Part shown: positions 1 to 64,000 of the stretch, piece after piece | Layout of the letters: every line of letters begins with the position of its first letter | How positions within the stretch are numbered: position 1 is the stretch's first letter | Position numbers and translations under genes: made by a program | Notes under the pieces: model-generated | What the model was told of the DNA's origin: nothing | Database searches by the model: none | What the model saw: the letters and a program-made list of their open reading frames with translations, nothing else | Assembly (NCBI GenBank): GCA_937915145.1 | Contig: CALDNT010000037.1 | Coordinates: 90,016-154,015, forward strand | Source: an uncultured Reyranella sp. | GTDB lineage: Bacteria > Pseudomonadota > Alphaproteobacteria > Reyranellales > Reyranellaceae | DNA: 64,000 nucleotides | Direction: 5' to 3'

Positions 1-80
1 GAGCTGCGTGATGAATATCATTCAACCCGGCGCCCGCTTCACGCTAGGCTTTGCCGCTGCCGCACGGGAGAAAGCGCAAG

Positions 81-1685
81 ATGCACGACAAGGTCGACGT
101 CCTGATCATCGGATCGGGCGCCTCGGGGGCGGCGGTGGCGTGGAGCCTGGCCGACACGAAGATGCGGATTGTCTGCCTGGAGCAGGGCGACTGGGTAAAA
201 CCCACCGACTATCCCAGCAACGGCCGCGACTGGGAGGCCCGCCTGTTCGGCGACTTCGCCACCAGTCCCAACCGCCGCCGCCGCGAGACCGACTATCCGA
301 TCAACGACGCCAACTCGCCGATCAAGGTGGTGAACTTCAACGGCGTCGGCGGCAGCACCATCATGTACACGGCGCACTATCCCAGGCTGCATCCCTCCGA
401 CTTCAAGGTGCGGACGCTGGACGGCGTCGCCGAGGACTGGCCGGTCGACTACGCCACGCTGGAGCCGTTCTTCGCCGAGAACGATCGCATGATGGGCGTT
501 TCCGGCCTGGCGGGCGATCCCGCCTATCCGGCCAAGCAGCCGCCGATGCCACCGTTGCCGCTCGGCAAGTCGGGCGCCCGCTTCGGCGCCGCGATGAACC
601 GGCTCGGCTGGCACTGGTGGCCCTCCGACAGCACCATCGCCACGGTCGATTACGACGGCCGCGCGCGCTGCATCAACCTCGGCCACTGCACGCCGGGCTG
701 CGCCCAGGGCGCCAAGGCCAGCACCGACATCACCTATTGGCCTCAAGCGATCCGCGCCGGCGTAGAACTGCGCACGCGCTGCCGGGTGCGCGAGATCACC
801 ACCGACGAACGCGGCATGGCGGCCGGCGTCATCTATTACGACGACAAGGGCGCGGAACAGTTCCAGGCGGCCGAGATGGTGATCGTGGCCTGCAACGGCG
901 TCGGCACGCCGCGGCTCTTGCTGAATTCGGCCTCGGCGCGGGCGCCGCACGGCCTCGCCAATTCCAGCGGACTCGTCGGCCGCAACCTGATGTTCCACCC
1001 CTATGCCCAGACCTACGGCTATGTCGACGAGCCGCTGGACGGCAATCACGGCCCGCCGCTCTGCCTGTGGAGCCACGAATTCTACGAGACCGACCGGCGC
1101 CGCGATTTCGTGCGCGGCTATGCCTTCCAGTTCAACCGCGGCATTCCCTCGATCCTGGAGGCGATCACCAGCACCGCCGCCGGCCGGCTGCCGTGGGGCG
1201 AGGACCATCACCGGGTCTATCGCACGTTGATGAACCATCGCATCGGACTCAGCGCCATCTGCGAGGACCTGCCGGAGGAGCACAACCGCGTCACGCTCGA
1301 TCCGGTGCTGAAGGATTCCAACGGCATTCCGGCGCCGCGCATCGACTACACGATCGGCGACAACAGCCGCCGGATGATGGCGCACGGCCACGCCCGGGCG
1401 CGCGAGATCCTAGCGGCGGCCGGCGCCACCAACATCGGCACCGAAAGCCCGATCCTGAACGGCGGCTGGCATCTTCTGGGCACCGCCCGCATGGGCACCG
1501 ACCCCGAACGCTCGGTGGTGAACGAATGGGGCCGCTGCCACGACGTAAAGAACCTGTTCATCGTCGACGGCAGCATCTGGGTGACATCAGGCGGCGTGAA
1601 CCCGACCTCGACCATCCAGGCCCTCGCCCTCTACATCGCCGACAGTATCAAGAAACACCTCGGCGAAGGGACGCTGTTCGAATGA
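81..1685 (+). CDS. GMC-family FAD oxidoreductase (large subunit)
   Basis: A 534-residue flavoprotein of the glucose-methanol-choline family, expected to oxidise an alcohol or sugar substrate. The N-terminus carries the dinucleotide-binding motif VDVLIIGSGASGAAVAWSL. A GVGGST loop follows at about residue 95. The C-terminal region has HLLGTARMGTD and a closing FAD segment with GGVNPTSTIQALA. The ORF track begins at 51, but the ATG at 81 is preceded by GGGAGAAAG at good spacing and opens directly on the FAD fold. The stop overlaps the next ATG (ATGA), so it is translationally coupled to a gluconate-2-dehydrogenase-subunit-3-like small subunit. That pairing matches membrane-linked GMC dehydrogenases rather than oxidases. 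No Tat signal is visible. The substrate cannot be told from the sequence. Confidence 0.88.
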   Translation: MHDKVDVLIIGSGASGAAVAWSLADTKMRIVCLEQGDWVKPTDYPSNGRDWEARLFGDFATSPNRRRRETDYPINDANSPIKVVNFNGVGGSTIMYTAHYPRLHPSDFKVRTLDGVAEDWPVDYATLEPFFAENDRMMGVSGLAGDPAYPAKQPPMPPLPLGKSGARFGAAMNRLGWHWWPSDSTIATVDYDGRARCINLGHCTPGCAQGAKASTDITYWPQAIRAGVELRTRCRVREITTDERGMAAGVIYYDDKGAEQFQAAEMVIVACNGVGTPRLLLNSASARAPHGLANSSGLVGRNLMFHPYAQTYGYVDEPLDGNHGPPLCLWSHEFYETDRRRDFVRGYAFQFNRGIPSILEAITSTAAGRLPWGEDHHRVYRTLMNHRIGLSAICEDLPEEHNRVTLDPVLKDSNGIPAPRIDYTIGDNSRRMMAHGHARAREILAAAGATNIGTESPILNGGWHLLGTARMGTDPERSVVNEWGRCHDVKNLFIVDGSIWVTSGGVNPTSTIQALALYIADSIKKHLGEGTLFE

Positions 1686-2128
1686 TCATCCCCACCCTCA
1701 CCGAGGCCGAAGCCCGCGACCTGCGCGCGCTGGCGGGCCACATGATCCCGGCGAGTGCCGCCTACAAGGTGCCCGGCGCCGACGACGATCTGATCCTCGC
1801 CGACATCGTGAAAAGCCTGGAGCGCGACTTCGACGATGCGCGCACCGCCCTCGCCCATCTGGCAAAGCTCTCCGGCGGTACCTTCGCCGGTCTCGCGCCG
1901 GCACGGCAGGCCGAAGTCGCCGCGATCTTCAAGGCTGAAGGCGGCGCGCCGCTCCATGCGCTCAACCGCGTGGTGCTGCTCTGCTACTACCGCGACGACC
2001 GCGTGATGCGCGCGCTCGGCCAGGAGCCGCGCTCGCCGTTTCCCAGGGGCCATGACGTCGAACAGGGCGACTGGTCGCTGCTCGACCCGGTGAAGACGCG
2101 CGCGCCGATCTGGCGTCGCGTGAGCTGA
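1682..2128 (+). CDS. Gluconate 2-dehydrogenase subunit 3-like small subunit
   Basis: A 148-residue protein starting at the ATG that overlaps the stop of the GMC gene. It begins MIIPTLTEAEARDLRALAGHMIP and resembles the small gamma subunit (DUF1348/GluconateDH subunit 3 type) that accompanies GMC dehydrogenases, which usually opens with a similar helix followed by a conserved IPA or IPG segment. It would form a complex with the upstream flavoprotein. The ORF track hides this gene inside a long spurious frame starting at 8. There is no signal peptide, unlike the Tat-exported members of the family, so a cytoplasmic complex is the better guess. Confidence 0.75.
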   Translation: MIIPTLTEAEARDLRALAGHMIPASAAYKVPGADDDLILADIVKSLERDFDDARTALAHLAKLSGGTFAGLAPARQAEVAAIFKAEGGAPLHALNRVVLLCYYRDDRVMRALGQEPRSPFPRGHDVEQGDWSLLDPVKTRAPIWRRVS

Positions 2129-2170
2129 CGCCACGCCCGCCGTAGCGGTTGTAGCCGTGGTAACCGCCGC

Positions 2171-3319
2171 TCAGTTCAGCCCATACAGCCGCGCCACGTT
2201 GTCGTGCACGATCTTCTTCTGCACGCCCTCAGACAGGCCGGCGAGATTGCGGGTGAGCGTGTCGCGCGAGTTCGGCCAGATGCAATCGGGGTGCGGATAG
2301 TCGGCGCCCCAGATGATGGTGTCCTCGCCGATCAGCGGCACGATCGGCTCGAGGAACTTGTCCTGCTGGTAGGTGACGAAGCCCTGGCGGCGGAAATAGT
2401 CGCTGGGCTTCATCTTGAAGCCGAGGCTGCGGGCGCGGTCGTGATATTCGGTGTCGAGCCGGTCGAACACATAGGGCAGCCAGGTCACGCCCGATTCGCC
2501 CAGCACGAACTTGAAGTCGGGATATTTCTCGCAGGCGCCCGAGGCCAGCACCGAGACCAGCACCTCCATGGTGTCGAGCTGGAACAGCGCCGAGCGCACC
2601 AGCCGGTGCTGGACGGCATATTCCTTTTCCATCTCGGGCGTGTCGGGCGCGCGGATCGCCTTGAAGCCGGTCGAATGGAACGAGATCGGGAAATGGCATT
2701 CCGCCGCCGCCTCCCACAGCGCGAACCAGCCGCGGTGATAGAGCGGCAGGCCCATGCGCTTGAAGGCGAGATCGCCGCCCTTCAGCCCCATCTTCGCGCA
2801 GCGCCGCACCTCGGCCGCAGCGGCGGCGGGATCGGTGTTGGGAATGATGGCCAGCGGAAAGACGCGGTTGGGGTCGGAACGTTTGGCGAAGTCGGCCGCC
2901 CAGTCGTTGTAGCGGGCGTTGGACCAAACGCGCAGATCGACCTCGTCGATCAGGTCGTTGATCATCAGGCAGCCGTAGATGATCTCCTTCTCCAGCCCGT
3001 CGCGATCGAGATCGGCGATGCGCAGCTCGGGCGTGGTTGGCCGCGGCCTGGCGCCGGGGTAGCTGTCCCACTCGAAGCCCGCCTCCTTCATCTCGTCGAC
3101 ATGGCCGAACGAGCCCTTGGTGTAGGGCAGGAAGCCGGGGCCGACGCCGTTCCACATGCCGCGGTCCTTGTCGTCGACGAACCAGTGCTGGCCGTCGTTG
3201 CGCTCTTCGACGCGCGGCACGTTCTTCTTCCACTTGGCCGGCGCATCGGCCGACCACAGGTCGGGCGGGCAGTAGGTGAGATCGATGTGGTTGTCGCCGG
3301 AGATGAGCTTGTGCTGCAT
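2171..3319 (-). CDS. Amidohydrolase family 2 (ACMSD-like) metal-dependent hydrolase
   Basis: A 382-residue TIM-barrel hydrolase or decarboxylase of the amidohydrolase_2 family. The first strand gives SGDNHIDL, a variant of the usual DxHxH-type metal site. A central ISFHST segment and the C-terminal IIWGADYPHPD supply the later His and Asp positions typical of the family. The ATG at 3319 is preceded by GGGAG; the longer ORF upstream has no family similarity. It is convergent with the GMC pair. Relatives act in aromatic or heterocyclic catabolism, but the substrate here is unknown. Confidence 0.82.
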   Translation of the reverse strand: MQHKLISGDNHIDLTYCPPDLWSADAPAKWKKNVPRVEERNDGQHWFVDDKDRGMWNGVGPGFLPYTKGSFGHVDEMKEAGFEWDSYPGARPRPTTPELRIADLDRDGLEKEIIYGCLMINDLIDEVDLRVWSNARYNDWAADFAKRSDPNRVFPLAIIPNTDPAAAAAEVRRCAKMGLKGGDLAFKRMGLPLYHRGWFALWEAAAECHFPISFHSTGFKAIRAPDTPEMEKEYAVQHRLVRSALFQLDTMEVLVSVLASGACEKYPDFKFVLGESGVTWLPYVFDRLDTEYHDRARSLGFKMKPSDYFRRQGFVTYQQDKFLEPIVPLIGEDTIIWGADYPHPDCIWPNSRDTLTRNLAGLSEGVQKKIVHDNVARLYGLN

Positions 3320-3484
3320 GGCGCGCTCCCGTCGGTGGCTGGAACTGGTGAGGCAAGTCCGCTGGCGAGGGGTATCGTAGGAGCCGCCCGCCGCGCGTGC
3401 CACGACGAATTTTCGCCAAGCGGCCGCACAAGCCGCGATCCGATGGATCAGATTCAGGCGGACCGCGAGCCTCCGGCTCGCTCA

Positions 3485-3845
3485 AACGCCCAGAAAACGC
3501 CGGAAGGGGAGGAGGTGGATTGTACTGAGACGTTCATCGGCCACAAGGAAGGCACGACTCCGTCTCACGGCACTCAGCACAGGCGCGCGGTTCTGTCTCT
3601 GGTGGAGCGCGGCGGACCTGTCCGTTCCTTCCATATCGACAAGGCGAACCTCGCCGCTATCGGCACCATCGTTGTGGCGAACGTCGCGCGTGAATTCGCA
3701 TTGATGACGGACGGGACGCGCCCCTATCGGAAGGGTGGCAAGCGATTTTCCTGACTCGAAGCCGCCGATCACAGCGCCGAAGAAATACGTATACGGCAAT
3801 GCCTGGAAGCGCCGAATTTCATCGATCCTCCAATGGTCATCTTGT
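3485..3845 (+). pseudogene. IS1595-family (ISXO2-like) transposase remnant
   Basis: Part of a DDE transposase of the ISXO2/IS1595 type. The readable segment runs VDCTETFIGHKEG, then AVLSLVERGGPVRSFHI, then FALMTDGTRPYRKGGKRF. These match the family landmarks VEVDETFIG, VERGG-VRSF and MTDE. The frame stops at a TGA (3752-3754). It then continues through a one-base shift near 3783 as DHSAEE and YVYGNAW, matching the family's HSKEEYVRG motif. The first catalytic Asp (VDET) is lost (here CTET), and the N-terminal zinc ribbon and the C-terminus are missing. Terminal inverted repeats were not found. It borders the AT-richer stretch to its right. Confidence 0.75.
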
Positions 3846-3979
3846 GCGTGCTGAATGGCATTTCCTCAAACCCTGCTGAGTTGACCTGCAAGCTCACGCA
3901 AAGAAGATGAGCTTGCATCATGCGAGGATCGTCTCCGCAGTCGCGCCCGCCATATACTGTCTCGGTGCGCTCTTCTTAA

Positions 3980-4552
3980 TTACTGAGTCGAGACAGCGGT
4001 GACATGGTAGTTCGACCGCTTCCCGATACTATCGCCAAATTCACCCTTCAAGACATACTTAAGAGCTGGCGAGATCCACCACTTCTGATTGGCTCGATAG
4101 CCTGCTGAGCTTGTCTCTTTGAGTTCCAAGACGAAAGTGTTCTGCGGCCCCATGGGCGTCGATATCACTTCCATGCCGGTTACAGTGTACTCTAGGAAGA
4201 ACGTTGCGCCGCCCAGAGTGACCTGACCTTTGTGGTTTTTTCCAACCGCTAGCGGCCATATGCGCTCCACTGCTATGGGGCTAATGTACTTAGCCCAGTT
4301 GGGGTCGCTGCGCCTCTGGGCATTGAAACCGTAGAGCAGCGCGTAAGTTTCACCTGCCCCAAACTTGCTATGCTGCGCTTTGCAGAAGAACCCTTCTTGA
4401 CCTGTGATCGTGGTCGAGTCGCCGCTATTAAATGAAATCTTCGTACCGGCTGCCGGGCATGAAAACTCCATAGTCTGCGACATCGCAGCGTTGGAACCGA
4501 ACGCCGCGACAGCAACGGCCAAAATCACAATGATGCGCTTTAGTGGCGCCAT
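3980..4552 (-). CDS. Hypothetical secreted protein
   Basis: A 190-residue protein I do not recognise. The ATG at 4552 starts a clear Sec signal peptide: Lys-Arg, a hydrophobic stretch IIVILAVAVAAFG, then an Ala-rich cleavage region around AAMSQ. The mature part has two Cys early (FSCPAAG and FFCKAQ) and a beta-rich pattern, so a periplasmic domain is likely. The longer ORF start in the track (4753) adds a low-complexity N-terminus with no signal character and is rejected. Codon use and base composition are less GC-rich than the neighbours. Together with the adjacent transposase remnant, this suggests acquired DNA. Confidence 0.6.
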   Translation of the reverse strand: MAPLKRIIVILAVAVAAFGSNAAMSQTMEFSCPAAGTKISFNSGDSTTITGQEGFFCKAQHSKFGAGETYALLYGFNAQRRSDPNWAKYISPIAVERIWPLAVGKNHKGQVTLGGATFFLEYTVTGMEVISTPMGPQNTFVLELKETSSAGYRANQKWWISPALKYVLKGEFGDSIGKRSNYHVTAVSTQ

Positions 4553-4721
4553 TCGAGTCCTCCAGTTCGCGATTAAGGGAGCTAATTCGAAGGCAAAACT
4601 CAAAGTACAATGCTTGCAAAACCGGGGAGGACGCATCGCCCAAGCCGTCTCTACTCGCTCCCAGCGACAACCGCGCGAGGCGCCCCCAACCCGGAGGGAC
4701 AGTTCTGACTGTGACGGAGGC

Positions 4722-4934
4722 CTACTGCACCAGCCGCACCACAATGAGCCCAACGCCCGCGGTCACCATGGTCGTCAATCCCAGCGCAATGGCGGTTTGC
4801 ATCCATTCAGACGTTATGGCGGATGCCCCCTGCCTGGATCTCAACTTCCCAAGTACGACTACTGAAACAACCAAAAGCCCGGCTCCCAATAGTGACTGTT
4901 CCAATTTGCCCTCCTGCGTCAATTCGGCGGACAT
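4722..4934 (-). CDS. Small two-helix membrane protein, hypothetical
   Basis: About 70 residues starting MSAELTQEGK. There are two hydrophobic segments: LLGAGLLVVSVVVLG near residues 15-29 and a C-terminal IALGLTTMVTAGVGLIVVRL. Start choice is uncertain; a GTG at 4952 would add six residues. No family is recognised. A decayed tandem copy of its 5' half lies about 220 bp upstream (4985-5153), which supports this frame having been a real gene. A small inner-membrane protein is the most that can be said. Confidence 0.45.
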   Translation of the reverse strand: MSAELTQEGKLEQSLLGAGLLVVSVVVLGKLRSRQGASAITSEWMQTAIALGLTTMVTAGVGLIVVRLVQ

Positions 4935-4984
4935 GCTTTCGGGTGTCGCCACACCCTGCCGTTCAATCGGCGCGGCAATTCTTT

Positions 4985-5153
4985 GCCATCATGAGTTGAA
5001 TCACAAGGGCGATTGCAATCCCTTCACACCCTGTGAAGGACACCCCCTGCCTGGACCTCAGTTTCCCAGGTACGGCGACCGGGACGACCGAAAGCCCGGC
5101 TCCCGATAGCAACTGTTCCTGATTGCTTTATCCTCCCGCGTCAGTTCGGCGGG
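4985..5153 (-). pseudogene. Decayed tandem copy of the small membrane-protein gene
   Basis: The stretch 5039-5153 aligns with 4822-4931 nearly base for base over the blocks CCCCCTGCCTGGA, AAAGCCCGGCTCCC and GTCA-TTCGGCGG. On the minus strand it still reads AELTRED, then is shifted out of frame and stops. No start codon is left at the equivalent position. The part from 4985 to 5038 is only weakly alignable with the second membrane segment. It is therefore a tandem duplication of which this copy has died. Confidence 0.6.
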
Positions 5154-5194
5154 CCGACGGCGGATAGCCGATGTAAGATCCGGAGGAGTTGCCC

Positions 5195-5959
5195 ATGCTG
5201 ACCTACCTTCCCCCCGCCGACATCGTCGCCCACCCCGGCCTCCGCATCGTCCTGGTGCGCGGCGTGCCCAGCCCATGGTCGCAAGCGGCCAAAACGATCT
5301 TCGAGATCAAGCGCCTGCCCTACCTCGCCGCCCCGCTGGACGTGGGCGGCGCCAATGCCGAGATCGCGGCCTGGTCGGGCCAGAACAGCGCGCCCGTTGT
5401 CGCCTGGCAGGACGAGAAACCGCTGAACCGCTGGCTCGACATCCTGCTGCTGGCCGAGCGGCTGGCACCGGACCCGGCCCTGCTGCCGGCCGATCCGCGG
5501 GAGCGGGCGCTGGCGGTCGGGCTCTGCCACGAGATGATGGGCGAACGCGGCATCGGCTGGAACCGCCGGCTGCAGATGTTTGCCGGCGCCGTCGCCACCA
5601 GCAACGCCGGCCGGCTGGCGCCGCTGATCGACAAATACGGCTTTAACACCGCCGACGCCGCGGCGGCCGGCGCGCGGGTCGCGGCCACGCTCGGCATGCT
5701 GGCGGCCGAGCTGAAAGCGCAGCAGGCGCGTGGTGCTGCCTTCTTCGTGGGCGAGGCGCTGAGCGCCGTCGATATCTGTTGGGTGGCGGTGGCCAACCTG
5801 ATCGCGCCGCTGCCGGCCGCGCAGTGCCCGATGCGCGAGGCTTCGCGCGCGGGTTTTACGGCGACCGACCCGCTGATCCTGGCGGCGCTCGATCCGGTGC
5901 TGGTCGAACACCGCGACCGCATCTTCAAGGCGCACTTCCGCGATCCGATGGAGTTCTAG
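5195..5959 (+). CDS. Glutathione S-transferase-like protein
   Basis: A 254-residue protein with an N-terminal thioredoxin-like half: IVLVRGVPSPWSQAAKTIFE, then the cis-Pro-like SAPVVAW near residue 65. An all-helical C-terminal half follows, containing AFFVGEALSAVDICWVAVAN, the usual GST N-capping region with Asp. The ATG at 5195 has GGAGGAG upstream; the track's 5189 start is an in-frame TTG and is less likely. The family conjugates or reduces with glutathione; the substrate is unknown. Its 3' end is partly duplicated downstream of the next gene (6481-6594). Confidence 0.8.
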   Translation: MLTYLPPADIVAHPGLRIVLVRGVPSPWSQAAKTIFEIKRLPYLAAPLDVGGANAEIAAWSGQNSAPVVAWQDEKPLNRWLDILLLAERLAPDPALLPADPRERALAVGLCHEMMGERGIGWNRRLQMFAGAVATSNAGRLAPLIDKYGFNTADAAAAGARVAATLGMLAAELKAQQARGAAFFVGEALSAVDICWVAVANLIAPLPAAQCPMREASRAGFTATDPLILAALDPVLVEHRDRIFKAHFRDPMEF

Positions 5960-5978
5960 TCCTTCGCAAACGCACCAA

Positions 5979-6021
5979 CCTCATCCTGAGGAGGCCCACA
6001 GGGCCGTCTCGAAGAGTGAGG
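5979..6021. repeat. Palindromic intergenic repeat (CCTCATCCTGAGGA type)
   Basis: The 43-bp sequence begins CCTCATCCTGAGGAGGCCC and ends GGGCCGTCTCGAAGAGTGAGG. It forms an interrupted palindrome with outer arms CCTCA/TGAGG and inner arms GGCCC/GGGCC. The same CCTCATCCTGAGGAG...TCTCGAAG pattern is a very common intergenic repeat in Rhizobiales such as Bradyrhizobium, from memory. It sits between the GST gene and the PhnA-like gene and may act at the RNA level or simply be mobile. Only one clear copy was seen in this window. Confidence 0.6.
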
Positions 6022-6153
6022 CCGGTGGTGGTGGGTACGGCGGAGAGGACACATGAGCGGGACGGGCGGACATTTACTCATCCCAAATCGCCACAGTGAC
6101 GGCGTACTGCCCGGCCTGTAGACCGCTTGCTCCCCTGCAGGAGCGCGACACGG

Positions 6154-6477
6154 ATGGCCGATACCGACGACGACTATGTTTATGACGACGCCAGCGGCGA
6201 ATGGATTCCGGCCGCGGAAGCGGCGGCGAAGAAGGCTGCCGCCGAGATCGCCTCGGCCGGGGTCGTCGAGGTGCGCGACTCGGTCGGCAATCTGCTGGCC
6301 GACGGCGACAGCGTCATCCTGACCAAGGATCTCAAGGTCAAGGGCGCCGGCCAGACGCTGCAGCGGGGCACGGTCATCAAGTCGATCCGCCTGACCGGCG
6401 ACGCCCAGGAGATCGACTGCCGCCACGACAGCATAAAGGGCCTGGTGCTGCGCGCCGAGTTCGTGCGCAAGCGCTGA
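6154..6477 (+). CDS. PhnA/YjdM-like domain protein
   Basis: A 107-residue protein. Its C-terminal 70 residues match the PhnA/YjdM family: VRDSVGNLLADGDSVILTKD, then KVKGAGQTLQRGTVIKSIRL and a closing EIDCRHDSIKGLVL. The N-terminal zinc-ribbon Cys residues of the family are missing and replaced by an acidic, Ala-rich segment (about residues 1-40). The old name 'alkylphosphonate utilisation' is misleading, since these proteins are not phosphonoacetate hydrolases; the role is unknown. The ATG at 6154 has GGAG about 10 bases upstream. It is flanked by two copies of the GST 3' end. Confidence 0.75.
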   Translation: MADTDDDYVYDDASGEWIPAAEAAAKKAAAEIASAGVVEVRDSVGNLLADGDSVILTKDLKVKGAGQTLQRGTVIKSIRLTGDAQEIDCRHDSIKGLVLRAEFVRKR

Positions 6478-6480
6478 CGC

Positions 6481-6594
6481 GGCTTTCTTCGTGGGCGAGG
6501 CGCTGGGCGGCGTCGATATCCGTCAGGGGCGCGATCGCCAACCTGATCGCGCCGCTGCCCGCCGCGCAATGCCCGCGATCCGATGGAGTTTTAG
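6481..6594 (+). pseudogene. Partial duplicate of the GST gene 3' end
   Basis: This stretch repeats the GST sequence from about 5739 (TTCTTCGTGGGCGAGGCGCT) through AACCTGATCGCGCCGCTGCC to the terminal CGATCCGATGGAGTTnTAG. About 100 bases are lost between the GCCCG and CGATCC blocks. It starts three bases after the PhnA-like stop and has no start codon of its own, so it is a dead fragment. Its presence means the PhnA-like gene lies between an intact GST gene and a second copy of its tail. Confidence 0.75.
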
Positions 6595-6739
6595 TTTCTT
6601 CTGCCCAGTCCGGGGAAAGGCATAGTGGCGGCACGCATGAGTTGTCACTCGAAGCGCGGATTCTTCTCCGGTTGCATCCGGCGGTGGCGTGGTTTCTGAT
6701 CCGGTCCTTGGTCGATCGATCACATCCCGGGGAGCTCGC

Positions 6740-8137
6740 ATGCAAGACCAGGCCATCACGCCGTACGCGCCGCGCCACAGCATCGCCGACTACCGCAAGG
6801 CAGCCGACGACTGCTTCGCCAAGTTCAGTTTCCTCTATCGCTGGTCGGGCAACTTCTGGCGGCTCGGGCATTCCTTCGATACCGCCATCGACTACCTGGC
6901 TGAAAAGGGTCAACCCAGCCCCGCGATCGCGTTCGCCAGGGACGTGCTGAACGCCTTCGAGGACACGCGCGGGCACTGGTACGACGACTACGGATGGTGG
7001 GGCCTCGCCGCCTCCCGGGCCATGGCGCGCGCGCCCCTGTTCGGCACGGACCTCACCGGCAAGTTTCAGTTCGTCCGCGACAAGTGCTGGGCCTTCATGG
7101 ACAAGGGCGACGTCGGCGACATGGCGATCGAGTGCTGCAAGGCCCAGCACCCCTCGAACGGCGTCACCATGGCCGGGGCGCCCAACGTGTTCGAGCAGGC
7201 CCGCAAGGTTCCAAACGGCGACCCCGGAAAGCTCTACGACCTCCTCGCGCCGCGATTCCCGGGCGGGGTGTGGAACTGCGACTGGAGCTACACGATCAAC
7301 AGCTACAATATCCCACAGATGAAATGGGCAGAGCCCTGCTTCTGCCTACCCATCTACGACCTGAGCAATCCGAACCGCCAATGGGCGAAGGATGGGCTCG
7401 GCGGCTTCCAGAACACGGTGACCAACGCCCTCTACTACAATCTCGCCGCACGGGTGGGGGCGGCGGCGGAAGCCAAGCGGGCGTACGGTTTCTTCGACGC
7501 CTGGATCAAGGCCAGCGACGGGCCCGACGACGACGGCCTCATCCATTCCTGGAAGAACAACGACGGCCATGTCGTCGGCTTCATCCGCGAACGGGTGCCC
7601 GCCTACAAGAGTCCGAAAGAAAATGTGTGGGCCTACCGGCCGAAGCTGGCCTGGGCCGGTGACCAAGGCCTCGTCGTCGCGGCCTTCGCTGATTACCTGC
7701 AGGCCAACCCCAACGACAACGACCTGAGAAACCTGCTGCAGATTCGCACCGCCGCCCTGCTGCGCGGTGCGCTCTACTACATCGCCGCCAAACGCAAGGA
7801 CGGGACCGGCGCGCTGGTGCCCGGCGGCCGACTCAGGGACTGGTGGGATCCGAACAATCCCAACGCGCCCGGCGGCGATCCCAGCAACTATCACACCGGC
7901 AGCGGCGTCTTCTGGCGTAGCGTCAAATATGCCTACGATGTGGACGGCGGCTTCAAGCTGCTGATCCCGGCAATCGCGGGCTTCAAGGACTTCCTCGCCT
8001 TCAATGCCGATGCCGCCTGCGATTCCGCCGGCCAGAGCCTGCCGGAGCATGTCCGGAGCCCGGACGAGGCGCTGATCGCCGTCACCAACGACCTCGCGAC
8101 CCTGATGGCGGGCATCCGCATCCTGGGCGGCTCCTGA
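6740..8137 (+). CDS. Six-hairpin glycosidase-like protein (possibly GH76-related)
   Basis: A 465-residue cytoplasmic protein. It has repeated aromatic and Asp-rich helices such as HWYDDYGWWGLAASRA near residue 83. Further on are GDPSNYHTGSGVFWRSVKYA and SWKNNDGHV segments. This resembles (alpha/alpha)6 barrel glycosidases, where a YDD-W pattern appears in GH76 mannanases, but the match is by feel only. The ATG at 6740 has CGGGGAG upstream; the track's earlier start lacks support. No signal peptide. It stands alone, with no sugar transporter or other glycan gene nearby. The function should be treated as unassigned. Confidence 0.5.
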   Translation: MQDQAITPYAPRHSIADYRKAADDCFAKFSFLYRWSGNFWRLGHSFDTAIDYLAEKGQPSPAIAFARDVLNAFEDTRGHWYDDYGWWGLAASRAMARAPLFGTDLTGKFQFVRDKCWAFMDKGDVGDMAIECCKAQHPSNGVTMAGAPNVFEQARKVPNGDPGKLYDLLAPRFPGGVWNCDWSYTINSYNIPQMKWAEPCFCLPIYDLSNPNRQWAKDGLGGFQNTVTNALYYNLAARVGAAAEAKRAYGFFDAWIKASDGPDDDGLIHSWKNNDGHVVGFIRERVPAYKSPKENVWAYRPKLAWAGDQGLVVAAFADYLQANPNDNDLRNLLQIRTAALLRGALYYIAAKRKDGTGALVPGGRLRDWWDPNNPNAPGGDPSNYHTGSGVFWRSVKYAYDVDGGFKLLIPAIAGFKDFLAFNADAACDSAGQSLPEHVRSPDEALIAVTNDLATLMAGIRILGGS

Positions 8138-8162
8138 GTGCAGGAGGACAAAGACGGCCCGG

Positions 8163-8720
8163 CTATCCGGCGAGGCTCAGGGAATCCATGAACAAGGCGA
8201 TGGCCGGATCCTGGCGCGCGCCGGCGGGCGCGTGCGCCACCTGGACATAGAGCGCCTTGGGCGAGAAATAGACACGCGCGCTCAGCACGCCACGGCCCTG
8301 CTCGACGCCGAGGACGAAGCGGCGGCCGGGGACCGCGCCAAGCTGGATCGGCCCCTGCTCGAGCACGGTGGCACCAGGCCAGCTCTTCTCCATGCCGCCC
8401 TGGATGGCGACAAGGCGCTTCGCCAGCTCGGCCGGCGGCGCCGGCAGGTGCGCTTCGTTGCCGACGAAGTCGGTGACCATGAAATCGAGCAACACCCTGT
8501 CGGCGAAGGTGAAGGTGTATTGCCGCAAGGTGCCGCCGTCCGGCCGCGGGTTGGCCAGGAAGCGGTAGCCCTTCGGCATCCGCAGCCGGTAGAGCCCGCC
8601 CGGGCCGACGATGTCTTCCCACGCCGGAGCCGGCGCCTGTGCCCGGGCCTGCGGGATGCCCCTTCCCGGCAGCAACGCGGCACCCGCCGCCGCCGTTGCA
8701 ACGAAAACCCGGCGTCGCAT
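8163..8720 (-). CDS. Hypothetical Tat/Sec-exported protein
   Basis: A 185-residue protein whose N-terminus MRRRVFVATAAAGAALLPG is a Tat-like or Arg-rich Sec signal peptide, followed by an AQA cleavage region. The mature part (DIVGPGGLYRLRMPKGYRF) resembles the PsbP/DUF1795-like fold seen in small periplasmic proteins, a weak guess. The ATG at 8720 has GGAGGG just upstream; the track start 8732 is a GTG that lies inside that ribosome site. It is convergent with the glycosidase-like gene. Confidence 0.6.
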   Translation of the reverse strand: MRRRVFVATAAAGAALLPGRGIPQARAQAPAPAWEDIVGPGGLYRLRMPKGYRFLANPRPDGGTLRQYTFTFADRVLLDFMVTDFVGNEAHLPAPPAELAKRLVAIQGGMEKSWPGATVLEQGPIQLGAVPGRRFVLGVEQGRGVLSARVYFSPKALYVQVAHAPAGARQDPAIALFMDSLSLAG

Positions 8721-8809
8721 GAAACCCTCCACCGATCGTTATTGCGCCACAAGTGCAATTATCAAATCGATCCGTCGAAATATCCAGAGGTTTTGCGCTG
8801 AGTCGATAT

Positions 8810-8877
8810 TTGACATTTCAGCAGGTCCTGGACTATGTTCATGTCAGGCTGGCGCTTGGAATGCGCCGGCCTTTTTC
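8810..8877 (+). promoter_or_regulatory. Orphan sigma70-like promoter followed by a hairpin with T-tract
   Basis: TTGACA (8810-8815), an 18-base spacer and TATGTT (8834-8839) form a good vegetative promoter on the plus strand. About 10 bases downstream of the expected start, GGCGC-TTGGAAT-GCGCC is followed by CTTTTTCG, a small intrinsic terminator. No plus-strand gene follows: the flanking genes both run minus. Either a very short RNA is made or the resemblance is chance. Confidence 0.35.
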
Positions 8878-8946
8878 GTTTCCGGAAGACCTGCCCGCGG
8901 CCACCCGCATCTCCCACGCTCCCGATGGAGCGCCCCACCCGTCGTC

Positions 8947-9092
8947 ATTTTCTCGGACACCGATGAGCCGAAGTCGCCGGGGCCGGCGGCACAGCCGATC
9001 GCGGGGCGATTCGCCTGCTGGATCAACGGCCTGACCAGGATTTTTGGCACAGCGGAATGGACAACGCGTGGCACAACGAGCTGTGCCAAAAA
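8947..9092 (-). repeat. 146-bp dispersed intergenic element, copy 1
   Basis: Read on the minus strand, this begins TTTTTGGCACAGCTCGTTGTG and aligns over its length with 41755-41900 on the plus strand. Shared blocks include TGATCCAGC, AATCGCCCC and TGCCGCCGGC. The first 50 bases form a hairpin: TTTTTGGCACAG pairs with CTGTGCCAAAAA, and a third GGCACA lies in the loop. It sits 17 bases after the stop of the nitroreductase gene, in the same orientation relative to that gene as copy 2 has to its own upstream gene. It fills the roughly 390-bp gap 8721-9109 together with the orphan promoter. Confidence 0.7.
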
Positions 9093-9109
9093 CCGGCATC
9101 CCGGAGTGG

Positions 9110-9739
9110 CTAGACGCCGGCGTAAGGCTCGCCCCAGCGGTCCTGGTAGACGATCTCCTTGAGCGGGCCGCGGCCGACCGGGCCGAACTTGCCCATCGGC
9201 CAGCCGACCGGAAGGATGGCGTAGGAGTGGACGCCGGCCGGCAGGCCGAGCGCGGCATCGGCTTCCTTCTCATGCAGCATGTGCCGGGTGGTGAGCGTGG
9301 TGCCGAGGCCCAGCGCGCGGATCGCCAGCACCATGTTCTGCACCGCCGGATAGATCGAGGCGCCGGCCATGCGGTTGGGGGTCGGGCCGTCCTCGAGGCA
9401 GGCCACGATCCACACCGGCGCCTCGGCGTAGTGGTCGGTGAGATATTCCACCGCGGCCACCTGGCGGAGGTAGCGTTCCTTCGTCACGCCCGGCGGCGGT
9501 TCACCGGTGCGGTAGCGCGGGCCGATCACCTCGTCGAACGCCTTCTTGTACCAGACCGAGACCGCGTCCTTGATCTTGCGGTCCTTGATCACCAGGAAGC
9601 GCCACTTCTGGGTGTTGCCGCCGTTGGGCGCGCAGGCCCCGGCGCGCAGGATCCTGGCGATCAATTCATCCGGCACCGGATCGGGCTTCAGCCGCCGCAT
9701 GGCGCGGCAGTTCTCGATGGTCTCGAACAGATCGGGCAT
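9110..9739 (-). CDS. Nitroreductase-family FMN oxidoreductase
   Basis: A 209-residue protein of the nitroreductase fold. It opens with FETIENCRAMRRLKPDPVPD, the conserved Arg-rich FMN phosphate-binding start, and GACAPNGGNTQKWRFLVIKD, the second FMN contact. A late IRALGLGTTLTT segment is also typical. The family reduces nitro, quinone or related substrates with NAD(P)H; the specific substrate is unknown. It lies 23 bases downstream of the VOC gene and is probably co-transcribed with it. GGAG lies about 9 bases upstream of the ATG. Confidence 0.85.
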   Translation of the reverse strand: MPDLFETIENCRAMRRLKPDPVPDELIARILRAGACAPNGGNTQKWRFLVIKDRKIKDAVSVWYKKAFDEVIGPRYRTGEPPPGVTKERYLRQVAAVEYLTDHYAEAPVWIVACLEDGPTPNRMAGASIYPAVQNMVLAIRALGLGTTLTTRHMLHEKEADAALGLPAGVHSYAILPVGWPMGKFGPVGRGPLKEIVYQDRWGEPYAGV

Positions 9740-9762
9740 TGGTCGTTGCTCCTGGCTTGGAT

Positions 9763-10698
9763 TTACGAGGCGCGGCGGCGGGTGACTTCCTCGAAGCGGC
9801 GTTCGCGGGCGGCGCGGCGCGGATCGTCCATCTCGGCCAGCGCTGCCTCGGGCACCCAGCCGTCGCGGCCCGGGACATAGGCGCGGTTGGTCTGGCGCGG
9901 GTTGCGGTTCAGCAGCGGCCTGGCGTGCAGCGGGTGGCGCAGGCTGCGGACCTCGTGCTCGATCTGGAACAGCTTGCGGCCGGACTTGGGATCGACGATG
10001 TGCTCGAAGCGGTACTGGTGCTGGTTGCTTTCCTCGGTGACGAGGTCGCGCTCGGCCAGCCTGCTGTGCGGGCCGGAGAAATTGGCGACATAGACTTGGA
10101 TGTGATGGCCGTCGTAGGCCGGCGCCGGCCGCGCGGTCTCACGGAAGACCAGTTCCTGGTCCATGCCGGCGGCGACGTGGGCGGCCTTGTCCTCGACCGT
10201 GGCGCGGGTGGCGAAGACCTTGTCGTAGAAGCCGGCGACGCCCTTGGCGGCACCGACCGGCACGTCGAACTCGACATAGGCCATGCCCAGCGTCATGCCG
10301 CCGAAGCGCGGCGCCGGATCGTGGCAGAGAATGGTGTTGCCCCACGGGCAGGTGGTGGCGACATGGTCTTCATGCTCGACGAAATCGAAGCGCGTGCCGG
10401 CCAGCGCCTTGCGCATATTGCCCAGCCGCACCAGCAGCGCTTCGCGGTCGGGCAGCACCAGCCCGACGCGGCCGCGCAGCAGCTGCGCGGTGGTGCCGGT
10501 CGGCAGGTGGAACTGGCTGCGCCCGACGTTGATCCACATGTTGTCGACGCTGGTCATCATGTAGGGGTCGCGCGTGAGGCCAAGGCCGCTGACGTAGAAC
10601 AGCGTCGCCAGCCCCTGGTCGGCGACCCGGAGATTGACGTGCTCGAGCTCGACGATGTTGCCGATGTCCTCGGCGCTGCGGTCGTACTGGTTGGTCAT
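9763..10698 (-). CDS. VOC-superfamily protein (glyoxalase/dioxygenase fold)
   Basis: A 311-residue protein with two vicinal-oxygen-chelate modules. The first begins IVELEHVNLRVADQGLATLFY near residue 15; the second is around GGMTLGMAYVEFDVPV, near residue 150. An HHIQVYV strand follows. The His and Glu ligands of VOC metalloenzymes are plausibly present, but I cannot assign the reaction. The C-terminus carries an Arg-rich tail. It forms a two-gene operon with the nitroreductase downstream, consistent with aromatic degradation or detoxification. Confidence 0.72.
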   Translation of the reverse strand: MTNQYDRSAEDIGNIVELEHVNLRVADQGLATLFYVSGLGLTRDPYMMTSVDNMWINVGRSQFHLPTGTTAQLLRGRVGLVLPDREALLVRLGNMRKALAGTRFDFVEHEDHVATTCPWGNTILCHDPAPRFGGMTLGMAYVEFDVPVGAAKGVAGFYDKVFATRATVEDKAAHVAAGMDQELVFRETARPAPAYDGHHIQVYVANFSGPHSRLAERDLVTEESNQHQYRFEHIVDPKSGRKLFQIEHEVRSLRHPLHARPLLNRNPRQTNRAYVPGRDGWVPEAALAEMDDPRRAARERRFEEVTRRRAS

Positions 10699-10760
10699 CG
10701 TTCGCCTCCGATGGAGAAAGTTGCCGTGTTGCAGCAGGGGTTTGCGTCAATGGGCCTGCA

Positions 10761-11579
10761 TCAGTGGGCCAGCAGCAGCGGTACCGGACAGGATGAAATC
10801 ACCTTGGCGGTGGCGCCGCCGAGACCGAGGAAAGTCGACATCCCGCCATGGCCATAGGCGCCCATGACCAGCAGGTCGGCGCCCTTGGCCCGGGTGTAGT
10901 CGAGCAGCGCGCGACCGCGGGCACGGCCGGAGACGGCGCCGGGATCGATGGTCTCGACCGTGGCGGCGACGCCATGGCGGTCCAGCGTGCGCAGGAGATG
11001 GGGTGTCCCGACATCGTCCGGCGCGGCGCCGGCCACGACGATCGTGACCTTGCGGGCCTTTTCGAGAAACGGCAGGGCGAAGCCTGCGGCCCGCGCTGCC
11101 GGGGCGCTGCCGTTCCAGGCCACGACCACGGACGTCATCGGCGCGGGGTCGGGATTGGGCGGGGCGATCATCAGCGGGCAGACGCAATCGTGGAGGGCGG
11201 TGTGCACCGTCGCCGGTGCGATGTTCTCGGCGTCGGCGCCGGGCCGGCCGAGCAGGAGGAGGTCGGCGTAACGCGCCATCGCCACGAGCTGGTCGCGCGT
11301 GACGCCGCGGCCGCCGGCGAAGGTGGTGCCGGTGAGCGGCGCGATCAGTTCCCAATAGGCGCGCTCGGACTCGCGCGCGCGCGCCTTCTGCCGGTCGTCG
11401 GTCTGGCGCTTGAGGAACGGCATGGCCTGGGCCGCGATGTCGGCATCGCCGGGCCGGGATTCGGAGAAATGAATGGCATCGACGGTGCCGCGGAACATGG
11501 AGGCGATCCGGGCGGCGAGACCGAACGACATTGCCGCTTCCGGCCCGCCTTCGGAAATCGCAAGAATGGACTTGAACAT
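10761..11579 (-). CDS. Universal stress protein (tandem UspA domains)
   Basis: A 272-residue protein made of two UspA-like halves. The first begins MFKSILAISEGG. The second begins SVVVAWNGSAPAARA near residue 152 and ends with the nucleotide-binding signature VMGAYGHGGMSTFLGLGGAT, close to the G-2x-G-9x-G(S/T) consensus. Such proteins bind ATP and help survival in stationary phase or stress. It follows a small membrane-protein gene by 27 bases, probably as an operon. Confidence 0.88.
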   Translation of the reverse strand: MFKSILAISEGGPEAAMSFGLAARIASMFRGTVDAIHFSESRPGDADIAAQAMPFLKRQTDDRQKARARESERAYWELIAPLTGTTFAGGRGVTRDQLVAMARYADLLLLGRPGADAENIAPATVHTALHDCVCPLMIAPPNPDPAPMTSVVVAWNGSAPAARAAGFALPFLEKARKVTIVVAGAAPDDVGTPHLLRTLDRHGVAATVETIDPGAVSGRARGRALLDYTRAKGADLLVMGAYGHGGMSTFLGLGGATAKVISSCPVPLLLAH

Positions 11580-11606
11580 CGCCAGGCTTCTCTCCGCCGA
11601 TCCGGC

Positions 11607-11855
11607 CTATCGCAACGACTGCCGGTCGCGGCGCCACGCGCCCCAGGTCCGGGTGGCGATGAAGATCCCGGTGGACGCCGCCACGAAATAGTTCAGCAAG
11701 ATATAGGGCAGGCTGAATTCGCCAAGGCTGTAGAAGCGGCGATCCAGCTCGACAAGCCACACGGCACCGAGACTGGCGAGAAACAACACCCGGACCCAGC
11801 GCGGGCTGGTCGCCTCGATCATGCGGCAAAACCGCCGGACGTCATCGAACTTCAT
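11607..11855 (-). CDS. Small two-helix membrane protein, hypothetical
   Basis: An 82-residue protein, hidden in the track at the end of a long shadow ORF. It begins MKFDDVRRFCRMIEATSP. Two hydrophobic helices follow: VRVLFLASLGAVWLVEL (about 21-37) and YILLNYFVAASTGIFIAT (about 51-68). The tail is basic. GGGGAG precedes the ATG at 11855. It is the first gene of a pair with the universal stress protein. No family is recognised. Confidence 0.65.
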   Translation of the reverse strand: MKFDDVRRFCRMIEATSPRWVRVLFLASLGAVWLVELDRRFYSLGEFSLPYILLNYFVAASTGIFIATRTWGAWRRDRQSLR

Positions 11856-11996
11856 CGTCACTCCCCGCCCATCGTGGCGGCCGCAGTCTACGTCCCCCGC
11901 GGCCGGGTCGGCCAGAAATCTTCGGCCGCGGGGCAAGGTTGTCCCGGGTGCAGCGATGCTCCAGTCTGGACCGCAACAATACCATCGGGGGAAACG

Positions 11997-13178
11997 ATGA
12001 AAGTCCAGGCCTACGAGGTTTTTCAGTGCGACGCGGGATGGCGCAGCTTCTCGTTTCTCAAGCTCGTGACCGACTCCGGTCCCGTCGGCTGGTCGGAATA
12101 CAACGAAAGCTTCGGCAGTCCCGGTCTTTCCGCCGTGATCGAGGCGTTGATGCCGAATGTGATCGGCATGGACCCGATGGACCTCGAGCTGGTCAATGCC
12201 GTGCTGGCGACCAAGTCGACCCAGTCGCGCGGCGGGCTCGTGCGCCAGGCGATCGCGGCGATCGAGAACGCGCTGCTCGACATCAAGGGCAAGGCGCTGG
12301 GAGTGCCGGTCTATCAGCTGTTCGGCGGCAAGCTGCGCGATCGTATCCCGGTCTACTGGTCGCACTGCGGCTCCTACCGCATGCGCAATGCCGAGCTGGT
12401 CGGCACGCCGCCGGTGCGGACCTACGACGACATGACCAAGGTCGGCGCCGAAGTGAAGGCGCGCGGCTTCTCGGCCCTGAAGACCAACATCGCCATCGAG
12501 ACCGACGGGCTGATCAGCGCCTACCGGCCGGGCTTCGTCGTCGGTCGCGGCTTTCCCGAGCGCAACTGGGACGCCTACATCGCCCGCAGCGCCGCCAAAA
12601 CCGTGGAGGCCTTCCGCAAGGGCTGCGGGCCCGATGTCGGCATCATGCTCGACCTCAATTTCCATTTCCGCACCGAAGGTTTCAGGCGCATCGCCGAGGC
12701 CGTCGGGCCGACCGGGCTCACCTGGCTCGAACTCGACGCGCACGATCCCAAATCCATCGCGCTGATCCGTCGCGACTCGCCCTGCCCGATCGCCTCGGGC
12801 GAAACCCTGCTGGAACGCCGCGATTTTCGGCCTTATTTCGAGAACTACTCGTTCGATACCGCCATCGTCGACGTGATCTGGAACGGCTTCTACGAGTCGC
12901 TGAAGATCGCGGCGATGGCGGAGGTCTACGAGGTGAACGTAGCGCCGCACAATTTCTACGGTCATCTTGCCAGCGCCATCAGCGCGCACTTCTGCGCCGC
13001 CGTGCCCAACTTCCGCATCATGGAGATCGACATCGACAGCGTGACCTGGCGCGACGACTTCGTGAAAACCCCGCCGGTCATCGAGAACGGCGACTTCATC
13101 CTGCCGACCGGCCCTGGCTGGGGCATCGAAGTGAACGAGGCAGGGCTGCGGGCACACCCGGTCAAGTCGAGCCGGTAG
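11997..13178 (+). CDS. Enolase-superfamily enzyme (mandelate racemase/muconate lactonising type)
   Basis: A 393-residue enzyme of the MR/MLE group, which removes an alpha proton from a carboxylate substrate bound to Mg2+. The N-terminal capping domain includes GGLVRQAIAAIENALLDIKG. The barrel carries ALKTNIAIE (candidate base Lys), MLDLNFHF (metal Asp), LELDAHD, ASGETL (Glu) and APHNFYGHLASAI (His). The true ATG at 11997 has CGGGGGA upstream; the track's 10848 start is a readthrough. The acid/sugar substrate is not evident. It is divergent from the stress-protein pair. Confidence 0.85.
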   Translation: MKVQAYEVFQCDAGWRSFSFLKLVTDSGPVGWSEYNESFGSPGLSAVIEALMPNVIGMDPMDLELVNAVLATKSTQSRGGLVRQAIAAIENALLDIKGKALGVPVYQLFGGKLRDRIPVYWSHCGSYRMRNAELVGTPPVRTYDDMTKVGAEVKARGFSALKTNIAIETDGLISAYRPGFVVGRGFPERNWDAYIARSAAKTVEAFRKGCGPDVGIMLDLNFHFRTEGFRRIAEAVGPTGLTWLELDAHDPKSIALIRRDSPCPIASGETLLERRDFRPYFENYSFDTAIVDVIWNGFYESLKIAAMAEVYEVNVAPHNFYGHLASAISAHFCAAVPNFRIMEIDIDSVTWRDDFVKTPPVIENGDFILPTGPGWGIEVNEAGLRAHPVKSSR

Positions 13179-13228
13179 GCGAACGGGACGGCCGTGGTCG
13201 TGACCCCGCGCGCCGTCGCGCCCTTCGC

Positions 13229-14794
13229 CTACCAGACCCCGAAGAAGATTCCGTGTTTCTTGTGGGTGGCGGTGCGGGCCTCGACGTAGGCGTCGTCGAC
13301 CGTGACCCGCGTCTTGCGCGCCTTCAGCCAGCCATCGAGGCGGCCTTCCATCTCGCGACGGATGTGGGCGTAGGACTCGTTGGCGCCAAGGTCGCTCCGC
13401 TCCTGCGGATCGTTGGCGAGGTCGAACAGCATCGGCCTGAAATCCTGCCACCACACGTATTTCCAGCGGTCGGTGCGAACCATGATGGCGCGGCAATCGC
13501 GGGGGCCGCGCTTCAGGATCAACCGCGCCTCGCGGAAGGAATAGTCGAGTTCGGAGAACACGGCGTCGCGCCAGGCCTCCACCTTGCCGCCACGCAGCAG
13601 AGGCAGCAGCGAACGGCCTTCGACGAGGTGCTCGTGGGCCGGCAAACCGAGCGCGGCCAGTACCGTCGGCACGACATCGATTGCCTCGACGAATCGACTG
13701 TCGACGGTGCCGCGTGAAGCGTCGGCAGCAGGATCCGGATCGTAGACGATGAAGGGCACGCGCAGCGCCTCCTCGTAGAACATCTCCTTTTCGCCCAGCC
13801 AGTGATCGCCGAGGAAATCGCCGTGGTCGGCGGTGAAGACGATCAGCGTGTCATCGAAGCGGCCGGCCTTCTTCAGGTGATCGAACAGGCGGCCCAGCCA
13901 GTCGTCGATCTGGCGGATCAGGCCCATGTAGGTCGGCATGACCGTCGCCCGCGCGTCGGGGCGGCCGAACGACACCGATTCTTCGTGCTGGCGGTAGGCC
14001 GCAAGTACCGGATGCTGCCCCTCAAGTTCGGACTTGTCGCGGTTGAGCGGCAGGCAGTCCTTGGCACCGTACATGTTGTGATAGGGCGCCGGCGCCATGT
14101 AGGGCCAATGCGGCTTCACATAGCTGAGATGGAGGAACCACGGCTTGTCGTCCATGCCGTCGATGAAGCGCATGGCCTCGCGAGTCATATAGGCAGTTTC
14201 CGAATGCTCCTCGGCGACGCGCGCCGGCAGCCCGGCGTTGCGCATGTGCCAGCCGGAGGCCTTCTCGCCGTCCGGACCGGTGGCAGCGATCACATAGTCG
14301 CTCCAGGGATCGTCGGAATTGTAGCCCTGGCTGCGCAGGTAGGCGGCGTAGCCGCTCTCGTCGCCGGGCGGTGAGTGGCCATCGTAGCGGTCGAGCTCCT
14401 CGAAGCGGCCGGCACGCATGAGAGCGGCAACGGCGGAACCGCCTTCGATGCCGTAGCGCTGGAGGCCGTCGAGATCCGGCAGCACATGGGTCTTGCCGGC
14501 CAGTGCCACGCGGATGCCGGCGGGCTGGAGATAGTCGCCGATGGTCTTTTCGCGCAAGGAGAGAGGCACGCGGTTCCAGGTGGCGCCGTGGCTGGTCATA
14601 TAGCGGCCGGTGTAATAGCTCATGCGCGAGGGGCCGCAGACGCCGGACTGCACATAGGCACGCGAGAACAGCACTCCCTGCTTTGCCAACCCGTCGATTG
14701 CCGGAGTCCTGAGATGCGGATGGCCGGCGCATGACAGGTGATCGGCACGGAGCTGGTCACACATGATGAACAGAACATTCTTGACCTTGGCCAC
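13229..14794 (-). CDS. Sulfatase / phosphonate monoester hydrolase family protein
   Basis: A 521-residue alkaline-phosphatase-superfamily hydrolase. The catalytic Cys lies in CGPSR at residues 53-57, matching the CxPxR motif that becomes formylglycine. Metal ligands are visible in FIMCDQLRADH at the N-terminus and in TADHGDFLGDH at mid-protein. No signal peptide, so it acts in the cytoplasm, as the choline-sulfatase and phosphonate-monoester-hydrolase groups do. A formylglycine-generating enzyme was not identified nearby, although the SenA-like protein far to the right has the related fold. The substrate is unknown. Confidence 0.85.
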   Translation of the reverse strand: MAKVKNVLFIMCDQLRADHLSCAGHPHLRTPAIDGLAKQGVLFSRAYVQSGVCGPSRMSYYTGRYMTSHGATWNRVPLSLREKTIGDYLQPAGIRVALAGKTHVLPDLDGLQRYGIEGGSAVAALMRAGRFEELDRYDGHSPPGDESGYAAYLRSQGYNSDDPWSDYVIAATGPDGEKASGWHMRNAGLPARVAEEHSETAYMTREAMRFIDGMDDKPWFLHLSYVKPHWPYMAPAPYHNMYGAKDCLPLNRDKSELEGQHPVLAAYRQHEESVSFGRPDARATVMPTYMGLIRQIDDWLGRLFDHLKKAGRFDDTLIVFTADHGDFLGDHWLGEKEMFYEEALRVPFIVYDPDPAADASRGTVDSRFVEAIDVVPTVLAALGLPAHEHLVEGRSLLPLLRGGKVEAWRDAVFSELDYSFREARLILKRGPRDCRAIMVRTDRWKYVWWQDFRPMLFDLANDPQERSDLGANESYAHIRREMEGRLDGWLKARKTRVTVDDAYVEARTATHKKHGIFFGVW

Positions 14795-14834
14795 GCGGCT
14801 TCCCTCCTCGGCTTCTTGGGCTTATCTAAAACCC

Positions 14835-15410
14835 ATGACCGACACTCCGTCCATCCGCGACATCATCGATTTCTGGTTTCTGCCGCTTTCCGATCCCGAC
14901 CACGGCCTGCCGCGCGACATCTGGTGGCGAAGCACGCCCGCGTTCGATGCCGAGATCGTATCGCGGTTCGGGGCCGCGACCGAGCGCGCGGTCGCTGGCG
15001 GGTTGGATGCCTGGAAGGCTTCGCCGGAAGGGGCACTGGCCTTGATCCTTTTGTGCGACCAGTTCCCACGCAACTGCTTCCGTCGTTCCGCCCGCGCCTT
15101 CTGCGGCGATACAAAAGCAATCGAGACGGCGCGGCTCGCACTCGCCCGCTTCTATCCCGCAGCCTTCGGATCCAACCACAGGCTCTTCTTCTATATGCCG
15201 TTCGGCCACAGCGAGGTGCTGGCCGACCAGCTCATGGCCTGCGCGCTGTTCGACACGATCGGCGGCGAAGAAAATTTGCAATCAGCCGCAGAGCACCGCG
15301 ATGTCGTCGCCCGCTTCGGCCGCTTCCCCCATCGCAACGAAGTGCTGGGACGCACGAGCACGGCGGAAGAGCTGGAATTTCTGCGCGACGCTAAGCGGTA
15401 CGGGCAATGA
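14835..15410 (+). CDS. DUF924 family protein
   Basis: A 191-residue all-helical protein matching DUF924. Landmarks are [15 protein letters not shown] with a following WWR near the N-terminus, [17 protein letters not shown] near residue 73, and [15 protein letters not shown]. The family has a TPR-like fold; its biochemical role is not known. The ATG at 14835 lies 40 bases from the divergent sulfatase start. Its last 20 bases overlap the end of the convergent macro-domain gene. Confidence 0.85.
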
Positions 15411-15891
15411 TCTCGCGATAAAGCTCGGCGGTCGTCGCGTCGAAGCAACAGAAGATGATTCGCTCAGGCATGCGGATCATGCGGGCCTGGCGCACGGCGA
15501 TATTGGTCGCCGGCTCCTTCGGGTAGCCGTAAACACCAGTCGATATCGCCGGAAAGGCAATGCTGTTCAGGCCATGGACAACAGCAAGTGCCAGGCTGTT
15601 GGTGTAGCATTTCGCCAAAAGTTCGGGCTCGTTGGCCACGCCGCCTCGCCAGACCGGGCCGACGGTGTGGATCACATGGCGCGCCATCAGCCGATAGCCC
15701 TTGGTAATCCGGGCTTCACCGGTAGGACAACCGCCGAGGCTGCGGCACTCGGCCAGCAGATCCGGACCGGCTGCACGATGGATGGCGCCATCAACGCCAC
15801 CACCACCCAACAGGCTTTCGTTGGCTGCGTTCACGATGGCGTCGACGTCGAGTTGAGTGATGTCGCCTTCGACGATCTCGATGGCCGCCAC
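15391..15891 (-). CDS. Macro-domain protein, O-acetyl-ADP-ribose deacetylase-like
   Basis: A 166-residue single macro domain. [20 protein letters not shown] and [16 protein letters not shown] carry the ADP-ribose-binding and catalytic residues (Asn, Gly-rich loop, Asp). [11 protein letters not shown] forms the second loop. Relatives such as YmdB remove the acetyl group from O-acetyl-ADP-ribose or reverse ADP-ribosylation. It starts 5 bases after the end of the DUF882 gene, so the two are likely co-transcribed. Confidence 0.9.
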
Positions 15892-15896
15892 CGGCC

Positions 15897-16643
15897 CTAC
15901 CAGTAGCGGATCGAACCGGTATCGAGGTGGACGAAGCCGGAGCGCGGGTAATAGCCGACCCCGCCCATCTGGAGCGACCGTGCGGCCTGGCGGATCTTGA
16001 ACACCGACACGCCGGGAAGGCGGATATCCATGGCGTTGCCGTTCATGTGCTGGCTGTCACGCGCCACGCCGCGGCTGACGCTGGCCAGCCAAGCATTGGT
16101 CGTGGGCGACCGGTAGGCTGACAGCACCTCGATCGAACCTCCGTAACCCACGATCCGCGCCGTATGCCACAGCACATCGAACAGTAGCGGATCCATTTCG
16201 GTCAGGGCGTTGTCGCGGCTGTCGCGCAGGAAGTGGTTCAACTGGTTCAGCGCATCGCGATGGTAGGCGCCGTTCGACCAATAGGTGACGGTAAGCGTCT
16301 CCTTGGTGTTGAAGCTGATCAGGCTGAGGCTGCGCGGACTCACCGTGTCGAGCGGTGGCGGTGGTCCGGGCGGCTGTGCCGGTGCGAAACCACCGTAGCG
16401 CGCGGCGCGCAGGGTCTCCGGAGTCGTTCGCTGCTTTGCCGCGCTTCGAGAAGAGCCGCGCTGCACGGTCGGAGCAGCTGCCGCCTTTCGGACAACGACT
16501 TTCTTGGAAGGGACCGCCGTCTTCGCACTGGCCGGCGTGCTGCGCACGACTTCAGGCGTGGTCGATCCCGCGGACTTGGTCTGGGCGGCGCTGGTGCCAG
16601 CGAACGCCAGCACTGCCGCCAAGCTCAACGCAAATAACCGCAT
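15897..16643 (-). CDS. DUF882 / YcbK-like periplasmic peptidase (M15 fold)
   Basis: A 248-residue exported protein. [20 protein letters not shown] is the signal peptide; an Ala, Lys and Arg-rich linker follows to about residue 90. The C-terminal 150 residues are the DUF882 domain, with SAYRSPTTN, then [12 protein letters not shown] (metal His and Asp) and a final FVHLDTG. The family is related to D-Ala-D-Ala carboxypeptidases and endopeptidases acting on peptidoglycan. The track's 16679 start is a GTG that would bury the signal; the ATG at 16643 is preferred. Confidence 0.82.
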
Positions 16644-16684
16644 CCCCGCCCCGGGTTGTTGTATTTTTATCACGGACATACATA

Positions 16685-18121
16685 TCAGAGACCGACTCGC
16701 GACTCAAAGTGAAAATCCCCAGGCTGGGTCTCTCCAGACTGGGCCCCGGCCAAGCCGACCACTTCACCCACCAGGCACAGCGTCGGCCCCGTCAGTCGTG
16801 CGTGCGTCGCCCGGCGTTCGATGGTGGCGAGCGTACCAACGACGCGGCGCTCGCGATCGGTCGTGCCATTTTCGATCAGGGCAATCGGCGTTGCTGCGGA
16901 CCGTCCATGTTGGATCAACCGACTGACGATCACCGGCAGGGTCGCGGCACCCATATAGATGACAACGGTCTGTCGCGGTCGTGCAAGCATCTGCCAGTCA
17001 AGATCGATGCTGCCATCCTTCAGATGCCCCGTCACGAAGACGCAGGCTTGCGCATGATCGCGATGGGTGAGCGGGATTCCTGCGCTGGCCGCACAGCCCA
17101 AGGCAGCCGTCACGCCGGGCACGACCTCGACGGCCACGCCCGCCCGGGTCAGCGCTTCGATCTCCTCGCCGCCGCGGCCAAAAACAAGCGGATCGCCACC
17201 CTTCAGGCGCACGACACTCTTGCCAGCATGGGCCAGCGCCACCAGGCGATCGTTGATCTCTTCCTGTGGTACGCAGTGATGCGCCCGGCGCTTGCCGACG
17301 TATATCCGCTCCGCGTCGCGTCGCGCCATGGCGAGCACTTCAGCCGAGACCAGGCGATCGTAGACGACCGTATCGGCGCGCTGCAGCAGGCGGTGGGCTT
17401 TCAACGTCAGCAGATCGGGATCGCCGGGACCGGCGCCGACGAGATGTACCATCCCCTGCGTTGGGCCGGCAGCAGAACCGGTCTCATGGCGCGTACTATC
17501 GAGCAGCCGGATCAGTTCTCGCCGCGCGCCGATCTCGTCGCCGGCCAGCGCCAGTTCGCCGATGCGGCCTTCGAACACGCGATCCCAGAAGCGGCGGCGG
17601 GTGCGCGACTGATCGAGCGTACGGCGCACCTGCTTGCGAAAGACCTCGGCAAAGCGCGCAAGTCGGCCGATCGCTGCCGGCATCGCCTGCTCAATCTCGG
17701 CCCGCAGCCGCCGCGCCAGCGCCGGCGCGGCACCGCCGGTCGAGATGGCGATGGTGATCGGCGCGCGGTCGACGATCGCCGGCATGATGAAGCTGGAGAG
17801 ACCGGGTCGGTCGACGACGTTCACCGGAACACAGCTCCGTTGCGCGGCGTGCGACACGCGCGCCTGCACAGCCTCGTCGTCGCTCGCAACGATGACCAGT
17901 GACGCCCCCACCAGATCCTCGTCGCCGAAAGCCCGGCCCGACCAGGAGATGCGGCCTTCGTCGATAAGCTGGGCGATCTCACCCACGACCGTGTCGGCGA
18001 TCAACGTTACATGGGCACCGGCGGACAACAGCAACTCGACCTTGCGCGCTGCAGCCTCGGTGCCGCCAACGACCAGTACGCGCCGCTCCTGCAACGACAT
18101 GAAAAGGGGGAACGTCCGCAT
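16685..18121 (-). CDS. cysG: Siroheme synthase (precorrin-2 dehydrogenase/SUMT fusion)
   Basis: A 478-residue fusion. Residues 1-210 form the precorrin-2 dehydrogenase/ferrochelatase part (VLVVGGTEAAARKVELLL). From about 222 the uroporphyrinogen-III methyltransferase part begins (VHLVGAGPGDPDLLTLKAHR), with VVRLKGGDPLVFGRGGEE and GVTAALGCAA. It makes siroheme for nitrite and sulfite reductases. The start overlaps the stop of the nasS'-'nasA chimera (TGATG), as expected for the 3' end of a nas operon. The nitrite reductase that would need the siroheme is absent from this locus. The track's longer ORF is a readthrough. Confidence 0.93.
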   Translation of the reverse strand: MRTFPLFMSLQERRVLVVGGTEAAARKVELLLSAGAHVTLIADTVVGEIAQLIDEGRISWSGRAFGDEDLVGASLVIVASDDEAVQARVSHAAQRSCVPVNVVDRPGLSSFIMPAIVDRAPITIAISTGGAAPALARRLRAEIEQAMPAAIGRLARFAEVFRKQVRRTLDQSRTRRRFWDRVFEGRIGELALAGDEIGARRELIRLLDSTRHETGSAAGPTQGMVHLVGAGPGDPDLLTLKAHRLLQRADTVVYDRLVSAEVLAMARRDAERIYVGKRRAHHCVPQEEINDRLVALAHAGKSVVRLKGGDPLVFGRGGEEIEALTRAGVAVEVVPGVTAALGCAASAGIPLTHRDHAQACVFVTGHLKDGSIDLDWQMLARPRQTVVIYMGAATLPVIVSRLIQHGRSAATPIALIENGTTDRERRVVGTLATIERRATHARLTGPTLCLVGEVVGLAGAQSGETQPGDFHFESRVGL

Positions 18122-19998
18122 CACGCAGCCTTCATAGTCCGCGCAGCGCGCAGAAGTGTCCGGAGTTCCGGGCGGCAGGAACCACAGTTGGTGCCGGCGC
18201 GAGTGGCAGCACCAATTGAATCGAGCGTGATCGCGCCGTCGGCAATCGCCACCTTTACCGACGCACATGACACTCCGAAGCAGGCACAGATATCGTCGCC
18301 ACGATCGACCGCGTTGCCCCCGTTCAGCAGCGCGTTGCGATCTTCGACGCGCAATTGGTCCATTGTCATAAATGGAGCCAGCCGCTGGCGCGCCGCTTCG
18401 TCCCGCGACTCGCCGAGCATCACCATGGCTTCGAGCCGGCCATCGCTGATCACTGCACGAACGCCGAGTTCGCCGTTCAGCCACGGTCCGGGATTGGTTG
18501 CACTCACGGCCGCCGAGAGGGCCTGTTGTGCAAGTGCGAGCGGCTGCTCCCCCGCCAACAGATAGGCGTGATAGCCGGCGCCTCTCACTCGCGTCCAATA
18601 GGTCACTTCTGGCAGCATCACCGGCCTGATAGCGAGAATCGTGCCATGCCAACGCATATCTAGACGGCGAATTTCGACCGGTGTGTGCTTCAGCTCGGGC
18701 TGACCGGAGATCGGATCGACAGCCGGGTTGACGGCGACGTTGATGGCACCGGCCCGCGAAATCTGCGCCGTCCAGTGCATGGGAGCGAACACCTCGCCCG
18801 CCCGCACGGCGTCCGTCACATGTACCTTCAGCACGGCCCGTCCCCAGTCACTCGCCACTTCGGCAATATCGCCGTTCACAAGCCGGCGGACGGCCGCATC
18901 GGCAGGGTGCAGCTCGACCGTCGGCTCGGGCCGATGGCCGGCGAGACGGGCGGATTTCCCCGTCCGAGTCATGGTGTGCCACTGGTCGCGCACTCGTCCG
19001 GTGTTGAGGCGCAGCGGTTGCGCGGCGCTCGGCGCGTGGGCCGGCTCGCGTGGCACCGTCGCGATGAATCGCGCCCGGCCGTCGGAATGAAGGAAGCCAC
19101 CGTCGGCGAAGAAGCGCGCGCCGGTCCACGCCCGGTCCGCGCGGGCCGGCCAGATGAACGGTGCCAGGGACGCATAGTCGCGATCACTCAAGTCGGCGCG
19201 AGCGCCGATATCGAAGCCACGGGTTCCACCATTCTCAAAAGCGGAGAGGGCGGCATGCTCACGGAAGATGTCCGCAACGCTTGTCCACTCAAAGGCTTGT
19301 CCGAAACCCAGGCGGCGCGCGACCTCGGCGACAATCCACCAGTCCTGACGCGCCTCGCCCGGTACGGGCAGAAACGGGCGTTGGCGTGAGATGCCGCGTT
19401 CGGAGTTGGTAACTGTGCCGTCCTTCTCGCCCCACGCCAGTGCCGGCAAGCGGATACGGCAGGCATCGACCGTGTCGCTGGCGCGCACCGCCTCGGAAAC
19501 GATCGACAGATCGCAATCCCGCAGCGCCGCACGCACGGATGCGGCATCGGGCAGGCTGGCGACCGGATTGGTCGCCATGACCCACACCGCCTTGATCCGA
19601 CCGGACTTCACCGCCTCGAACAGCTCGACTGCCTTCAACCCCGGCCGTTGCGCCATCCGGGAGCTTTTCCAAAAGCGTCCGACGCGGGCGACATCCTCGG
19701 GAGTGAAGTCCATGTGGGCGGCCAGCGTATTGCTGAGCGCGCCAACCTCCCTGCCGCCCATGGCGTTGGGTTGGCCGGTGATCGAGAACGGCCCCATACC
19801 CGGTCGACCGATACGCCCCGTCAACAGATGACAGTTGATGATGGCATTGACCTTGGTGGCCCATGATGCCTCGCGACAGATCTCGACCTCGAGTCCGTGG
19901 CGGCCGAACACACCCAGTTCCTTCGCCAGCACGACCGGCGCGCAGTCAACGAGAGGGATGATCCTCAGCGTCAGCTTCGGTCGTTTCAGATCGGCCAT
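18121..19998 (-). pseudogene. Chimeric ORF: NasS N-terminus fused to truncated assimilatory nitrate reductase NasA
   Basis: This uninterrupted 625-codon frame joins two proteins. Residues 1-49 (LRIIPLVDCAPVVLAKELG and HGLEVEICREASWA) are the start of NasS/NrtA, a periplasmic-binding-protein-like nitrate sensor. From about residue 48 it is NasA: KVNAIINCHLLTGRIGRPG, then PFSITGQPNAMGGREVG, through to the molybdopterin-binding C-terminus and a BFD-like [2Fe-2S] domain. That last domain has CACFGV near 571 and NCGSC near 605. NasA's first 300 or so residues, with the [4Fe-4S] site and part of the cofactor site, are missing, as is nearly all of NasS. An in-frame deletion at a shared Lys-Val codon pair is the simple explanation. 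Nitrate reductase activity is unlikely. Confidence 0.85.
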
Positions 19999-20149
19999 CG
20001 CCGCGCCGTCGACGATCTAATTAGTTGATTTATAATGTATTTTATTCTCTTGGCGGAGATTGTACCGGCGACCCCGGGCGGGTCCAGCAGGCGCGGCATG
20101 GCGCTCGCATGCGCAGCATGACCATCTCGCAGCCATCACGGCGAGCTTA
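19999..20149 (-). promoter_or_regulatory. AT-rich leader between nasT and the nasS'-'nasA chimera
   Basis: The gap holds a conspicuous AT-rich block on the minus strand (AATAAAATACATTATAAATC) in an otherwise GC-rich region, probably the promoter zone of the former nasS gene. Nearer nasT there are short self-complementary runs around CATGCTGCGCATG, but I could not find a convincing pair of ANTAR hexaloop hairpins. Confidence 0.3.
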
Positions 20150-20779
20150 TTATTTGAGCACTTTGACGTAGGTGACGATGTCCTGGGCAACTTCGCCGAT
20201 GCGCTTGTTCTGATCCATGGCGAGCTTACGCAGCAGTCGATAGGCGGCCTCTTCGGCGAGCCCCTTTTGCTCCATCAGCAGCCCCTTGGCCCGGTCGACC
20301 ATCTTGCGCTCTACCAAGGAAAGCCGGGCACGATCGAGCTCCTCGCGCATCGAGTGGTAGCAATTGAAGTGGGCAACGGCCACATCAACGACCGACCGCA
20401 CACGGTCTTCGGCCAATCCCTTCACGACATAGGCCGAGACGCCCGCCTCCATGGCCGCGGCGATTGTTGCGGGGTCCGACCGATCGGCGAACAGCGCGAT
20501 CGGCCGCGGTTGTTGCTCAGTGCTGCGACGCATGTCTTCAATCGAATCGCGGCTGGGACTGTCGATACTTACGACGATGACGTCCGGCCGCAGGGCGCTG
20601 ACCCGCGCGGGAAGGTCATGCGTGCCGTCGAGTCGCGCGAGCAGGATGTAGCCAGCGTTGCGCAAGCCTGTCTCGACGATGTCGGCACGCGCAGGATTGT
20701 CGTCGATCAGCAGTACGGACAGCGTTTTTGTCACAGGGGCCAGGGGAGTGGATTGCGACCCTGGAGCCGCAACTTCCAT
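20150..20779 (-). CDS. nasT: NasT-like ANTAR response regulator
   Basis: A 209-residue two-domain regulator. A receiver-like N-terminal part starts LSVLLIDDNPARADIVE. The ANTAR RNA-binding domain is at about 145-205, with KMVDRAKGLLMEQKGLAEEAAY, which is diagnostic. NasT normally binds hairpins in nas leaders to prevent termination and is held inactive by NasS when nitrate is absent. Its partner NasS survives here only as 49 residues of the neighbouring chimera, so NasT may be unrestrained. It ends 152 bases before the chimera and starts 9 bases after the kinase stop. Confidence 0.88.
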   Translation of the reverse strand: MEVAAPGSQSTPLAPVTKTLSVLLIDDNPARADIVETGLRNAGYILLARLDGTHDLPARVSALRPDVIVVSIDSPSRDSIEDMRRSTEQQPRPIALFADRSDPATIAAAMEAGVSAYVVKGLAEDRVRSVVDVAVAHFNCYHSMREELDRARLSLVERKMVDRAKGLLMEQKGLAEEAAYRLLRKLAMDQNKRIGEVAQDIVTYVKVLK

Positions 20780-20788
20780 GCCATCTGC

Positions 20789-22723
20789 TCAGGGCGCTGA
20801 ATCGACGAGCTTTCCGTCTTCCCACAAGCCGGCACGCACCTGGCCGTCGACACCAGTGACCTGACCGTAGCCTTGCCGCCGGTTGCCGCGAAAGCCGCCT
20901 TCGTAGCGTTCGCCGTCACCGAGCGTTTCGACCCCTGGGCCATCCAGCATGTCGGCATGGAATTCACCGGACTGCACGAGGCTGGGCTTAGCCAGCGTAC
21001 GACGAACGCCCAAGCCTTCCAGACGCCCCGCGACGAAGTTTCCTTCGGCGCGTTCGATGCCCGGCCTCTCACGAACACCGAGCCCCGTCGACTGGCCAGC
21101 GCGCCATTGTCCAGTGTAGCGCGTATCGTTACCCAGCCGCACGATGCCAAGACCGTTCAGCTGATCGGCATCCCAGTCCCCCGCCTGACGCTCGCCGTTG
21201 GTCAGATCGGCAACACCAAGACCCTGGCGTTTGCCGGCCACGACCTGGCCGACATAGCTGGCGCCGCCATCGTACGATAGCCGCTCTACGTTCTCGAGGG
21301 CGGGGCTGGCAGCGCGGGCCGCCACAATGCGCGCCTCGCCCGCCATCGACCGCGCGGCCTTGGACGCCTCGTCGGCACGATCGAGCACCGCACGTGCCTC
21401 GGACGCCGAGCGCTGGGCCTGGTCCATCAACGCTTTCTGCGCCGAACGATCCGGAGAAGGTGGTTGCGTCGGCGCCGCGGCCGGCGAAGTCGCGGCAGGA
21501 GCGACAGACGGCCCGGCGGGCAACGAAGGCGATGGCGATGGCGAAGCCGGCGACTGTGTCACGACCGGAATCGGCGGTGCCTCAGCCGCGGGGCGATCCG
21601 GCGGCGGGGCGACGGCAAATACGTCGCGTAGTTCCGGCTGAATTCGCCAAAGCGCCACGGCCACAACGGCAAGCAGCGCGACGATCGCCCAGAGTCCTGC
21701 CCAAGATCGCCGTGAGCGCGGCGGTGGTGGTGGCGACGGCAGTGGCACAGACGAAACGGGCTTGCCGCTTTCACGGCGAACACCACCGAGGCGTGGTGCA
21801 GCGGTCGCACCCGGCAACCGCTGAGTCAGCGCATCATCGGCCTGCGGCAGCGGGGCGCCAAACATGACACTCCAGTCGGCGACGGTCTGTGGTCGCTGAT
21901 CCGGCGCGAACGCAAGCCCACGGTCAATGGCAACGAGCAGTGTCTGATCGAAGCGATCCGCCTGCGTCACTGCCAGGGGTCGATACGGATCGGCGCCGAC
22001 CCGGCTCACCGCCTCCGGCGGCGGGATGCCGGCGACAGCGTGATGCAAGACCGCCGCAGCGGAATAGATGTCGCTCCACGGACCCTGCTTGCCGTCGAGG
22101 GCGTACTGCTCGATGGGCGCGTACTGCGGCGTCAGAATGCTGGTCAGGGTTCGCGTGCGCCCCCCCATGGCCTGACGTGCCGCACCGAAGTCGATGAGGA
22201 CCGGTACGCCGTCATGCCTGACGATGATGTTCGATGGCTTGATGTCACGGTGAAGAAAACCTTGAGCGTGCACGGCGCGCAGCCCACTCAACAGCCCCTC
22301 GGCAAGGCGGGTCACTTCGTCAGGCTGCAACCGGCGCTTCGGCTCCCGTAGTAGCTGCGCTACGCTGCGGCCGTCTTCGAACTCCATGACTGTGTAGGCG
22401 GTGCTGTGGGCCTCGAAGTAGCGGAGCACCGGGACGATGTGGGCGTGACGAAACCGCGCCAAGGCGCGGGCTTCGTCGAGAAACCGTTCCCGGCCCCAGA
22501 CGAAATCATCGGCAAAGCGCGCACCGCGCGATACCACCTCGCCATCCGGCCGTCGGACGGCGAACTCAACCGGGAAGTACTCCTTGATGGCTACGAATTT
22601 GGTGAGCTGGGTGTCGAAGGCACGATAGGTGATACCGAATCCACCGTGCCCGATGATTGCATCGAGCCGATAGTCGCCGAGCCGCGTTCCGAGCGGCAGG
22701 GCCTGATCGTTTTCATGTGACAT
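20789..22723 (-). CDS. Ser/Thr protein kinase with transmembrane segment and C-terminal MORN repeats
   Basis: A 644-residue protein. The N-terminal kinase domain (about 15-290) has a Gly-rich loop IGHGGFGITYRAFD, the VAIKEYFP Lys, FLHRDIKPSNIIV with catalytic Asp, and LIDFGAARQ as the DFG motif. A Pro-rich linker and one membrane helix (GLWAIVALLAVVAVALW) follow near 345. After that comes an Ala-rich helical stretch (about 430-465). The outside part holds several MORN repeats (YVGQVVAGKRQGLG, YTGQWRAGQSTGLG, YEGGFRGNRRQGYG). The topology suggests a receptor-type kinase with an extracytoplasmic MORN platform. The ATG at 22723 is preferred over the GTG two codons earlier. It ends 9 bases before nasT. 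Confidence 0.87.
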   Translation of the reverse strand: MSHENDQALPLGTRLGDYRLDAIIGHGGFGITYRAFDTQLTKFVAIKEYFPVEFAVRRPDGEVVSRGARFADDFVWGRERFLDEARALARFRHAHIVPVLRYFEAHSTAYTVMEFEDGRSVAQLLREPKRRLQPDEVTRLAEGLLSGLRAVHAQGFLHRDIKPSNIIVRHDGVPVLIDFGAARQAMGGRTRTLTSILTPQYAPIEQYALDGKQGPWSDIYSAAAVLHHAVAGIPPPEAVSRVGADPYRPLAVTQADRFDQTLLVAIDRGLAFAPDQRPQTVADWSVMFGAPLPQADDALTQRLPGATAAPRLGGVRRESGKPVSSVPLPSPPPPPRSRRSWAGLWAIVALLAVVAVALWRIQPELRDVFAVAPPPDRPAAEAPPIPVVTQSPASPSPSPSLPAGPSVAPAATSPAAAPTQPPSPDRSAQKALMDQAQRSASEARAVLDRADEASKAARSMAGEARIVAARAASPALENVERLSYDGGASYVGQVVAGKRQGLGVADLTNGERQAGDWDADQLNGLGIVRLGNDTRYTGQWRAGQSTGLGVRERPGIERAEGNFVAGRLEGLGVRRTLAKPSLVQSGEFHADMLDGPGVETLGDGERYEGGFRGNRRQGYGQVTGVDGQVRAGLWEDGKLVDSAP

Positions 22724-22729
22724 GGGCAC

Positions 22730-23293
22730 GCATAACCTGATGCCCTAGATGCGCGTTCCCGGGCAGGCGCACAAGCACCCCGAGGCAGCGCGCTCCGAAC
22801 TTCAACCGCTCAGGCTCAGCGTATGCCGGCAACCACAGGCGCAGCCGCCCGGCCGGAGCCAAAATCGCGCATCTCGGAAACCAGCTGCATGGCTATGATC
22901 GCCGCGCAATGCCCTATGGCCGTCAGCAGGGTGGCAGGCCGTGTCTGCAAGTATGGCGTCGGTTCGTGTGCCCGGCGTTCGTCTGACATGGCGAACCACT
23001 CCCAAAATTGCTTCGTCAAAAACAGCCGAACAGCCCGAAATATTTGGCTAGCCCCAAAAAGAAGATATCCTCGAAGGTACTTGAATTCAATAAAATGTTT
23101 CAATCCCAATGGGTTACGAGACAATTCGTCGACAAAACTGGAGCCCACAACAGGTCGCGGTATGATGCCGCTGCGACCACTGCTTATGGTCGTCCGACCC
23201 GACCAGGTCGGCGAGGCGCCGCCAACAACGGCCGCGATATTGACGCCGAGGCGGAGTAGGATCGCCTCTCACTTGTTGGGAAAAGAGCCCGCC
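22730..23293. other. 560-bp gap with no convincing gene
   Basis: Between the divergent kinase and SDR genes. A minus-strand frame (MSDERRAHEPTPYLQ..., about 22816-22989, 57 residues) is possible but has no recognisable family or ribosome site. The part from 23000 to 23140 is unusually AT-rich and may carry the SDR operon promoter. No clear -35/-10 pair could be fixed. Confidence 0.4.
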
Positions 23294-24049
23294 ATGAAGC
23301 CCGCGACCCAATACGACAATGCCCGGACCCTGGTCCTGACCGGTGCCAGCCGTGGCATCGGGCACGCCACGGTCAAAAAATTCAGCGCCGGCGGCTGGCG
23401 GGTGATCACGGTTTCACGCCAGCCCTTCAGCGTGCTCTGCCCGTGGCCGGGCGGTGACAAGAATCATGTGCAGATCGATCTGGCGAAACCAGACGATGTC
23501 GGCCGCGGCATCGAAGACATTCGCGAGCGCCTCGGTGGTGGTCGTCTGGACGCCCTGGTCAACAACGCGGCGATCTCGCCGAAGAATGAGGCCGGCCGCC
23601 GGTTGGGTGCCATCGACACCCAGTTCGATCTCTGGCAGCGGGTGTTCAACGTCAATTTCTTTGCGCCCGTCGCGCTGGCACGCGGCTTGATGACGGAACT
23701 GGCCGAGGCACGCGGCTGCGTGGTCAACGTAACGTCCATCGCCGGCAGTCGCGTCCATCCCTTCGCCGGATCGGCCTATGCCACCTCGAAGGCGGCGCTG
23801 GCCGCGCTGACCCGTGAGATGGCGCACGACTTCGGTCCGCGCGGCATTCGCGTAAATGCCATCGCGCCGGGAGAAATCGATACCGCGATCCTTTCGCCGG
23901 GAACCGAGCAGATCGTCGAGGAACAAATTCCGATGCGCCGCCTCGGCACGCCGGATGAAGTGGCCGACGTCATTCACTTTCTCTGCGAAAAAGGGGCAAG
24001 CTACGTTTCAGGCGCCGAGATCCAGATCAACGGCGGCCAGCACGTATAG
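23294..24049 (+). CDS. SDR-family NAD(P)-dependent oxidoreductase
   Basis: A 251-residue short-chain dehydrogenase. The cofactor motif TGASRGIGHA is at about residues 16-25, NNAAIS near 93, the catalytic Ser in NVTSIAGS, and YATSK supplies Tyr and Lys. The C-terminus ends SGAEIQINGG, the usual close. The track's longer ORF is upstream readthrough; the ATG at 23294 is chosen from the fold. It is followed immediately by DUF1445 and DUF2848 genes, which suggests one operon for a hydroxy or oxo acid pathway; the substrate is unknown. Confidence 0.88.
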   Translation: MKPATQYDNARTLVLTGASRGIGHATVKKFSAGGWRVITVSRQPFSVLCPWPGGDKNHVQIDLAKPDDVGRGIEDIRERLGGGRLDALVNNAAISPKNEAGRRLGAIDTQFDLWQRVFNVNFFAPVALARGLMTELAEARGCVVNVTSIAGSRVHPFAGSAYATSKAALAALTREMAHDFGPRGIRVNAIAPGEIDTAILSPGTEQIVEEQIPMRRLGTPDEVADVIHFLCEKGASYVSGAEIQINGGQHV

Positions 24050-24058
24050 GAGGCGATG

Positions 24059-24862
24059 ATGGACACCACGATCACAACGCTGCGGGGCGAAACCGGTCGC
24101 GACGCCCGCCGTCGAATCCGCGCCGGCGGCCACCGCCTGCCGACCTCTGGCATGGCGCCGGGCTATGTGCAGGGCAATCTCGCCATCCTGCCCAAGGAAT
24201 TTGCCGCCGATTTCGCCCGCTTTTGCCAGCTTAACCCCAAGCCCTGCCCGCTGCTCGCGTCTTCGGAACCGGGCGACCCGCGCCTGCCTGCGCTGGGCGA
24301 GGATCTCGACATCCGCACCGACATCCCTCGCTACCGCATCTGGAAGAAGGGTGAACTCGTCGAGGAAGTGAACGACCTCAAGAAAGTGTGGCGCGACGAT
24401 CTCGTATCGTTCGTGCTCGGCTGCTCGTTCTCGTTCGAGGAAGCGCTGATCGAGAACGGCCTCGAACTGCGCCACCAGACCTGCAACAGCAACGTGCCGA
24501 TGTACCGGACCAATATCGAGTGCACGCCGTCCGGCCCGTTCCACGGGCCGATGGTCGTCTCGATGCGCCCATTCAAGCCCGCCGATGCCATCCGTGCCGT
24601 GCAGGTCACCACACGGTTTCCCTCGGTGCACGGCGCGCCGGTACATCTCGGCAAGCCCGAACTGATCGGCATCAAGGATATCGCCAAGCCGGACTACGGC
24701 GATGCCGTGCCGGTGCGTGACGACGAATTCCCGGTATTCTGGGCCTGCGGCGTCACCCCGCAATCGGTCGTGGCTACAGTGAAGCCCGAGTTCTGCATCA
24801 CCCATGCCCCCGGCTACATGCTGGTGACCGACCTTCTGAATTCGCGGCTTGCCGTCCTCTGA
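24059..24862 (+). CDS. DUF1445 (YcsI-like) putative hydro-lyase
   Basis: A 267-residue protein of the YcsI/DUF1445 family: [19 protein letters not shown] near residue 30, [14 protein letters not shown] near 120, then [17 protein letters not shown] and the closing [15 protein letters not shown]. Members are annotated as putative hydro-lyases, and some mammalian relatives act on D-glutamate. AGGAGG lies 6 bases before the ATG at 24059, better than the ATG at 24056. It overlaps the next gene by one base (TGATG). Confidence 0.88.
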
Positions 24863-25551
24863 TGATGGCGCGTCTTGCATTTGACGGCCACGCCAAGGGC
24901 GCCGTGGAGAGTGTCACTGTCGACATCGAGAACCTGGTGATCGCCGGCTGGACCGGTCGCGACGTGACTGCGCTCAATCAACACATCGAGGAATTGAAGT
25001 CGATCGGCGTCCAGCCGCCCTCGCGGGTGCCGATTTACTACCGCGCCGCGGCGCAGATGCTGACCCAGGCCGACGCCATCCAGGTGCTGGGCGACGACAG
25101 CTCGGGCGAGGTCGAGCCCGTGCTGATCGGCGCGTCCGGCCGCCTCTGGGTCACCGTCGGCGCCGACCATACCGACCGCAGAGTCGAAAGCTACGGCATC
25201 GCCATTTCCAAGCAGATGTGCGCCAAGCCGATCGGCCGCGTCGCCTGGCGCTTCGAGGAAGTTGAACCACATTGGGACAGGCTGCTGCTGCGCAGCTTCG
25301 TCCACGAGGGTGGCAAGCGGGTTCTCTATCAGGAAGGCCCGCTGGCCCATATTCGCGATCCGCGCGAACTGATCTTCGGCTGGCGGGACGACAAGCGCCT
25401 GCCCATGGGCACCGTCATGTTCTGCGGCACCATGCCGGCCATCGGCACGATCCGCCCGTCGCCGCGCTTTGAGATGGAGCTCGACGATCCGGTGCTCGGC
25501 CGCAAGATCTCCCACGCCTACGACATTGAGGCGCTTCCCGTCGTTTCCTGA
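24862..25551 (+). CDS. DUF2848 family protein
   Basis: A 229-residue protein of the DUF2848 family, which has a fumarylacetoacetate-hydrolase-like fold. Landmarks are VIAGWTGRD, PSRVPIYYRAA, SSGEVEPVLI and a metal-loop-like YGIAISKQMCAKP. A later segment reads MPMGTVMFCGTMPAIG-like. Its start overlaps the DUF1445 stop, so translation is coupled. DUF1445 and DUF2848 together point to catabolism of a small acid. Its last 34 bases overlap the convergent hydrolase gene. Confidence 0.82.
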   Translation: MMARLAFDGHAKGAVESVTVDIENLVIAGWTGRDVTALNQHIEELKSIGVQPPSRVPIYYRAAAQMLTQADAIQVLGDDSSGEVEPVLIGASGRLWVTVGADHTDRRVESYGIAISKQMCAKPIGRVAWRFEEVEPHWDRLLLRSFVHEGGKRVLYQEGPLAHIRDPRELIFGWRDDKRLPMGTVMFCGTMPAIGTIRPSPRFEMELDDPVLGRKISHAYDIEALPVVS

Positions 25552-26366
25552 TCGGAAACGAAATCCACCAGGGCGGTTACGACCGCCGGATCGGCGAGCA
25601 ACCGATTGTGGCCGAGGCCCCGAGTGATGATGAGCTTGGCAGTCGAGAGCATATGTGCCGACCGCGCAGCCTCGCGTACCGGAACCCGGCGGTCGTTCTG
25701 ATCGTGGATCAGCAGAACCGGCAGATCGAGCCTGGCAGCGATGTGGCGAACATCGAAATCGTCGGCCGGACGACCGACGCGACTTTCGACCGACTCGATA
25801 AAGGCCGCCGCACCCCGCTTGGATAGACCGACTGACTGGGCGAAGCGCAGTAGTTCACGCTTGAGGCCGGAGGGCGCGGCAACCAATGCGACCTTCCGCG
25901 CGCCGCCATGGTGGGCGACCGAGAACAAGCTCATGGCCCCACCCATCGAGTGGCCAATCACCGCGTGTACAGGACCCAAGTGCGCCAGCGTGCGCTCGAT
26001 CGTATCGATGAATCTCACCGCGGTGAGTTCGTTTCCCGCCGACTCGCCATGTGCTGGAACGTCGAGCGCTACGGCGGCGAAGCCGCCCGCCAGCAACGCA
26101 TCGATGATCGCCCCGAACTGCGCGCGGTTGCCCTCGAAGCCGTGGACCAGCAGCACCACCGGAGCGCCGCTCGTACCCCAACGCCAGGCGATCAAACCTT
26201 CATCAAGCGCGAGTCGCTCGTCAGCCGCCGGAAGGTCATGCAGCGGTGGCGGCCGAACGTGGCGGCGCGGGTTCAGCATCATCCGGCGGAACACCGGCGC
26301 CACCATGACCGGTACCACGCGGCTGGCTGCGGCGAGGGCCGCGATCGACAACGAAAGGGCGGACAT
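25518..26366 (-). CDS. Alpha/beta hydrolase
   Basis: A 282-residue alpha/beta hydrolase with VVLLVHGFEGN (oxyanion region), the nucleophile elbow VIGHSMGGAMSL around residue 138, the acid in LLIHDQNDRRVP, and the catalytic His in GLGHNRLL. The N-terminus is hydrophobic (LSLSIAALAAASRVVPVMVAP) and may anchor or export the protein. ATG 26366 has a GGAGA upstream. The substrate is not predictable. Confidence 0.85.
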   Translation of the reverse strand: MSALSLSIAALAAASRVVPVMVAPVFRRMMLNPRRHVRPPPLHDLPAADERLALDEGLIAWRWGTSGAPVVLLVHGFEGNRAQFGAIIDALLAGGFAAVALDVPAHGESAGNELTAVRFIDTIERTLAHLGPVHAVIGHSMGGAMSLFSVAHHGGARKVALVAAPSGLKRELLRFAQSVGLSKRGAAAFIESVESRVGRPADDFDVRHIAARLDLPVLLIHDQNDRRVPVREAARSAHMLSTAKLIITRGLGHNRLLADPAVVTALVDFVSDQETTGSASMS

Positions 26367-26558
26367 GGCACGTTTTCTCCATAAGTGCATCTGCACCTAA
26401 TTGGTCGCACCAACCCGATTGCTCAAACGAACTTGCGTACTGCCTTCCGTAACTTTTCTTCATGCACCGGGCGAACGCATGGCTTCCCTGCGAGGTCGGC
26501 CTTGCGCGGATAGCGGTGGTAAACGTACGTTCAGCCCATCAGGGAGGGTTAAGTACCG

Positions 26559-27758
26559 ATGATCAATGGCGCCTTTGACGGCATCACTGTGCTCGACTTC
26601 ACGCAGGGCATCGCGGGCCCGCACGCCTCGATGCTGCTCGCCCTGCATGGCGCCGACGTCATCAAGATCGAGCCGCCGGAAGGCGACTGGGGCCGGGCCC
26701 TGGGCGAACTGAAGGGCGACCACTGCGCCCATTCCGTCGCCTTCAATCGCGGCAAGCGCAGCATTGCAGTCGACCTCAAGTCGCCCGACGGCCTGGCCAT
26801 CGTGAAGAAGATCGCGGCCAAGGCCGATGTCGTGATGGAAAGCTTCCGGCCGGGCGTGATCCAGCGATTAGGCTTTGGCTACGAAGAGATGAAGAAGCTC
26901 AATCCCAAGGTCGTCTATTGCTCGATCTCGGGCTTTGGCCAGAGCGGGCCCTACAGCAAACGGCCGACGGTCGACGGCCTGATCCAGGCCTTCAGCGGCA
27001 TGATGGTGATGAACAAGATGCCGGACGGCACGCCGTGGCGTCAGGGTATGATCGCCGTCGACGTGACGACCGGGCTCTACACTTTCCAGGCGCTCAGCAC
27101 CGCCATCATCCGCCAGTTCCGCTTCGGCGAAGGCTGCTTCATCGATTCGAGCCTGATGCGCTCGGCAGCCGCCTTTCAAGGCGCCAAGCTGATGGAGTGG
27201 GTGTTCTCAAAGGGCGCGCCGCCGGTCCTCTACATGCCGGCCGGCAGCTACAAGTCGAAGAACGGCTACATCATGGTGAGCGCCATGCGGCCGCATCATT
27301 TTCGCCTGCTGTTCGAGCTGATCGGGCGCCAGGACATCGCCGACGATCCCGACCTGCAGAGCCACAACGATCGCATCAAGAACGCGGCAAGGATCATCAA
27401 GGCCCTGAATGAGACGATGCCGACCAAGACCACCGAGGAATGGATCTCAATCCTGCAGCCCAAGGACGTGTTCTGCGAGCGGGTGAACAATTACTCCGAC
27501 TATCTCGACCATCCGCATGTGAAGGAATCGGGCGCGATCGACTGGATCGAGCAGGACGGCTTCGGCCGCATGCCAGTCGCCAACATCCCGGGCCTGCCGC
27601 CAGCTTCGACGCACGAACCCCAGCAGCACGCGCCACATATCGGCGAGGATGGGCCGGATATCCTGCGCGAGCTGGGCTACGGCGCCACCGAAATCGAGGC
27701 GATGCAGTCACGGGGCGGCGTGTGCGCCCCGGCGCCGACAGCCCAGGCAGCCGAGTAA
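26559..27758 (+). CDS. CaiB/BaiF-family CoA transferase (family III)
   Basis: A 399-residue CoA transferase. The start ITVLDFTQGIAGPHASMLLALHGADVIKIEPP, shown here in part, is typical of the family. The catalytic Asp lies in IAVDVTTGLYTFQAL near residue 168. SGFGQSGPYSKRPTVDG is also diagnostic. These enzymes move CoA between carboxylic acids without a free energy cost. GGGAGG precedes the ATG. It is monocistronic; an acyl-CoA dehydrogenase or hydratase partner is not adjacent. Confidence 0.9.
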   Translation: MINGAFDGITVLDFTQGIAGPHASMLLALHGADVIKIEPPEGDWGRALGELKGDHCAHSVAFNRGKRSIAVDLKSPDGLAIVKKIAAKADVVMESFRPGVIQRLGFGYEEMKKLNPKVVYCSISGFGQSGPYSKRPTVDGLIQAFSGMMVMNKMPDGTPWRQGMIAVDVTTGLYTFQALSTAIIRQFRFGEGCFIDSSLMRSAAAFQGAKLMEWVFSKGAPPVLYMPAGSYKSKNGYIMVSAMRPHHFRLLFELIGRQDIADDPDLQSHNDRIKNAARIIKALNETMPTKTTEEWISILQPKDVFCERVNNYSDYLDHPHVKESGAIDWIEQDGFGRMPVANIPGLPPASTHEPQQHAPHIGEDGPDILRELGYGATEIEAMQSRGGVCAPAPTAQAAE

Positions 27759-27762
27759 ATCA

Positions 27763-28245
27763 CTATTTCTTCAAGAAGACCTTTGAGCAAACGGAGTCGG
27801 CGAAATCACCAGAGATGGCCCGCGCGCCGCCGGACAGCTTGGCTAATCCAATCAAGCCACTTCCGTGCGTCCTTTCCTGGACATAGTACTCTGCAGCAAC
27901 AGTATTGTTCTCGGGATTGACTAGCTTTACCTCCGCGGCGACTTCGTGGTTGTCAGCGAGAAGCATGGCCATACCGGTATTTGCCAGCTTGAAGTTGTCG
28001 AGTCGCACTTGCATGTCATACTTGATCGGGCCTCGTGCGCATTGCGCTATCTTCTGTTCAAGGGCCGTCCGCAATGCCTGAATGTCTTCCTCGCTGGCGT
28101 TCGGCGATCGATTAGCGATGGTGACGACTCCGATCGACGCAGCCGCAGCCGCAGAGGGACTCCAAGCCTGGATCGGCTTGACCGGTTCCGCGCAAGCAGA
28201 AACCAATAGAACGACAGTTAGCGCTGCCGCGATTCGACTCAGCAT
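27763..28245 (-). CDS. Orphan lipoprotein, hypothetical
   Basis: A 160-residue lipoprotein. MLSRIAAALTVVLLVSAC gives a signal ending in a VSAC lipobox with Cys at about 18. The rest includes two further Cys (IAQCARG and SVCSKVF) that could pair. No family is recognised. The base composition is lower in GC than the flanks, as in the divergent lipoprotein gene next to it. The ATG at 28245 is preferred over the track's 28293, which would place a charged extension before the signal. It is convergent with the CoA transferase, 4 bases apart. Confidence 0.62.
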   Translation of the reverse strand: MLSRIAAALTVVLLVSACAEPVKPIQAWSPSAAAAASIGVVTIANRSPNASEEDIQALRTALEQKIAQCARGPIKYDMQVRLDNFKLANTGMAMLLADNHEVAAEVKLVNPENNTVAAEYYVQERTHGSGLIGLAKLSGGARAISGDFADSVCSKVFLKK

Positions 28246-28350
28246 TTTTGGTAACTCCCCCGAGAAGATCGTCTTAATTTGTCGAACGCGCAACGGTTGA
28301 CGAGTATGTAGTATATTCTTTCAACCTTCCTTAGGAATATCCAGATCGAA

Positions 28351-28959
28351 ATGCTGACAAACATGAAATGGCTCGCTGCCGTGGCAACGATCGGCACTTT
28401 GGCTGGGTGCCTTAACGTCACTGACGGACCTCCTCCACCCCCAGCGTCATCTCCAACGGCCGTGCCGCAAGCCATCGAACCAAGCGAAGGGGCCATACGG
28501 ATCGATGGACTTTCAAAGTTTCGTCAGACCGCCCAGGTCGTCAGCGACCACTGCCGATCGTTCAGCTACATGACTGATCGGCAGGCGGCCACACAGGCCT
28601 CGATCACTAGAGCGCTTCAAGGTTATGCGTCAGCATTGCCGGGCGGACTGCAATTGGACATCCAGTCTCTAAAGGTACGTATTCGGTGTCATACAGCGGG
28701 CGCGGGCGCGTTCAGCAGCTATTGCGCCGCGGATGCGAGCCTGAGCCTGGCCGCGATCGGGAACGATCAGGGTGGGCGTGAGATCATCGTGACAGCCTCG
28801 AGGGACGCTACCGAACAAGTTCCAATCGGCTTTATTTTAGGCGTTCATTGTGCCGACGGCATGCCCGCAGTTACGTCAGCCGTGGATAGTGTCCTGGCAA
28901 CAGCACTGGCAGACATTCAGAATGGTTTGACCGCTCGAACGGGCGTCCCTACTCGATAA
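28351..28959 (+). CDS. Orphan lipoprotein, hypothetical
   Basis: A 202-residue lipoprotein. MKWLAAVATIGTLAGC carries the lipobox LAGC, with Cys at about residue 20, then a Pro-rich stretch (GPPPPPASS). The mature part has four Cys (DHCRSF, IRCHTAG, SYCAAD, VHCADG) likely to form disulphides, and a helical C-terminus. The start may be 28351 or the in-frame ATG at 28363. It faces the 27763-28245 lipoprotein across a 105-bp AT-richer gap. No family is recognised. Confidence 0.6.
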   Translation: MLTNMKWLAAVATIGTLAGCLNVTDGPPPPPASSPTAVPQAIEPSEGAIRIDGLSKFRQTAQVVSDHCRSFSYMTDRQAATQASITRALQGYASALPGGLQLDIQSLKVRIRCHTAGAGAFSSYCAADASLSLAAIGNDQGGREIIVTASRDATEQVPIGFILGVHCADGMPAVTSAVDSVLATALADIQNGLTARTGVPTR

Positions 28960-28977
28960 ACCAGGCGACCTCGGTCG

Positions 28978-29302
28978 CTACGGCACCCGAAACCCGTGCG
29001 CGAAGGGATCGCGCGAGGCGATGAAGATCGTGTTGACACCGCGCTGGCGGGACCAGCCCGACATCGATGGCACGATGGCGTCCCAGATGCTGATGCGAGC
29101 CGCCGTCGATTCGAGCCCGACATGACGTCGCGGCCGCGTGGCTCAAACATCAGTGCTCGGCGGATCCAGTCGTGATTCGCCATGAAATCCTGACGGCATT
29201 CGCTCATGCTGGTGCCCACGAACAGTGGCGCGCCACCCATCACCAGCCGCGCCGGTTGCCGCAGGCATGGCCATCGAGGCGCGAGAAAACATGGCCCGAC
29301 AT
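28978..29302 (-). pseudogene. Proline racemase / hydroxyproline epimerase pseudogene with internal deletion
   Basis: On the minus strand the remnant opens HVFSRLDGHACGN. A one-base loss follows, then ARLVMGGAP and SMSECRQDFMANHDWIRRAL and MFEPRGRDVMSGS, the N-terminal signature of the proline racemase family. After the MSGS point the sequence jumps, in another frame, to AIVPSMSGW, RGVNTIFIASRDPFAHGF and a stop. That is the family's C-terminal signature. About 200 central codons are gone. The ORF track shows only scrambled short frames here. Confidence 0.65.
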
Positions 29303-29311
29303 GGGACCTGC

Positions 29312-29833
29312 TTACGCCGCCGCCATGAAGCGCTCAACTTCGCGGGCGCTCTTGAGATGCACGACCCGCTTCTCCCTGGCGAGGAATTCGCATTCGAGCG
29401 CAAACCGCTGGCGATTGCGGCGATGTGTCTTGAGCGCCCACAACAGGATCGAATCGCGGCTGAAGAAGGCCTGGCGCATCGATTCACTGTTGCCTGTGCC
29501 CCACAACTCCTCGCGCGTCGCCACCCGCCGGACCGTGCGGCGCAGCAAACGCCACATGACCAGTGGCAACGGCAGGTCGAGCCAGATCAGGGTGTCGGCC
29601 GGTCGCCACACGAGGTCGCGCACCTGGCCGTAATTGCCAACGACGATCCAGCCCTCTCCGCTGGTCTCGCGGTCGACACGGTGGCGGAACAGGTCGACCG
29701 GCGCCGGCTGCCAGTCCCGCCCCCAGAACAGGGCGTCGAGCTCGATGACGCGCAAGCCGGTCCGCGCCGCCAGCCGTTCCGCCAGCACGCTCTTTCCCGA
29801 CCCCGTCGTTCCAAAGACGACTACCCGATGCAT
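29312..29833 (-). CDS. P-loop nucleoside/shikimate-kinase-like ATPase (FlaR/topology-modulation type)
   Basis: A 173-residue P-loop protein: MHRVVVFGTTGSGKSVLAER carries the Walker A motif. The next block is VIELDALFWGRDWQP. WIVVGNYGQVRDLVW and IWLDLPLPLVMWRLLRRTV are typical of small adenylate-kinase-like proteins often labelled DNA topology modulation protein FlaR. The true role is not established. The ATG at 29833 is chosen over the TTG at 29839. It ends 9 bases before the racemase pseudogene. Confidence 0.75.
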   Translation of the reverse strand: MHRVVVFGTTGSGKSVLAERLAARTGLRVIELDALFWGRDWQPAPVDLFRHRVDRETSGEGWIVVGNYGQVRDLVWRPADTLIWLDLPLPLVMWRLLRRTVRRVATREELWGTGNSESMRQAFFSRDSILLWALKTHRRNRQRFALECEFLAREKRVVHLKSAREVERFMAAA

Positions 29834-29975
29834 TGCCAAACTCTAACGTCGGCGCGACAGTCCTCGCAGGGTCGCTTTTCGTCACACCCCGTTGGCCGAC
29901 ACGGTCCGGGTCGCGTACCGCGAACACCAAACCTTGGGCTGGCAGAACCTGAGAATCGGGTGCAGGCTACCAGAT

Positions 29976-30764
29976 ATGGCCGAAGACAATCGCTTGCGCC
30001 GATTTGCCGTCCTGATCGATGCCGACAACACGTCGCCTCGCATCGCCGCGGGACTGTTCGAGGAAATCGCCAAGTTCGGCGAGGCCAGCGTCCGGCGGAT
30101 CTATGGCGATTTCTCCAGCCCGCGCCTGCGGTCCTGGGCGGACATCCTGCAGAAATACGCGATCGATCCCTACCAGCAATTTGCCTATACGACGGGCAAG
30201 AACGCATCCGACATCGCCCTGGTGATCGACGCTATGGATCTGTTGCACAGTCGCCGGTTCGACGGATTCTGCCTCGTCTCGTCGGACAGCGACTTCACGC
30301 GCCTCGCCTCGCGTCTTCGTGAAGAGGGCGCCGATGTCTACGGCTTTGGTGCGCAGAAGACCCCGGAGAGCTTCCGCCAAGCCTGTCGAAGGTTCGTTTA
30401 CACCGAGAACCTGCTGCCCGAGGCCGAAGTGGCGACCCCCGAAGAAGGCCCCTCTCCCAAAGCCCTCCACTCCGCCCCTGCACCCGTGCCCATCCTGACC
30501 AAGGCGATTGCCCAGATGGAGACCGAAGACGGTTGGGTTGGCTTGGGCGCCGTGGGCCAACGCCTCGCCAACATCGCTTCCGACTTCGATCCACGCACCT
30601 ATGGTTTTCGCAAGCTCAGCGACCTGGTGCGGCAAACCGGCGCGTTCGACTTGGATCAGCCGGATGGCAGGGCCGTACGGATCCGGGCGAAGCCGACGAC
30701 CCGCTCCAAGCCCCGCGTCAAGGCGGTGAACGCGCCCGCCCCCCGGCGGCCGCGCCAAACCTGA
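29976..30764 (+). CDS. NYN-domain ribonuclease-like protein with OST-HTH/LOTUS domain
   Basis: A 262-residue protein. The N-terminal NYN domain (about 8-140) reads FAVLIDADNTSPRIA, then SDIALVIDAMDLLHSRRFDG and LVSSDSDFTRLA. The acidic residues expected of a PIN-like nuclease are all visible. A linker is followed by an OST-HTH/LOTUS-like RNA-binding domain at about 168-240 (ILTKAIAQMETEDGWVGLGA). The tail is Arg/Lys/Pro-rich. It probably binds or cuts RNA. The ATG at 29976 is taken from the fold start; the track start is upstream. Confidence 0.85.
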   Translation: MAEDNRLRRFAVLIDADNTSPRIAAGLFEEIAKFGEASVRRIYGDFSSPRLRSWADILQKYAIDPYQQFAYTTGKNASDIALVIDAMDLLHSRRFDGFCLVSSDSDFTRLASRLREEGADVYGFGAQKTPESFRQACRRFVYTENLLPEAEVATPEEGPSPKALHSAPAPVPILTKAIAQMETEDGWVGLGAVGQRLANIASDFDPRTYGFRKLSDLVRQTGAFDLDQPDGRAVRIRAKPTTRSKPRVKAVNAPAPRRPRQT

Positions 30765-30847
30765 CGGCGACAGGGGTAATTGGGCTGCTTCGCCTCGTTG
30801 CTTTTGTCGCCGGCTCCGCCTAAAGGCCAAGCGCGTGACGTGATCCA

Positions 30848-31915
30848 ATGTCCGCGACCGAGACAGGAAAGTTCACTCGATTGAGCAACAGCCAGGATCC
30901 CGCGACCCCCACCGCAGCCGTAACGGATGCGCGGATCTGGCCGCAAATTCTTGCGCGCTACCGGCAGCCCAGCAATGGGCGCGGTATCGTCGAGATCGCC
31001 ATCACCGTCCTGCCGCTGGTCGCACTCTGGACGCTGGCCTGGGCGACGCTCGACATTGGCTACTGGCTGGCCCTACCGCTCGCCATTGCCGCCGCTGCAT
31101 TCCTGGTCCGCCTCTTCGCGATCCAGCACGATTGCAGCCATGGCGCCTTCTTCCGCCATCGGCTGGCGAACGATTGGATCGGCCGCGTCGTCAGCGTGGC
31201 GACGATGACGCCCTATGGCGTCTGGCGCCGCACTCATGCCACCCACCATGCCAGCACCGGCAATCTCGACCGGCGCGGCCTTGGCGACGTCGATACGCTC
31301 ACGGTCGACGAATATCGCTCGCGTGGGTTCTGGGGCCGGCTGCGCTATCGCGTATATCGCCACCCGTTGTTTATGTTTGGCGTGGCGCCCGCCTATCTTT
31401 TCATCCTGCAGCATCGCCTGCCGGTCGGGTTGATGCGAAACGGCTGGCGGCCGTGGGCCAGCACCATGACGACCAACCTGGCGATCGCGTCGATCGCCGC
31501 CCTGCTGATCTGGCTCGTCGGAATCAAGGCATTCCTTCTCATCCACCTCCCGATCATGCTGTTCGCGGCTTCGGTCGGCGTGTGGCTGTTCTACGTCCAG
31601 CACCAGTTCGAACATACCGTGTGGGCAAACGACGGCGACTGGAACCTGCACGACGCCGCCCTGCATGGCAGCTCGCACTATGACCTTCCGGCGTTCCTGC
31701 GCTGGTTCACCTGCAACATCGGCGTGCACCACGTGCATCATCTGTGCAGCCGCATTCCGTACTACCGGCTGCCGCACGTGCTGCGCGACCATCCGGAACT
31801 CCGCGATGTCGGCCGGCTGACGCTGCTCCAGAGCTTCCGCTGCGTGCGCCTCGTGCTGTGGGACGAGACACAACGTCGCCTGGTTTCGTTCCGCGACGTC
31901 CGAGCGTCGCACTGA
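30848..31915 (+). CDS. Membrane fatty acid desaturase
   Basis: A 355-residue integral membrane di-iron protein. The three histidine boxes are HDCSH (residue ~98), HATHH (~134) and HHVHH (~298). Four hydrophobic stretches surround them, for example ITVLPLVALWTLAWATL. A QHQFEHTVW segment adds an extra conserved His. It would introduce a double bond into an acyl chain at the membrane; the position of the bond is not predictable. It is a single gene, divergent in function from its neighbours. Confidence 0.9.
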   Translation: MSATETGKFTRLSNSQDPATPTAAVTDARIWPQILARYRQPSNGRGIVEIAITVLPLVALWTLAWATLDIGYWLALPLAIAAAAFLVRLFAIQHDCSHGAFFRHRLANDWIGRVVSVATMTPYGVWRRTHATHHASTGNLDRRGLGDVDTLTVDEYRSRGFWGRLRYRVYRHPLFMFGVAPAYLFILQHRLPVGLMRNGWRPWASTMTTNLAIASIAALLIWLVGIKAFLLIHLPIMLFAASVGVWLFYVQHQFEHTVWANDGDWNLHDAALHGSSHYDLPAFLRWFTCNIGVHHVHHLCSRIPYYRLPHVLRDHPELRDVGRLTLLQSFRCVRLVLWDETQRRLVSFRDVRASH

Positions 31916-31931
31916 ACATCGTCGACGCCCG

Positions 31932-33887
31932 TCAGACGCAGCTTTTCAACAGATTGGTAGCGGCAGGGTCACCCGGCAGTAGCACCAGGCTCTCCTCGAA
32001 ATGCCGACGCGCGGTCGGCGTGTCGTTGCGGACGAGCGCTTCGACGCCGGCGAGAAGAAGATCGCGGGTCTGCTTCTTGGCGGCCCGTACGGCCGGGTCG
32101 TTCCGCTCAAACACCTCGAACAGCGTGACCGGCTCGGTCTTGCCCTTGACCACCACGACGTCGATCGGACGGATGTCATAGGCCTTGGGGTCGGCAAGCT
32201 CATCGTAGGTGTGCCGCGAGATCAGGATGCCGACCTGATAGACCTTGGTAAGGCTCTCCACGCGCGAGGCGAGGTTGACTGCATCGGAAATGACGGTGCC
32301 GTCCATGCGGTGCTTCTCGCCGATCGTGCCGAGCATGAGCGAGCCGGTGTTGAGACCGATGCCTATGCCAACGGGTTCGAGGCCGCCCGCGCGGCGTTCC
32401 GCATTGAAGCCGGCGAGCGTATCCATCATTGCGAGGCTGGCGCGCAGCGCATCATCGGCATTCTCGAACAAGGCCATGATCGCGTCGCCGATGTACTTGT
32501 CGATAAAGCCGTTGTGGTCGCGGATGACCGGCCCCATGCGCTCGAGGTAGGAATTGATGAAGGCGAAATTCTCGTCGGGCGTCATCTTCTCCGACAGGGT
32601 GGTGAAGTTTCTGATGTCGGAGAACAGCACCGTCATGTTCTGGCGCTTGTTGTCACCCAGCATGACCGACACGATGGACGGCTTGCCCATGATGGCCAGG
32701 AAGGCCTGCGGCACGAAGCGTTCGATCGACAGGTTGGTTTCCTTGAGGTCGAAGATCGTGTTGCGAACGGCGCCGCGCATCGCCTCGAAGCTGCGAGCAA
32801 GATGCCCGATCTCGTCGCGCCGGTCGGTATTGGCAATGGCGTGTTCGAGATCGCCCTCGGCGATCGCGCCGGCCTCTCCACGCAAGTTGAACAGAGGATC
32901 CAGTATCTGCCTCTGCAGAAGGCAGGAGGAAATCCAGAACACAATCGGCAGCATCAAGGCGAGCACGATCATCGAGCTGACGAACACCTTGATGACCGCT
33001 TCGCGCGCCAGTCCGGTGTCGTAGGTAATCTGCCGAATGACGAGCTTGTGGGATATAGGATCGTCCTTCGCCGGCACCCCGGCGGAGGTGTAGCGACTGT
33101 AGATCGTGACGTGCCGGCCGTCAGCGTCCACGATCTCTTCGCGACCTGTCTTGGCAACATGATCGACAAGGTCCGGAGCGAGCTTTCGGCCAACATGCAG
33201 CAGGGACCACGCCCCTGCAGGCGTAACCAGAAAGATATCGACATCCTTCACGTACTCGTTCGATCGAACGGCATCGACGAAGATGTCGTCGAAGAAGTAT
33301 TTGCCCATCCAGCCGAAGTCGCCCTTGCTGAGACTTTCCCGAATGCCGGTCGATGTCTCGACGATGTAGTTGCTGCCCCGGGGGCCGAAGTAACTGTACG
33401 TCCGCAACGTGCCGGTTTGGGAGGACATGTCGATGCCGTCGCTCATGACCCTGCCGTTCTCGAACACGGTGTCGAGAAACCGAGTGAAGGGGCTCTCGGG
33501 AAACACGAGATTCATGTCCGACGGCAGATTGGTCTGAAATACCTTGTGCGACCGGTCAATGAAGTAAATGTGCTCGACGGCGTACTTTCTGGCGACGGCG
33601 CCGAGTTCTTCGGCCGACAGGTCGGCGGGATTGCGGCCGGTACTGGCGAGCTCATCGGCGATTTGCGGCAGAACCTTCTCCATGTGCGCTTTGATCCGGC
33701 CATGCTGACTGCGCAGCAAGACTTCGAAGATCGCGAAGCGGTCGGTAAGGCTGGCTTCCAGGTTGCGGATTTCCTCGGCCTGCTTCTCGGACACCAGGCG
33801 ATACATTGCGAGCGACACCACTACGGTCGCGCCGAGGCTGACGGCCACCATCACCGCCAGGAGAAACAACCCGACCTTGCGCTTCAT
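31932..33887 (-). CDS. Membrane class III adenylate/guanylate cyclase with HAMP domain
   Basis: A 651-residue receptor cyclase. The first helix (LFLLAVMVAVSLGATVVVSL) is followed by a periplasmic sensor of about 270 residues. A second helix (SSMIVLALMLPIVFWISS, near 310) and a HAMP segment (LRGEAGAIAEGDLEHAIA) follow. The cyclase domain begins near 405: TVLFSDIRNFTTLSEKM and GFIDKYIGDAIMALF give both metal Asp residues, and MDGTVISDAVNLASR the base-recognition area. A short helical tail resembles a TPR hairpin. It turns an outside cue into cAMP (or cGMP). GC-rich opposite-strand ORFs here are shadows. Confidence 0.9.
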   Translation of the reverse strand: MKRKVGLFLLAVMVAVSLGATVVVSLAMYRLVSEKQAEEIRNLEASLTDRFAIFEVLLRSQHGRIKAHMEKVLPQIADELASTGRNPADLSAEELGAVARKYAVEHIYFIDRSHKVFQTNLPSDMNLVFPESPFTRFLDTVFENGRVMSDGIDMSSQTGTLRTYSYFGPRGSNYIVETSTGIRESLSKGDFGWMGKYFFDDIFVDAVRSNEYVKDVDIFLVTPAGAWSLLHVGRKLAPDLVDHVAKTGREEIVDADGRHVTIYSRYTSAGVPAKDDPISHKLVIRQITYDTGLAREAVIKVFVSSMIVLALMLPIVFWISSCLLQRQILDPLFNLRGEAGAIAEGDLEHAIANTDRRDEIGHLARSFEAMRGAVRNTIFDLKETNLSIERFVPQAFLAIMGKPSIVSVMLGDNKRQNMTVLFSDIRNFTTLSEKMTPDENFAFINSYLERMGPVIRDHNGFIDKYIGDAIMALFENADDALRASLAMMDTLAGFNAERRAGGLEPVGIGIGLNTGSLMLGTIGEKHRMDGTVISDAVNLASRVESLTKVYQVGILISRHTYDELADPKAYDIRPIDVVVVKGKTEPVTLFEVFERNDPAVRAAKKQTRDLLLAGVEALVRNDTPTARRHFEESLVLLPGDPAATNLLKSCV

Positions 33888-33920
33888 CGACAGACTCCGG
33901 CCAGGATTCGCTGGCGGCGT

Positions 33921-34544
33921 TCAGCTATTCTGCCACAGGCGCGTGGTGTAGGCGCCTTCGACGCTGGCATCGATTTCGGCTGCCACGTCGGCGCCGGCCC
34001 CGACACGAGGCGCGATGATCCTGCCGAACGACACGCGGCCAGACGCGGGCCATGCTTTGGGGTCCCACAATTTGGCACGGACGATCGACCGGGCGCAGTG
34101 GAAATAGCAATGCTCGATCCGGACCCGGGTGGCCAGTAGTGCCGGCTTGCCAAGCGAACTCAGCGAAGCCACCAAGTCTGCATCATCGTAAATCTCGGCA
34201 GTACCCGACACACGCAAGGTCTCGCCGGTCGCAGGTACCAGCGCGATCAAGCCAATCTTGCCCGTGGCCAGGATATTGCCGAGGCCGAAGGCCAGATTGT
34301 TGCCGGCGCGTTCGGGAATGAGCAGCGTCTTGGGGTCCTCGACGCGGATGAAACCCGGATCGTCGCCTTTGGGCGAGACCTCCACTGTACCGTCGGCGCC
34401 TACGGTGCCGATCAGGGCGAATGGGCACCGGGCCAGGAAGGCGATCGACTGCTCGTCCAGGGCATCCAGGATCTTGGCACGCGTCGTCTGGCGCGGTTCG
34501 GGGAGGATGCGTCGGAGATCGGCGGTCGAGGCGATGCGCGCCAT
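33921..34544 (-). CDS. PPOX-type FMN-dependent flavoprotein (MSMEG_1061-like)
   Basis: A 207-residue split-barrel protein of the pyridoxamine-phosphate-oxidase superfamily. Landmarks are FALIGTVGADGTVEVSPKGD, then the FMN-site run LLIPERAGNNLAFGLGNIL and LVPATGETLRVSGTAEI. The closing CARSIVRAKLWDP is typical of the subfamily, whose members are called MSMEG_1061-type. It probably binds FMN or F420. It ends 34 bases downstream of the cyclase start. Confidence 0.82.
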   Translation of the reverse strand: MARIASTADLRRILPEPRQTTRAKILDALDEQSIAFLARCPFALIGTVGADGTVEVSPKGDDPGFIRVEDPKTLLIPERAGNNLAFGLGNILATGKIGLIALVPATGETLRVSGTAEIYDDADLVASLSSLGKPALLATRVRIEHCYFHCARSIVRAKLWDPKAWPASGRVSFGRIIAPRVGAGADVAAEIDASVEGAYTTRLWQNS

Positions 34545-34601
34545 GGTTTGGAACTCCCAGTGGATCGATTGGGCGAACCATCCGCCAGCCCGGCCTTCAG
34601 T

Positions 34602-35054
34602 TCAACCAGGTCGGCGGCGGTGGACTGTCAACGCACCCATGTTGGCGTAGAGCCGTCGCAGGGAGGCCTTCAGCGCCTCCGTCTCGCGCGCTTCGAACCC
34701 GCGCAGCGCCACCGCCTCATAGCGTTCGGCAATCGGGGTCAGGCGCCGGGTGAGCCGGCGTCCGGCCGCGGTGACCTCGAGGGTGACGGCGCGGGCGTCG
34801 GCGGCGTCACGGCGGCGGACCACCAACCCCCTTTTTTCCATGGCATCGACCAGACGCGTCAAGGTCGAGACCTCGATCGAGGTCGTTTCCGACAGATCGC
34901 CCATCCGGCGGCGGTCGCGGTCATGGAGTGCCGCCAGCACGCGCCAGATCTGCAGGGTGGCCCCGAGCGGCCTCACTTCCTCGCTGAAAGCCGTGGCGAT
35001 GCGTGCACCGGCACGGTTCAGCAGATAGGGCAGATAGACATCGAGCGGACCCAT
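34602..35054 (-). CDS. MarR-family transcriptional regulator
   Basis: A 150-residue winged-helix regulator. The start LPYLLNRAGARIATAFSEEV is the dimer helix. MGDLSETTSIEVSTLTRLVDAMEKRGLV is the recognition helix and wing entry, and RDAADARAVTLEVT the wing. It lies 24 bases downstream of the luciferase-like gene and is likely co-transcribed with it, so it may control that enzyme and respond to its substrate. Confidence 0.88.
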   Translation of the reverse strand: MGPLDVYLPYLLNRAGARIATAFSEEVRPLGATLQIWRVLAALHDRDRRRMGDLSETTSIEVSTLTRLVDAMEKRGLVVRRRDAADARAVTLEVTAAGRRLTRRLTPIAERYEAVALRGFEARETEALKASLRRLYANMGALTVHRRRPG

Positions 35055-35078
35055 GGCGTCAGGCCGCGAAATGCGGCG

Positions 35079-36116
35079 CTACCTCGCGCTGAAGCGCTCC
35101 ATCTGCTCCTTGACCAGGGTATGGGGCTTTTGGCCGTAGTTGAAATAGAGAATCACCTCCGCGACACCGCCGGCCTCGACCTGCTTCAGCGTGTCGACGA
35201 TATGCTGCGGGCTGCCGCACAGGATCGACTTGTCGGTCAGTTTCTCCGGCCGCATGTCGCGCAGGATGTTCACGATTTCGACGAAGTACTTGTAGGTCGG
35301 CGGCACGTTCTCTCCCGACGAGGACGGGAAGGCCGCAATCAACGCGTCCTGGAAATAACGCACCAGCGCCTGCTTGCCATACTGCTCTTCCTCCGGCGTC
35401 GAGGCGATGTGCACGAAATAGGAGCACATGGCGCGCCGCATCGGCCGCTTGAATTCGGCCTCGCAGGTCTCGCAATAGACGCGCACGGCATCGGTCAGCG
35501 AGCCGTAGACCATGGCCGCCGCGAACGGCGCATAGATGACGTTCCAGTCGTTGCGGGCGGCGAGTTCCATCGACGGCCGAGAAAAACATGCGACGTAGGG
35601 GCGGAGCGGCTTCTGTGCCGGCCGTGGCCGCACCTCCACATCCTTGAATTCGTAGAATTTGCCCTTGTGCGACCACTTCCCGGATTCGGTCCAGGCGCGC
35701 CACACGATCTCGAGCCCCTCGGCGAACAGCTCTGCCGATTCGGCGAACGGCGCCTGGAATGGCTCGTATTCCTTGCGGTCGTAGCCGCGGCCGGCGGCGA
35801 AGTCGACGCGGCCGCCGGACAGCAGGTCGAGCGTTGCCCATTCCTCCGCAACATGCAGCGGATGATGCACCGGAAGCAATGTGACGGCGGGAGCGAGCCG
35901 CAGCTTCGTCGTCGCACCGGCCAGTTGCGCCAGAATGGCCAGAGGCGAAGCGTTGACACCCAGAAGGTTGAAGTGATGCTCGCCGATCCAGGCCGAGTTC
36001 AGTCCGACTTTCTCGGCCCACAACGCCTCCGCGAAGATGTCCTTGATGAACTGCTCCGGCGTGCGCGGATTGCCGGGATACCGATTGTCGCTCAGCGTGA
36101 AGTATCCGAACTGCAT
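35079..36116 (-). CDS. Luciferase-like flavin monooxygenase (LLM class)
   Basis: A 345-residue bacterial-luciferase-fold monooxygenase. MQFGYFTLSDNRYPGN opens the barrel. WIGEHHFNLLGVNASPL carries the conserved EHH motif, and VDFAAGRGYDRKEYEPF the phosphate-binding stretch. It would use reduced FMN and oxygen on an organic substrate. The ATG at 36116 has GGAGG upstream; the track's longer frame has a low-complexity prefix. It forms an operon with the MarR gene. Confidence 0.88.
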   Translation of the reverse strand: MQFGYFTLSDNRYPGNPRTPEQFIKDIFAEALWAEKVGLNSAWIGEHHFNLLGVNASPLAILAQLAGATTKLRLAPAVTLLPVHHPLHVAEEWATLDLLSGGRVDFAAGRGYDRKEYEPFQAPFAESAELFAEGLEIVWRAWTESGKWSHKGKFYEFKDVEVRPRPAQKPLRPYVACFSRPSMELAARNDWNVIYAPFAAAMVYGSLTDAVRVYCETCEAEFKRPMRRAMCSYFVHIASTPEEEQYGKQALVRYFQDALIAAFPSSSGENVPPTYKYFVEIVNILRDMRPEKLTDKSILCGSPQHIVDTLKQVEAGGVAEVILYFNYGQKPHTLVKEQMERFSAR

Positions 36117-36201
36117 GGTGCCTCCTCCGGAGTCAGAGGGTCGCCTGGCAAGATTTATCTGTAAATACAAATAATTGTATCACCGCATTCCGAAGAGCGT
36201 T

Positions 36202-37104
36202 TTAGGCGATGGGCGGGCCGAGTTCGGCCAACGGCATCAACCAATCGCGGAACGCCTTGATCTTGCGCCGGCGGATCGCCTCCGGCGGATAGACGAGGTA
36301 GTAGGCGAGTTCGGTCGCCATCTTGAAATCGAACGGCACCACCAGACGCCCGGCCTTGAGGTCGGGCGCAACCAGCGGCTGGCGGCCGAGTGCCACGCCA
36401 AGGCCATCCATCGCCGCCTGATAGGCCGCCAGCGTAAAGTCGAAGGAGACGCCGCGTGAAGAATCGATTCCCTTCACGCCGGCCGCGGTCAACCAAACCT
36501 GCCAATCGTCCGGAAAAGAGCCGATGTGGAGCAAGGTATAGCGCTTCAGATCGATTGGCTTTTTCAGCGGGTTTGGACCCTTGACCAGCGACGGCGCACA
36601 CACCGGCGTGACATCCTCACCGACCAAGCGCTCGGCCACCAGCCCAGGCCAATGGCCGCGACCGTAGCGGACGCCGATATCGACATCCTCGCGCGAAAAG
36701 TCGATGAGGCCGGTGTTGGTGCTGATCCGCACATCGATCTCGGGATTGGCGCGCTGAAAACCGCCGAGCCGGGGTACCAGCCACTTCATGGCAAACGATG
36801 CCGTCGTGGTGACCGTGAGATGGCCGCCGCGGTCCTTCTGCAGCAGCTTTTCGGTCGCCTCATTCAGCTGATCGAACGCACCGCGCACCGCCGGAAGATA
36901 GGCCTGGCCCGCTTCCGAGAGCAGCAGAGAGCGATTTCGGCGCACGAATAATTTTAATCCGAGTCGTTGCTCAAGGCCACGCACCTGATGGCTGATCGCC
37001 GCCTGGGTGACGCTCAATTCCGCGGCGGCGTCGGTAAAGCTCATATGGCGTGCGGCGGCCTCGAAGGCGCGCAGACCGTTGAGTGGCGGCAGGGTGCGTT
37101 TCAT
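36202..37104 (-). CDS. LysR-family regulator (GcvA-like), module 1
   Basis: A 300-residue LysR regulator. The HTH reads LNGLRAFEAAARHMSFTDAA and LSVTQAAISHQVRGLEQRLG, the GcvA-like signature. The effector domain begins near 90. The ATG at 37104 is chosen from the fold. It diverges from a DUF1127 gene at 37223 with a candidate operator 13 bases upstream of its start codon. A second LysR/DUF1127 pair at 45-46 kb has the same layout, so the regulator probably controls itself and its DUF1127 partner. Confidence 0.9.
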   Translation of the reverse strand: MKRTLPPLNGLRAFEAAARHMSFTDAAAELSVTQAAISHQVRGLEQRLGLKLFVRRNRSLLLSEAGQAYLPAVRGAFDQLNEATEKLLQKDRGGHLTVTTTASFAMKWLVPRLGGFQRANPEIDVRISTNTGLIDFSREDVDIGVRYGRGHWPGLVAERLVGEDVTPVCAPSLVKGPNPLKKPIDLKRYTLLHIGSFPDDWQVWLTAAGVKGIDSSRGVSFDFTLAAYQAAMDGLGVALGRQPLVAPDLKAGRLVVPFDFKMATELAYYLVYPPEAIRRRKIKAFRDWLMPLAELGPPIA

Positions 37105-37117
37105 GGCAATTCCATCA

Positions 37118-37134
37118 CATGAGGTATTCTTATC
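37118..37134. promoter_or_regulatory. Candidate LysR operator, module 1
   Basis: CATGAGGTATTCTTATC sits 13 bases before the LysR start codon. It is an imperfect dyad and resembles CATAGATATTCTATG at the same place in module 2. The shared core is ATA-GAATA-CTAT on the minus strand. Placement and similarity support a self-regulated LysR site; binding itself is inferred. Confidence 0.45.
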
Positions 37135-37222
37135 AAAACAGGACAAAGGGTCGTTTGTAAAGGGCTCCGCCGGGGCGCAAATCCAGATCACACAAGACGC
37201 AACCCCTGTCGGGAGAAGTCCC

Positions 37223-37426
37223 ATGGCCAACATCTCGCTGTACTACCGTTCCGAAGTTCCCCTGATGACCACTGTGTCGGCCATCGGCGAACTCCTCGCG
37301 GTCTGGCGCCGCCGTGCCCGGGAGCGGCGCGAGCTCGCCATCCTCGATTCCCGCACGATCCGCGACCTCGGCCTCAGCCCAGGCGATATCCGGTTCGAGG
37401 CCAACAAGCCGTTCTGGCGCGGCTGA
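37223..37426 (+). CDS. DUF1127 small protein, module 1
   Basis: A 67-residue basic protein with the DUF1127 core at the C-terminus: WRRRARERRELAILDSRTI then DLGLSPGDIRFEANKPFWR. Related small proteins in Agrobacterium and Rhodobacter affect RNA turnover and metabolism. The ATG at 37223 has GGGAGAAG upstream. It diverges from the LysR gene, and a strong terminator follows at 37491. Confidence 0.88.
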   Translation: MANISLYYRSEVPLMTTVSAIGELLAVWRRRARERRELAILDSRTIRDLGLSPGDIRFEANKPFWRG

Positions 37427-37490
37427 CCTTCAATTCCGGAGCGGGCCCGTTCCATACCCTGCGCGGGCCCATCCCCTCCGGATACTGGCC

Positions 37491-37533
37491 GGCGGTCGAC
37501 CTTCAGCCTCCCTGTCGACCGCCGGCTTTTTCT
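37491..37533 (+). terminator. Intrinsic terminator after DUF1127 (module 1)
   Basis: GGCGGTCGAC and GTCGACCGCC form a perfect 10-bp stem around a 13-base loop, followed by GGCTTTTTCTT. It ends the short DUF1127 transcript and insulates the TPR gene that begins at 37581. Confidence 0.85.
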
Positions 37534-37580
37534 TGCCCGCCGATCTTTGCGTTCGCCGGCCGCTCTGCTAGAGCCCGCGC

Positions 37581-38825
37581 GTGGCGCTTTCCGATCAACA
37601 GATTCAATCGCTCGGCAACGATGCCCTGCAGCGCGCGGCAGCCGGCGATTTTGCCGGCGCTGAAGCGCTGTTCGCGCAGGCCGCCGAGGCCCGCCCCAAT
37701 TCAGGTCAGCTCCTTCATTTCCTCGGGCAGATCCGGCTGAAGCTTGGCCGCTTTGCCGAGGCACGCGAACCATTGGAACGCGCCGCATCGTTCCTGCCCA
37801 AGGACCCCTCGGCGCAAGTCAACCTTGCAGGCTGCCTCGGCAGACTGGGCCTGCATGATGACGCGCTGGCCGCGCTCGAGCGGGCGGCACGGCTGAAGCC
37901 CGACGATACCGCCATCGCCCACAACAGAGGCCGGACCCTCGAAGCGCTTGGCCGGCGTGAAGAGGCCGAGCGCGCCTACGACGCGGCGCTGGCGATCGAT
38001 CATCGGATGCTGTCCTGCCTGTCGGCACGGGCCGGCCTGCTGGCAGCGCGCGGCGATTGGGCGGGCGCGCTGGCCGATCTCGACATGGCGCTAACCGCCC
38101 GCCCCGACGATGCCCGGCTGCGCCTGCGGCGCGGCGAGTTGCTGCTTGGGCAGGGCGACTGGTGGCGCGGACTGGCCGATCATGAGGCCCGGCTTGAATT
38201 AACCGACGGCGACCTCTGGGTCCCGGAACTGCCGCTGTGGCAGGGCGAAGAGCCATCCGGCCGCCTGCTGGTCTATCCGGAGCAACCTGACATCGAGAGC
38301 GACGCCGCGGTGCGCGACACCCTGATGCTGTTGCGCGGCGCCGAGGCCATGCGCACGCGCGGCCTCGATGTCGCCGTTCAATGTGCCGCCAGGGTCGCGG
38401 ACTGGATCGACCTGCCCACCATGCGGCGTGACGAGCCGACGCAAGGCTTCACCGTGGCGTTGCCGCTGCGCAGCCTACCGCACCGGCTGGACTGGACGCT
38501 GCAGTCGCTGCCACCACCCGGGACGCTGCGGCTGAAGGGGCAAGCTTCGTCCCGCATCGGCTGGTTTGCCCGGACAGCACCACCTCCAGGCATCGTCGTC
38601 GACAGCAATCCCGACGAGGTTGCGCGTTGCGGCTTCGTGGTCGGCAACGACGACTCCATCGCCCATGTCGCCGCCTTGCTTGGCATTCCCACGCTCCTGC
38701 TGTTGCCGAATTCTGCAGACTGGCTGTGGGGTCCGCGGCGCGGACCGTCGCCGTGGTATCCGAGCCTCGACGTCATTGCCGAGGACGACGACGAGAAGCT
38801 GGCGGCGTGGCTTGAGAGGTGCTGA
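37581..38825 (+). CDS. TPR-repeat protein with glycosyltransferase-like C-terminus
   Basis: A 414-residue protein. The N-terminal half is TPR repeats (ALQRAAAGDFAGAEALFAQA, AREPLERAASFLPKDPSAQV and further units to about residue 210). The C-terminal half resembles heptosyltransferase/O-GlcNAc-transferase-like ends: VVGNDDSIAHVAALLGIPT, then SADWLWGPRRGPSPWYPS. The start is a GTG at 37581 with no clear ribosome site. It may glycosylate proteins or polysaccharides, but only about 200 residues of the transferase part are present, so it may be a reduced member. Confidence 0.72.
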   Translation: MALSDQQIQSLGNDALQRAAAGDFAGAEALFAQAAEARPNSGQLLHFLGQIRLKLGRFAEAREPLERAASFLPKDPSAQVNLAGCLGRLGLHDDALAALERAARLKPDDTAIAHNRGRTLEALGRREEAERAYDAALAIDHRMLSCLSARAGLLAARGDWAGALADLDMALTARPDDARLRLRRGELLLGQGDWWRGLADHEARLELTDGDLWVPELPLWQGEEPSGRLLVYPEQPDIESDAAVRDTLMLLRGAEAMRTRGLDVAVQCAARVADWIDLPTMRRDEPTQGFTVALPLRSLPHRLDWTLQSLPPPGTLRLKGQASSRIGWFARTAPPPGIVVDSNPDEVARCGFVVGNDDSIAHVAALLGIPTLLLLPNSADWLWGPRRGPSPWYPSLDVIAEDDDEKLAAWLERC

Positions 38826-38852
38826 TATCCGCGCCACGCGGAGGGACCCCTG

Positions 38853-40247
38853 ATGGGCAAGGCACTTTTTGACAAGATCTGGGATGGCCATGTGATTGCC
38901 GACCTCGGCAGCGGTTTCATCCTGATGCATATCGACCGATTGCTGCTGCACGACATGTCGGGCGGCAAGGCGCTGAAGGAGGCCATCGAGAAGGGCTATC
39001 CGCCGGCGCAGCCGCGCCTGACCTACGGCACGCCCGACCACACCATGTCGACGCTACCGGGCCGCACCGAGAAGACTTATGCGCCGGGTGAGCCGCTGAT
39101 CCTGTCGATGCGCGAAACGACCAGCGCCTACGGCATCAAGCTGTTCGACCTCGGCCAGGACGGGCAGGGCATTGTGCATGTGATGGGCCCCGAGCAGGGG
39201 CTGACGCTGCCCGGCACCACACTGGTCTGCGGCGACAGCCACACCTCGACGCACGGCGGCATGGGAGCACTGGCCTTCGGCATCGGCTCGTCCGAACTGG
39301 TGCACGTGATCGCCACCCAGACGATGATCCAGAGGAAGCCCAAGCGCCTGCGCGCCAGCTTCGAGGGCGCGCTGCTGCCCGGCGTCACGGCCAAGGACAT
39401 GATCCTTCACCTGATCGGCGAACTCGGCACCGCCGCCGGCACGGGCTACTCGGTCGAATATGCGGGCTCGGCGGTGCGCTCTCTGTCGGTCGAGGCCCGC
39501 CTCACGCTCTGCAACCTCACCATCGAGATGGGCGCCCGCACCGGCATGGTGGCGCCCGACGACACCACCTACGAATACCTTGCCGGCCGCGACTATGCGC
39601 CGAAGGGCGCGATGTGGGACCGCGCGGTCGCTCATTGGCGGACGCTGCCCAGCGACCCCGACGCCGAGTTCGACCGCGAGCATACGATCGACATGAAGAA
39701 CGTGGCACCACAGATCACCTGGGGCACCAGCCCCGAGCACGTCATCGCCGTCGATCGCGCCATCCCCGATCCTTCGAAGGGGCCTGAGGAAAAGCGCGGG
39801 GCCTGGGAAGCGGCGCTGAAGTACCAGGGCCTCGAGCCCGGCAAGCCGATCGAGGGCACCCACGTCGACTGGGTGTTCATCGGCTCCTGCACCAACAGCC
39901 GCATCTCCGATCTGCGTGCCGCGGCGGCCATCGCCAAGGGCCGGCACAAGGCCGACCATGTGACCGCCTGGGTCGTGCCCGGCTCGGTGCGAATCAAACA
40001 GGAAGCCGAGGCCGAAGGACTGGACCGCGTGTTCCTCGAAGCAGGTTTCGAGTGGCGCGAGCCCGGCTGTTCGATGTGCCTCGCCTCCAACGGCGAGCGG
40101 GTGCCGCCCGGCAAGCGCAGCGTATCGACCTCCAACCGCAACTTCGTGGGCCGCCAGGGCCCCGGTGCCCGCACCCATCTCGCCAGCCCTGCCATGGCGG
40201 CGGCGGCGGCGATCAAGGGCGCCATCGCCGACGTCAGGAAGATCTGA
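38853..40247 (+). CDS. leuC: 3-isopropylmalate dehydratase large subunit
   Basis: A 464-residue aconitase-type [4Fe-4S] enzyme that isomerises 2- to 3-isopropylmalate in leucine synthesis. VCGDSHTSTHGGMGALAFGI, FIGSCTNSRISDLR and PGCSMCLASN hold the cluster Cys and substrate residues. Length matches LeuC. It is followed 2 bases later by leuD, forming the usual two-subunit operon. leuB is not in the window. Confidence 0.97.
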   Translation: MGKALFDKIWDGHVIADLGSGFILMHIDRLLLHDMSGGKALKEAIEKGYPPAQPRLTYGTPDHTMSTLPGRTEKTYAPGEPLILSMRETTSAYGIKLFDLGQDGQGIVHVMGPEQGLTLPGTTLVCGDSHTSTHGGMGALAFGIGSSELVHVIATQTMIQRKPKRLRASFEGALLPGVTAKDMILHLIGELGTAAGTGYSVEYAGSAVRSLSVEARLTLCNLTIEMGARTGMVAPDDTTYEYLAGRDYAPKGAMWDRAVAHWRTLPSDPDAEFDREHTIDMKNVAPQITWGTSPEHVIAVDRAIPDPSKGPEEKRGAWEAALKYQGLEPGKPIEGTHVDWVFIGSCTNSRISDLRAAAAIAKGRHKADHVTAWVVPGSVRIKQEAEAEGLDRVFLEAGFEWREPGCSMCLASNGERVPPGKRSVSTSNRNFVGRQGPGARTHLASPAMAAAAAIKGAIADVRKI

Positions 40248-40249
40248 TC

Positions 40250-40867
40250 ATGGACAAGTTCACCAAGGTTACCGGCGTCGCCACGCCGCTGATGCGCCAG
40301 AACGTCGACACCGACCTGATCATCCGCATCGAGCGACTGGTCGACAATGTGACCCGCGAAGGCCTCGGGCCCTATTGCTTCGAGCAGATCCGCTTCAAGC
40401 CGGACGGCAGCGAGGACCCGGACTGCATCTTCAACCAGGAACCCTATCGCGACGCCCCGATCATCCTCAGCCGGGAGAATTTCGGCTGCGGTTCCAGCCG
40501 CGAGGGCGCGGTGTGGGCGCTCAAGGGCATGGGCATCAGGACGGTGATCGCCCCCTACTTCGGCGACATCTTCAACAACAACTGCTTCCAGAACGGCATC
40601 CTGCCGGTGGCGCTGCCGATCGCGGAGATCGAACAGCTCGCCGACGAGATGAAGTCCTCGCCCGGCAATGCCCGCGTCACGGTCGATCTCGAGAACTGCA
40701 CCGTCGTGTCGCCCACCGGGCGCGTGATCCCCTTTCAGGTCGACGCGCGACGCCAGCACGCCATGTTGAACGGCCTCGACGATATCGCCCAGACCATGAG
40801 CGCCAAGGACAAGATCGAGGCGTGGCAGACAGCGGACAAGACCGCCCGCCCATGGGTCTGGCTGTAG
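40250..40867 (+). CDS. leuD: 3-isopropylmalate dehydratase small subunit
   Basis: A 205-residue small subunit: VATPLMRQNVDTDLIIRIER near the start, then NFGCGSSREGAVWAL, the swivelling-domain substrate motif, and FGDIFNNNCFQNGILPVAL. It pairs with LeuC. The ATG at 40250 follows the leuC stop by 2 bases. The track's 40052 start is readthrough. Confidence 0.97.
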   Translation: MDKFTKVTGVATPLMRQNVDTDLIIRIERLVDNVTREGLGPYCFEQIRFKPDGSEDPDCIFNQEPYRDAPIILSRENFGCGSSREGAVWALKGMGIRTVIAPYFGDIFNNNCFQNGILPVALPIAEIEQLADEMKSSPGNARVTVDLENCTVVSPTGRVIPFQVDARRQHAMLNGLDDIAQTMSAKDKIEAWQTADKTARPWVWL

Positions 40868-40871
40868 CCTT

Positions 40872-41735
40872 GTGACACCGCTCCACGCCGCCGCCGCTCT
40901 TGTCATCGTGGCGGTGTGGGGCCTCAACTTCACCGCCATCCGCTTCGGCCTCGACGAGTTCACGCCCTTCGCCTTCGCCACCTGGCGCTTTCTGCTTGGC
41001 GCCCTGCCCGTGCTGTTTGTCCCGAAGCCCGCCGTTTCATGGGGCGTCCTGGCCGGCATCGGCGGCTTCATGTTCACCGGCCAGTTCATCTTCCTGTTCT
41101 TCGCCATGCAGGCCGGCCTGCCGCCGGGGCTGACATCGGTTCTGGTGCAACTGCAGGGGCCGCTCACGGTCGTGCTGGCCGCCCTCTTCCTGCGTGAGCA
41201 CGCCACGCGCGGCCAGTGGGCCGGCCTCGCCGTTGCGACGGTCGGCGTCGTGGTGATCGCCCAGACCGTCGACGACACGGCGAACGTGCTGGCCATCGGG
41301 CTGGCGCTGCTGTCGGCACTCACCTGGGCGACCGGCAATCTCTTCTTCCGCACCGCCCGCGGCGTGTCGATGTTCGCCGTCACGGTATGGGCAAGCGTGC
41401 TGCCGCCCATACCGCTTGCCATCGCGTCGATCCTGATCGAGGGGCCCGGTCCGATCCTGACGCCGGTCCTCGCGCCGACCTGGCGCGGCTGGCTCGTGCT
41501 TTTCTACACGGTCGTTCCGGTGATGTGGCTGGGCTACCTCATCTGGGGCACGTTGCTGCGCACCTATCCCGCCGCCAAGGTGGGGCCGATCTCGCTGCTC
41601 GTACCCTGTGCGGCACTGTTCTTCGCGTCACTTCTGGTCGACGAGCCGATCGGCGGGCTGCGCCTGCTGGGCGTCGCCGTCGTGCTGGGCGGCGTAGCGA
41701 TCGGCGTGTTCGCGTCGGGCCGGCGGCTGCGCTGA
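40872..41735 (+). CDS. EamA-family (DMT) exporter
   Basis: A 287-residue transporter with ten hydrophobic segments in two EamA halves. The first half has AVWGLNFTAIRFGLDEFTPF; the second starts near ALLSALTWATGNLFFRTARG. Members export amino acids or other small metabolites. The start is a GTG at 40872, 4 bases after leuD, so co-transcription with leuCD is likely and export of branched-chain products is a reasonable guess. The dispersed element's hairpin begins 20 bases after the stop. Confidence 0.88.
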   Translation: MTPLHAAAALVIVAVWGLNFTAIRFGLDEFTPFAFATWRFLLGALPVLFVPKPAVSWGVLAGIGGFMFTGQFIFLFFAMQAGLPPGLTSVLVQLQGPLTVVLAALFLREHATRGQWAGLAVATVGVVVIAQTVDDTANVLAIGLALLSALTWATGNLFFRTARGVSMFAVTVWASVLPPIPLAIASILIEGPGPILTPVLAPTWRGWLVLFYTVVPVMWLGYLIWGTLLRTYPAAKVGPISLLVPCAALFFASLLVDEPIGGLRLLGVAVVLGGVAIGVFASGRRLR

Positions 41736-41754
41736 GCGGACCCTTGCAGGGCAC

Positions 41755-41900
41755 TTTTCTGGCACAGCTCGTTGTGCCACGCGGTGTCCATTCGACTGTG
41801 CCGAAAATCACGGCCAAGCCCCTGATCCAGCGGGCCAATCGCCCCCCGACAAACTATGCCGCCGGCGCCGGCCGCTATCGCAGATGAGTGTCCGGAAATT
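41755..41900 (+). repeat. 146-bp dispersed intergenic element, copy 2
   Basis: Begins TTTTCTGGCACAGCTCGTTG and aligns over its full length with the minus strand of 8947-9092. Conserved blocks are GCACAGCTCGTTGTGCCACGCG, shown in part, TGATCCAGC, AATCGCCCC and ATGCCGCCGGC. The 5' third is a hairpin: TGGCACAG pairs with CTGTGCC, flanked by T and A runs. It starts 20 bases after the EamA stop. Both copies lie just behind a gene in the same orientation. Confidence 0.7.
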
Positions 41901-41922
41901 CCAGCCCGCCAGACCACAAAAA

Positions 41923-41949
41923 ACGCCCGGCGGTTTTCCGCCGGGCGTC
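41923..41949 (-). terminator. Intrinsic terminator downstream of the M20 deacylase
   Basis: ACGCCCGGCGG-TTTT-CCGCCGGGCGT forms an 11-bp stem. On the minus strand it is followed by TTTTTTG (the AAAAAA run at 41918-41923), so it terminates transcription from the M20 gene, which ends at 41996. Confidence 0.85.
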
Positions 41950-41995
41950 TCCCATCGTAGCAAAAATACTAGCAAAAACCTGTCGAAACGGCAAA

Positions 41996-43276
41996 TCAGG
42001 CCTTCTGCAGGCCGCACCATTCGGCGATGAACAGCGCCGTGGCCTGGGTGATCTTGCGCACCGACTCGAGGTTCACGCGCTCGTCGTAGCCGTGGATGTC
42101 GTCGGACTGCGGGCCGTAAACTAGCGCCGGAATACCGGCATAGAGGCCGAAGAAGCGGTTGTCGGCCGTACCGGTCGAGGTTTTGTCCTCAAGCGCGGCC
42201 CCGAACACCGTCTGGTGCGCCCCGGCCAGCACTTCTCGCACCTGCTCGTGATTCTCGAGCACGAACGGCTCGGCCTGAAAGCCCTCCCACGTCACCGTGG
42301 GCAAGTTGTTGCCGAGGAACGGATCGTTGGCGGCGGCGCCGCGCACCAGATCCTCGATCTCCTGCCGGCACTCCTTCAGGTTCTGCGACGGCAATACGCC
42401 CACCCGCATGTCGAAGGTGCACCAGGCCGGCACCGAGCTTGCCCAATCGCCGCCGGCGATCTTGCCGACGTTGAAGTTCACCGGGTGATGGTGGTCGCAG
42501 AAATGCTTGTCGTGCGCCTTCTTCGCATTCCATTTCTTCTCCAGTTCGCGCAGCTGCTGGATCAGGCGGAACGCCGATTCGATGGCGTTGGAGCCGGCAT
42601 CGGCCTTGTAGACGTGGACCGGATGGCCGGTGACCTTGACCTGGAACCACATGACGCCGGTCTGGGCGACGGTGAGCACGCCTGACGACGGTTCGGGAAT
42701 GAGGACCGCGGCGGCGCGATAGCCGCGCTGGAGACAAGCGAGCGCGCCGTTGCCGGTGCATTCCTCCTCGACGACCGACTGCTGATAGACGTCGGCGGCC
42801 GGCCGGTAGCCAAGGCCGCGCAGAGCGCGCAGGGCAAAGACATTGAGGATCAGGCCTGCCTTCATGTCACCCGCGCCGCGACCGTACATCCAGCCGTCCT
42901 TGATCGCGGGCTCGAACGGCGGCCGGCTCCACATCTCGTGCGGGCCTTCTGGCACCACGTCGATATGGCCGTTGAGGATCAGGGTACGGCCCTTGGGATT
43001 GCCCGGTCGCCATGCCCCAACGACGTTCCAGGCATCGTCGTAATCCTGGGAATGCGGCGAGTAGCCGGGCAGATGCTTCAGATCGCCGATCTTGATCTGC
43101 CAGCGATCGATGCCCAGCCCGTCCTCGCGGAACAGACGGGCCATCATGTCCTGGGCCGGGGCTTCCTGAAAACGTGTCGAAGGTATCTTCACCAGGTCGG
43201 CCAGCACACTTGTCTGATCGTCGAACCGGCGGTCGACCTCGCTCATGATTTTGGTCTTGATGGCGGCATCGAGCAT
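41996..43276 (-). CDS. M20-family deacylase (ArgE/DapE-like)
   Basis: A 426-residue zinc-dependent amidohydrolase. TLILNGHIDVVPEGP carries the first ligand and the catalytic Asp, YGRGAGDMKAGL the bridging Asp, and SVVEEECTGNGA the Glu base and ligand. The lid domain is in the middle (WFQVKVTGHPVHVYKADAGS). Substrates of the family are N-acyl amino acids or peptides; argE proper cannot be claimed. The ATG at 43276 fits the fold; the track's 43399 start is upstream. Confidence 0.88.
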   Translation of the reverse strand: MLDAAIKTKIMSEVDRRFDDQTSVLADLVKIPSTRFQEAPAQDMMARLFREDGLGIDRWQIKIGDLKHLPGYSPHSQDYDDAWNVVGAWRPGNPKGRTLILNGHIDVVPEGPHEMWSRPPFEPAIKDGWMYGRGAGDMKAGLILNVFALRALRGLGYRPAADVYQQSVVEEECTGNGALACLQRGYRAAAVLIPEPSSGVLTVAQTGVMWFQVKVTGHPVHVYKADAGSNAIESAFRLIQQLRELEKKWNAKKAHDKHFCDHHHPVNFNVGKIAGGDWASSVPAWCTFDMRVGVLPSQNLKECRQEIEDLVRGAAANDPFLGNNLPTVTWEGFQAEPFVLENHEQVREVLAGAHQTVFGAALEDKTSTGTADNRFFGLYAGIPALVYGPQSDDIHGYDERVNLESVRKITQATALFIAEWCGLQKA

Positions 43277-43329
43277 GGATGGCGTCCCTGCAGGCAATGT
43301 TGAGCGGCTTTGAGCTTGGCGGAGGCGAA

Positions 43330-44415
43330 ATGACTCGTCAAAGCGGTGCGAGCCTTCTATTTCACGCCGCAATGCAATCTCTACGCTCGCTCGAGGCACT
43401 GGAACGCGAAGGGTTGGTGGAGACCGACCCGCGGCTGGCCACCGCCGCCCAATCGATGGCGATTGCGATCACGCCCGACATGCTGGCGTTGATCGACCGC
43501 GCCCGACTGGCGTCCGATCCCATCGCCCGCCAGTTCGTTCCCAGTGCCGCCGAGACCGAGGTGTCGGCGATCGAGCTTGCCGATCCGATCGGCGACGAGG
43601 CGCGCTCGCCGGTCAAGGGGTTGGTCCACCGCTATCCCGACCGCGTGCTGCTGAAGCCGCTTCATGTCTGCCCGGTGTACTGCCGTTTCTGCTTCCGGCG
43701 CGAAAAGGTTGGCCCTGGCGGCGAGGCGCTGTCGGCCGCCGAACTGGAGGCGGCGCTGGCCTATATCCGCAATCATCGCGAAATCTGGGAGGTGATCCTG
43801 ACCGGCGGCGACCCGCTGATGCTGGCGTCACGCCGGTTGGGCGAGTTGATCACCGCCCTCGACGAGATCGCGCATGTCGCCGTCATCCGGGTCCATTCCC
43901 GCGTGCCGGTCGTCGATCCGGGGCGGGTGACGGCCGAACTAGTCCAGGCGCTAAAGCCGCGGCGGGCGAGCCTGTGGCTGGGCATCCACTGCAATCACGC
44001 CCGTGAACTCGCCGCCCCGGCGCGGGAGGCGTTGGCGCGCCTGGCCGATTCGGGCATTCCCCTGATGGGCCAGACCGTCCTGCTGCGCGGCATCAATGAC
44101 GATGTCGAGACCCTGGAGCAACTCATGCGGGCGTTGGTGACCGCCCGTGTAAAGCCATACTATCTGCATCATCCCGACCTGGTGCGCGGCACCGGCCATT
44201 TCCGCGTCTCGATCGCCGACGGTCAGGTCTTGATGAAGGCGCTGCGCGGCCGCCTGTCGGGACTCGCCCAGCCGACCTACGTGCTCGATGTCCCTGGTGG
44301 CCACGGCAAGGTCCCAGTCGGTCCGGGTTACATCGGCGACGATCCGGAAGCGGCCACAGACAATTCCCTCACGATCGAGGATGCGTTCGGGCAGCCGCAT
44401 CGCTATCCCGGCTGA
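43330..44415 (+). CDS. KamA/EpmB-family radical SAM protein (lysine 2,3-aminomutase-like)
   Basis: A 361-residue radical SAM protein. CPVYCRFCFRREKVG holds the CxxxCxxC cluster site near residue 119. ILTGGDPLMLASRRLGEL is the SAM-binding stretch, and LDVPGGHGKVPVGPGYI carries the PLP Lys. The ATG at 43330 has GGAGG upstream. Its size fits EpmB, which beta-lysylates elongation factor P, and also short aminomutases. No efp or epmA gene is in the window, so which one it is remains open. Confidence 0.85.
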   Translation: MTRQSGASLLFHAAMQSLRSLEALEREGLVETDPRLATAAQSMAIAITPDMLALIDRARLASDPIARQFVPSAAETEVSAIELADPIGDEARSPVKGLVHRYPDRVLLKPLHVCPVYCRFCFRREKVGPGGEALSAAELEAALAYIRNHREIWEVILTGGDPLMLASRRLGELITALDEIAHVAVIRVHSRVPVVDPGRVTAELVQALKPRRASLWLGIHCNHARELAAPAREALARLADSGIPLMGQTVLLRGINDDVETLEQLMRALVTARVKPYYLHHPDLVRGTGHFRVSIADGQVLMKALRGRLSGLAQPTYVLDVPGGHGKVPVGPGYIGDDPEAATDNSLTIEDAFGQPHRYPG

Positions 44416-44425
44416 CGCAACTCCA

Positions 44426-44890
44426 TCACATGGCTTCCCGCCCGACCGGGCCGGCGGGTGCAACGATGAGTTCGATGTCGATGTTGCCGGCCTTCTCGAA
44501 GGTGAGCACGACGGGCGTGCGGGCGCCTGGCTCCAGTGGCGCCTTGAGGTCGAGCAGCATCAGGTGATAGCCGCGGGGCTTCAGTGTCAGCGTGGTGCCC
44601 GGCGCAAGAGCAAGCCCATCGGCAAGTTCGCGCATGCGCAGTTCGCTGCCCACGACCTTGATTGCATGGATCTCGATCCGTCCCGCGGCAGGGCTGCTGG
44701 CGGCGACCAGCCGGTCCGGTGCGGCACCTTTATTGGCAAGCGTGAAGTAGCCACCGCCGGTCCGGGCCTCCTTCAAAGAGGCGCGCGCCCAGGCGCTGCC
44801 GATTTCGATCCCGCCCAAAGCGTAGTCTAGGGAGGTGGCGGCGGCGGGCAGGTCGGAAACGGGGGCAGGCGAACGACGGAACCAAGCCAT
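44426..44890 (-). CDS. PCu(A)C-like copper chaperone
   Basis: A 154-residue PCu(A)C domain protein. The copper site follows the family's H-x10-M-x21/22-H-x-M pattern: His in RIEIHAIKV, Met in LRMRELA, and GYHLMLLD. LKPRGYHLMLLDLKAPL is the characteristic strand. Unusually, no signal peptide is seen; the start MAWFRRSPAPVSDL is not hydrophobic and an in-frame stop lies 10 codons upstream. The family works in the periplasm delivering copper to cytochrome oxidase, so export must use another route or the N-terminus is damaged. Confidence 0.8.
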   Translation of the reverse strand: MAWFRRSPAPVSDLPAAATSLDYALGGIEIGSAWARASLKEARTGGGYFTLANKGAAPDRLVAASSPAAGRIEIHAIKVVGSELRMRELADGLALAPGTTLTLKPRGYHLMLLDLKAPLEPGARTPVVLTFEKAGNIDIELIVAPAGPVGREAM

Positions 44891-45036
44891 GGAAGCCTCT
44901 TATGGTGCTGAGCGAACCCAATACGCCAAAATTATCTTATCGAGCTCGCACGATACTGGATTAGTTTTTTTCGTAGGACGGCCGTGCTGCGCGCCCAGGT
45001 GTGCCGCAAGAGGCGGGGGGCAGCCCCACCCCCCGA

Positions 45037-45960
45037 TCAACGACGGCCGGTCACGGCGAGGACTGTTCGGCCTGACCGCACCTGTGGCGCGCTGAGTTCC
45101 TCGACCAACCATTCCTCGAAGGCCTTCGTCTTGGGCCGGCTCACCGACGCCGGCGGACACACGAACCACCACGCCTTGCCGCTGTCGACGATCTGCGGAA
45201 ACGGTTGGAACAGGCGACCTGCCGCCAGTTCCTCGCGGAAGAGCTGAGGCGGGCCGAGGGCGACGCCCGCGCCCTCCATCGCCGCTTCCACGGCAATCAT
45301 CGTCGAGTCGAAGGTGAGCACGCGCTTGGGTTTGAAATCGCCCATGCCGACCGCGCGCAGCCAGATCGCCCATTCGGGATCGTAGGTCATGTCGATGAAA
45401 GGTACGCGCTTCAAATCGTCGAGGGTCTTCAGCTTGTCGCGGTAGCGATGACCGCAGAGCGGCGTCAGCACGTCGCTGAACAGACGCGTGGCATGGACCT
45501 CAGGCTCGGGCTGCACCGTGAAGCGGATGGCGCAGTCGAAGTCCTCGCGCGCGAAATCGACCCTCCTATGGGTCGTCGTCATGCGCACTTCGATCTCGGG
45601 ATGCTTGGTCTGGAAGCGGTGCAGGCGCGGCGCCAGCCAACCCAGCGCAAAGGTCGTGACCAGACTGACGTTCAGCGTGCCGGAGTTGGCCTTGCGGCCG
45701 ACGCGTTCAAGCGCATTGGTCATGCGATCGAAAGCGTCGCGCAAATCCGGCAGAAGTGCCTCACCCTCGCTGGTGATTTCCAATCCTCGCGGCCGGCGGA
45801 CGAACAGGGCAATACCCAGCCTCTCCTCGAGCGCCTTCACCTGATGGCTGACCGCCGCCTGGGTGACGTGGAGTTCTTCGGCGGCGTGGGTGAAACTTGA
45901 ATGACGGGCGGCGGCCTCGAAGGCACGTAGCGCGTTGAGCGGCAGTTGCGAGCGACTCAT
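45037..45960 (-). CDS. LysR-family regulator (GcvA-like), module 2
   Basis: A 307-residue LysR regulator. Its HTH (LNALRAFEAAARHSSFTHAA, LHVTQAAVSHQVKALEERLG) is very close to that of module 1. The effector domain is typical (TTFALGWLAPRLHRFQTKHP). It diverges from a DUF1127 gene at 46103 and has a perfect dyad 14 bases before its start codon. The 140-base gap to the PCu(A)C gene is unremarkable. Confidence 0.92.
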   Translation of the reverse strand: MSRSQLPLNALRAFEAAARHSSFTHAAEELHVTQAAVSHQVKALEERLGIALFVRRPRGLEITSEGEALLPDLRDAFDRMTNALERVGRKANSGTLNVSLVTTFALGWLAPRLHRFQTKHPEIEVRMTTTHRRVDFAREDFDCAIRFTVQPEPEVHATRLFSDVLTPLCGHRYRDKLKTLDDLKRVPFIDMTYDPEWAIWLRAVGMGDFKPKRVLTFDSTMIAVEAAMEGAGVALGPPQLFREELAAGRLFQPFPQIVDSGKAWWFVCPPASVSRPKTKAFEEWLVEELSAPQVRSGRTVLAVTGRR

Positions 45961-45974
45961 GTGAGACAGCCGGT

Positions 45975-45989
45975 CATAGATATTCTATG
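45975..45989. promoter_or_regulatory. Candidate LysR operator, module 2
   Basis: CATAGATATTCTATG is a perfect 6-bp inverted repeat around TAT, 14 bases before the LysR start. It matches the module 1 site in position and in the GAATA-CTAT core. A LysR-type T-N11-A arrangement is present. Confidence 0.5.
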
Positions 45990-46102
45990 CCTCCCCCGAG
46001 GTTTCATCCTTTGAACCCCGGCTCCTTATAGCCCAAATACACCACCGAAACGAGGATCATGAGACTCTGTCGAGCCTCCCTCGCCTCAAGCGGAGCTAAG
46101 TC

Positions 46103-46342
46103 ATGTCGACCCTGTCCAGCGTGCGGTCCTTTGCCCGCGCAGAAACCCCGTCCCTCTCTTTCGGCCGCGCCGTCGCGTTGGTGGCAGGTGCGGTCACCGT
46201 CGGGATCGAGGCCGTTATGACCCGCAGCGAACTCGCCCGCTCGCGACGCCAGCTCGCCCGACTCGACGACCGGTTGCTGCGCGACATCGGGCTCGACCGG
46301 GCAACTGCCCGGTTCGAGGCCGACAAGGGTTTCTGGTCGTAG
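46103..46342 (+). CDS. DUF1127 small protein, module 2
   Basis: A 79-residue protein. The C-terminal DUF1127 core reads RSRRQLARLDDRLLRDIGLD then RFEADKGFWS. A hydrophobic N-terminal part (GRAVALVAGAVTVGIEAVM) is longer than in module 1, so it may associate with the membrane. GGAGC precedes the ATG. Divergent from its LysR partner. Confidence 0.88.
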   Translation: MSTLSSVRSFARAETPSLSFGRAVALVAGAVTVGIEAVMTRSELARSRRQLARLDDRLLRDIGLDRATARFEADKGFWS

Positions 46343-46402
46343 GCGGCAATTGCCGGCGGCAGCCGGATAGAGCAGGTTCGGTCATGGTGCTTTGATGGCC
46401 TC

Positions 46403-47524
46403 ATGACCCAACATCCTCTCGCACTTCCCACCCTGACGCTGGCCACCCCGGCTCTTCCCGATCCGAGCACCTGCTGGGCTGCCGTCCAGCGGCGCGACCG
46501 GTCGCATAATGGCCGGTTCTGGTTCTCGGTCCGGTCGACCGGGGTCTATTGCCTGCCATCGTGCGCGGCCCGGCCGCCGCTGCGCAAGAACGTGGCCTTC
46601 CACACCTCGCCCGAGGCGGCCGAGGCGGCGGGTTTCCGCGCGTGCAAGCGCTGCAAGCCGCGCGACTGGCAGGCCGGAGCGGGCCTCAGCCGGCCGGTGG
46701 CACGGGCCTGTGCCCTGTTCGATTCCAGCGATGCCGACACGCCGCCCTCGCTGGCCGAGGTGGCGCGCAAGGTCGGCCTGTCGAGCGGCGCGCTCGGCAA
46801 GCGTTTCGTGGCCGAGCTTGGCGTCAATCCGCGCGACTGGCTGGTGGCGCGCAAGCGCCAGCGTTTCCGCAAGGCGCTGCGCGGCGGCGAGACGGTGGCG
46901 GAGGCGCTCTATGGCGCCGGGTACGGCTCGCCGAGCCGTGTCTACGAAAGCAGCGACAAGGCGCTCGGTATGACGCCAGCGACCTATGCCAAGGGCGGCG
47001 CGGGCGCCGATATCGACTACACGACGGTCGACTCCGACTATGGCCGCGTGCTGGTGGCGGCGACGCGCAAGGGCATCGCCGCGGTTTTCCTGGGCGACAA
47101 CGACCGCGCCCTCGAGAAGACCCTGCGCAACGACTTCCCGGCCGCCAGGATCGCGCGCAACGACGGCAGTCTCGGCGCCCGTGTGAAAGGCGTGCTGGCA
47201 CGTCTCTACGGCCGCAAGCCGACGGCGCTCGACGCCGCCGACGTTCCGTTCGACATCATCGGCACGGCCTTCCAGTGGAAGGTATGGAAGGCACTGACCG
47301 AAATCCCGGCCGGGCAGACCCGAACCTATGGTGAGATCGCCCGGGGCATCGGCGAACCCAAGGCGGCCCGCGCCGTCGGCCGGGCCTGCGCCACCAACCA
47401 GGCAGCGATCGTCATTCCCTGTCATCGTGCCGTCGGCGCCAATGGAACGCTCACCGGCTACCGCTGGGGCGTGCCCCGCAAGGAACGGCTGCTTGCCGAG
47501 GAACGCCGGCGCAGCAGCACGTAG
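46403..47524 (+). CDS. ada: Ada: methyltransferase/transcriptional activator of the adaptive response
   Basis: A 373-residue Ada protein. The N-terminal zinc and phosphotriester methyl-acceptor domain has Cys at 50, 54, 81 and 84 (VYCLPSCAA, ACKRCKP). An AraC-type HTH follows at about 95-185. The C-terminal O6-methylguanine methyltransferase carries the active Cys in IVIPCHRAVG and FQWKVWKAL. It repairs methylated DNA and then activates repair genes. Its last 67 bases overlap the convergent Smr gene. Confidence 0.93.
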   Translation: MTQHPLALPTLTLATPALPDPSTCWAAVQRRDRSHNGRFWFSVRSTGVYCLPSCAARPPLRKNVAFHTSPEAAEAAGFRACKRCKPRDWQAGAGLSRPVARACALFDSSDADTPPSLAEVARKVGLSSGALGKRFVAELGVNPRDWLVARKRQRFRKALRGGETVAEALYGAGYGSPSRVYESSDKALGMTPATYAKGGAGADIDYTTVDSDYGRVLVAATRKGIAAVFLGDNDRALEKTLRNDFPAARIARNDGSLGARVKGVLARLYGRKPTALDAADVPFDIIGTAFQWKVWKALTEIPAGQTRTYGEIARGIGEPKAARAVGRACATNQAAIVIPCHRAVGANGTLTGYRWGVPRKERLLAEERRRSST

Positions 47525-48009
47525 AAGGCGCCGCTGCCACCATGGTTGGGATGGGCGACACGTACGCTGCGCACCCGGGCGCGGTTGTCGGCCCGGTTCA
47601 GCCAGCCGATGAATTCGGCGCGAATGCGGCCCCCCACCAGGCGGCCTCGTTCCTCGCGCAGGCCCTTGCCCGTGACGATCAGCACGACCCGAAAATCGCG
47701 CTCCGTCGCCCGTTCGAGAAATTGGCCGACGGCGCGTTCAGCGGCCTCCAGGGTCATGCCGTGCAGATCGAGCGTGGCCTCGGGCGCGCGCTTGCCGCGT
47801 GACAGGGCGCGCGCGACGTCGCGGTCGAAACTGCGGTCGTCGATGCCGAGGTCCGGACCGACCGCCGGAGCGCGTACGATCTTGGCCGGCGGAGGCCCAT
47901 TCTCGACCGACAATGGTTTGGCCAGTGACGCGCGCGCCGCCCGGCGCCGGCCGTCGAGAGGCTTCACATCGGCCATCGCCGCCGAGAACAATCCGACGTC
48001 CTTGACCAT
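47458..48009 (-). CDS. Smr/MutS2-C-type domain protein
   Basis: A 183-residue protein. The C-terminal 90 residues are an Smr domain: ATLDLHGMTLEAAERAVGQF, VVLIVTGKGLREERGRLVGG and HGGSGAFYVLLRR. This domain has nicking or RNase-like activity in relatives. The N-terminal part is basic. The ATG at 48009 is chosen because an earlier start (48057) would overlap the divergent TPR gene. It overlaps ada's end by 67 bases, a large convergent overlap. Confidence 0.85.
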   Translation of the reverse strand: MVKDVGLFSAAMADVKPLDGRRRAARASLAKPLSVENGPPPAKIVRAPAVGPDLGIDDRSFDRDVARALSRGKRAPEATLDLHGMTLEAAERAVGQFLERATERDFRVVLIVTGKGLREERGRLVGGRIRAEFIGWLNRADNRARVRSVRVAHPNHGGSGAFYVLLRRRSSASSRSLRGTPQR

Positions 48010-48055
48010 GGGTTTGGTGTAGCCTTGGCCGTGGGGCGGGTCTACACAGCCCGAC

Positions 48056-49408
48056 ATGGCCCAGCCTTCCAATACACCGGCCCTCCAGCCCGACCCCGAT
48101 CTCCAGACTGGCCTGCAGTATCTGCGCGCCAGCTGGTTCGATCGCGCCGAACCGTTGTTTCGTGCCGCCCTCGGCCGCCATGGCGAACGGCCCGACATCC
48201 TGCACTATCTCGCGGTCTGCCTGTCGCAGCGCGGCGCGCTGGACGAGGCCGAAGTGTTGTGGCGCAAGGCGTTGGCCAAGGACCCGAACGAGCCGATGCT
48301 GTCCTACAATCTCGGCCTGGTGGCGCGCCGGCAGGGCCGTCTCGACGAGGCCGCCCGGCGGTTTCGTGACACGATCCGCCGCACGCCAGCCCATGTCGAG
48401 GCGCGACTGGCCTTGGCCTCCGTCCATATCGACATGGCCCGCTTTGCCGCTGCCGAGCGCGAGCTGGCCGAATTCATCGCCAATATCGACAACGCCATCC
48501 AGCAGCCCGAAGGCGAGGGTCTGAAGCCGCTGCAGGCGCGGGCGCGCAACATGCTGGGACATACGCTCTATCGCATGGGCCACTACTCCCCGGCGATCGA
48601 GGTGCTGGACATGGCCATGGTCGATGCCGGCGAAGATCCCGGCCGCCGCGGCCAGATCCTGGGCGACCGCGCCCTGGCACTTGGCGGTTTGGGTCACCAT
48701 GACGAGGCCATCGCCGGCGCCGGGCAGGCGCTCGAACTGGCGCCCGAAAGCGCTTCGCTCAATCATGTGCAGGGTTACTTGCTCTATCACGCCGGCCGGC
48801 CCACCGACGCGATCGCCCCGATCCAACGGGCGCTCGAGATCGATCCCGCCTTCACGGCGGCCCTCAAGACCCTTGCCCTGGCTCATGCCGCCACCGGAAA
48901 AAACAACGAAGCCGTCGACCTGCTGCACCGGGCATTACGCGCGAACCCGCGGGACCGCGATGCCGTGCTGCAGCTTTCCCTTTTGCACATCGCGCACGAA
49001 AGGTTCGCCGAAGCCCTCGAAACCCTTGACGGACATCTGAAATCCGCACCCGACGACGTGCGTGCACTCAACAATCAGGCGCTGGCGCTGCGGGGCCTCA
49101 AGCGTTTCGAGGAGGCGCGGCGAGCGCTGAAGCGGGCGTCACGGCTGGCCAGTGACGATCCTCTGGTACTGACCAACCTCGGCCGCGTGCTGGTCGACCT
49201 CGGCCGCGCCGCCGAAGCACGGCCACTGCATGAACACGCGCTGCGCGGACTGCCGGGCGATTCGCGGCTGCTGGGTCACTACGGCGCCTGCTTGGCGGCA
49301 CTGGGCGAGCGCGACAAGGCGCGCGAAACCCTTGATGCGGCGCTGGCGGCCGATCCCAACAATGCCGAGGCGCTGGCAACCCGGGCCGGCCTCGACGCAG
49401 ATGCGTGA
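48056..49408 (+). CDS. TPR-repeat protein
   Basis: A 450-residue protein made almost entirely of TPR units from LRASWFDRAEPLFRAALGRH to the end. Examples are LGLVARRQGRLDEAARRFRD, GYLLYHAGRPTDAIAPIQRA and LGRVLVDLGRAAEARPLHEH. No catalytic domain or signal peptide. It is probably a scaffold for protein interactions. It is the first of a same-strand run (TPR, yggS, mutM, enoyl-CoA hydratase), although only close spacing suggests linkage. Confidence 0.85.
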   Translation: MAQPSNTPALQPDPDLQTGLQYLRASWFDRAEPLFRAALGRHGERPDILHYLAVCLSQRGALDEAEVLWRKALAKDPNEPMLSYNLGLVARRQGRLDEAARRFRDTIRRTPAHVEARLALASVHIDMARFAAAERELAEFIANIDNAIQQPEGEGLKPLQARARNMLGHTLYRMGHYSPAIEVLDMAMVDAGEDPGRRGQILGDRALALGGLGHHDEAIAGAGQALELAPESASLNHVQGYLLYHAGRPTDAIAPIQRALEIDPAFTAALKTLALAHAATGKNNEAVDLLHRALRANPRDRDAVLQLSLLHIAHERFAEALETLDGHLKSAPDDVRALNNQALALRGLKRFEEARRALKRASRLASDDPLVLTNLGRVLVDLGRAAEARPLHEHALRGLPGDSRLLGHYGACLAALGERDKARETLDAALAADPNNAEALATRAGLDADA

Positions 49409-49432
49409 GGAACGACGTATGAGAGGCGGGGC

Positions 49433-50098
49433 ATGAGCCCGGGGGCTGACCGTCTGGCCGAGGTGCGTCAGCGGATCGCGGACGCCGCACAAGGCGCCGG
49501 CCGCAGCCTGGCGGACGTTACCCTCGTGGCCGTTTCCAAGACCCATGGCACCGACCGCGTCCGCGAGATGCTCGAGGCCGGGCAGCGCGTGTTCGGCGAG
49601 AACCGCGTGCAGGAAGCCCAGGAAAAATTTCCCGCCCTCAAGTCGGACTATCCCGACCTCGAACTGCACCTGATCGGTCCGCTGCAAACCAACAAGGCGC
49701 GCGATGCGGTGGCGCTGTTCGACGTCATCCAGTCGGTCGACCGCGACAGGATCGCCGCAGCACTCGCCAAGGAAATGACGCACCTTGGCCGCCGGCCGGC
49801 CTGCTATGTCCAGGTCAATACCGGCGAGGAGCCGCAGAAGGCGGGCGTGGCGCCGGCCGACGTCGATGCCTTCGTGGCCACCTGCCGCGACACCTACAAG
49901 CTGCCGGTCGTCGGATTGATGTGCATCCCGCCGGTCGACGAGGAGCCTGCCCTGCATTTCGCCCTGCTGGCCAAGATCGCCGCGCGCAACGGCCTGTCCT
50001 GCATCAGTATGGGCATGAGCGCCGACTACGAGACGGCGGTGCGGCTGGGCGCCACCCATGTTCGGGTCGGCAGCGCGCTGTTCGGCGCCCGCCCTTAG
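49433..50098 (+). CDS. YggS/PROSC-family PLP homeostasis protein
   Basis: A 221-residue alanine-racemase-fold protein with the PLP Lys at 36 (LVAVSKTHG). Further motifs are FGENRVQEAQEKFPAL, LHLIGPLQTNKARDAVALFD and LSCISMGMSADYETAVRLGA. It buffers pyridoxal phosphate and has no known enzymatic reaction. It ends 2 bases before mutM. Confidence 0.95.
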   Translation: MSPGADRLAEVRQRIADAAQGAGRSLADVTLVAVSKTHGTDRVREMLEAGQRVFGENRVQEAQEKFPALKSDYPDLELHLIGPLQTNKARDAVALFDVIQSVDRDRIAAALAKEMTHLGRRPACYVQVNTGEEPQKAGVAPADVDAFVATCRDTYKLPVVGLMCIPPVDEEPALHFALLAKIAARNGLSCISMGMSADYETAVRLGATHVRVGSALFGARP

Positions 50099-50100
50099 AC

Positions 50101-50940
50101 ATGCCGGAGCTGCCCGAAGTTGAAACTGTTCGCCGCGGACTGATCCCGCGCCTGGTCGGGCGCCGGATCGTGCGCCTCGAGCAGCGCCGACGCGACTTGC
50201 GCGTGCCCTTGCCGGCGCGTTTCGCCCAACGGGTCGAGGGTCGCACCGTTCGCGCCATCGACCGGCGGGCCAAGTACCTGCTGATCCGGCTGGACGACGG
50301 CAACACCCTGATCGCCCATCTCGGCATGTCCGGCCGCATGACCCTGCATGATGCCGAGAGTGCCGCTGAGCATCCCTTCGACCGACACGACCATGTCGTG
50401 TTTGAGACCGACGCGGGCTGGCAGGTCCGCTTCAACGATGCCCGCCGCTTCGGGCTGATGCTGCTGGCTCCCGACGAAGCGATCCCGGGCCACAAATTGT
50501 TCAGCGCGCTGGGGCCCGAACCACTCGACGAGGCCTTCGACGGCGCCGCCCTCGCCGGCCGCCTCAAGGGCCGACGAACACCGATCAAGGCCGCTCTGCT
50601 CGACCAGAAGACGCTGGTCGGCGTCGGCAATATCTACGCCTGCGAGGCGCTTTTCCTGGCGGGACTCTCGCCTCGCCGGCTGGCCCATACAGTCCAGGGT
50701 GAGCGCGCCGACCGGCTGGTGGCGGCGATCAAGAAGGTGCTTCACCGCTCGATCGAGGACGGCGGCTCGACGCTGCGTGACCATGTCCAGCCCGGCGGAG
50801 AGCTCGGGTATTTTCAGACTCGCTTCAATGTCTACGACCGCGCCGGCATCGCCTGCCCGACCCGCGGCTGCGACCGGACCGTGCGCCGGCTGGTGCAGGC
50901 GGGCCGTTCGACCTTCTATTGCGCACGTTGCCAGCGCTAG
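50101..50940 (+). CDS. mutM: Formamidopyrimidine-DNA glycosylase
   Basis: A 279-residue Fpg protein. [14 protein letters not shown] gives the catalytic Pro and Glu. [11 protein letters not shown] holds the conserved Lys, then a helix-two-turn-helix region. The zinc finger closes it (GIACPTRGC and FYCARC). It removes 8-oxoguanine. The track shows it inside a longer frame from 49921. The neighbouring enoyl-CoA hydratase and rpsT are a common order in alphaproteobacteria. Confidence 0.96.
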
Positions 50941-50972
50941 CTAAGAGCGGCCCCATACCCGGGAGGACGCCA

Positions 50973-51755
50973 GTGGCCATCACATACGAAAACATCCTGA
51001 TCGAGACCAAGGGCCGGGTCGGGATCATCCGTCTCAACCGGCCCAAGGCGCTGAATGCGCTGTGCGCCGATCTGGTCCGCGAGTTGGGTCACGCCCTCGA
51101 CATCTTCGAGGCCGATCCCGGCATCGGCTGCATGGTGGTGACCGGCAGCGACAAGGCCTTCGCGGCGGGGGCCGACATCAAGGAGATGAAGGACAAGTCC
51201 TATCAGGATGTCTTTCTGCAGGATTTCATCACGGTCGGCTGGGAAAAGGTGAGCCAGGTGCGCAAGCCGATCATCGCCGCCGTGGCAGGCTATGCGCTGG
51301 GCGGTGGCTGCGAGATGGCGATGATGTGCGACTTCATCATCGCCGCCGACAACGCCAAGTTCGGCCAGCCCGAAATCACGCTGGGCACCATCCCGGGGGC
51401 CGGCGGCACGCAGCGCCTGCCGCGCTTCGTCGGCAAGTCGAAGGCGATGGACCTGGTCCTGACTGGTCGCATGATGGATGCAACGGAAGCCGAGCGCTGC
51501 GGTCTGGTAAGCCGCGTCGTACCGCTTGGCGACCTGATGGACGATGCCATCGCCACAGCCGAGAAGATCGCGGGTCTGTCGCTGCCCGCGACGATGGTGG
51601 CCAAAGAGGCCGTCAACCGGGCCTTCGAAACGACTCTGGCGGAGGGCGTTCGTTTCGAACGCCGTACCTTCCATGCAACCTTCGCCTTCGACGACCGTGC
51701 GGAGGGCATGGCCGCCTTCGCGGAGAAGCGTAAAGCAGGCTGGAAACACCGGTGA
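50973..51755 (+). CDS. Enoyl-CoA hydratase
   Basis: A 260-residue crotonase. The oxyanion hole is [11 protein letters not shown], the catalytic Glu pair lies in [12 protein letters not shown] and [17 protein letters not shown], shown separately. It hydrates trans-2-enoyl-CoA in beta-oxidation. The GTG at 50973 has GGGAGG at good spacing; the ATG of the track is 54 bases earlier inside mutM's tail and is rejected. The short gap to mutM suggests co-transcription. Confidence 0.93.
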
Positions 51756-51774
51756 TTGGATGGTTCCGGCCCGC

Positions 51775-51803
51775 TTGACCCGCCCCCATACGGCCCGTAT
51801 AAG
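51775..51803 (+). promoter_or_regulatory. Sigma70-type promoter for rpsT
   Basis: TTGACC, a 17-base spacer and TATAAG lie 27 bases before the rpsT start codon. This is the best vegetative promoter match in the replication block and fits the high expression of a ribosomal protein gene. Confidence 0.75.
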
Positions 51804-51829
51804 CCCGCCCTTCGAGCAACGAGGACTAA

Positions 51830-52093
51830 ATGGCTAATCACAAGTCGGCCCAGAAGCGCGCGCGCCAGACCGAGCGCCGCACAGCCGTGAATACCGCCCG
51901 CCGCAGCCGCGTGCGCGGCTCGATCAAGAAGGTCGAGGAGGCGATCACCTCCGGCGACAAGAATGCCGCCCAGGCGGCGCTGCGCGCGGCGCAGCCGGAG
52001 ATCCAGCGCGGCGCCATCAAGCGCCTCGTGCCCAAGAACACCGCCGCGCGTCGCGTGTCGCGTCTTGCGGCGCGCATCAAGGCGATGGCCTGA
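51830..52093 (+). CDS. rpsT: 30S ribosomal protein S20
   Basis: An 87-residue basic protein: [19 protein letters not shown], then [15 protein letters not shown] and [16 protein letters not shown]. It is the canonical S20 form. A promoter and an intrinsic terminator bracket it, so it is its own transcription unit. Its position left of dnaA is usual in alphaproteobacteria. Confidence 0.97.
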
Positions 52094-52120
52094 CACGCTC
52101 GCCACCTTCAGTGGATGTGA

Positions 52121-52150
52121 ACGCCGCTCGCCTGAGCGGCGTTTTCTTTT
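52121..52150 (+). terminator. Intrinsic terminator after rpsT
   Basis: ACGCCGCT-CGCCTG-AGCGGCGT is an 8-bp stem followed by TTTCTTTTT. It lies 28 bases after the rpsT stop and closes that transcript. Confidence 0.88.
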
Positions 52151-52169
52151 TCGGCATTCACATGCCGCA

Positions 52170-52419
52170 GAATCAAAAAAAATTTCGCGCGCATTCGACG
52201 AAGAATATTTGTCCGCCAATTGGGCGAACGACATACGATTCGCGTTTATCGCATCGTGCGAGCGTGCAGCCGCTAGATATTGAGCGCCATCGAGTGCACC
52301 GCATGTCGAGAAATCGAATCGCGAGAGTTGTCAATCGAGTCGCGCGGGGAACAGTCTGAATAGCGTGCGACGTTCCTGGTCTGAATCGTTTGCGCCGATC
52401 ATCGGGTCTGCTAAGAGTC
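52170..52419. promoter_or_regulatory. Cluster of GANTC (CcrM-type) sites upstream of rhodanese-dnaA
   Basis: Six GANTC sites lie within 250 bases: 52170, 52237, 52316, 52337, 52383 and 52415. About one would be expected at random. CcrM methylates GANTC in alphaproteobacteria and controls cell-cycle promoters including dnaA. The stretch 52151-52660 has no gene. It has AT-rich runs (AATCAAAAAAAATTT) but no clear DnaA box, so it is not called an origin. Confidence 0.5.
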
Positions 52420-52660
52420 GGCCCATCGCGACGGGCGTGGGGCGCTGGAACGCGAGCCAGGGCGGAGACGGGGGGCTTCCTCTTCGCTGATAGAACGAAC
52501 GAGGGGGCAAGCCGCAACGCGATAGCGACGATCAAAAAATCAAGCGTCCCGACCACGACGCTCATCAAGAATTTTTGTCGCTCTTGCTGCGCTGTACATC
52601 CTCCGTCGATCGTTGGCTCAGTGTTCGACGCCTTGCGAAGACAAATGAAAAGCGGGGGCC

Positions 52661-53125
52661 ATGCCGAAAGACAACAAGATCGCCGGCACATATGAGGTGT
52701 TCCCTGCGGCCGGTTATGCCGGTGACGTGGCGCCGGCGACGGCTTGGAAGATTCTCGGAGAACACAAGAACGCGATGCTGGTGGATGTCCGCACTCGCGC
52801 TGAATGGAACTTCGTCGGCCTGCCCGACCTCGCATCGCTGGCCAGGAAACCGGTGCTGGTCGAGTGGCAGGTCTTCCCGAGCATGCAGCCCAATCCGGAA
52901 TTCGTGAGCGCGCTGGCAGGCGCGCTCATGGACAAGGACGCACCGCTGCTCTTCCTGTGCAGGAGTGGAGCCCGATCGGCCGCGGCGGCGAAAGCCATGA
53001 CCGCGGCCGGCTACAGTAGATGTCTCAATGTGGCAGACGGCTTCGAGGGGCCCCTGGATGGCGAGGCCAAACGCGGCTCGGCAGGGGGATGGAAGACGGC
53101 AGGACTTCCGTGGAGACAAACGTGA
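52661..53125 (+). CDS. Rhodanese-like protein
   Basis: A 154-residue single rhodanese domain. LVDVRTRAEWNFVGLPDL is the substrate-binding start and LLFLCRSGARSAAAAKAM carries the active Cys in CRSGARS. DGFEGPLDG is the conserved close. It transfers sulfur to an unknown acceptor. The stop (TGA) overlaps a GTG of a possible dnaA start, and if the dnaA start is at 53197 they are 71 bases apart. Its presence between rpsT and dnaA is not universal. Confidence 0.88.
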   Translation: MPKDNKIAGTYEVFPAAGYAGDVAPATAWKILGEHKNAMLVDVRTRAEWNFVGLPDLASLARKPVLVEWQVFPSMQPNPEFVSALAGALMDKDAPLLFLCRSGARSAAAAKAMTAAGYSRCLNVADGFEGPLDGEAKRGSAGGWKTAGLPWRQT

Positions 53126-53196
53126 ACCGATTTCAATCACCGATCTCAGGCAACAAAGAAGCTTCCTACGAACAAAAAAGCGTGGCGGGGACCGAA

Positions 53197-54606
53197 ATGG
53201 ATGAAATTGCGGGCCGCAAGGAGTTGGAGACGCATTGGGTGCGTGTCTGCGACCGGCTTCGCAAGGAAATCGGCGACAAGGCCTTCAATACCTGGTTCGG
53301 CGAGGTCGAGTTGGGCGAGTTGAAGGCCGGCAAACTTCGTCTCTATGCCCCTACGCGGTTCGTCCGCGACTGGGTCGGACGCCACTACGGCGACCGCGTG
53401 CTCGCCTACTGGCAGGCGGTGGCGCCGGACGTGAAGAATGTCGAAGTCAATCTCGTGCCGCCGCCGGCGCCGCGCAGGGCCAACGACATCATCGCCGTGC
53501 CGCCGCTGCCGTCGTCGCAGAACTACCAACCGCCGATGCCGCGCATGGGGCCATCGATCGGCCGCGGCGGGGACGAGGCCGCCCAAGGTCCGGAAGCACG
53601 CTACACTTTCGCCAATTTCGTGGTCGGCAAGCCCAACGAGTTCGCCTACGCCGCCGCGCGCAACATCGCCGAACAGGACCGGCCGCTGCCGGAACGCAAT
53701 CCGCTCTACATCTTTGGCGGCGTCGGCCTCGGCAAGACGCATCTCATGCATGCGATATGGCACGCCATTCGTGATCGCGCGCCCCAGACGCGCGTGCTTT
53801 ATCTGACCGCCGAAAGCTTCGTGAACCGCTTCATCCAGGCGCTGCGCACCAAGAACACCAGCCAGTTCAAGGAGCTGTTCCGTAACGTCGATGTCCTGAT
53901 GGTCGACGATGTCCAGTTCATCTGCGGCAAGGAAGCGACCCAGGATGAATTCTTCTTCACCTTCAATTCACTGGTGGAGCAGAACAAGCAGATCGTGCTG
54001 TCGTCGGAGAAGCCTCCGAGCGAACTGCAAGACATCGAGGAGCGCATGCGCTCTCGACTGGGCAGCGGTCTTGTGGCCGACATCCATTCGTCGACCTACG
54101 AATTGCGCCTCAGCATCCTGCAGACCAAGGCCGAGACCGCGCGTGTGCCGGTGCCGACCGCCGTGCTGGAATTCCTGGCGCACAAGATCAGCACCAACAT
54201 CCGCGAACTCGAAGGTGCCCTGAACAGGGTCGTCGCGCACGGCCAGCTGATCGGCCGCGAGATCACCGTCGAAATGGCGCAGGACGTCCTCCACGACCTG
54301 CTGCGCCAGGCCGACCGCAAGGTGACTGTCGATGAGATTCAGCAGCGGGTGGCGGCCCATTACAATATCAAGCTCGCCGAGATGAGTTCGCCGCGCCGTG
54401 CCCGCTCGGTGGCCCGGCCGCGTCAGGTCGCCATGTACCTCGCCAAGCAACTCACGACGCTCAGCCTGCCGCAAATCGGCAAGCGTTTCGGAAACCGCGA
54501 CCACACCACGGTGATGCACGCCGTGCGCAAGATCGAGGAACTCAAGATCTCCGATCTGTCGATTGCAGAGGACGTCGAGCTTCTCAAGCGGCAGTTGCAG
54601 GGCTAG
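53197..54606 (+). CDS. dnaA: Chromosomal replication initiator DnaA
   Basis: A 469-residue DnaA. Domain I begins HWVRVCDRLRKEIGDKAFNT. The AAA+ part has IFGGVGLGKTHLMHAIW (Walker A) and VLMVDDVQF (Walker B). Domain IV ends with RPRQVAMYLAKQLTTLSLPQ and FGNRDHTTVMHA. The ATG at 53197 is preferred because it precedes domain I by a few residues. A GTG at 53122 overlapping the rhodanese stop would add 25 residues and is a real alternative. A hairpin terminator follows at 54631. Confidence 0.95.
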   Translation: MDEIAGRKELETHWVRVCDRLRKEIGDKAFNTWFGEVELGELKAGKLRLYAPTRFVRDWVGRHYGDRVLAYWQAVAPDVKNVEVNLVPPPAPRRANDIIAVPPLPSSQNYQPPMPRMGPSIGRGGDEAAQGPEARYTFANFVVGKPNEFAYAAARNIAEQDRPLPERNPLYIFGGVGLGKTHLMHAIWHAIRDRAPQTRVLYLTAESFVNRFIQALRTKNTSQFKELFRNVDVLMVDDVQFICGKEATQDEFFFTFNSLVEQNKQIVLSSEKPPSELQDIEERMRSRLGSGLVADIHSSTYELRLSILQTKAETARVPVPTAVLEFLAHKISTNIRELEGALNRVVAHGQLIGREITVEMAQDVLHDLLRQADRKVTVDEIQQRVAAHYNIKLAEMSSPRRARSVARPRQVAMYLAKQLTTLSLPQIGKRFGNRDHTTVMHAVRKIEELKISDLSIAEDVELLKRQLQG

Positions 54607-54630
54607 CAAATTCCCTGCTGGGACTGTGAA

Positions 54631-54655
54631 ACGGGGCCCTTGCGGGCCCCGTTCT
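54631..54655 (+). terminator. GC-rich hairpin after dnaA (weak terminator)
   Basis: ACGGGGCCC-TTGC-GGGCCCCGT is a 9-bp perfect stem 24 bases after the dnaA stop. The tail TCTCGTTG has few T's, so termination may be partial and dnaA-dnaN read-through possible. Confidence 0.6.
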
Positions 54656-54817
54656 CGTTGAGAAATCAGTCCCTAAAGGCCTCAAATCACGAGCGAAATC
54701 GCTTTCCGCCCGCAACCTCCGTGGTATAGTCCGCGACCGTTCCGCCGGGGTGTTTCCCAGCCTGCGAAACGGGGTGTCTGAACCATATTCTTGGCCCCTC
54801 GTTATAGCGACCAAACC

Positions 54818-59648
<4,831 letters not shown>

Positions 59649-59678
59649 CGGCGCGCCGGAAGCGCCGGCCGCAAGGCG

Positions 59679-59966
59679 TCACGGTGCGCGCTTGGACCGC
59701 TGCCAGATCCAGAGCACGGCCAGAACGACCAGCGAGCCCACGAAGGCCGCCACGACGTCGCGCAGGGAGATCGAAAACTTGTCGAGCCCCTGAAGCAGGC
59801 CGAACAGGCGGAAAGCCAGCCCGCCGATCACCGCTCCCGCCAGGCCGATGCCGAGATTGCGGGCGAGGCCGAAGCCCTTGCGATCCCAGGCGACTAGGCG
59901 CCCGGCGATGCCGCCGCCGATCAGTCCGACGACGATCCATACGATAAGCTGGTCGACTGATGGCAT
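59679..59966 (-). CDS. GlsB/YeaQ/YmgE-family membrane protein
   Basis: A 95-residue protein with three hydrophobic segments: LIVWIVVGLIGGGIAGRLV, NLGIGLAGAVIGGLAFRLF and VVAAFVGSLVVLAVLWIW. The Gly-rich pattern is typical of this small stress-related family. The ATG at 59966 has GGGGGAT upstream. Role at the molecular level unknown. Confidence 0.82.
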   Translation of the reverse strand: MPSVDQLIVWIVVGLIGGGIAGRLVAWDRKGFGLARNLGIGLAGAVIGGLAFRLFGLLQGLDKFSISLRDVVAAFVGSLVVLAVLWIWQRSKRAP

Positions 59967-60031
59967 GACAATCCCCCACGTGCGATCGGTGGCCGGCAGG
60001 ATCGGCCAATCGCCCCGGAGCGTCAAACCGC

Positions 60032-60427
60032 CTACAGGACCATCTGGGTCTGCGTCACCACCGCCACCAACTTGCCCTCGGCCGTGGTGATGCGCGTCGT
60101 CCACACCATGGTCCGGCGACCCCGATGGATCGGCGTGGTCTCACCCACGACCGTCGATCCGACCGGCGCCGGCCCGACGAAGTTGGTCTTGCTCTCGATC
60201 GTCGTCGTGCCCTTGCCTTCGGGCAGGTTGAGCACGGTGGCGGCGGCGCCCAGCGTGTCGGCGAAGGCCATGACCGCGCCACCATGCAGGATGTCGGGCC
60301 GCGTGCAGAGCTCGGGCCTGACGACCATCTCGGCCTTCACACCGGTCTCGCTCGCGGCCGTGAACTTCAGCCCCAGCACCTTGGCGAAAGGCAGTTGGCG
60401 GTCGTTCAGGAACTGAAGTTTGTCCAT
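60032..60427 (-). CDS. PaaI-family hotdog thioesterase
   Basis: A 131-residue hotdog-fold protein. RPDILHGGAVMAFADTLGAA is the conserved active segment with HGG and Asp. TTTIESKTNFVGPAP is the second strand. It hydrolyses acyl-CoA thioesters. The 4TM gene ends 12 bases upstream, so they are probably co-transcribed. Confidence 0.88.
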   Translation of the reverse strand: MDKLQFLNDRQLPFAKVLGLKFTAASETGVKAEMVVRPELCTRPDILHGGAVMAFADTLGAAATVLNLPEGKGTTTIESKTNFVGPAPVGSTVVGETTPIHRGRRTMVWTTRITTAEGKLVAVVTQTQMVL

Positions 60428-60439
60428 CGTCGTCTCCGT

Positions 60440-60859
60440 CTAATGGGCCGTGCCGAGCCGGCACAGGCCGAGATACTCCAGGATGGCGAGGTCGGCCACG
60501 ATCACCGCCAAGGCAACGATGCCGACAATTCCAGCCATGGTCCACGAAGCCGGAAGCGCCAGCACCAGGATGCTGCCCGCCACCCAGGCAACGTCGCCGG
60601 CGAAGATGGCTCGCGCCCAGACCTGCGGCAGCTGCTCGCGCGAGGCCGCCCAGGCGCTCAGCAGGCCAAAGGCCACGACGCCAACGCCCAGGAGTTCAAG
60701 CACCATGCCGAGTTCAAGACCAAGTACCGAGACCGGCTGATCGACGGCGGCAGCGGCGAACGGGCCGGCAAAGACAGCGAGCATCGTCCCGGAAACGACG
60801 GAGAAAACGGCGTTGCCCCAGAGCGTGCGGCGGAGCAGGCGGTCGGATGAAGCGGTCAT
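60440..60859 (-). CDS. Four-helix membrane protein, hypothetical
   Basis: A 139-residue protein with four membrane helices, for example LWGNAVFSVVSGTMLAVFAG, VLELLGVGVVAFGLLSAWAA, WVAGSILVLALPASW and IVGIVALAVIVADLAILEYL. AGGAGG is placed well before the ATG at 60859. The family is not recognised. Together with the downstream thioesterase it diverges from the XRE regulator, which could control them. Confidence 0.7.
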   Translation of the reverse strand: MTASSDRLLRRTLWGNAVFSVVSGTMLAVFAGPFAAAAVDQPVSVLGLELGMVLELLGVGVVAFGLLSAWAASREQLPQVWARAIFAGDVAWVAGSILVLALPASWTMAGIVGIVALAVIVADLAILEYLGLCRLGTAH

Positions 60860-60970
60860 GACGTCCTCCTTGTGTGTTGTGGACGCTCCGGAGATCGCAT
60901 GCCGCCACCTTGTCCTCAATTACGCGCGAGGTAATCGGCGGAGCCGCGGCCCGGTGCTAGGTTTGCGGCC

Positions 60971-61813
60971 ATGATGAGCAACACATCCGCCTCGATCGCC
61001 ACCGCGCCCGATCTGTTCGGTCCCATGCTGCGGACCTGGCGCCGCCGCCGTGGCGCCAGCCAACTTGCGCTCGCCCTGCAGTCGGGTGTGTCGCAGCGCC
61101 ATGTCAGCTTTCTCGAGTCCGGCCGCGCCAAGCCCAGTCGCGAGATGGTGGTACAACTCACAACCGCGCTCGACGTGCCGCTGCGCCAGCGCAACGCCAT
61201 GCTGCTGGCGGCGGGCTTTGCGCCGGTCTATCGCGAGAGCAACCTCGCCGCACCCGAACTGGCGCCGGTGCGTCAGGCGATCGACCGCATTCTGCGGCAG
61301 CAGGAGCCTTATCCCGCCGTCGTCATCGACCGGCTGTGGAACCTCATCCAGGCCAACGACGCGGCCCAGGCTTTTACGGTATTCCTGTTCGAGGGGCCGC
61401 CCCCGCCACCGCCGGCAGGTCAGCCACCGAACCTGCTGCGTTGGCTGCTCGACCCCACGGCGCTGCGGTCGAAACTCGCCAATTGGGAAGAAGTCGCCCG
61501 CCACCTCGTCTCGACCACCTACGCCGAGATCCTGGCTGACGGTGGCGAACCCAAAGCACTGGCCTTCGTCGAGGACGTTATGGCCTATCCTGACGTACCG
61601 GCATCGTTCCGCAAGCTGCGCTTCGAGGACCGTCCGCAGCCGGTGCTGACCCTGGACTACATCGTCGGCGGCAAGGCGCTGTCGGTGTTCACCACCATCG
61701 CCACACTGGGCACGCCGCAGGATGTCACGCTGCAGGAAGTCCGCATCGAATGCTTCTTTCCTGCCGACGACCGCAGCGACGCGCTGTTCAAGAGTCTCGC
61801 CGCCAGAAACTGA
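60971..61813 (+). CDS. XRE-family regulator with MmyB-like ligand-binding domain
   Basis: A 280-residue regulator. The N-terminal HTH (about 18-75) reads LRTWRRRRGASQLALALQSG then VSQRHVSFLESGRAKPS. The C-terminal MmyB-like part (about 100-275) includes VVIDRLWNLIQANDAA and AFVEDVMAYPDVPASFRK. Such proteins often bind fatty acids or similar ligands. It diverges by 110 bases from the membrane-protein/thioesterase pair, a likely target. Confidence 0.88.
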   Translation: MMSNTSASIATAPDLFGPMLRTWRRRRGASQLALALQSGVSQRHVSFLESGRAKPSREMVVQLTTALDVPLRQRNAMLLAAGFAPVYRESNLAAPELAPVRQAIDRILRQQEPYPAVVIDRLWNLIQANDAAQAFTVFLFEGPPPPPPAGQPPNLLRWLLDPTALRSKLANWEEVARHLVSTTYAEILADGGEPKALAFVEDVMAYPDVPASFRKLRFEDRPQPVLTLDYIVGGKALSVFTTIATLGTPQDVTLQEVRIECFFPADDRSDALFKSLAARN

Positions 61814-62309
61814 AGCCGAGCCGACGGCCGGGCCCAACTTCGGAAATTTGGCCCGACACGGCATACAGAAATTCGGCTCTTCAGCCGCCTGAAAGCCAGC
61901 AAATCCAACCTTTCCGCGCGCTCGGAGGGCCCACCTGAAACGCCGGTGTGTTGGGCCCGAAGTTGGGCCCGGACCTGTCCCCGATTGGGGTCATGGGATC
62001 TCTTCTTTCGATCCTTGCGTTCGGCCGTCATCCCCGACGGGAAGCGTGCCCGGCGCGCCGGTGGACCGGCGTCGTTCCATGCGTCTCCCTGACGACCGAC
62101 CGGAGGGGCCGGGTGGGAAGGAGGCGCGGGCTTGTGGTTTTGTCTGTCCACGGGTCAGGACCCGCGGCGGCGACCCTGCGTTCTGGGACGCGAACCCGCG
62201 GGCGGCCGCGGGCAGGTCTTTGCCGGAATGAAAGAAACCCGCGCACTTGGCGCCAGGCTACCTGAAAAGTAACCTGAAACCTGCTGTAATGCAAATCCTT
62301 CCGGCTGCG
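61814..62309. other. 500-bp gap with a 14-bp perfect inverted repeat, no gene
   Basis: GGGCCCAACTTCGG (61830-61843) and CCGAAGTTGGGCCC (61957-61970) are exact inverse copies 113 bases apart. Short frames read through the gap but none shows a family or ribosome site. The right half is very GC-rich and holds several GGG/CCC palindromes, for example around 62190. The inverted pair could be a mobile-element relic or a large RNA hairpin. Confidence 0.45.
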
Positions 62310-63659
62310 TCACAAGAGCGCGCAGGTTCGGAAGCCGGCCAGGACGTCGTTGCGGTCCGGCGTAAAGAAATTGCGATAGGCCGGGCGGGCAATGCGCGCG
62401 CTGGTCGCCCAACAACCGCCGCGCAGGACCTTGCGCGTACCGAACCAGGGCTGCGAATAGTCCTTGTAGGGATCGGCGGCAAAGCCCGCGAAGGGCAGGA
62501 AATCCGACGCGGTCCATTCCCAGACATTGCCGATCATCTGCCGGCAGCCGAAGGCGCTATCGCCATCGGCACAGGCCGCAACATCGATCGGCCCGTCGAA
62601 GGCATGGTCGAGATTGGCATGGGACGATGTGGGCGGCGCCTCGCCCCACGGCCATCGCCTGCGCCCCTCTGCAAGCCGGGTGCCGTCCGGCGACGGTGAG
62701 CCAACCGCCGCGGCTTCCCATTCGGCTTCGCTCGGCAGGCGCCGCCCGGCCCATCGGCACCACGCCTCGGCCTCGAACCAGGTGACGAACACGACCGGCG
62801 CATGCGGTGCCAGCTCTTCGGTCGCGCGATAGCGCCGAACGCTCCAGACGCCGTCGCGCTTGGGCAACCAGTAGACGGGACGTTGGGCGTCGCGGCCCTC
62901 CTCGCGGCCCCCGTCCCGACCTTGCCGCCACGCCCATCCGGCGTCGCTCCAGAATTCCCGCATGCCGTAGCCGCCGGCCTCGACGAAGGCCGCAAACTCG
63001 GCATTGGTGACGGGAGCGCGAGCGATGCGGAAGGCCGCCAACGCCGTCTCGTGCGCCCATTTTTCGTTGTCGAAGACGAAATCACCGGCGGCGGTCGACC
63101 CCAGCCGCCACGTTCCGCCCGGCACGGCGACATCGCCGGGCAGGTCGCCGGCGCCAGGTCGCCTGGTGTTGCCCAACCCCTGCGGCGACGCAAAGGACAA
63201 TGTCTGGCGTGAGTAGGTGAGCGCCTCGATATGCATGTCCTCATGCCGGATCGCGAGTTCGTAGAAATATAGGACCTCATCGTCGGGCGAGCCGCCCAGC
63301 AGCTCCTCCTGGCGCGCCAGCACATCGGCCATGTAACCGAAGGTACCGGCGCGATCCGGCAGGTCGAGCTGCCAGCGCGTGGCATGCGGCACGGCGCTCG
63401 AATCCCACAGCCGGTCGCTTCGCTCGATCAGCGGCGCATGGCCGTGGCTGTGGCGCAGCGTCCAGTACTCGTGAAACCAGCCGACATGGCCGATCTCCCA
63501 GAGCACGGGATTGACGATGTCCAGTCGCGGGCCCATCAATTCCTGCAATGACAGATCTTCCGTCAAACGCCGGGTGCGATGACGGGCCTCGCGCAGTTGC
63601 GCCACGAGTTCGGCAGCGGATGCACCGCTGGTCGGTCGGTGCGAATGGGTGTGGTCCAT
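62310..63659 (-). CDS. senA: SenA/EgtB-family non-haem iron enzyme, probable selenoneine synthase
   Basis: A 449-residue protein of the EgtB type. The N-terminal DinB-like bundle has the iron His residues in WEIGHVGWFHEYW and HEDMHIEAL. The C-terminal formylglycine-enzyme-like domain shows APVTNAEFAAFVEAGG, GRRLPSEAEWEAAA and GNVWEWTASDF. EgtB joins cysteine or gamma-glutamylcysteine to trimethylhistidine; SenA uses a selenosugar instead. The choice of SenA rests on the divergent SenB-like gene. No EgtD methyltransferase is seen nearby. The start is uncertain: ATG 63659 overlaps the senB start, while ATG 63713 has a better ribosome site (GAGG). Confidence 0.75.
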   Translation of the reverse strand: MDHTHSHRPTSGASAAELVAQLREARHRTRRLTEDLSLQELMGPRLDIVNPVLWEIGHVGWFHEYWTLRHSHGHAPLIERSDRLWDSSAVPHATRWQLDLPDRAGTFGYMADVLARQEELLGGSPDDEVLYFYELAIRHEDMHIEALTYSRQTLSFASPQGLGNTRRPGAGDLPGDVAVPGGTWRLGSTAAGDFVFDNEKWAHETALAAFRIARAPVTNAEFAAFVEAGGYGMREFWSDAGWAWRQGRDGGREEGRDAQRPVYWLPKRDGVWSVRRYRATEELAPHAPVVFVTWFEAEAWCRWAGRRLPSEAEWEAAAVGSPSPDGTRLAEGRRRWPWGEAPPTSSHANLDHAFDGPIDVAACADGDSAFGCRQMIGNVWEWTASDFLPFAGFAADPYKDYSQPWFGTRKVLRGGCWATSARIARPAYRNFFTPDRNDVLAGFRTCALL

Positions 63660-64000
63660 GAGGATCGTGCTTATCACACCCGAGGGGCCGACCTCACGCA
63701 CCGGCAACCGCATCGCCGCCTCGCGCTGGGCGCGCATCCTGCGCGGTCTCGGCCATCGCGTGCGGATCGCGGCCGACTATGACGGGCATCCCGCCGATCT
63801 GATGGTGGCCGTCCATGCCTGGCGGAGCAGCGGCGCGATCGAGAAGTTCAAGGCGAAATTCCCTGGGCGCCCGGTGATCCTGCAGCTCAGCGGCACCGAT
63901 ATTTATCACTATATCAACAGCGACCCGGCGCCGACGCTGCGCTCGATGACGTTGGCTGACCGTCTGGTGGCACTGAACGACCTCGCATGGCGCGTCGTCC
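63658..64000 (+). CDS. senB: SenB-like selenosugar synthase (TIGR04348 glycosyltransferase), partial
   Basis: Cut by the window end after 114 codons, so it is not in the ORF track. It begins MRIVLITPEGPTSRTGNRIA then ASRWARILRGLGHRVRI. Next is ADLMVAVHAWRSSGAI, then VILQLSGTDIYHYI and TLADRLVALND. These match the N-terminal half of TIGR04348 glycosyltransferases, the group containing SenB. SenB makes a selenosugar from selenophosphate and a nucleotide sugar. Its ATG overlaps the ATG of the opposite-strand senA candidate. senC/selD, which supplies selenophosphate, is not in the window. Confidence 0.75.
   Translation, partial: MRIVLITPEGPTSRTGNRIAASRWARILRGLGHRVRIAADYDGHPADLMVAVHAWRSSGAIEKFKAKFPGRPVILQLSGTDIYHYINSDPAPTLRSMTLADRLVALNDLAWRVV

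Follow-up and report, generated by a model that had tools for sequence, protein, structure and literature searches.

Genes and features at the dnaA locus

Within the window, by which we mean the whole 64,000-nt stretch of DNA analysed here, the genes at the dnaA locus are arranged in the order rpsT, a gap, a rhodanese-domain gene and dnaA (Table 1). The genes that follow dnaA are presumably dnaN, recF and gyrB, named from their reading frames alone. Profile matches to PF00581 and TIGR00362 bear out the rhodanese-dnaA assignment of the downstream genes made in an earlier, sequence-only reading of this DNA, and comparison of DnaA places Reyranella soli closest among named isolates (93% identity). 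The non-coding region had been put at 510 bp; measured from the rpsT stop codon to the rhodanese start, it is in fact 567 bp long (52094–52660). Every Reyranella locus found (36 genomes of the genus were searched) has a rhodanese gene ahead of dnaA; among other alphaproteobacteria, a minority have one too. The stop codon of the rhodanese gene overlaps the possible GTG start codon of dnaA at 53122 (GTGA), which suggests translational coupling of the two genes.

Table 1. Features of the rpsT-dnaA region, in window coordinates
Feature	Position	Strand	Basis or remark
rpsT (ribosomal protein S20), upstream neighbour	51830..52093	+	PF01649, E 9.9e-27
rpsT intrinsic terminator, genus-conserved	52119..52152	+	11-pair stem, T-run; alignment
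GANTC site 1 (GAATC)	52170..52174	.	not conserved in alignment
Conserved upstream block TTTGG...CATACGATTCG..TTTATCG	52208..52251	+	alignment of 31 species
GANTC site 2 (GATTC)	52237..52241	.	kept in 30/31 species
GANTC site 3 (GAATC)	52316..52320	.	kept in 17/31 species
GANTC site 4 (GAGTC)	52337..52341	.	kept in 17/31 species, N varies
GANTC site 5 (GAATC)	52383..52387	.	ends one base upstream of -35 box; 23/31 species
Inferred -35 box TTTGCG	52389..52394	+	17–18 spacing kept in 30/31 species
Inferred -10 box TAAGAG	52412..52417	+	partial match to RpoD consensus (PMC8144410)
GANTC site 6 (GAGTC)	52415..52419	.	overlaps -10 box; 30/31 species
Structured 5' leader of rhodanese-dnaA operon, ~237 nt	52424..52660	+	covariation; start inferred
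Helix 1, 5' arm	52452..52458	+	pairs with 52615–52621
Hairpin, helices 2 and 3	52461..52488	+	strongest covariation
Helix 4, 5' arm	52514..52518	+	pairs with 52591–52595
Hairpin, helix 5	52543..52562	+	consensus structure
Helix 4, 3' arm	52591..52595	+	pairs with 52514–52518
Helix 1, 3' arm	52615..52621	+	pairs with 52452–52458
Helix 6, covers likely ribosome-binding stretch	52632..52656	+	95% paired, no double changes
Rhodanese-domain gene, operon's first gene	52661..53125	+	PF00581
dnaA	53197..54606	+	TIGR00362, E 1.4e-160; start 53197 or earlier GTG at 53122

Density and conservation of the GANTC cluster

As had been noted from the sequence, six GANTC sites lie between 52170 and 52419 (at 52170, 52237, 52316, 52337, 52383 and 52415), and this is the window's densest 250 bp for the motif. 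The accompanying estimate of about six times chance density holds against a uniform-base expectation; other yardsticks move it in both directions, up to ~12.6-fold over the average of the window (122 per 64 kb) or down to 2.6-fold over the dinucleotide-shuffled expectation of the same 250 bp (2.29 sites, with 1.2% of shuffles reaching six). Window-wide, GANTC is avoided, with 122 sites observed versus 293 expected from dinucleotide shuffles, and such avoidance has been reported across the alphaproteobacteria generally (PMC3973325). The second densest cluster of the window, at 28000–28240, has five sites in 250 bp. Equally dense clusters proved to be few: two other spots with six GANTC in 250 bp were found in 547 kb of sampled stretches of the same genome, a background that is biased towards clusters, and none equal to that at dnaA was found in 780 kb and 760 kb, respectively, of the complete relatives G016 and G022. 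The two spots in the genome itself (L184 ~3469 and L188 ~14693) precede, respectively, a gene for an RRM-type RNA-binding protein and a transposase-like gene.

Because the local excess over shuffled sequence is just 2.6-fold, one genome alone is insufficient to settle the significance of the cluster. An alignment covered 31 distinct Reyranella-type gaps of 560–610 bp. All 31 species carry 4–10 GANTC in the rpsT-rhodanese-dnaA gap, 11.6 per kb versus roughly 0–3 per kb in the flanking genes; the dnaA gaps of other alphaproteobacteria (n = 69) average 4.9 per kb. The small single-sequence excess would be compatible with a chance product of local composition, but with sites present in every species and two of them kept in 30 of the 31, the cluster exceeds chance, and that explanation is scarcely credible and was rejected on the cross-species conservation. 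Several sites have a different N in different species but the same G, A, T and C (GAGTC/GACTC, GAATC/GATTC), as is expected if a methylation motif is under selection. Summed over the 31 species, the region upstream of the inferred transcription start contains 187 GANTC against 39.3 expected (4.8-fold), and the leader contains 21. Upstream of the start, GANTC ranks first in over-representation among the 16 motifs with the pattern XYNY'X', closely followed by CGNCG (4.3-fold), a frequent word in this GC-rich genome.

A promoter-like element at the downstream end of the cluster

The element TTTGCG-N17/18-TAAGAG was found in 30 of the 31 species, varying between TTTGCG (once TTTGCT), a spacer of 17 or 18 bases, and TAAGAG or TAAGAC (once TATGAG). 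At a constant distance 3' of it, again in 30/31 species, CATCGC marks the beginning of the conserved leader. The match to the Caulobacter RpoD consensus, TTGaCgS / GCtANAWC (PMC8144410), is partial only, with TTTGCGC agreeing at 5/7 positions and GCTAAGAG at 6/8 by hand count. A scan for E. coli-type sigma-70 promoters detected no promoter, and the CtrA site TTAA-N7-TTAA is not present. By its sequence, the element is a putative core promoter that carries conserved GANTC sites at its inferred -35 (23/31) and -10 (30/31) boxes. The conserved block farther upstream, which includes site 2, may be a second promoter or a regulator site.

CcrM and GcrA in Reyranella

The methyltransferase itself is encoded in the same genome, where a 368-aa open frame of CcrM type has the RAMA domain (PF18755, E 9.6e-18); CcrM with this domain was identified in 21 of 23 genomes of the genus, and the two without it are incomplete assemblies. 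GcrA (PF07750) was detected in none of the 23 at E <= 0.001, the best weak match having an E of 0.067, although the Caulobacter control was positive. It was likewise not found in the sister genus or the sister family (genomes G222 and G037), and the same search found it in several other orders. A GcrA too divergent for the PF07750 model might have escaped the search. Since gcrA and ccrM are reported to be consistently either both present or both absent (PMC3885167), a genus with CcrM and no detected GcrA is an exception to the reported co-occurrence.

Clustered GANTC sites are also found upstream of ccrM in nearly all genomes of the genus, with positions -69, -35 and -10 from the start codon recurring, which suggests that ccrM is probably under its own methylation mark. 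In the genome studied here, five GANTC lie just upstream of and at the ccrM start (L123 ~18508–18640, contig C300).

A probable structured leader ahead of the rhodanese gene

The sequence between the promoter-like element and the rhodanese start codon has a consensus fold of six helices, two of them long-range. Changes on both sides were found in 13 of 32 pairs, in 60 cells of the alignment, a level reached by 0 of 500 shuffles, and 94.9% of the leader cells pair, compared to 37–54% in controls with slid partners. G-U pairs are numerous on the + strand, which favours that strand as the RNA. Helix 6 covers the GCGGG of the likely ribosome-binding stretch; it shows no double changes, which makes this part of the model the weaker one. 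Rfam 15 gave no match at gathering score in this region of the window or in Reyranella or other dnaA loci; AsdA and a Burkholderia sRNA match below threshold only, and a known RNA family was rejected. A covariance model built from the first 88 nt of the leader found one place in the genome itself and one in each of two other sampled genomes of the genus. Outside the genus, its strongest match (L275, genome G264) was rejected as phage-like coding sequence, and further matches (L035, L055, L056, L061, G038, G219) are weak. The leader RNA is thus a previously uncatalogued conserved structure, so far seen in this genus only. The model had no match in the sister-genus or sister-family gaps, and with just two GANTC in the corresponding gap of the sister genus (G222), the arrangement is not family-wide.

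A compact, conserved structure could also be an independent small RNA, with the promoter serving it besides or instead of dnaA, and a transcript between rpsT and dnaA, sra10, possibly coding, has been reported in Sinorhizobium (PMC2245857). We regard this as improbable: the conservation extends to the start codon, the + strand has no terminator within 52424–52660, and helix 6 extends over the likely ribosome-binding stretch.

Relation to the chromosomal origin

A non-coding gap that adjoins dnaA, is less GC-rich (52–57% vs 65%) and holds many GANTC sites might be the chromosomal origin or part of one, and the earlier suggestion of an unusual origin was examined by GC skew in contiguous 400-kb stretches of the relatives G016 and G022. 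In G022 the cumulative skew minimum falls at 4,989,509, beside hemE (4,985,943–4,986,950) and 148 kb away from dnaA at about 4,841,600. The G016 minimum is noisy and therefore informative for side only and not for position; skew there is already positive at dnaA. hemE and parB are 137–164 kb from dnaA in these two complete relatives, the dnaA-hemE distance being 137–145 kb. DnaA boxes are missing from the window's gap, as originally stated: neither TTATCCACA nor TGATCCACA occurs in it with up to one mismatch. The dnaA gaps of some relatives have a single TTATCCAGA, and most hemE upstream regions carry DnaA boxes of the CGATCCACA type. On the skew and the position of hemE and parB, an origin at this gap was rejected as highly improbable, and the hemE upstream region is likely the oriC of the genus.

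The dnaA cluster is the densest GANTC cluster in the 400-kb stretches of both relatives, and the second densest in G022 is directly upstream of hemE. The hemE upstream region has its own cluster both in the genome studied here (L127 ~2509–2900, contig C18) and in G022 (near 4,987,089). In G016 (C1:1999322-2000325), hemE is split over two overlapping matches, reflecting a frameshift or an assembly error.

A model for the control of dnaA

The claim that the gap is a dnaA control region is strengthened by these results, in that CcrM is encoded, the cluster is genus-wide, and two of its sites lie on a promoter-like element upstream of a structured leader. Neither of the two findings that the earlier reading had named as counter-evidence, many equally dense non-coding clusters or a missing CcrM, turned up, the former within the sampled stretches. 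We consider it likely that the region is a CcrM-responsive promoter of the rhodanese-dnaA operon, operating without GcrA and followed by a structured 5' leader. As such, it would probably be a switch that sets the timing and amount of replication initiator made. The sites and their conservation, the encoded CcrM, the promoter-like geometry, the covarying RNA structure and the placement of the skew switch elsewhere are computational results; what is said of methylation, of its consequences for transcription and of the leader's function is proposed here by analogy with Caulobacter (PMC3973325, PMC4489657). In that organism, dnaA transcription is reported to respond to the methylation state of GANTC (PMC3973325, PMC2877005), the direct effect on the dnaA promoter being described as small (PMC3973325), and translation is controlled according to nutrients through a dnaA leader of 155 nt (PMC4489657). 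In Reyranella, CcrM would fully methylate the GANTC sites of 52170–52419 late in the cycle, and passage of the replication fork, which should reach dnaA early because the gene is ~140 kb from the origin, would leave the promoter sites hemimethylated. Hemimethylation may then alter use of the promoter by RNA polymerase or by another factor that is not GcrA, so confining dnaA transcription to part of the cell cycle. The transcript would open with the folded leader of ~237 nt, whose last helix is predicted to cover the likely ribosome-binding site, and the leader probably adds translational control.

A different account of the cluster is that the GANTC words merely happen to fall in promoter and regulator motifs conserved for protein binding, such as TANGANTC at the -10 box, and are methylated without regulatory effect. 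The best-kept sites are indeed embedded in longer stretches of conservation (CATACGATTCG, TAAGAGTC), the columns flanking site 2 match the site itself in conservation, and no GcrA was detected as a reader of the mark. This account would not readily explain the variation of N inside otherwise intact sites, the recurrence of the less conserved sites 3–5 as GANTC too, the enrichment here of a motif that is avoided elsewhere, or the same clustering upstream of ccrM and hemE, and we hold it to be unlikely. The preferred interpretation, a CcrM-responsive promoter with a structured leader, can be taken further, to a form in which GANTC methylation within the -35 and -10 boxes times dnaA in a genus lacking GcrA, hemimethylation is sensed by RNA polymerase or another reader, and the leader is a new regulatory structure; this fuller version is put forward tentatively. 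If true, it would join replication timing and translational control in one 490-bp module.

Comparison with known systems

Most work on CcrM control of dnaA comes from Caulobacter, in which GcrA is the reader of GANTC methylation; with CcrM and the conserved cluster present and GcrA not detected, the Reyranella-type bacteria make GcrA-free control by hemimethylation testable. The locus resembles the Caulobacter crescentus dnaA promoter in its CcrM-type methyltransferase, its GANTC at the promoter and the widespread rpsT-dnaA order. It differs in the 4–10 sites of the Reyranella gaps, of which two are joined to the inferred -35 and -10 boxes, in the rhodanese gene before dnaA and in the lack of a detected GcrA. 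Both organisms have a long leader ahead of dnaA with a plausible role in translational control; that of Reyranella is supported by covariation, has ~237 nt, lies ahead of the rhodanese gene instead of dnaA itself, and was found by its covariance model in this genus only. This covarying leader offers a concrete target for studying how a leader may control the synthesis of DnaA, a mode of regulation known so far from another lineage. With origins of the hemE type, such as Caulobacter Cori, the gap shares a non-coding GANTC cluster linked to replication control, but in the relatives it is the hemE region, and not the dnaA region, that has the skew switch and DnaA-box-like sites together with a GANTC cluster of its own.
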